Origin: a virus | IMG/VR virus record: IMGVR_UViG_3300031646_000017 | Coordinates: 1-25,487 of that record | Strand: one strand, 5' to 3' | Length of the DNA: 25,487 nucleotides | Shown: positions 1-25,487 of the stretch, piece by piece | How the letters are laid out: the number at the start of each line of letters is the position of its first letter | How positions within the stretch are numbered: the stretch's first letter is position 1 | Notes under the pieces: generated by a model | What the model saw: only the letters and a program-made list of their open reading frames with translations | Database searches by the model: none | What the model was told of the DNA's origin: nothing | Translations under genes and position numbers: made by a program

Positions 1-380
1 TAAAATATTTCCAGGCCATCATTATCGACCTGGATGATATGGGAAACGTAGTCGGTGGCTTGTTCTGCCATCGCTACATCATCGGCAGTTTTGGGGACAA
101 ATTCGACAGGCTTAGAGGAGCCGAAAAATACTCGCATCATTGATGGCAACACCGCCATCGTGGCGTCACGCACATCTCGAGAGACTACCTGGGACCGACC
201 GACAACCTCATTACCGAATGGTTCACCACGATAGAATTTCGTGGACTCGGCCCGGATAGGGCTGATTTCGTCATCGATATAATCGATAGCGTCTTCAATG
301 GACTGACGAACAGAGCTCTGCAGCTCTTCGTCAGACATCCCTACGCCAGCTTCTGTTTCAGCTTCGTCTATGTATGCCAA
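1..380 (-). CDS. Portal protein, P22-type (N-terminal part, cut by window edge)
   Basis: This is the N-terminal ~126 residues of a portal, the dodecameric ring at the capsid vertex through which DNA is packaged and ejected. The translation contains a stretch typical of P22-like portals: FYRGEPFGNEVVGRSQVVSR, then RDV, a leucine/methionine-rich LPSMMRVFFGS, and VEFVPKTADDVAMAEQATDY. The frame is open to the left edge. Upstream it is closed by a TAG at about 425. I chose the TTG at 378-380 because homologous portals have an acidic helix (here AYIDEAETEAG) ahead of the first ATG (336-338), and because it lies about 30 bases downstream of a promoter-like element. The GGAG at 394-397 is rather far from the TTG, so the ATG start remains possible. 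Position directly after the large terminase is the usual packaging order. Confidence 0.88.
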   Translation of the reverse strand, partial: MAYIDEAETEAGVGMSDEELQSSVRQSIEDAIDYIDDEISPIRAESTKFYRGEPFGNEVVGRSQVVSRDVRDATMAVLPSMMRVFFGSSKPVEFVPKTADDVAMAEQATDYVSHIIQVDNDGLEIF

Positions 381-416
381 GGATCGTGCTTCGCTCCAAT
401 ACCCTGCCCCGAGAAT

Positions 417-446
417 AAGATACTATTTTTAATTGAGGTCTGTCAA
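417..446 (-). promoter_or_regulatory. Putative sigma70-like promoter ahead of the portal gene
   Basis: On the minus strand a perfect TTGACA (complement of 441-446) is followed after 18 bases by TATCTT (complement of 417-422), which matches the -10 consensus at 4 of 6 positions. Transcription would begin near 410, leaving a short leader before the TTG at 380. It lies in the 176-base gap (381-556) between large terminase and portal, the only sizeable gap between TerL and the left edge. That gap otherwise shows only very short open frames and no clear terminator. Confidence 0.45.
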
Positions 447-556
447 AAATTGGCTAGGTTAGGGCCGCCAGGCTTCCGGGGACAGAGATGGAAGATTTAA
501 CCCTGTGGTCATTTAAGCTGCGCCGTAGAAACCCACTTCCCACTGGCGTCAGCACC

Positions 557-1942
557 CTAAATTACTCCAGCCAAATTCCTTTTCAACTTACCGACACGCC
601 TCGAGCTCCGGCCGCCCATAGCTGTGCCGGCATCACTCGCAAAGGTTAACACAAATGCGTCTGCACTATCCGGTGACGCTACTCCTCTCTTTTTGAGATC
701 GCGTTTGCTCTCAATTTTTACGCGACCGCTCGAAGTATAACTATAACGCACGGTGGACAGTTCAGCTTTCAGATTCGGATCTTGGGGCAGTCGAACGTCT
801 CGACCTTCCAGCCAGGCCTTAGCTTTATACCACAGCTCCGATCTCAGGTTCATGTATTGCGTTCCCATCGCTGGACTCTCCGCGACATTGATTCCGTAGG
901 CCGGCAATCCGAGTTCACGCAATCGGTCCACGACTCCGGCCCCTAATCCGATTGAATCGACAAAGATCTCTAAAGGCTTGTCATCGGTTGAATCGTATTC
1001 AGCTTTCACTGCCCCGGTTAGCTGCATCGTGTCCAGGTTGCGCCATAGCCGGATCGGTTCCGTAATCGCATTGCCTTTACGTTTACACAGAGCTGAGGCG
1101 TCAGCACCGAATCGTGCAACATCGACACCCCACACACTCGGCCCGTATTGGACCGGTGCAACGTCTCGACTGATCGCTTGCGTGATTAATTCCTGGGCAA
1201 TAACTGTATCATCATCGCCTCTAGGGAACTCGCCCAACACTCGCACTCGATAGACATTGGATTCTTCGCCGTAACGGACTCGGCACTCTTCGATATATTC
1301 CTTGGATACTCGAGTCGTATCCTCACACGACACATGAAATGTTTTCCAGCGTTTGCTCAGTTTGTGAAACGTGTCATAAAAATATCCCGAGCTCCTGACC
1401 GGGTTGCCGGCTAGGACCATTGACGCATGGTGGGCAGACATCGAGCCACCAGCAGCCTCATACACCTGTTCAGGGACACCACTCGCTTCATCACATATCA
1501 GCAGCACACTGTCGGCGTGGACACCTTGCAGGGCATCGGGTTGTTCAGCTCTCGAAGTTTTTGCAGATATGAAGTTGCGTTCTGGGTCCGCGATCAATTC
1601 GATGCGGTCTGCTTTCACGTTGAACATATCTCGGTAGCCGGTAGGAGCCTGTTTCAGCCATGCTTTCGTTTCCGGCAGCAATGCATCTTGCAGTTGTGCC
1701 GAGGTCGGTGCAGTCATTACGACCTTCGCGTGGTAGTGTGTCGAGATCCACCACAGTGCGAGCCAAGAGAGGCAACTTGTCTTACCAACGCCGTGACCTG
1801 AGCGAATGCTTACTCCTCGAGCTCCGGAGGCTACGGCAATCATAACTTCTTGCTGCCATCTATCTGGCTTGGCTTTCAGAATGCCTTCAACAAACAGAAC
1901 CGGATCTTCACGCATCAGAATGAGCTGGTCGGTGTAGCCCAT
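557..1942 (-). CDS. Terminase large subunit (ATPase/nuclease)
   Basis: This is the DNA-packaging motor: it pumps DNA through the portal and cuts it to headful length. Residue numbers count from the ATG at 1942. The ATPase half has Walker A SGHGVGKT (48-55) and Walker B LLICDEAS with the D151-E152 pair. The RNase H-like nuclease half has acidic residues in WGVDVARFG (D274), IFVDSIGLG (D329) and SPDSADAF (D425, D428). At 461 residues it has normal length and appears intact. The frame stays open upstream to an ATG at 2014, but that would overlap the preceding gene by 71 bases. The ATG at 1942 begins one base after the upstream stop (TAG-G-ATG) and gives the usual family N-terminus DPVLFVEGILKAKPDRWQ. 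Translation is probably coupled to the gene before it. Confidence 0.95.
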   Translation of the reverse strand: MGYTDQLILMREDPVLFVEGILKAKPDRWQQEVMIAVASGARGVSIRSGHGVGKTSCLSWLALWWISTHYHAKVVMTAPTSAQLQDALLPETKAWLKQAPTGYRDMFNVKADRIELIADPERNFISAKTSRAEQPDALQGVHADSVLLICDEASGVPEQVYEAAGGSMSAHHASMVLAGNPVRSSGYFYDTFHKLSKRWKTFHVSCEDTTRVSKEYIEECRVRYGEESNVYRVRVLGEFPRGDDDTVIAQELITQAISRDVAPVQYGPSVWGVDVARFGADASALCKRKGNAITEPIRLWRNLDTMQLTGAVKAEYDSTDDKPLEIFVDSIGLGAGVVDRLRELGLPAYGINVAESPAMGTQYMNLRSELWYKAKAWLEGRDVRLPQDPNLKAELSTVRYSYTSSGRVKIESKRDLKKRGVASPDSADAFVLTFASDAGTAMGGRSSRRVGKLKRNLAGVI

Positions 1943-1943
1943 C

Positions 1944-4712
1944 CTATCTTCTTGGGAGCAGTGGTGGCCCAATGGGTGGCTGGAGCAATCCTCTTTGCTG
2001 ATTCTGCTCCTCATCGTCCAGTTGGCGAGCTACTGCACTCGTACCTAGCAGTCCTGGTCCAGTGGCACTATACAACCTTTGTCCCTCTTGTCCCACTTTT
2101 GCTCGCATCTCAGGCGTAATCGCAAACGACTGGTTGGTCATAACTCCAGATTCGGGAGAAGTTTTCAAATGTCCGAGGATTCTGTCCTCATACCTTTTAA
2201 GTGTTCTAAGTTCAGTGGGACTAGCCAATGCTATCCCATCAGCGCCGGGCCTAGCCAATGCTATCCCATCAGCGCTTGTTCCTCCGCTTACTTCCGCAAA
2301 TTCTATCCAGCGTCTGACGAGCGGATCGTCTGCTAACCCTAATTCACTAGCACCTTGTTTAAGCTGGGCCAGGGTTAAATCTTCGGCCCCGTCAGATATG
2401 CGCCCCGATATCGACACACCCTCAATTTCAATACCACCCACTTGGTTGCCATATTTGTTTGTCATTCTCGGAATGATCCTGTCGTAAAAGCCTATCATGC
2501 CTTCGCCACCAACCTCCAGATCCTCGCCTTCAATGCTACGAAACTGTGTCTGTTCCGCCGGAGCTTCGTTTAGCTCTGTGACACGCCTTTCCGCATCGGC
2601 CCGAGTTGAGTGGGACGAGTTCATCCAGCGATCCTGCCCACCCCTCGATTCAAAAACCCTAAAATCTGGCTCTTGGGTAGCCGGGTGGAATGATTCATCG
2701 ATCCAATATTCTATAGATTCGCTGGGTTCTGCTGATAGCAAGCGTTCGGCTGGCTCTTTACCGATATAGTCGGGCAACTGCTCCGGGGTGATGCCAGTTT
2801 CTGAGACGATTGTTTCACCATCCAAGCCATGCGCCTCCAGTTTGCCGGTATTTGGATCGTAATCAATACTTGTAACGTGCTTTCGCAGATCATACAGCTC
2901 AGAGGCTTGCTGACCGCTTGCCCAAGCTACCCTGTCGTAGCCACCATCAACGCCTTCCTGGATCGCTCTTTTCATAGCGAGCTCGGACCATTCGTCAACA
3001 TTTTGGTATGGACCTTGAGGGATCTGACGATCTAATGCATTTCTTGCAAGTATCGCTGCACTATGGCGTTTGTCTGCAGCACTTAGCTTGTTTTGTATTA
3101 TGAACCACTTTTCGCTTTCACCAGGAGGTGCGTTTATATAATTTTTGCCAGCTTGATTAAGATTCACGCCATGTGTTTCCTGCAAAGCCTCTAGCGCTTC
3201 ATCGGCAGCACGAACTTCATCATCTAATGCTCGGGCCTCCTGTGCGTCAACATACCCCCGGTCACGGCCTTTTTGATGCCAGTCGCTTTGGATCTCCTCG
3301 ATGAACAGCACTTTCTCAGGCTCGCCAGTCTTCGGACTGATTACAGTCCTGTCGCTCATACGCAGATGAACGAGTACGTTAGGTTCGGACCAGTGTGAGT
3401 TTGTGAACTCGGCTGTGCGAGGGAAGGCATTAATCTGTTCAGTAAGGGCATCGTATTTTACTTGTATCTCTGAAGGCATCGATGCAGTACCATCGTACCC
3501 CATTCCTAATTCCTTACGTGCTTTCATTAGGCGGTCGATTTTTTGTTGCCCCTGCGGCTCCAACTGGATCGTGAGTTCCCGGTAATTTTCGCTCGGGCCT
3601 TCAATTCTCGTATCGCTACCACCGAACTTGGGAGTTCCGGGACCGCCGACACCGGCGAGTTCTTCTTGGGCGAGAGTCACCTCATGAACTTCGTCCCACA
3701 AACCTCTTGCTAGTTCTTCATTTCCACGTTGTCGAGCCTGGTGGGCTTGTCTTTCCAGATCTTGTATCTCAGTCACAAACTCATCTTCATTCCAATGCTC
3801 ATATTCGCCACCTGGGCCGGTTCTTTGCTGTGTTCGCCATGTCTCTTTCAGCTTGATGCCGTTGTCGGCCATGTGTTGCTGCAATTCTGCACGGGTAAAC
3901 TTTCTGTCCGGGTTCTCGCCCAACAGCTTAGTAACTCCTGTCCATTCCATCTCACCTTCTGGGATGCCACCCGGTGCTTTTTTTAGCGTGGCAAGCCACT
4001 GTGAGCCTGTTGCTTTGCCCTGTTGTGTATCCAAGAAAAACTTCTCGAGGCGTGAATTGCTTACCGCATCCAAACCACTTCGAGAGGCTTTGATTGCAGC
4101 CCGAGTTGATGCCACGAACGGAACGGCTGCCAGACCGAAACCTGGCACGGCCGAGCCTAGTTCGAGTAGTCCCAATTTTGTGCTGCCCTCCGGGTCGGCC
4201 AATTCACGCACACCCCTTGTTGCTGCCGCTGCATCGGATATTAGACCGGCGGTGACTTCACTAGCCATCATTCCACCGAATCCGCCAGCTTTGCCGGCAC
4301 CAGTCTCTGGGGCTCGAGGCGACCAGGGCTGATCGATAAGGTCTGTAATCCAGCCACCGGGTCCACCGACCGATTCTGCGCCTAGTGTGCGAGCGAGATC
4401 AAGCAAGCCACGCGGAGTTTCACGGGCCAAACCTCTGCCGAAATCTCCTACCATACGAGGCACCGAATAACGGAGGTGGTCGAGAATCTTTTTTTTACGC
4501 GATGGTTGTGGCCCGATCCACGGGTAGCCTGGCATACCAGCCATCGCACGTTGCCGGTTGGTTTCTTGTGCCATAGCGAGTGGGTCCATCTGTCCCACAG
4601 GACTTTCGGCCCATTGCTCTGCGTCTCCCAACAATGAAGGTGGCCGTCTGCCTCCGGGTGGTGGTGGGTTTTGATTTAGCAACCCGTCAACGTGTCCAGG
4701 AATATGTGGCAT
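1944..4712 (-). CDS. Large polyvalent-protein-like phage protein, function unknown (922 aa)
   Basis: A 922-residue protein in the packaging operon. The N-terminus is proline/glycine-rich with a basic patch SRKKK near residue 71. Next come small-residue-rich, weakly hydrophobic stretches (about 125-215), then a long charged part. Several blocks resemble the phage polyvalent proteins, large multidomain proteins thought to enter the host with the DNA: EPNVLVHLRMSDR and VLFIEEIQSDWHQKGRDRG (about 445-485), MKRAIQEGVDGGYDRVAWASG (about 575-600, shown in part), FYDRIIPRMTNKYGNQVGG (about 740-757) and a closing SFAITPEMRAKVGQEGQRLY (about 861-880). I recognise the pattern from memory and cannot assign an enzymatic activity. 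It starts 6 bases after the 533-aa gene and ends 1 base before TerL. A 10-residue tandem duplication lies near residue 820. Confidence 0.8.
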   Translation of the reverse strand: MPHIPGHVDGLLNQNPPPPGGRRPPSLLGDAEQWAESPVGQMDPLAMAQETNRQRAMAGMPGYPWIGPQPSRKKKILDHLRYSVPRMVGDFGRGLARETPRGLLDLARTLGAESVGGPGGWITDLIDQPWSPRAPETGAGKAGGFGGMMASEVTAGLISDAAAATRGVRELADPEGSTKLGLLELGSAVPGFGLAAVPFVASTRAAIKASRSGLDAVSNSRLEKFFLDTQQGKATGSQWLATLKKAPGGIPEGEMEWTGVTKLLGENPDRKFTRAELQQHMADNGIKLKETWRTQQRTGPGGEYEHWNEDEFVTEIQDLERQAHQARQRGNEELARGLWDEVHEVTLAQEELAGVGGPGTPKFGGSDTRIEGPSENYRELTIQLEPQGQQKIDRLMKARKELGMGYDGTASMPSEIQVKYDALTEQINAFPRTAEFTNSHWSEPNVLVHLRMSDRTVISPKTGEPEKVLFIEEIQSDWHQKGRDRGYVDAQEARALDDEVRAADEALEALQETHGVNLNQAGKNYINAPPGESEKWFIIQNKLSAADKRHSAAILARNALDRQIPQGPYQNVDEWSELAMKRAIQEGVDGGYDRVAWASGQQASELYDLRKHVTSIDYDPNTGKLEAHGLDGETIVSETGITPEQLPDYIGKEPAERLLSAEPSESIEYWIDESFHPATQEPDFRVFESRGGQDRWMNSSHSTRADAERRVTELNEAPAEQTQFRSIEGEDLEVGGEGMIGFYDRIIPRMTNKYGNQVGGIEIEGVSISGRISDGAEDLTLAQLKQGASELGLADDPLVRRWIEFAEVSGGTSADGIALARPGADGIALASPTELRTLKRYEDRILGHLKTSPESGVMTNQSFAITPEMRAKVGQEGQRLYSATGPGLLGTSAVARQLDDEEQNQQRGLLQPPIGPPLLPRR
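2221..2275. repeat. 30-bp tandem duplication inside the 922-aa gene
   Basis: The 25-base block at 2221-2245 recurs without change at 2251-2275, a period of 30 bases, or 10 residues. It encodes ADGIALARPG followed by ADGIALASPT, so the frame is kept. Perfect identity of the two blocks suggests a recent duplication. Confidence 0.9.
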
Positions 4713-4718
4713 CTAGTC

Positions 4719-6320
4719 TTATCGCATCCAGGGTGCGGCATTCAGTGACTGAGGTAGGAAGCGTTTGCCTTCTCTCATCTCCTGAAAGTATTGCAGCAGT
4801 CCTTCGGCCGTGTCGTCATAGCCGCCAGCTATGCCGAACTCATCAATGTTCCCAAAGCCTAAATTGGAGATCTGGTTCGCCTCTCTGATAGCTCGTTCCG
4901 TTATACTTTGGAACGTACCCGGTGGCGTTTCGGGTATAGAAATCCCTAGAACCCTGCCACCTTCCCACCTAGCTCCTTGAGCTGACGAACCTGTAGGCAA
5001 TCCATGTTTTTTGGCAGACCGAACGTATGGCCTCGAGAAATTTTGGTATGATGGCGCGTTTGGCGTCAGCAATCCCGTTCCTTTCTCATTGAAAAAATAA
5101 TCATTTTTACTGAATTTTGATGTATCGAATATATCCGGCACCCCCCCTCGATACGGGGTTGGCAGTCCTAGGGCTGCTTTTCGCAGTTCTGGGATTCGCT
5201 GGATTATCCAGTTGGCGCTTCCACCCTCATGCACATCCATAGGGACGTTTCCTCCGGCCAGATTAACGTCTAGACTTCCCTTGCCGCTTAGTGCATTATC
5301 GAACGAAGGAGTTTTCCAACTCCCTGCCCCGGGGGATGGCGATCCATCTGCCATCGGAGCGAGCCAGCCTCTATCGGCCTGTCTGCGCCCTGTCTCAAGC
5401 ATCGTTTCTAACCCATACGGGCTACGGAACAATGCATTCGGATAGATCGACCTATAAATTTTTTGAGCTTCTTTTATCGAAATGTTGTTTTGTCGTGCAA
5501 AGTTAACGATTGACGTTTTCATCAGTTGAAGGTCTACTGGCGATCTAGGAGAAGTCGCGGCGCCTATGATATTAAATTCATCAAAACTCATGCCGGGAGA
5601 ATTTTCTGGCATTCTTTCCAGTATGCCTCCGGTCTCATACCACTTTTCACCACCGACATCGATGCCGGCCTCTACTTGTTCATCTATGAGGTCTTGAACT
5701 TTTTCGCTATTTGCCCACCGCTCACTGAGCTCGGTGGGTTTTGTTCGTGGTGTCGGCGCGATGGGATTCGGCTGATCGGGGTGAGGAAGGCGTGTGCCTT
5801 CAATCTTCGGAGCGTTGCGTCTAAATAATTTTATGCTTCCGACCAGCTCTTTCAGCGAAGCGCCGGCGATAGGCAGGCCCAGGCCGGCTGTAGCCCACAT
5901 CGCCCTGGGCAAATCTTTGTCCTCGATAGCGGCGATTAGGTCTACAAGGTCGATTGCCATGTCCGGACCAGGAATCATTCCAAATCCTATGAGGGCTCCT
6001 GTCTCCTCTAGTGTCTCGGGCTCGACTAATCTTCGCAGTTGGCGCCACAACGTGTCATCGTCCGGGTCTTGTTCTTGAGCTCGGTGAGGGAAGTCTGGAT
6101 CTGGTAGTGATTCCAGCAATCCGGGCGCCTGTTCCGGGAATGCGTAGCCCTCTTTCAGTGGCCCAAACTGGGGTTCTTCTTCTCCCCCGTATGCCAGTGT
6201 CAGTTCGAGTGGGGCTCCTTCAGTCGGATACTCATGTGGTATGCCCTGATACGACATCCAGCCTTCTTTTGGCAAAGCCATCGTAGGATCAAAACCTTGG
6301 TGTGGTCTGCCTTGGTGCAT
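4719..6320 (-). CDS. Phage protein of unknown function with a helical hydrophobic segment (533 aa)
   Basis: I do not recognise a named family. The N-terminal ~100 residues are rich in proline, glycine and acidic residues. A long small-residue and hydrophobic segment follows (about 105-165) with LIGFGMIPGPDMAIDLVDLI and AMWATAGLGLPIAGASLKEL. It recalls the amphipathic segments before toxin or ejected-protein domains, and could insert into membrane. The middle holds GAATSPRSPVDLQLMKTSIV near residue 250. The C-terminal half is rich in glycine, asparagine and aromatic residues, without motifs I can name. Its start overlaps the stop of the 55-aa gene (TAATG) and its stop lies 6 bases before the 922-aa gene, so it is co-translated with packaging genes. 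The pairing suggests a virion or injected protein, which is inference. Confidence 0.75.
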   Translation of the reverse strand: MHQGRPHQGFDPTMALPKEGWMSYQGIPHEYPTEGAPLELTLAYGGEEEPQFGPLKEGYAFPEQAPGLLESLPDPDFPHRAQEQDPDDDTLWRQLRRLVEPETLEETGALIGFGMIPGPDMAIDLVDLIAAIEDKDLPRAMWATAGLGLPIAGASLKELVGSIKLFRRNAPKIEGTRLPHPDQPNPIAPTPRTKPTELSERWANSEKVQDLIDEQVEAGIDVGGEKWYETGGILERMPENSPGMSFDEFNIIGAATSPRSPVDLQLMKTSIVNFARQNNISIKEAQKIYRSIYPNALFRSPYGLETMLETGRRQADRGWLAPMADGSPSPGAGSWKTPSFDNALSGKGSLDVNLAGGNVPMDVHEGGSANWIIQRIPELRKAALGLPTPYRGGVPDIFDTSKFSKNDYFFNEKGTGLLTPNAPSYQNFSRPYVRSAKKHGLPTGSSAQGARWEGGRVLGISIPETPPGTFQSITERAIREANQISNLGFGNIDEFGIAGGYDDTAEGLLQYFQEMREGKRFLPQSLNAAPWMR

Positions 6321-6487
6321 TATCGGTAGCCTTTCCTGGCCTTACGCCGGTGTGAGGCATCGCCGACATTCATCTTCAGGGCTTTCAAGTGGGCGAGCGC
6401 TGCACTGCGATTCTTGTGGACCTTGAGAGGTTTCCAGCCATTAGCGAGTTCCACCTGGACAGTCGTGTCCTTGATGCGGTATGGCAT
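6320..6487 (-). CDS. Small basic phage protein (55 aa)
   Basis: This short frame begins MPYRIKDTTVQVELANGWKP, continues with KSAALAHLKALKMNV-type residues (here NRSAALAHLKALKMNVGD), and ends in a very basic tail (SHRRKARKGYR). Small basic proteins of this layout are common next to packaging genes in podoviruses and siphoviruses; their role is not known to me. The ATG follows the TAG of the 74-aa gene with no gap, and its TAA shares one base with the ATG of the 533-aa gene (TAATG). The exact junctions on both sides and the conserved-looking sequence make it a real gene despite its length. The basic tail might bind nucleic acid, which is speculation. Confidence 0.8.
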   Translation of the reverse strand: MPYRIKDTTVQVELANGWKPLKVHKNRSAALAHLKALKMNVGDASHRRKARKGYR

Positions 6488-6712
6488 CTAAGCTGTGTAG
6501 TCTCCGAATCCAGATGTGCCGGCCTGTGTAGGTCGCTTGGTCATTCCGAGCATCCTCTTCAGACGTTGTCCCTGGCGAGGGTTGGTCACCCGAGACATTG
6601 CGTCAGTAATCGCTGTCCGTTCGTTGCCAGGCACTTGAGACGCCTGAGCTTGACGGGCTGCAGCCATCCCAGCCGGGGTGTACGGAAATTTCCTTCCAGC
6701 GACATTAGGCAT
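6488..6712 (-). CDS. Small conserved phage protein (74 aa)
   Basis: Starts MPNVAGRKFPYTPAGMAAAR, a beginning I associate with small phage proteins of unknown function found near packaging or structural genes (pattern MPxVGxRKFPYTxxG). The rest is basic and polar (RQGQRLKRMLGMTKRP) with no membrane segment. It has a good ribosome site (GAGG about 9 bases ahead of the ATG) and is the first gene after the promoter-like element at 6756-6785, so it probably opens the packaging operon. Its stop codon is directly followed by the ATG of the 55-aa gene. Confidence 0.82.
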   Translation of the reverse strand: MPNVAGRKFPYTPAGMAAARQAQASQVPGNERTAITDAMSRVTNPRQGQRLKRMLGMTKRPTQAGTSGFGDYTA

Positions 6713-6755
6713 ACGAGTTCCTCTTCTCAGATCACAGACGAATTACCCACCACCT

Positions 6756-6785
6756 ACTATGCCACAATATGTGGCGTTTCGTCAA
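6756..6785 (-). promoter_or_regulatory. Putative promoter of the packaging operon with an embedded palindrome
   Basis: On the minus strand TTGACG (complement of 6780-6785) is followed after 18 bases by CATAGT (complement of 6756-6761). The bases TGG just ahead of it form an extended -10 element. The spacer holds a perfect 15-base palindrome, GCCACA-TAT-TGTGGC on the minus strand (6761-6775), placed where a bound regulator would cover the promoter. Start of transcription would be near 6749, with a leader of about 36 bases before the 74-aa gene. Confidence 0.5.
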
Positions 6786-6807
6786 ATCGTGAGCCAGCGG
6801 CACGGGT

Positions 6808-6885
6808 GGAACAAGCACTATTGGGTTAACTCCATTAGAGAGTAGATATAGGAGTAAAGCATATTAACCCTGTTCCGCTTGTTCC
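6808..6885. terminator. Nested inverted repeat after the 83-aa gene (possible terminator or structured element)
   Basis: Three nested arms pair across this segment: GGAACAAGC (6808-6816) with GCTTGTTCC (6877-6885), GGGTTAA (6823-6829) with TTAACCC (6864-6870), and ACTCC (6829-6833) with GGAGT (6851-6855). It starts two bases beyond the stop codon of the 83-aa gene and lies upstream of the packaging promoter, where a terminator would insulate the two operons. There is no run of T after it on either strand, so it is not a standard intrinsic terminator. Confidence 0.4.
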
Positions 6886-6887
6886 GT

Positions 6888-7139
6888 TCATTCGTCTTCG
6901 CAAAGATCCTCGATGGTTTCAAACTCTTCCGCATCTAAGAAAATCGGCTGGCTCTGATCCACCTGGGCACACATAATATTTTCCATGCAGCTTCTCGCAT
7001 CGTGATAGTTAATGCCGTCTTTTTTTATCAGTATCTCGATACATTTGTTTACACTGTAGACCAGCCTGGACTCTTGAACGGCAACGTCATAGGTCTTCCC
7101 GATAACTGCCTTGTCAAATCCGTCAGCTTTCAACATCAC
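6888..7139 (-). CDS. Small phage protein with ADGFDxAVIG motif (83 aa)
   Basis: The protein begins MMLKADGFDKAVIGKTYDVA and continues RLVYSVNKCIEILIKKDGIN and an acidic tail (FETIEDLCEDE). I recognise the layout (ADGFD, then IG, then VYS and a helix with a repeated acidic/hydrophobic pattern) from small hypothetical proteins in many environmental phages, but no function is known to me. Start at the first of two adjacent ATGs is supported by a strong GGGAGG about 6 bases upstream. It stands alone between two regulatory-looking gaps: the repeat cluster at 7200-7357 upstream and the nested inverted repeat downstream. Confidence 0.8.
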   Translation of the reverse strand: MMLKADGFDKAVIGKTYDVAVQESRLVYSVNKCIEILIKKDGINYHDARSCMENIMCAQVDQSQPIFLDAEEFETIEDLCEDE

Positions 7140-7199
7140 TGCCTCCCGTAGTTTATTTAGTTTTTTAATACTTACTTAGTTACTATTGTCTCGTTGCCC

Positions 7200-7357
7200 T
7201 GTCTTGACCCCTGTCCCGTGAGGTGTCTTTTTAGGTGTCTAGACCCTAGTTCCTGGAAACCCTGAAAGCCTTATAAACACTGCCTTCCTACTACCCTGGA
7301 AGGTGTCTAGAAGTATGCCATTTAAGGTGTCTAGAAAGGTGTCTTGACCCCCTGTCC
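7200..7357. repeat. Cluster of GGTGTCT-type direct repeats (iteron-like)
   Basis: The 224-base gap 7140-7363 holds no convincing gene. AGGTGTCTAGA occurs exactly at 7233-7243, 7301-7311 and 7325-7335, with AGGTGTCT at 7221-7228 and AGGTGTCTTGA at 7337-7347. The cluster is bounded by a longer direct repeat, TGTCTTGACCCCTGTCC at 7200-7216 and the same with one extra C at 7340-7357. The core GTCTAGAC at 7236-7243 plus the next base is itself palindromic. Such spacing suggests multiple protein-binding sites, for example an origin or a regulator array. No clear promoter was seen. Confidence 0.75.
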
Positions 7358-7363
7358 GCGAGA

Positions 7364-7597
7364 TTAGGTATTTTGGTCCATCTTTTCGAGCTGATTTTTG
7401 GTCAACTTTATACCCTGATCTTGTAACCAATTTTGGACCGATTCGGCCGTTAAGCAGCTCTTCGTAGTGGCAATATCCCTGAGAGTAGCCATCACTACCT
7501 GGAGCAACTTACGATGTGGGTCACCGACATGATAAAACTTGACCCGGCCCTGGAGCTTGTCCGCTAAATCTAAAACTTCTGCTTTGCTTACTGCCAT
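7364..7597 (-). CDS. Small hypothetical phage protein (77 aa)
   Basis: Begins MAVSKAEVLDLADKLQGRVK and ends with TAESVQNWLQDQGIKLTKNQ and a few more residues. It looks like a compact all-helical protein; the last third could be a helix-turn-helix-like pair, but no recognition motif is clear. No family was recognised. Its start overlaps the end of the 122-aa gene by 10 bases, so it appears to be the last gene of the long overlapping operon that begins at 14781. Its stop is directly followed by the repeat cluster. Confidence 0.7.
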   Translation of the reverse strand: MAVSKAEVLDLADKLQGRVKFYHVGDPHRKLLQVVMATLRDIATTKSCLTAESVQNWLQDQGIKLTKNQLEKMDQNT

Positions 7598-7956
7598 AAT
7601 TTTCTCCGAATTTTTTTGAGTAAATAGTGTATGTTGAAGTGCTCAATATGACCGGCCCTTACTTTTTGTCCGGGGGTCAACTTTTTCGATCTGACCCCAG
7701 GATCGACCCCGTCCCAATGTATAAAATCCCACCGAATATGCAGCCTCGGCCGTGGATTCCTACGCATAATCCTGATGTCCGATAAACAATGGCTTAGGTA
7801 GGCCATTTCGTATTGCGTATAATAGATATTATCGGAAGCTGTGCTGAGATCGGCAATGATCTTATGCATAATGATGCATAGCCTCCGACTCGCCTGGCTC
7901 CAACCAAACTGTCCCAGTTTGCCTGAGCCGGCCTGGTCGTACGGTTCTAGTTCCAC
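7588..7956 (-). CDS. Hypothetical phage protein, GTG start (122 aa)
   Basis: No family recognised. It is rich in histidine, tyrosine and tryptophan (LHIRWDFIHWDGVDPG) and has a basic C-terminus (HYLLKKIRRKLWQ). The only start giving full length is GTG at 7954-7956, with AAGGG about 10 bases upstream; an internal ATG at 7869 would give a 93-residue form. It lies 84 bases after the 107-aa gene, the largest gap inside this operon, and overlaps the 77-aa gene at its end. The clustering of His, Asp and Trp could point to a metal- or nucleic-acid-binding role, but no catalytic pattern is clear. Confidence 0.6.
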   Translation of the reverse strand: MELEPYDQAGSGKLGQFGWSQASRRLCIIMHKIIADLSTASDNIYYTQYEMAYLSHCLSDIRIMRRNPRPRLHIRWDFIHWDGVDPGVRSKKLTPGQKVRAGHIEHFNIHYLLKKIRRKLWQ

Positions 7957-8014
7957 GAACCTAAACCCTTGCAGGACAACGACTTACGGCATCGTTCTCG
8001 GGTGCGAGTGTGGG

Positions 8015-8037
8015 TTCGGGGTCCATATACCCCCGAA
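8015..8037. terminator. Hairpin in the gap after the 107-aa gene
   Basis: TTCGGGG (8015-8021) pairs perfectly with CCCCGAA (8031-8037) across a 9-base loop, three bases beyond the stop of the 107-aa gene on the minus strand. No T run follows, so it may slow or protect the transcript rather than end it. The rest of the 7957-8040 gap shows nothing else. Confidence 0.4.
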
Positions 8038-8040
8038 GAC

Positions 8041-8364
8041 TCAATACCCTGCATGGTACTTAGCTTTTAGCACTCCGAACACTCTGACACCATCCTCGAG
8101 CAGTCTACGCTCTTCCGGGAGCAGATCACAGCTATCTAGCATCTCTTTAGCGTGAGTCCTCCAGTTGTTATACCACAGCACATTATACTGGCTTACACAC
8201 GCTGTATCGAACCAGAGTGCAGCCTGTCGTGATCCTAGCCATATCATCGAGTCATGGTACTCAGCCTCGGTAGGAGCAGTCGTATTCTTTGCCCCATGTT
8301 TCTGCATATCTCTCACGGCTCTTAGGACAACCGCCAGCGCCAGGTATCGAGTCGCTTTGTCCAC
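8041..8364 (-). CDS. Small phage protein downstream of the small terminase (107 aa)
   Basis: The centre, HDSMIWLGSRQAALWFDTAC, resembles a motif (a tryptophan, LGS, then an aromatic and a cysteine) seen in small phage proteins coded beside packaging genes, often of about this size. The function is unknown to me. The GTG start at 8362-8364 shares one base with the small terminase stop (TAGTG) and has a GAGG-type ribosome site inside the end of that gene, so the two are coupled. The protein is soluble-looking, with several W and Y residues and a basic N-terminal half. Confidence 0.72.
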   Translation of the reverse strand: MDKATRYLALAVVLRAVRDMQKHGAKNTTAPTEAEYHDSMIWLGSRQAALWFDTACVSQYNVLWYNNWRTHAKEMLDSCDLLPEERRLLEDGVRVFGVLKAKYHAGY

Positions 8365-8864
8365 TACTCACCCTCAACGATCTCAACATCTAGAACCTCG
8401 ACCTCGGCCAGTTGCCTAGCTTCCTTGGCCCGTTCTTGTGCCATCCGTTCGACCTCTTTCAGCGAGCTCAGGAACTCGTCCCCGATTTGGATACCGATAG
8501 CCGCCACCATCTCCGGCTTCCCAAACTGATTTCGATTAAACTTCTCAGCCAACCATTTCCGTGTGTCCGATTGCAGTCTAGCGACCTGGACATTCGATGG
8601 GTCAGCATCATCGGCAATCTCAAGCGCCTCTTCTGCGTACTGGGTCGCCCTGATCTCCATAACCGATTGCCACTTCGACCACCTCTCGGCCGTCTCCTTC
8701 AGCCAGCTATAGTACACCCCGTGCGACATCCTTCCAACTTCGCTCGGCATATTCTTGAGCAGCTTCCTCACTGACCCATGCTTCAAGTACAATGCAAAGA
8801 CTTCATCCTCTCCGTACTTTGAAAGTTTGCGGCCGATACTTCGGGTAAGTTTTGCTCCTGACAT
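8364..8864 (-). CDS. Terminase small subunit
   Basis: The small subunit recognises the packaging site and delivers DNA to the large subunit. The call rests on a segment typical of one small-terminase group: WQSVMEIRATQYAEEALEIA, then DDADPSNVQVARLQSDTRKW and LAEKFNRNQFGK. The N-terminal part (SRKLLKNMPSEVGRMSHGVY-like, residues about 30-60) fits a helix-turn-helix DNA-binding region, and the acidic tail (EVEVLDVEIVEGE) would contact the large subunit. The start is the ATG at 8864, with GGAG 10 bases upstream; a longer TTG form is unlikely. It overlaps the 105-aa gene by 62 bases. It is separated from the large terminase by more than 6 kb. Confidence 0.85.
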   Translation of the reverse strand: MSGAKLTRSIGRKLSKYGEDEVFALYLKHGSVRKLLKNMPSEVGRMSHGVYYSWLKETAERWSKWQSVMEIRATQYAEEALEIADDADPSNVQVARLQSDTRKWLAEKFNRNQFGKPEMVAAIGIQIGDEFLSSLKEVERMAQERAKEARQLAEVEVLDVEIVEGE

Positions 8865-9123
8865 ATCGTTTATTCTCCATTTCCCATGACGGCCAGCCCT
8901 CAATGATGCTGTCGAGCTTGGCGTTTAGTTCTTCTCTAGTCAGGCGTTCGCCCCCCTCATTAAAACGCAATGGATCATTGTCTGGCAACCTCGGCGTGGT
9001 ATCCAGCTCCTTGATCGCCCGTGCAATATCAGATCTCCAGTCAGCTGCATGTCCTGTCGCGTCCTCGAGTGGAAGCATCGACAGTCCTGCCAGCACTCGC
9101 ATCACATAGCTAACGTCTGCCAT
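8803..9123 (-). CDS. Hypothetical phage protein (105 aa)
   Basis: No family recognised. The N-terminus MADVSYVMRVLAGLSMLPLE is followed by a polar central part and LTREELNAKLDSIIEGWPSW. The C-terminal part, which overlaps the small terminase gene in another frame, is strongly basic (KTYPKYRPQTFKVRRG). The ATG at 9123 lies inside the last codons of the helicase gene (14-base overlap) with GGGGGAG just ahead. Position between helicase and small terminase suggests a link to replication or packaging, but this is context only. Confidence 0.65.
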   Translation of the reverse strand: MADVSYVMRVLAGLSMLPLEDATGHAADWRSDIARAIKELDTTPRLPDNDPLRFNEGGERLTREELNAKLDSIIEGWPSWEMENKRYVRSKTYPKYRPQTFKVRRG

Positions 9124-9994
9124 TGCTCCCCCAAGGATCAAAGTCAGGGTCAACCTCGGATACTCGCAACGTAGAGAAATCTATCTCGAGTGGGATACCA
9201 CCTTGGATCAATTCCCCGTGGCGATTCTTCAAGATCAGTAATTTGAAGTAGCCCTTCGAGCCTTCCCGGCGGACAGTCGTATGGTCGAGCCCCAAGACCA
9301 AATCAGAACTAGCTTCTACCACCATTCCGCCGTGTAAATTTTGGGCCACAGGAGGATTTTCAGACGTTGATCCTGTCCTGTTCCACTGACTCAACATCAG
9401 AACAGTGGACTCCGTCTCCATACAGAACCGCCTGAGCTCTGTCACCACACGCTGTGTCGATTCGTATATCGCTGCCTCGGTTCCGGCAGTAGCAAGCTGG
9501 AGATAGTCCAAGCAGAAAAACTTGCAGCCTTCCTCTGCACAGGATCGAGCGTAGGCTAGGATCTCTTCCCAGCTCATTAGTATTCCCTCGGGAACGTACA
9601 GTGCTGGAGCGTCTGCGAATGCTTGTTTGGTCACCGACCAAGCAAATTTGTTGAACCCACCAGGCTCAAGGTCGCGTAGTTTCTGACCGGTATAAATCGA
9701 ATACAACCTCGTACTCAACTGGATGTTCGTCTGCTCCAGGTTGATCATGCCGACCGAATGGCCTTGCTTCAGAGCTGCCGCACACATCGATAATGCGAGC
9801 GTAGTTTTTCCGATTCCGGGGTTTCCCGCCAGACAATTTAACCAAGGCCCACTGCCTTTTCTCATCCCCTGGTCGTGGCAGATTCGGTCCAAACTCGGAA
9901 GCCCAAAGCTGATGGAATGCACCTTGGGATTCTCCTGCAACTCCGCATATTCCTCTAGCCATTCATCGCCAAAGATGTTGACCTTCTTCATCAT
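9110..9994 (-). CDS. DnaB-like replicative helicase, RecA-fold domain only
   Basis: Hexameric helicase that would unwind phage DNA at the replication fork. Counting from the ATG at 9994: Walker A GNPGIGKTT (57-65), the glutamate of INLEQT (E87) in the position of the DnaB catalytic base, Walker B FFCLDYLQL (D163), the sensor LMLSQWNR (Q203), ASSDLVLGLDH and the arginine-finger segment LKNRHGE (R258). At 294 residues it has only the C-terminal motor; the N-terminal primase-binding domain of cellular DnaB is missing, as in several phage helicases. The chosen ATG forms an ATGA overlap with the stop of the RecE-like gene. No primase was seen nearby, so host primase is probably used. Confidence 0.9.
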   Translation of the reverse strand: MMKKVNIFGDEWLEEYAELQENPKVHSISFGLPSLDRICHDQGMRKGSGPWLNCLAGNPGIGKTTLALSMCAAALKQGHSVGMINLEQTNIQLSTRLYSIYTGQKLRDLEPGGFNKFAWSVTKQAFADAPALYVPEGILMSWEEILAYARSCAEEGCKFFCLDYLQLATAGTEAAIYESTQRVVTELRRFCMETESTVLMLSQWNRTGSTSENPPVAQNLHGGMVVEASSDLVLGLDHTTVRREGSKGYFKLLILKNRHGELIQGGIPLEIDFSTLRVSEVDPDFDPWGSNGRR

Positions 9995-10794
9995 CGCTGC
10001 GCCCAAACCGGCAAGTCAATCGTGTGTACCACCGGCTCATAGGCCGGCCACTCGCCATCGAGCCCGTACTGGTCGATGCATTCTGCCCACTGGTGAAGCA
10101 ATGCTTGCACCTCATGTTGACCCTGGCGCACAGCCGCATCACTCACCAGGTACACGGCCACAGCATAGGGTGGTTTCTTTTCACAGCATATCATGTAGAA
10201 TTTGTCGCGCTTCTCAAACGGAGACAGGTAATGGCCGGCCTGTCGGTAATAACCAAAATTGGCGATGGCTTTTGCCATGTGCTCTGGGCTGGCATCGATG
10301 GTCGATTTGAGGTCTACCAAGTAGCCATCATCGCCAGGCAAAGCATCGATCTTAGACTTGCATGAAATACCGCTGCCTTCGTCTGTCCACATCGCTACCA
10401 CCTCAGTCTTGGCACCCTCGAGCAGATCAGATGCCACCGGATGTGCCAAGACTGAATCACGCATCCGGCAGACAATGTCATAGTCGGCCGGCTTCAAGAT
10501 TTTCGCAGGAGTATACTGCATGGCGAGTTCCTTTTTCGCTGCCTTGCCTTCCTTGGTCGTAGCCTTCAGGTCAGAGCCTCGAGCCCAATGTTTCTCAAAC
10601 TTGTCGGCCTCTAGCGTAGCCACATGGAAGGCCGAGCCTAGCCTCATAGCCGGTGTGGCCGGAGAAGGGTTTTTGATCGCTTCCATTAAATGAGCTGGAC
10701 TGATTTTCAGCTTGCCAAGCAAACTGTTAGACGCGGATGGGTAGTTGAAATAGTCGGCGTCTGCCATGTCGTAGTGCAACTTTAAATCATTCAC
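9991..10794 (-). CDS. RecE-like exonuclease (PD-(D/E)XK fold)
   Basis: A 5'-3' double-strand exonuclease that makes single-stranded ends for the annealing protein. Visible motifs are MRLGSAFHVATLEA (about 50-63), KTEVVAMW (E131), CKSKIDALPGDD (D150) and YLVDLKSTIDAS (D161 and K163 as the D-x-K pair), then the tyrosine/glutamine helix FGYYRQAGHYL (180-190). The length of 267 fits the single-domain phage members of the exodeoxyribonuclease VIII-like group. The GTG start at 10794 overlaps the upstream stop (GTGA) and has GGTGG ahead. Its partner would be the Erf protein coded seven genes upstream in the same operon. Confidence 0.85.
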   Translation of the reverse strand: MNDLKLHYDMADADYFNYPSASNSLLGKLKISPAHLMEAIKNPSPATPAMRLGSAFHVATLEADKFEKHWARGSDLKATTKEGKAAKKELAMQYTPAKILKPADYDIVCRMRDSVLAHPVASDLLEGAKTEVVAMWTDEGSGISCKSKIDALPGDDGYLVDLKSTIDASPEHMAKAIANFGYYRQAGHYLSPFEKRDKFYMICCEKKPPYAVAVYLVSDAAVRQGQHEVQALLHQWAECIDQYGLDGEWPAYEPVVHTIDLPVWAQR

Positions 10795-11789
10795 TCTGCA
10801 CCACCTTTAGAGAGATAAACATAACCGCCTAGCTCACTTTTGAAATTGTAAAGATCTTCGATATGGCGTACAGAATCATGCCATTTACCGGTATAATCTA
10901 CGCTGAATCCATTGCCATCGAGCAACAATTTCTTCGGGTGCCTCTCTACTTGTTCCAAGAAGACATCTGGATCAAAAATCTCATTGGTATTGCTGACCTT
11001 AGTATTTCTATAATGCAGCAGATAATGAAAGGCACATAGATAGTTTCTTGTTCTCAGGTGCAGGTAAGCATTGCGGTGTAGCTTCCCCAGGGTTCTTTGT
11101 CTGGGCAATGCATCCAACACCTCTAACAAATAGTCTAACGTGCCAACACCTTTCGCCACGCTATCCATTTTTATGTCGCCACTCTTAAAAAGATCTGTGA
11201 GCAATGCACCGGCCTGTCCAGAGTTCCAAGGCAACGGAGTGTGCTTTATCAGGGCTGCTACCTCGATACTTTTTCTGCCACATAATAGGCCCAACACTGA
11301 GGTGAACCCTATTTTATAGCCATCGTTAGTATTCCTGGTAAGCCCAGCCTTATCTACTTTGTTGTTATACGATTCTAATAATCTGTTGAACTCAATGTAC
11401 TCTGAGATCCCATCCTTAACGTGTAAGTGTAGGTATTCAGGCAAAGTTAACGGCTTCTGATTTTGATTCAGCTGCCTTATGGTTTGAGTCGGAACAATAT
11501 TATCCGGGGTAACCACAAATGAAACCGGATACCCACCTCTCCTGGATGCTTCCAACCTATGTTGGCCGTCTAGGACTACCATGCCTGGAGTGACAATGAT
11601 AGGAACAAATTCATAGTGGCATTCGTTGAAGGACTTGAGGAGTCCCTTAACGTGTTCTTCGCTGATGCGCCGGTTACCCTCATGGTAGCTGAACAGATCA
11701 TAGTCTCGCGTCTGATAAATATATCCAATACGTTGGGCCTCTATGTAAACTCCTGTCCCCATTGTGCTTCTATCCATTTCGTAATTCAT
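10791..11789 (-). CDS. ParB/Srx-fold protein with DGQHR motif
   Basis: The N-terminal part has the ParB/sulfiredoxin fold signature: NRRISEEHVKGLLKSF, then PIIVTPGMVVLDGQHRLEAS (about 63-82), with DGQHR at 74-78 in the nucleotide-binding loop. The remaining ~230 residues are helical and polar without a ParB helix-turn-helix that I can identify, so this is not a standard partition protein. Phage proteins of this type are variously described as ParB-like nucleases or DGQHR proteins. It lies between the initiator-like and RecE-like genes with 4-base overlaps on both sides (ATGA and GTGA), suggesting a role in replication or DNA processing. The sequence of its gene looks more AT-rich than its neighbours. 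Confidence 0.78.
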   Translation of the reverse strand: MNYEMDRSTMGTGVYIEAQRIGYIYQTRDYDLFSYHEGNRRISEEHVKGLLKSFNECHYEFVPIIVTPGMVVLDGQHRLEASRRGGYPVSFVVTPDNIVPTQTIRQLNQNQKPLTLPEYLHLHVKDGISEYIEFNRLLESYNNKVDKAGLTRNTNDGYKIGFTSVLGLLCGRKSIEVAALIKHTPLPWNSGQAGALLTDLFKSGDIKMDSVAKGVGTLDYLLEVLDALPRQRTLGKLHRNAYLHLRTRNYLCAFHYLLHYRNTKVSNTNEIFDPDVFLEQVERHPKKLLLDGNGFSVDYTGKWHDSVRHIEDLYNFKSELGGYVYLSKGGAE

Positions 11790-12550
11790 TTTTCATCGCT
11801 CCATAGCTCTTTGAGGCTCACGCCTTGAGCTTGTTGTGGGTTGTAAGTGTTCTCCAGTGAGCGGAAGTACCAGGACTCTCGCCGCTCGGGACTGCCTAAA
11901 AAACTTTCCGGGTATTGATACTGTCTTTTACTGCTGTGAAATTCGCTGCCCTTCAAGCTCTTCAATATTCCACGAAAGAGCTGTAATGGATCTAAATCAC
12001 CATTCTTTAAATGCTCAGCATACAACGCATTCAGAACTCGGGCTCGCTTGTCTGTCAGGCTAGGGTGTGGCCCCTTCGGGCTCAGCTCCTCTAGCCAGAC
12101 CTGCCACATCTCAATCGAATGATCGATCCCGTTGGCCTTCGGCTGCTTCACTTTCGCTGTCGATTTCTGTTCAACTTTTGTATAACTAGCGATGCTTTGC
12201 CAGTGGTCGTAATTGATGACCTCGATCAACGTGCCGACATTCGACTGATCATGTGCAATGATCCGGATACGGCCGTCAGCTACCAACGTCTTCATCATCC
12301 GTTCGACCTTGCCTGGCGACCATTGCACCTTCCTGCCCCTCAAGCTGTAGGCACAGTCTCGGGCTATCGCTCGATAGCTTCTAAGGAACTGACCTCTTCC
12401 TACCTTCACGCCCGAATACTCGTAGCTCTTCTTGCCGAAGTTTGTCCTGAGCAGGATGAAGATCCAAAGTTTCAGCATATCCGGCTCACCGAAGATGCTC
12501 TTATCCAACAGATCTCTGCTGAGCAGGATGAAGCCAGGAGCTTTAGCCAT
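11786..12550 (-). CDS. Replisome-organiser-like initiator (phage O / DnaD-type)
   Basis: Likely binds the phage origin and loads the helicase. The N-terminus matches phage replisome organisers: GFILLSRDLLDKSIFGEPDM, LKLWIFILLRTNF, VGRGQFLRSYRAIARDC, then a winged-helix part WSPGKVERMMKTLVADGRIR and LIEVINYDHWQ (to about 120). A linker rich in K, S and T follows (about 125-142), then a helical C-terminal domain (WQVWLEELSP to GSLKELWSDE-like end) suited to contact the helicase. Length 254 is typical. It overlaps RusA by 8 bases and the ParB-like gene by 4. Origins often lie inside or beside such genes; I saw no obvious iterons within this one, while a repeat cluster lies at 7200-7357. Confidence 0.78.
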   Translation of the reverse strand: MAKAPGFILLSRDLLDKSIFGEPDMLKLWIFILLRTNFGKKSYEYSGVKVGRGQFLRSYRAIARDCAYSLRGRKVQWSPGKVERMMKTLVADGRIRIIAHDQSNVGTLIEVINYDHWQSIASYTKVEQKSTAKVKQPKANGIDHSIEMWQVWLEELSPKGPHPSLTDKRARVLNALYAEHLKNGDLDPLQLFRGILKSLKGSEFHSSKRQYQYPESFLGSPERRESWYFRSLENTYNPQQAQGVSLKELWSDEK

Positions 12551-12932
12551 GCTTGTGAACCCCGTAGCTAATCTCGACCCGGGGGTACTTCCGATCTATG
12601 CCCATATTTTCCCATTCTAACTTTTCTATCTGCTTATCATCGACATAGACAATGCCCTCAAGTGCGTCAGCAATTCCCTTCAGTAGGTTGTTAGGATCTC
12701 TCCTGCGCTTGTCTGGCATATAGAACGCCAGATGCATCCACACAGCACCTTCCGGATGCACAGGCCGACCTCGCACCTGAGTCATAGCCAACGTAGCGCA
12801 CAACTCTTTGCCCGTACGATAGCGCCTAGTGAGAACATGGGCCTTGCCACCAATGAATCGGCGATTGTCGGGAACTAATCCTTGCCACGGCAACACGATG
12901 TCGTAGGGGTAATCGCTACCCTTCTGTGCCAC
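12543..12932 (-). CDS. rusA: RusA-like Holliday junction resolvase
   Basis: Cuts four-way junctions made in recombination and replication, clearing branched DNA before packaging. The diagnostic block is present: YMPDKRRRDPNNLLKGIADA (71-90), followed by LEGIVYVDDKQIEKLEW. D79, N81/N82, K85, D89 and the D98-D99 pair match the acidic and basic residues needed for catalysis. Length of 129 residues is normal. The start is GTG at 12932 with AGAGG upstream, inside the end of the 85-aa gene (17-base overlap); no ATG lies near. It is flanked by genes for annealing and initiation, as in lambdoid-type recombination modules. Confidence 0.92.
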   Translation of the reverse strand: MAQKGSDYPYDIVLPWQGLVPDNRRFIGGKAHVLTRRYRTGKELCATLAMTQVRGRPVHPEGAVWMHLAFYMPDKRRRDPNNLLKGIADALEGIVYVDDKQIEKLEWENMGIDRKYPRVEISYGVHKHG

Positions 12933-13173
12933 GATGCCTCTGCTGCTCCAGTTGTCGCCTGGCCTCGATTAAGGCGCCCTCGGCTTGCAATAGATGGTTG
13001 CGAGCCCTCTCCAGGTAGCCCTGGCCGGCCTCGTTCACGATGTCCCAAGGCACGTTCCCCAACTTCGCTCTCAACCTCTCTGAATCCCTCCCAACTACAC
13101 CGAGAATTGCAGCACAATCCTCAAGTAGCTGGCCGTGGTCGAGCTTCAATCTGCTCGTTGTTTTACTCGCCAT
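12916..13173 (-). CDS. Small helical hypothetical protein (85 aa)
   Basis: Not recognised. It is helical, with a C-terminal half suited to a coiled coil (YLERARNHLLQAEGALIEAR then RQLEQQRHRG). The N-terminus MASKTTSRLKLDHGQLLEDC leads into a segment (GRDSERLRAKLGNVPWDIVN) that could be a small DNA- or protein-binding unit. Its ATG shares one base with the preceding stop (TAATG), so it is translated with the SSB-like gene. The start of the next gene, RusA, lies inside its end. Confidence 0.65.
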   Translation of the reverse strand: MASKTTSRLKLDHGQLLEDCAAILGVVGRDSERLRAKLGNVPWDIVNEAGQGYLERARNHLLQAEGALIEARRQLEQQRHRGTEG

Positions 13174-13439
13174 TAGAACGGCAAGTCATCCGAGTCAGTC
13201 GGTTTCGCTGACTGATAGGTGTTCACCTCAAGGTAAAGAGGTGGAGATTCGAGGTTTTTCCCGTCATAAATCTTGACATCAATCTTGACCATCTCCTGGT
13301 CAGATTTTTTAGCTAAAAATTCCGTCAACTGCTCTGGGTATAACCGCAACGTGCAGCAGATAAAATGTTGAGCCTTCTCTGGAGGTGCTGACACAGTCAA
13401 TCCGTGCGAGCGATTCACAAATTCTTTGTTGCTCGGCAT
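13173..13439 (-). CDS. Small protein with SSB-type acidic C-terminal tip (88 aa)
   Basis: The last residues are PTDSDDLPF, the acidic tip with terminal phenylalanine by which bacterial single-strand-binding proteins recruit partners. The body has alternating beta-like segments (HGLTVSAPP, FICCTLRLYP, VKIDVKIYDG, LYLEVNTYQ), which would fit a small OB-like fold, although no SSB family motif is evident and 88 residues is shorter than a usual SSB. The ATG at 13439 has AAGGA seven bases upstream; a longer frame exists upstream but lacks a good site. Being in a cluster with Erf, RusA and helicase supports a single-strand-binding or partner-recruiting role. This is inferred, not certain. Confidence 0.65.
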   Translation of the reverse strand: MPSNKEFVNRSHGLTVSAPPEKAQHFICCTLRLYPEQLTEFLAKKSDQEMVKIDVKIYDGKNLESPPLYLEVNTYQSAKPTDSDDLPF

Positions 13440-13452
13440 TATTTTTCCTTGG

Positions 13453-13806
13453 TTAAATGATGCGCCACATTTTGGCACGGCGACCACTGCGAGTTACGGC
13501 ACTCTGGTCGGACATCTCGATTAAGTTCATCCTTCTCAATTCTGGCAACCGGCGATTAGCTGTAGCGTGTCGCCATCCTAATGCTTCATCAATAGCGTCA
13601 CCGGTGGACGCCCCGTGCTCCTCTAGGTATCTCAAGATCATACCTCGATGTGTACCAGCGGCAACGTGCATAGACCTGGCTGCCTCATGTGAGGTGTCCG
13701 GGTCCGAGGACCGAGCTCTAGGCGAGACGCCAAACAATGATTCCTGGTTGGGATCATGCGCCTTCTCTTTTCGTTTCGGCTCTCCCTCAAAGTCGATTTC
13801 ATCCAT
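13453..13806 (-). CDS. Winged-helix DNA-binding protein (117 aa)
   Basis: Likely a regulator or replication accessory. After a charged N-terminus comes ARSSDPDTSHEAARSMHVAA (about 31-50), a motif common in phage proteins with a C-terminal winged helix. The winged helix is then visible as MILRYLEEHGASTGDAIDEA, LGWRHATANRRLPELRRMNL and IEMSDQSAVTRSGRRAKMWR (about 56-115), giving the usual helix-helix-recognition helix-wing order. I chose the ATG at 13806 with AGGA ahead; a GTG at 13824 overlapping the Erf stop (GTGA) would add six residues. It sits between Erf and the SSB-like gene. Confidence 0.75.
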   Translation of the reverse strand: MDEIDFEGEPKRKEKAHDPNQESLFGVSPRARSSDPDTSHEAARSMHVAAGTHRGMILRYLEEHGASTGDAIDEALGWRHATANRRLPELRRMNLIEMSDQSAVTRSGRRAKMWRII

Positions 13807-13820
13807 GCCCGTCCTGCGCC

Positions 13821-14534
13821 TCACTTGGGCGTGTCCTTTATGGCTGACTCCAAATAATCGATGGCGGCCGAGGTGAACTCTAGGGCCGACCGATCCCGGT
13901 CACCTTTCCCACCTTTCTCTAGCACGTTCTTGGCCAGGTCAATGGCCTTGGCATCCACGTTGCCATTCTCCTCAGCTGCATCGATAAGATCTTTCAGTAC
14001 CGACAACTCTGATTTCAGCAGGATAGGATCATCAACTTTTTCTTCTTTCGGCTCGAAGGCTGGAGTAGCTTTCTTCGGAGCTACCCTTTTCTTAGGAGCC
14101 TTCTTCGGAGCTTGGGCCGTGGCCTCATTGCCATCATCATCATCGCTTAGACCAACAGAGATCCCGAGAGCTGCTTGCGTGGTATATCTCCGTAGATAGC
14201 TGATGGCTGAACCGAAGCCGTGAGCTGTCTGGGCGGCGAGTGGAATGGAAGCCGGTGGAAGTAATATCCATTCACCACTTTCGTGAATGAGCATGGTCGT
14301 CATCGTGACTCGACCCTCTGCCTCTCCAGGAAACTGTGTCAGGGCTAGGCCGTGTTTCGCCAGGGCTGGCTTCGACACCTCAAGGACAGCAGACAGATCT
14401 GCGTACTGAGATTTGAAGTGCGAATTTTTCTGATTCATTAGAGCTGTGCCGACATCTGCCTGGGCTCCAACCAACGCCTTGCAAATACTGCCAATACTTT
14501 CGCTCATTAAAACGCTAGGTTGCGTATCATCCAT
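13821..14534 (-). CDS. erf: Erf-family single-strand annealing protein
   Basis: Anneals complementary single strands, pairing with the RecE-like exonuclease to circularise or recombine phage DNA. The ERF signature is clear: IGSICKALVGAQADVGTALM, NSHFKSQYADLSAVLEV, ALAKHGLALTQFPGEAEGRV, TTMLIHESGEWILLPPASIP and GSAISYLRRYTTQAALGIS, ending in the DDDDG turn (to about 135). A lysine/alanine/proline-rich linker follows (about 141-165, repeating APKK), then a helical C-terminal part to residue 237. The ATG at 14534 has AGGAG six bases upstream and overlaps the repressor-like gene by 8 bases. Confidence 0.92.
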   Translation of the reverse strand: MDDTQPSVLMSESIGSICKALVGAQADVGTALMNQKNSHFKSQYADLSAVLEVSKPALAKHGLALTQFPGEAEGRVTMTTMLIHESGEWILLPPASIPLAAQTAHGFGSAISYLRRYTTQAALGISVGLSDDDDGNEATAQAPKKAPKKRVAPKKATPAFEPKEEKVDDPILLKSELSVLKDLIDAAEENGNVDAKAIDLAKNVLEKGGKGDRDRSALEFTSAAIDYLESAIKDTPK

Positions 14535-14781
14535 GCTCTACTCCTGTGGGTAGTGAGGTTTCATTTCTCTCGAGTGCTGCTAAGGCCGGAGACAACATCT
14601 TCCGATAAACCTTCGGGATCTTATTGTCACCTCGTAGCCATTTGTAGACACTCGAGTGTCCAGCAAATAAAAATTCTTCTGCGTACTGTTCGACTGATCT
14701 GCCGTCCAGCTCAATGGCACGATGTAATTTTTCACACGCCCAGTCAGCAGCGTATGGTCCTGACCTGACAACATTTGCCAT
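14527..14781 (-). CDS. Cro/cI-like helix-turn-helix regulator (84 aa)
   Basis: Small DNA-binding protein, probably acting on the palindromes just upstream. Residues about 28-62 form an XRE-type helix-turn-helix: RSVEQYAEEFLFAGHSSVYK, with recognition helix SSVYKWLRG (43-51), then NKIPKVYRKML. No peptidase or dimerisation domain is present, so by size it is Cro-like rather than LexA-like. It is the first gene of the replication operon. The ATG at 14779-14781 has AAGGGG nearby, part of which can be hidden in a hairpin with CCTTG (14790-14794 with 14802-14806). Autoregulation through the operators at 14917-14982 is likely, by analogy with lambdoid phages. Confidence 0.8.
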   Translation of the reverse strand: MANVVRSGPYAADWACEKLHRAIELDGRSVEQYAEEFLFAGHSSVYKWLRGDNKIPKVYRKMLSPALAALERNETSLPTGVEHG

Positions 14782-14787
14782 GAATGG

Positions 14788-14895
14788 CCCCTTGTTTAAG
14801 TCAAGGTGGTACGGCCAAGTCTAGAACTCTTATCACTTGTACTCTGACGTCCCTTGCGAGCACTTACTTTGCGTGGGATAAGCGGCCGTACCACC
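14788..14895 (-). promoter_or_regulatory. Structured leader ahead of the helix-turn-helix gene
   Basis: A 12-base perfect inverted repeat, GGTGGTACGGCC at 14805-14816 and GGCCGTACCACC at 14884-14895, encloses 67 bases with a second pair, CTTATC 14829-14834 and GATAAG 14877-14882. A third small hairpin (14790-14794 with 14802-14806) covers part of the ribosome site. All lie in the roughly 140-base leader expected from the minus-strand promoter, so they could control translation or read-through of the regulator transcript. Confidence 0.5.
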
Positions 14896-14916
14896 AAATC
14901 TTATATTTTTTCTCTG

Positions 14917-14982
14917 TGTCCAGCTACAGCATACAACCAAAGTTTTCCAATAGCAAATGTCCAGCGACAATGTCCCTAGACA
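14917..14982. promoter_or_regulatory. Operator-like sites and minus-strand promoter of the replication operon
   Basis: Two exact TGTC-N4-GACA palindromes lie 13 bases apart, TGTCCAGCGACA (14958-14969) and TGTCCCTAGACA (14971-14982). A degenerate copy, TGTCCAGCTACA, is at 14917-14928. Between them on the minus strand is TTGCTA (complement of 14951-14956), a 17-base spacer and TATGCT (complement of 14928-14933), each 4 of 6 to consensus. The strong sites sit just upstream of -35 and the weak one at the start point, an arrangement suited to both activation and repression. Confidence 0.6.
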
Positions 14983-15013
14983 GATAGCGAAAACATCCTA
15001 TGTATATGAGGGC

Positions 15014-15057
15014 TTGCATTTCCCTGTGTATCGGGTTTATATTGTCCGTAGACAATA
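15014..15057 (+). promoter_or_regulatory. Plus-strand promoter overlapped by an 18-bp operator palindrome
   Basis: TTGCAT (15014-15019) and TATATT (15038-15043, 5 of 6 to consensus) are spaced by 18 bases. The perfect palindrome TATTGTC-CGTA-GACAATA (15040-15057) covers the -10 box and start point and has the same TGTC-N4-GACA core as the sites at 14958-14982. A bound dimer should block this promoter. The first gene begins 35 bases farther on, with AGAGGA at about 15080 as ribosome site. Confidence 0.6.
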
Positions 15058-15091
15058 ACCTACAGACCGAACTACTAGAAGAGGAAAACTA

Positions 15092-15448
15092 ATGGAAAGT
15101 AACCTGTGGAGGTTCGTCCCAGCGGAAGCAGAGCTTCATGCTAAAGAGTCAGAGATGATGTACAAGAGAGCATTGATCGCCCAAGAAAGGGCTGAAGCTT
15201 TTCTAGCACAAGGCGATAAGGAAAGTGCTTCTAGGCTTTGTACTCATGGTTGGCTCAACCAAGACATATTGAGCGAAATTGATTACTCTGATTTGAACTA
15301 CGAGCAGTGCAAAAATTGTGGCAGTGTACTCGATGGTGAGCCAGCCTCGTTAGGTGGTAGTGGCAAAGTGGTAGAGCCTTGTGCCGTTGAAGGAGAGTGG
15401 AGTCCACTATATCTCAAAAACTATAGCTTAAAAAGAGAGGGAAAATGA
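15092..15448 (+). CDS. Unrecognised protein with CxxC motif, first gene of plus-strand operon (118 aa)
   Basis: No family recognised. The N-terminal half is helical and charged (AEAELHAKESEMMYKRALIA, then QERAEAFLAQGDKESASRL). The C-terminal half has CKNCGSVLDG and further single cysteines (RLCTHGW, VEPCAVEG) that could bind one metal ion. The ATG has a GAGG site 7 bases upstream. It is the only transcription unit on the plus strand and is fed by the operator-covered promoter at 15014-15057, so its expression should be opposed to that of the replication operon or shut off by the nearby regulator. Its stop overlaps the next start (ATGA). No helix-turn-helix is visible, so it is not an obvious cI repressor. 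Confidence 0.72.
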   Translation: MESNLWRFVPAEAELHAKESEMMYKRALIAQERAEAFLAQGDKESASRLCTHGWLNQDILSEIDYSDLNYEQCKNCGSVLDGEPASLGGSGKVVEPCAVEGEWSPLYLKNYSLKREGK

Positions 15449-15567
15449 CACCCACTGACCCTATCATCCATGCTCTAGCGTGGGGACTCATAGGTGGTCT
15501 TTTAGGCACCATTGTGATCGTTCTGGCTTACGATTGCATCCGGACGATCATCGGATGGTTCAAATGA
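15445..15567 (+). CDS. Small single-pass membrane protein (40 aa)
   Basis: This very short frame encodes MTPTDPIIHALAWGLIGGLL followed by GTIVIVLAYDCIRTIIGWFK, that is, one clear membrane helix (about residues 9-28) with a short polar start and a basic end. Its ATG overlaps the stop of the 118-aa gene (ATGA), its TGA overlaps the start of the 147-aa gene (ATGA), and GAGAGGG lies about 5 bases upstream. The exact coupling at both ends makes it credible. Small membrane proteins in such positions of temperate phages can act in superinfection exclusion or host-membrane signalling; that is inference. Confidence 0.75.
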   Translation: MTPTDPIIHALAWGLIGGLLGTIVIVLAYDCIRTIIGWFK

Positions 15568-16007
15568 GTGAAAAAAAATATACTGTAATCGAGACGGATA
15601 CAGATGGATACAAAAGATCTTACGAATGGACGGCCGTGGAGATTCTCGAAAGGATGGAGAAAGAGGTGGGCATTACCCATCTTGAATACGATTGCTGGCA
15701 ACAAAGCTGGAATGGACTGATGGAGTGCGATTGGCAGTCAATCCCAGAACTTGTCGCAGACAACAGAGAGAACAGGGCGATGAAGTTGTTCAAGGAAATG
15801 AAGCAAGAGATGGCTGAGGACTTGGCTAAATTAGTGGAGGAGCAAGACTTCGCTAGGAGACAACTACAACATTACGCAGCACAGATGCTTGAGTTTGAAA
15901 TTCTCACCAGAGATCCCCAAGAGGCTAAAGAGGCTATTACCCGTGAACGTATTCAGGTGGTATTCGGAGACACCCCATCGGGAGAGGAATCCGAAGTCAT
16001 TTCGTAA
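15564..16007 (+). CDS. Unrecognised acidic helical protein, last gene of plus-strand operon (147 aa)
   Basis: No family recognised. The start MSEKKYTVIETDTDGYKRSY looks like two short beta strands. A tryptophan-rich part follows (HLEYDCWQQSWNGLMECDWQ, about 45-64) and then a long helical, coiled-coil-like stretch (about 75-125, with FKEMKQEMAEDLAKLVEEQD) and an acidic, disordered-looking tail. The ATG at 15564 overlaps the stop of the membrane-protein gene (ATGA); a longer frame from 15480 would run across that gene and has no separate support. Its end overlaps the convergent spanin-like gene by 11 bases, leaving no room for a terminator between them. Confidence 0.72.
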   Translation: MSEKKYTVIETDTDGYKRSYEWTAVEILERMEKEVGITHLEYDCWQQSWNGLMECDWQSIPELVADNRENRAMKLFKEMKQEMAEDLAKLVEEQDFARRQLQHYAAQMLEFEILTRDPQEAKEAITRERIQVVFGDTPSGEESEVIS

Positions 16008-16626
16008 TTAAGGCTCCGGCAACGAATCCCACTGCTGCCATCCACCAGTCGGCTTTGAGTCTCAAGCCAAACGAAGGCGAGGTAGCGTTTCTAAGGGCGG
16101 TGATCTGAGAGTCTTGGATCATCGCCCTCTCTTCATGCTCCACGATCACGGAACGTAGGCTTAGAACCAGGGCATTCGATTGTGTGGCCCTCATTCGCTC
16201 TGCGGCCGTCAACGCTCGTTCGACTTCTATGACTTCCTCTAAACTAGCTATCTGTATCTCGTAGCTATCTACTACCAGGTCCAGCTCTAACACTTGAGTA
16301 GAGTCCAGGCTTGCCCTCAAGCTCTGAGAGAGCTCCTCTGTCCGCTCGCGTTCGTTTTCTTGCGCCCTTACCAGCCTGGCTACCTCGAACTCCGCTAAGG
16401 CTCTCTGGGCGATAACTGCTGAATCAGCCCGGGCGAGTTCTTCGCCTAACGAATCTGCCACCGACTTTACCGAGTCCAACACAACTTCCTGAACCTCTAG
16501 CCTTTGTTCGGCATCATCGGCTATGCCACGATAGTAGCTGGCCTGAGTAGCACCACGAATACCTACGGCTAGTAGCCCTATCAGTGGAACCACAATCCAT
16601 GCCCACCCCGGAATCCTAGTTGGCAT
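15997..16626 (-). CDS. Spanin-like coiled-coil membrane protein (Rz-like)
   Basis: Probably disrupts the outer membrane at the end of lysis. There is an N-terminal membrane segment (WAWIVVPLIGLLAVGI, about 8-23), then a long charged coiled coil (about 30-180), which is the Rz pattern. In addition the C-terminus carries a second hydrophobic segment (WWMAAVGFVAGALITK, 194-209). This would anchor both ends, unlike classical Rz. No separate or embedded Rz1 lipoprotein gene with a lipobox was seen. Its ATG overlaps the end of the endolysin gene by 11 bases, so it is the third gene of a holin-endolysin-spanin cassette. A tape-measure-like or other coiled-coil role is possible but the position favours lysis. 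Confidence 0.7.
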   Translation of the reverse strand: MPTRIPGWAWIVVPLIGLLAVGIRGATQASYYRGIADDAEQRLEVQEVVLDSVKSVADSLGEELARADSAVIAQRALAEFEVARLVRAQENERERTEELSQSLRASLDSTQVLELDLVVDSYEIQIASLEEVIEVERALTAAERMRATQSNALVLSLRSVIVEHEERAMIQDSQITALRNATSPSFGLRLKADWWMAAVGFVAGALITK

Positions 16627-17110
16627 TAGTTCCCCACCTCGCAGGGGCTATTCTGTCGAGCTTACCTCGAATATCAATGTGAGTGAAATTCTTATATCGG
16701 CCGATCCCGAACTCGGCAGCATCCTTATGGGACTTGAACCAGTCGGCTACTTGTCGATGCGTCCAGCCTATTTTCGTAATGTCGGCAGCTCCTCCGGTTG
16801 TGTGCATAGAATTGGTGACGCCACCAATGGTGTAATTGTACAACTTGGAACGATACCAGCTATTGATCAGCACAGGCCCAAATGGTGCAGTCTCTCGTAA
16901 TTCACACAGGAGCTCGCATAAGATTAATGCTGTCGGGATTTTGTCTTCTGCTGGAGCTTTCAGTATCGATTTCCATCGAGGTCGATCATGGGTCGAAGCT
17001 ATCGCTATGGCTTCCCGGCCAACGTCTGCAATCTCTAGCGGATGAAAATTCTTGATGCCTTTCGCCTGGAGTGCAGCTCCGCACACAGCAACCCATTCAT
17101 CTTTCGTCAT
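16616..17110 (-). CDS. Endolysin, M15-type peptidase
   Basis: Cuts peptide cross-links of the host cell wall. The zinc-peptidase pattern of the M15 group is intact: INSWYRSKLYN (R87), TNSMHTTGGAADITK with S101, H103 and D110, and FTHIDIRG with H144 and D146. The first ~40 residues (DEWVAVCGAALQAKGIKNFH) resemble a short leader rather than a signal peptide, so export would depend on the holin. Length of 164 residues is usual for single-domain phage members. The ATG at 17110 lies within the end of the holin gene (14-base overlap), and the spanin-like gene follows. Confidence 0.88.
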   Translation of the reverse strand: MTKDEWVAVCGAALQAKGIKNFHPLEIADVGREAIAIASTHDRPRWKSILKAPAEDKIPTALILCELLCELRETAPFGPVLINSWYRSKLYNYTIGGVTNSMHTTGGAADITKIGWTHRQVADWFKSHKDAAEFGIGRYKNFTHIDIRGKLDRIAPARWGTNAN

Positions 17111-17414
17111 CAGTGAAACCTGGAGAGTTGTCGAGCACTTCCGGGCGGCGTGGTTCTCTGGTTAATGATGCACCGATACCGCTCGCTATCGAGCCGAGTT
17201 GTGGCCCAAAATATTGTGCGATCCGAGGACCGGCTGCCCATGCCAATAATCCAGTGAATATCGTGCCTAAGAGGGCGTATGCAGCGTTTGGGACAGTCGC
17301 CCATAGGATAGCATCAAATACGATTAGAACAGCTGTAAACGCTAAAGAGGCGGTGAGCAGAACTCGGGCTGCCGACAGCTTTCCTTTCTCATCGGCCAGG
17401 ATCTGGAGCATCAT
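17097..17414 (-). CDS. Holin-like membrane protein
   Basis: Two membrane segments are visible: VLLTASLAFTAVLIVFDAIL and AAYALLGTIFTGLLAWAAGP, joined by a short loop (WATVPN) and preceded by a basic stretch (DEKGKLSAAR). The C-terminus is polar and acidic. This layout and the position before the endolysin fit a holin that releases it at the right time. The frame is open to an ATG at 17432. I prefer the ATG at 17412-17414, which overlaps the preceding stop (ATGA) and has AGGA about 7 bases upstream. The two closely spaced starts could give two forms, as in lambda holins. Confidence 0.8.
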   Translation of the reverse strand: MMLQILADEKGKLSAARVLLTASLAFTAVLIVFDAILWATVPNAAYALLGTIFTGLLAWAAGPRIAQYFGPQLGSIASGIGASLTREPRRPEVLDNSPGFTDDER

Positions 17415-19237
17415 CGCCGGTTCCTGGCCCATCGACTTTGTTCTAGTAATCCTGGCACCGGTCCCAGTGCTGTTCCAGCTAACCCGGACGAATAGTTTCC
17501 TGGATTAGCCATCATAGTTTGGACAAATGGACGGCTGCCAACTACACGGCTCCCTAAATTCAAGAGTCCCCTATACACTGGCTGACCTAGAGCCGCCCCT
17601 ACTGCCATTCCAGACCCTCCCGGAACAAGAGCAGATCCAACCGCTCCCCCGGCCAGCGTACTGGCAGCATTAATGTTGGGAGCAAGGTTTTGTATCCCAG
17701 TTAGGGGCTGTGATTGACTTCCGGTAGCCCTTGTGACTTGTGCCATTCTGCTCAACGCATTCGCGTCATCCAATGCTCCGGGCGTATTCTGGAATACATG
17801 AGTCCCCGTCCGAGGCATATTGGGAGTTCCCATATTTAGCTTATTGAATAATTTTGATGGCGCAAAATCGGTAGTAGCGTGGGCGGCGTTGCTGGACCAT
17901 GCTGCGGTTTGTGCGACATCTCGAGCGATAGCATCACGCCCAGATTGCGGCAACAATGCCATAACACGTTGCACTCTGTCCGGGTTACCACGGCCGCTCC
18001 CGACAATTTTACTGATCAACTGATCCGTACCATCTTCTGCTCCAGTCGCAGCCCTGAAGACAACCCGGTCTACTCTATATGGAGCGACAGAGTTTTTGAA
18101 ATACTCCATAGCCACATTATGAGCTTCACCACCAGTTTTTAGGTTGCTCGTTGCCCATGAGTCCATGTCATCTGCGATACTACTGAGCAAGAATTTTGCA
18201 CGACCATCGCCTACACCAGTCGCAGCTAACGGATTATCTACTAGTTCGTTAAGTGCTTTCTGCCAGTTGCGAAGTCTGCTATACGAAATCGGGTTGCCAT
18301 CGTCTATCGCTTGTTGAATTGTCTTAGCCAGCCTGTCCACAGTACCGCCAGGGACATCTTTGAGCTCTTCGACTACTTGAGCGACTGTGCTTCTCGTTGA
18401 GTCGAGTGGAACTGTTGACCCTTGAGCTGCTCGAGATGCGTCATCGAACAAAGCTGTGGATTGTTGCTTCACTACCTTGTAACCATCCTCGAGCAAATCT
18501 GCTACCACTCGGTCAGAGCTTTTCCCGGCCACCTTGGGCGCGACATCATCTGCAAACTGTTGAGCTGCATTTCTCATTTGGTTTGCCTGGTTCGATGCTT
18601 GTCTCACTGCTGGCCCACTTCTTGCCGCAGTCAGGAAATCTTCTACCCCCTGAACTCCTGTATCAATGTCGCCAGCTCTAGGGGTCACATTGAGTCGAGA
18701 TGCGTCATCGAGATACTGTTCAGCACCTTCCTGTAATAGGCCTAATCCACGATTAACTACACGACCGCCAACCCGAGAGACACCACCACCGGTGAGCACA
18801 CTAGCCGGGAACCGGAGGTAACCGGGAATGTCTGGGACTTCATTTTTGTTTAGATCTATTTTCGACAGTGCGTGATCGGTCGCTGTCCCAACAAGCCCAG
18901 ACGCAGCCCCTACTACCATTCCAGGTGGGCCACCCATCATAAGGCCAATACCACCACCGACTAAAGCGGAAGTGACATAGTCAGAAGTCCTCGACTTAGT
19001 CTCCGGGTCTTCCGAGTCCCGATTAGCCAGAGCTTCTTTGAGCTCGGAAAATGTTGTAAATGTCGTTCCGCCCTCGGCAAGGCCGTGCCTGTCGCCATTA
19101 CTGTCTTTAAAGCCAGTGGCACCGGGTGCGTAAAAGTCTTCCCAGATCGCTTTTCCTAATGCCTCACCTTCCAAGTTCCCATATCTCTCGGGGAATCGCA
19201 GTTTCACAGATTCATATAGTTCATGTAGTTTATCCAT
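17411..19237 (-). CDS. Putative internal virion / DNA-ejection protein (608 aa)
   Basis: Position after two other large structural genes and before lysis matches the last ejection protein of podoviruses. The N-terminal 90 residues are polar; KAIWEDFYAPG (about 29-39) is followed by a GLAEGGTTF-type turn. Then comes a glycine-rich hydrophobic segment, TSALVGGGIGLMMGGPPGMV and VGAASGLVGTATDHAL (about 88-125), resembling a glycine zipper. A long helical region fills the middle. Near the C-terminus is a second glycine/alanine-rich part, GGAVGSALVPGGSGMAVGAA (about 530-550). Such segments could form a pore in the host membrane during DNA entry. No lysozyme or transglycosylase motif was found. Its start shares a base with the preceding stop (TAATG). 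Confidence 0.72.
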   Translation of the reverse strand: MDKLHELYESVKLRFPERYGNLEGEALGKAIWEDFYAPGATGFKDSNGDRHGLAEGGTTFTTFSELKEALANRDSEDPETKSRTSDYVTSALVGGGIGLMMGGPPGMVVGAASGLVGTATDHALSKIDLNKNEVPDIPGYLRFPASVLTGGGVSRVGGRVVNRGLGLLQEGAEQYLDDASRLNVTPRAGDIDTGVQGVEDFLTAARSGPAVRQASNQANQMRNAAQQFADDVAPKVAGKSSDRVVADLLEDGYKVVKQQSTALFDDASRAAQGSTVPLDSTRSTVAQVVEELKDVPGGTVDRLAKTIQQAIDDGNPISYSRLRNWQKALNELVDNPLAATGVGDGRAKFLLSSIADDMDSWATSNLKTGGEAHNVAMEYFKNSVAPYRVDRVVFRAATGAEDGTDQLISKIVGSGRGNPDRVQRVMALLPQSGRDAIARDVAQTAAWSSNAAHATTDFAPSKLFNKLNMGTPNMPRTGTHVFQNTPGALDDANALSRMAQVTRATGSQSQPLTGIQNLAPNINAASTLAGGAVGSALVPGGSGMAVGAALGQPVYRGLLNLGSRVVGSRPFVQTMMANPGNYSSGLAGTALGPVPGLLEQSRWARNRR

Positions 19238-20709
19238 TATCGCTGCTCCTCTTCATTTTTATTCAACCCCCACGGGTCAGTAGAATTACGCCATAAGCGT
19301 TCTTCTTCGCCGTACTGATTTAAGATACTTTGGGCGTCCTCCATGAAACTTGCTTGCACAGCAGCGTACTGTCCTTCCACCTTAGTTTGTCCACCTACTT
19401 GAACCATGTTGCCAGCCCACCTGACCGCGTCTTGGATGTAGGCTTTTCTCATCAGCTCCAGCATTGCCCTGAGCTCTTCCTCGCTCATTGATCGATCCTT
19501 AGCGGCCATCTTTTCTGACACCCGGAACTCAAAGTCTGACTTGGCTCCAGTGAAGTTTCGTAGAATTGCTAGAGCCCGGTCACTACCTAACCTTTCAAAT
19601 GTTCCCATAATCGCTAACAATCGGGAATCGCCAGCCCACCGAACAGCAGCATCAGAAAAGGGGTTGCCTCTCAGGAATCCAGCTATTTTTGCAAAATCAT
19701 CATCGTTTACAATTCCAAGGGTCTGATCCACGTTGTCCAGAGATGGTAGCAGCTCGTTGTATATGGTCCCCCGGCCGTTGTAGATCTCTGAAATCCAGGC
19801 GTTCATTCCTTCGATTGCCGGGTCTTGTGGAGCCGGGCCTTCATCTCCAAGGTGGAATGTAGTGCTGGCCGGCGATTTAAAGGATTTCCACAATGCTTGT
19901 TTGTTCGGATCAAGTCCTGCATACCAATCAAACTGATCTCGTTCTAGTTCCTCGTCCGTCTTGCCAGGGTTAACCAGCTCTTCGAGCATCTTGAGTGTCT
20001 GAGGACTATCTGCATAGCCCATTAACTCTTCTCTTTTCTCTTCCGTAAGATCCGGCATATCAGCGATCAAATTTCCTGCGATAGCTTGTCGCCTTGCTAA
20101 CGACTCAACTTCTGAATCCGTTTCTGCGAGGGCTGCAGCTTGCTCGGCTGCTGCCTCAGCTCTAGCCGCTTCCAGTGTCCGTTGCTGGCCTCGCTGTGCT
20201 ACACCGGCAGCTGTGCCGGCCCCGAGTGATCCTAAGAAACTTGACCCGGGTTGTGATGCCGCCTGAGACATTGCACCACCAGCTGCAAGTAACAGCTCCG
20301 GAGTATTCTCTCGACTCAGGTACGAACCGATCTGCCCGAGAAAGCCTTGCGGATCTTGAGTCCCATTTTCAGTGCCATCGCCTGTCGATGTACCAATCTC
20401 GTTAATCTTTGACCCAGGAGTTTGAGCCAGAAGCTCAGCTACACTCTGGCCGATATTCGTTTGTGGTTGTGATGTCCCGGGATTCATGCCGGAGATAGCT
20501 GACGGAGTTCCGTAAGCGGCAGATTGCTGCCGTCTAGTATCGCCTTCATTCATCATCGAGCGCCAGTCGCTTTGTGGACTAGCACTCTGTCGATTCAGGA
20601 ATGGACCGGTCGCATCCAGGACGTTGGAGCCCACCCCTAAGTCGGTCATCCGAGTCCCCGGTCTACTCCGAAGTAGGTCCAGCCATTGCTGTGGATTTGT
20701 GTATGCCAT
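19237..20709 (-). CDS. Putative virion / DNA-ejection protein (490 aa)
   Basis: Not recognised by a single diagnostic motif. The first 130 residues are polar and low in complexity (S, Q, P, G, T). A small-residue segment follows, ELLLAAGGAMSQAASQ and GSSFLGSLGAGTAAGVAQRG (about 135-172), then an alanine/glutamate-rich helix (RTLEAARAEAAAEQAAALAE, about 174-193) and a helical C-terminal half ending with polar and acidic residues. This mix of amphipathic segments and long helices is typical of proteins ejected into the host cell with the DNA. The start has GGAGAG 6 bases upstream, 9 bases after the stop of the 1133-aa gene. It ends sharing a base with the next gene. Confidence 0.7.
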   Translation of the reverse strand: MAYTNPQQWLDLLRSRPGTRMTDLGVGSNVLDATGPFLNRQSASPQSDWRSMMNEGDTRRQQSAAYGTPSAISGMNPGTSQPQTNIGQSVAELLAQTPGSKINEIGTSTGDGTENGTQDPQGFLGQIGSYLSRENTPELLLAAGGAMSQAASQPGSSFLGSLGAGTAAGVAQRGQQRTLEAARAEAAAEQAAALAETDSEVESLARRQAIAGNLIADMPDLTEEKREELMGYADSPQTLKMLEELVNPGKTDEELERDQFDWYAGLDPNKQALWKSFKSPASTTFHLGDEGPAPQDPAIEGMNAWISEIYNGRGTIYNELLPSLDNVDQTLGIVNDDDFAKIAGFLRGNPFSDAAVRWAGDSRLLAIMGTFERLGSDRALAILRNFTGAKSDFEFRVSEKMAAKDRSMSEEELRAMLELMRKAYIQDAVRWAGNMVQVGGQTKVEGQYAAVQASFMEDAQSILNQYGEEERLWRNSTDPWGLNKNEEEQR

Positions 20710-20718
20710 GTCTCTCTC

Positions 20719-24120
<3,402 letters not shown>

Positions 24121-24121
24121 T

Positions 24122-24523
24122 TTATCCTCCTAGTTCTTTAACGAGCATCACGCTCTTGTAGTCGTAGCCGTACGGCTCCAAAACCTTCTCCCAGCCTTTT
24201 CGTCCTAACAATTCGATTCCTTCACACTCATGTAATTCTGCATAGTAATCAGCTGCTTCCATGACAGCATCCAGGTTTGCTCTTTGCGTCCCTGTTTTAC
24301 CACCGAACAACCATATTCTCAGCATTCTTTTGCGTGGATACAGCATGATCTTGAAGACGGCAGCCCCATCCTTTACAGGGTAGAAAACAGCTTCGCCGTC
24401 TTCGATGTCTTTCCACACATCTTCAATGTCCCACTGCTGTCCACTCTTGGCTAACGCCTTAACCATAAATGGCTTGCAATGTTCCCATGCCTCTGCGAAT
24501 CCTTGAAGGTCAACTGATTTCAT
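24122..24523 (-). CDS. GNAT-like phage protein (133 aa)
   Basis: Resembles small acetyltransferase-like proteins found in podovirus structural clusters, comparable in fold to the internal protein gp13 of T7. The C-terminal block YYAELHECEGIELLGRKGWE and KVLEPYGYDYKSVMLVKEL is the recognisable part (about 92-130); KIMLYPRKRMLRIWLFGGKT forms the preceding beta strands. A full acetyl-CoA loop is not evident, so enzymatic activity is doubtful. The ATG at 24523 shares a base with the stop of the 80-aa gene (TGATG) and the stop is one base from the large repeat protein. It may help assemble the internal core, which is inference. Confidence 0.7.
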   Translation of the reverse strand: MKSVDLQGFAEAWEHCKPFMVKALAKSGQQWDIEDVWKDIEDGEAVFYPVKDGAAVFKIMLYPRKRMLRIWLFGGKTGTQRANLDAVMEAADYYAELHECEGIELLGRKGWEKVLEPYGYDYKSVMLVKELGG

Positions 24524-24765
24524 CAGACTGCACTCGTTGACAAGGCACCGGCGTCAGACACTACCACCTGGTAGCGTGTACCATTCGCACTAACCAGAAT
24601 CAGGCGTTCATTGTTCGCCAAGTCTACATCCTGGAAATGCTTAAAATTCGTGTGGTCGGATTCTTCGAGAGCTCTGTTATTCGACATCTCCAGGCTTCGA
24701 TCATATTCGTCTGGTGGAGGAGCCAGCGTTAATCGCCTCACTCCTGCCGGAGCCTGTACGCTCAT
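24523..24765 (-). CDS. Small structural-cluster protein (80 aa)
   Basis: Short polar protein: MSVQAPAGVRRLTLAPPPDE, then YDRSLEMSNNRALEESDHTN, DVDLANNERLILVSANGTRY and QVVVSDAGALST. The proline-rich start, the DxxxNxE helix and the ERLILxSxNGxxY strand pair resemble small proteins coded behind tail genes in several phages, where they may be fibre or connector parts. I cannot name a function. It overlaps the gp10-like gene at its start (ATGA) and the GNAT-like gene at its end, so the three are co-translated. Confidence 0.72.
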   Translation of the reverse strand: MSVQAPAGVRRLTLAPPPDEYDRSLEMSNNRALEESDHTNFKHFQDVDLANNERLILVSANGTRYQVVVSDAGALSTSAV

Positions 24766-25487
24766 CGTCTACCCCCAGGTTGGAGTTCAAGCCTCGGTAC
24801 GCCGACATTCCAAGCAGCACTTGAGCTGCTAGTACATCTCATGCGACACGTTCTGCCAGTAAAGCGCACAGAGGTTGGGGCAGTCATCGTGAACGGCCCA
24901 TGAGTTGTGTCGCTGTCGGTTGGATATAGCCTAGTGTAGAACGTGGTTGTGATGTCTCCCAGGGATGTAACGTCCGGGATTAGGCTGGTGCAACTCAAAA
25001 CGCGGTCACCATTGCCGAGTTCGATAGGCCCAGATTCGACATACGGCACCTTCGCTGCCTGTCCGACATCGGCATAAGTATTCCCTACTTCGTGTTCGTA
25101 AGGGTTGCCGGACGCGTCAAACATAATCGGCTGCAGGAATATGCCACGGCTAGTTACGGCCGTGCGTCCTAGTGTTCCGGTAGACCAATGCTCTTCGACA
25201 TAGTTATACGAGATATAGGCATCGACCTCGTCAGTAGAACTCGGGTAGAACCACACCACTTCATTGAACAAAGTATTATGCCAGGCTACGACTTTTGACG
25301 CCTGAGCCTGGTTCATTTCGGTAAGTAAAAAAGATTCGACATCGCACGGGATGGAGCGCAAAGTTCCATCGTACATGAAGAAACCTCGGGCTGATCGACC
25401 CATCCAGTATGCCGTGGGTCCAGCTACGGCTACTGCATTGGCGCAGACAGGGCCACAGGCGTCTCCTATGCGATCAAACGAGTAGAC
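24762..25487 (-). CDS. Tail protein resembling P22 gp10 packaged-DNA stabilisation protein (C-terminal part)
   Basis: The frame is open to the right edge, so only the C-terminal 241 residues are seen. Diagnostic stretches are VCANAVAVAGPTAYWMGRSA, GFFMYDGTLRSIPCDVESFL, then FNEVVWFYPSSTDEVDAYIS, YNYVEEHWSTGTLGRTAV and PYEHEVGNTY. The end has GRTCRMRCTSSSSAAWNVGV and PRLELQPGGRR. Repeated beta-strand segments of this kind form the beta-propeller of gp10, which plugs and extends the portal tail once DNA is packaged. In P22 the order is portal, scaffold, coat, gp4, gp10, so the missing segment on this side should hold coat and scaffold genes. Its stop overlaps the next gene (ATGA). Confidence 0.85.
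   Translation of the reverse strand, partial: VYSFDRIGDACGPVCANAVAVAGPTAYWMGRSARGFFMYDGTLRSIPCDVESFLLTEMNQAQASKVVAWHNTLFNEVVWFYPSSTDEVDAYISYNYVEEHWSTGTLGRTAVTSRGIFLQPIMFDASGNPYEHEVGNTYADVGQAAKVPYVESGPIELGNGDRVLSCTSLIPDVTSLGDITTTFYTRLYPTDSDTTHGPFTMTAPTSVRFTGRTCRMRCTSSSSAAWNVGVPRLELQPGGRR

Follow-up and report, generated by a model that had tools for sequence, protein, structure and literature searches.

How does a phage govern two divergent operons from one short control region when a single small regulator gene lies beside it? This question is raised by virus record IMGVR_UViG_3300031646_000017, whose entire 25,487 bp make up the window analyzed here. The original prediction, made from the letters of this DNA alone, described palindromic operators in a lambda-like layout and read them as an immunity switch with only one regulator coded next to it. 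Our answer is that this is a real, conserved bidirectional operator region, probably served by a single regulator, and that the immunity reading is unsupported. The window may be a fragment, as may the records of its relatives, and its best explanation is an uncultured tailed phage. Most genes lie on the minus strand, including those for the regulator, ERF, RusA, a DnaD-like loader, a DnaB-like helicase, terminase, and structural and lysis functions. Downstream of the regulator, a replication/recombination operon recognized by PHROG and Pfam matches (9110–14534, minus strand) encodes an ERF annealing protein, RusA, the DnaD-like loader, a ParB-like protein, a PDDEXK-like protein and the DnaB-like helicase, and the order of most of these genes is kept in the IMG/VR relatives; the ParB-like protein (10791–11789) has no counterpart in the relatives compared. 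On the plus strand, a cassette of unassigned function (15092–16007; open reading frames 15092–15448, 15445–15567 and 15564–16007) separates the control region from the lysis genes, its 3' end overlapping a convergent lysis-side gene.

Are the palindromes more than coincidence? Exact copies of TGTC-N4-GACA are found at 14958–14969 (TGTCCAGCGACA), 14971–14982 (TGTCCCTAGACA) and 15043–15054 (TGTCCGTAGACA), as predicted, and they are the only exact matches in the record, so the motif is not one that recurs with similar frequency elsewhere in it. Their clustering is far above chance: order-2 simulations gave an expectation of 0.31 exact sites per window and never placed three within 141 bp (0 of 300), local simulations produced even two exact sites in none of 20,000 trials, and when all 256 half-sites were scanned with spacers of 0–15, three copies within 141 bp occurred for TGTC with a spacer of 4 only. 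The first two sites, 13 bp apart from centre to centre, together form a 25-bp element, TGTC-N17-GACA, that is present as a single copy in the window contig. A degenerate fourth site had also been proposed at 14917–14928 (TGTCCAGCTACA), adjoining the minus -10; the one-mismatch sequence is there, but as an operator it is doubtful: the nearest relative lacks an equivalent, and we set the site aside because it is not conserved.

The sites lie at defined places relative to two proposed promoters. The minus-strand promoter (14928–14956) would consist of a -35 element TTGCTA (14956–14951), a spacer of 17 and a -10 element TATGCT (14933–14928), and the plus-strand promoter (15014–15043) of TTGCAT (15014–15019), a spacer of 18 and TATATT (15038–15043). 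Both match the consensus at about 8 of 12 positions, which is under the threshold of our consensus scan, so neither was listed; the two divergent promoter-like elements are better backed by their conserved position than by their sequence. The TTG of the minus -35 is kept in all seven contigs compared (the window and six relatives), 0–1 bp from the tandem element. In the nearest relative (L004), the plus promoter has an identical -10 and a nearly identical -35, and the other relatives carry a -10-like hexamer beside the single palindrome. The geometry originally described was borne out in the window, where the tandem sites end 1 bp before the minus -35 and the single site overlaps the plus -10 by one base, the last of that hexamer. 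Taking the hexamers as correct, the tandem site nearer the minus promoter (14958–14969) has its centre at about -42.5 and the farther one (14971–14982) at about -55.5, and in the plus promoter the start region, from about -7 to +5, lies under the single site. Tandem sites beside a weak -35 suggest activation, and a site at the plus start suggests repression, both judged from position.

Comparison with relatives makes a divergent control region with genuine operators a well-supported reading of the sequence. The regulator was found in eight further IMG/VR contigs, and its orthologs, 32–87% identical, precede the ERF gene in relatives. A common anatomy is found in the window and in the six uncultured relatives whose 84-aa protein is at least 41% identical: the 25-bp tandem element, with inner half-sites partly kept, occupies the same place and comes within 0–1 bp of the -35 proposed for the regulator/replication operon, and the divergent operon has one palindrome where its -10/start is proposed. 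The nearest relative has all three exact sites with the same spacing, and there the core bases are identical to those of the window at 24 of 24 positions versus 76 of 96 for the other control-region bases (Fisher p 0.007). In three further relatives (L005–L007) a single exact palindrome stands at the divergent promoter, and the inner half-sites of the tandem element are degenerate. The remaining two (L011 and L012), with regulators about 42% identical, keep TGTC-N17-GACA, and their single site at the divergent promoter reads TGGC-N4-GCCA in L011 and TGTC-N4-GACA in L012. The distance from the single to the tandem site differs across contigs (78.5, 79.5, 102.5 and 137.5 bp). Since the relatives share ancestry, this conservation amounts to fewer than seven independent cases.

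How specific is this anatomy? Six of the seven contigs have a single TGTC-N17-GACA and the other, G008, has two, one copy always being at this locus. Beyond the sites described, the contigs hold few copies of TGTC-N4-GACA (an additional one each in G008 and G009). Where the regulator is most diverged (L009 and L010, 32% identity) the tandem element is absent, a weak test given so few cases. A search of 1.12 Mb of other loci did not find the composite of the 25-bp element with its adjacent TTG. An IMG/VR scan with this composite returned 27 contigs, five of which are known relatives; we treat the matches in the other 22, most of them within long open frames, as chance because none of these contigs encodes a regulator ortholog.

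Which protein, then, would read these sites? The first gene of the replication operon (14527–14781, minus strand) encodes a small protein of 84 aa, the proposed regulator, described in the original prediction as a helix-turn-helix protein. Its place stands, but its proposed helix-turn-helix identity comes from a predicted fold of moderate confidence and not from a curated family. The protein has no match above cut-off in Pfam, PHROG or NCBIfam, the PF01381 profile has no match in eight contigs, neither tblastn against annotated phages nor a regulator-family scan of 84,980 bacterial and archaeal species genomes found a relative, and a PDB sequence search with the family profile returned spurious TPR matches only. 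The AlphaFold model has four helices (pLDDT 73.8, pTM 0.56), and its best PDB fold matches are XRE-type regulators such as C.AhdI, Aca7, HigA2 and lambda CI, and no match reaches an E-value below 0.001; Foldseek ranks C.AhdI first, its best E of 0.15 not being significant, and VIA-align gives Z scores of up to 8.0 (Aca7). By predicted fold the protein looks XRE/Cro-CI-like, and gene neighbourhood, fold and co-occurrence together make it probably the binder of the sites. No second regulator was seen beside the region in the relatives examined, in keeping with the single regulator of the original prediction, with the caveat that the profiles miss even the 84-aa protein.

We infer the following mechanism, to which we assign a probability of roughly 55%, from binding through the sign of regulation at each promoter to the timing. 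The 84-aa protein, first product of the minus operon, would bind TGTC-N4-GACA as a dimer at all three sites. With dimers side by side on the 25-bp element, centred at about -42.5 and about -55.5, it would activate its own operon, and with a further dimer on the single site, centred at about -1, it would block the promoter of the divergent cassette; as the protein accumulates, transcription would move from the cassette to replication. In favor of this mechanism, the tandem element accompanies orthologs at least 41% identical and is missing in L009. Against it, an offset of 13 bp would pack two dimers closely and turn them about 86 degrees from each other around the helix, the fold model is moderate, the promoters are weak by consensus and the single-to-tandem spacing is variable. 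The tandem sites could also mediate repression instead.

That last point is the core of the rival that survives best, one that we regard as possible but doubtful: a Cro- or Aca-like autorepressor, in which the 84-aa protein, acting at the same sites, would repress both operons and damp early transcription in both directions. Autorepression is common among small phage helix-turn-helix proteins, and the evidence from sites and fold applies equally well to it. The degenerate site beside the minus -10 would fit such a protein in the window contig, but that site is not conserved, and in seven contigs the tandem element ends 0–1 bp before the -35, leaving the promoter elements uncovered in a position typical of activators.

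The layout also recalls that of lambda OR, and an operator beside one -35 with another over the opposing promoter is a part of the original prediction that holds; its reading as an immunity switch is not supported. A temperate phage whose second regulator or integrase is missing from the contig is, in our estimation, quite unlikely. Tyrosine integrase (PF00589) was sought in the window and ten related contigs, serine resolvase (PF00239) in the window and six of those ten, and neither turned up; the genome scan gave no relative of the regulator, and the divergent cassette varies, with no regulator beside the region. Together with the absence of a second regulator, these results leave the immunity switch unsupported; since the records may be fragments, lysogeny keeps a small probability. 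One observation on its side is a Sphingobium faniae contig (L127) with prophage-like structural genes, helix-turn-helix genes and a terminase 40% identical to that of the window, but within the set this locus matched just the terminase and a single small protein. For a non-lysogenic lineage, we tentatively suggest that a single dual-action controller, akin to those of restriction systems, could serve as an infection-stage switch, turning on the replication operon and simultaneously silencing an exchangeable cassette.

The cassette appears exchangeable, and no repressor was seen in the cassettes of the relatives examined. Its open reading frames in the window belong to no Pfam or PHROG families, gave no useful match with PADLOC and NCBIfam, and have no counterpart in the relatives compared, and its contents vary from these unassigned genes to a methyltransferase in G002 and a helicase in G005. 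The G002 cassette (L117:13829–16223) holds a C5 DNA methyltransferase and two other genes, and that of L009 a large helicase gene. On the lysis side of G002, an 84-aa winged-helix-turn-helix protein (L117:13451–13705) adjoins a phosphoesterase-like open reading frame.

The 5' leader of the regulator has features of its own. At 14805–14895 it contains a perfect 12-bp inverted repeat (GGTGGTACGGCC/GGCCGTACCACC) with its arms 67 bp apart. The stretch of about 110 bp that holds the repeat is absent from L004, which suggests an insertion. An Rfam search of 14500–15200 found no match, and RNA folding of the leader (z -1.58) revealed nothing notable past the 12-bp stem. A DNA search with the repeat matched 15 IMG/VR stretches and nothing in annotated phages. 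In L012, a leader insertion of about 300 bp (L012:9446–9754) with a possible 102-aa open reading frame lies between the tandem element and the regulator.

Could something other than the 84-aa protein occupy the sites? A regulator of the host, such as a LexA-type repressor, or a different phage protein might bind them instead; LexA motifs do vary among bacterial groups (PMC8565304). We consider this very improbable: the motifs described there are different ones, and the complete set of sites occurs only in contigs that have the 84-aa gene and is missing where the protein is most diverged. Least probable of all, to the point of being hardly credible, is that the repeats are iterons of a replication origin instead of transcriptional operators; they do adjoin the replication operon, but there are only three of them and their places are fixed relative to the -35 and -10 elements.

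What does the locus offer? To a phage group with a regulator that drew no relative from the annotated phages searched, it brings an operator code that is both defined and conserved, in a control region probably run by one protein. It would provide a testable case of a dual activator-repressor that decides whether an accessory cassette or replication is favoured, with no evidence of lysogeny, and it is a point at which accessory genes are swapped while the operator-promoter unit in front of them stays constant.

Among known systems, the nearest described analogue appears to be the restriction-modification controller C.Esp1396I, followed by lambda CI at OR2. In the Esp1396I system, the controller binds tandem operators, OL and OR, at its own promoter, first activating and then repressing, and also binds a single operator, OM, where the M gene starts (PMC4041747). 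The present protein resembles this controller in being small and, by predicted fold, of XRE type, and its sites in the arrangement of tandem operators at its own operon's promoter plus one at the start of a second promoter (PMC4041747). Unlike in that system, the promoters here are divergent and adjacent, the tandem centres are 13 bp apart and neither site reaches the -35, the half-site has the sequence TGTC and the gene for the protein comes first in a phage replication operon. One trait of C-protein systems, tandem operators that precede the regulator's own promoter, is present in seven contigs; another, linkage to restriction endonuclease and methyltransferase genes, was not found beside the region in the window by Pfam or PHROG, and the C5 methyltransferase in the divergent cassette of G002 is given no weight because the other relatives do not share it.

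At lambda OR, between PRM and PR, one operator is centred near -42 of one promoter and another covers the divergent promoter. An operator near -42, another over a divergent promoter and a Cro-CI-like predicted fold are all likenesses to the window; unlike lambda, the region here has only one regulator for its three sites, and the gene for it belongs to the replication operon; neither an integrase nor an immunity gene was found, and site spacing and sequence differ. Anti-CRISPR-associated (Aca) proteins are small phage helix-turn-helix autorepressors with palindromic operators at their own promoters. Our proposed regulator is likewise a small phage protein with palindromic sites at its own promoter and a similar predicted structure, but it heads a replication operon instead of an anti-CRISPR operon and has a second operator on a divergent promoter. 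Set beside these systems, the control region is ordinary in kind; it is the spacing of its tandem sites and its place in the replication operon that make it unusual.
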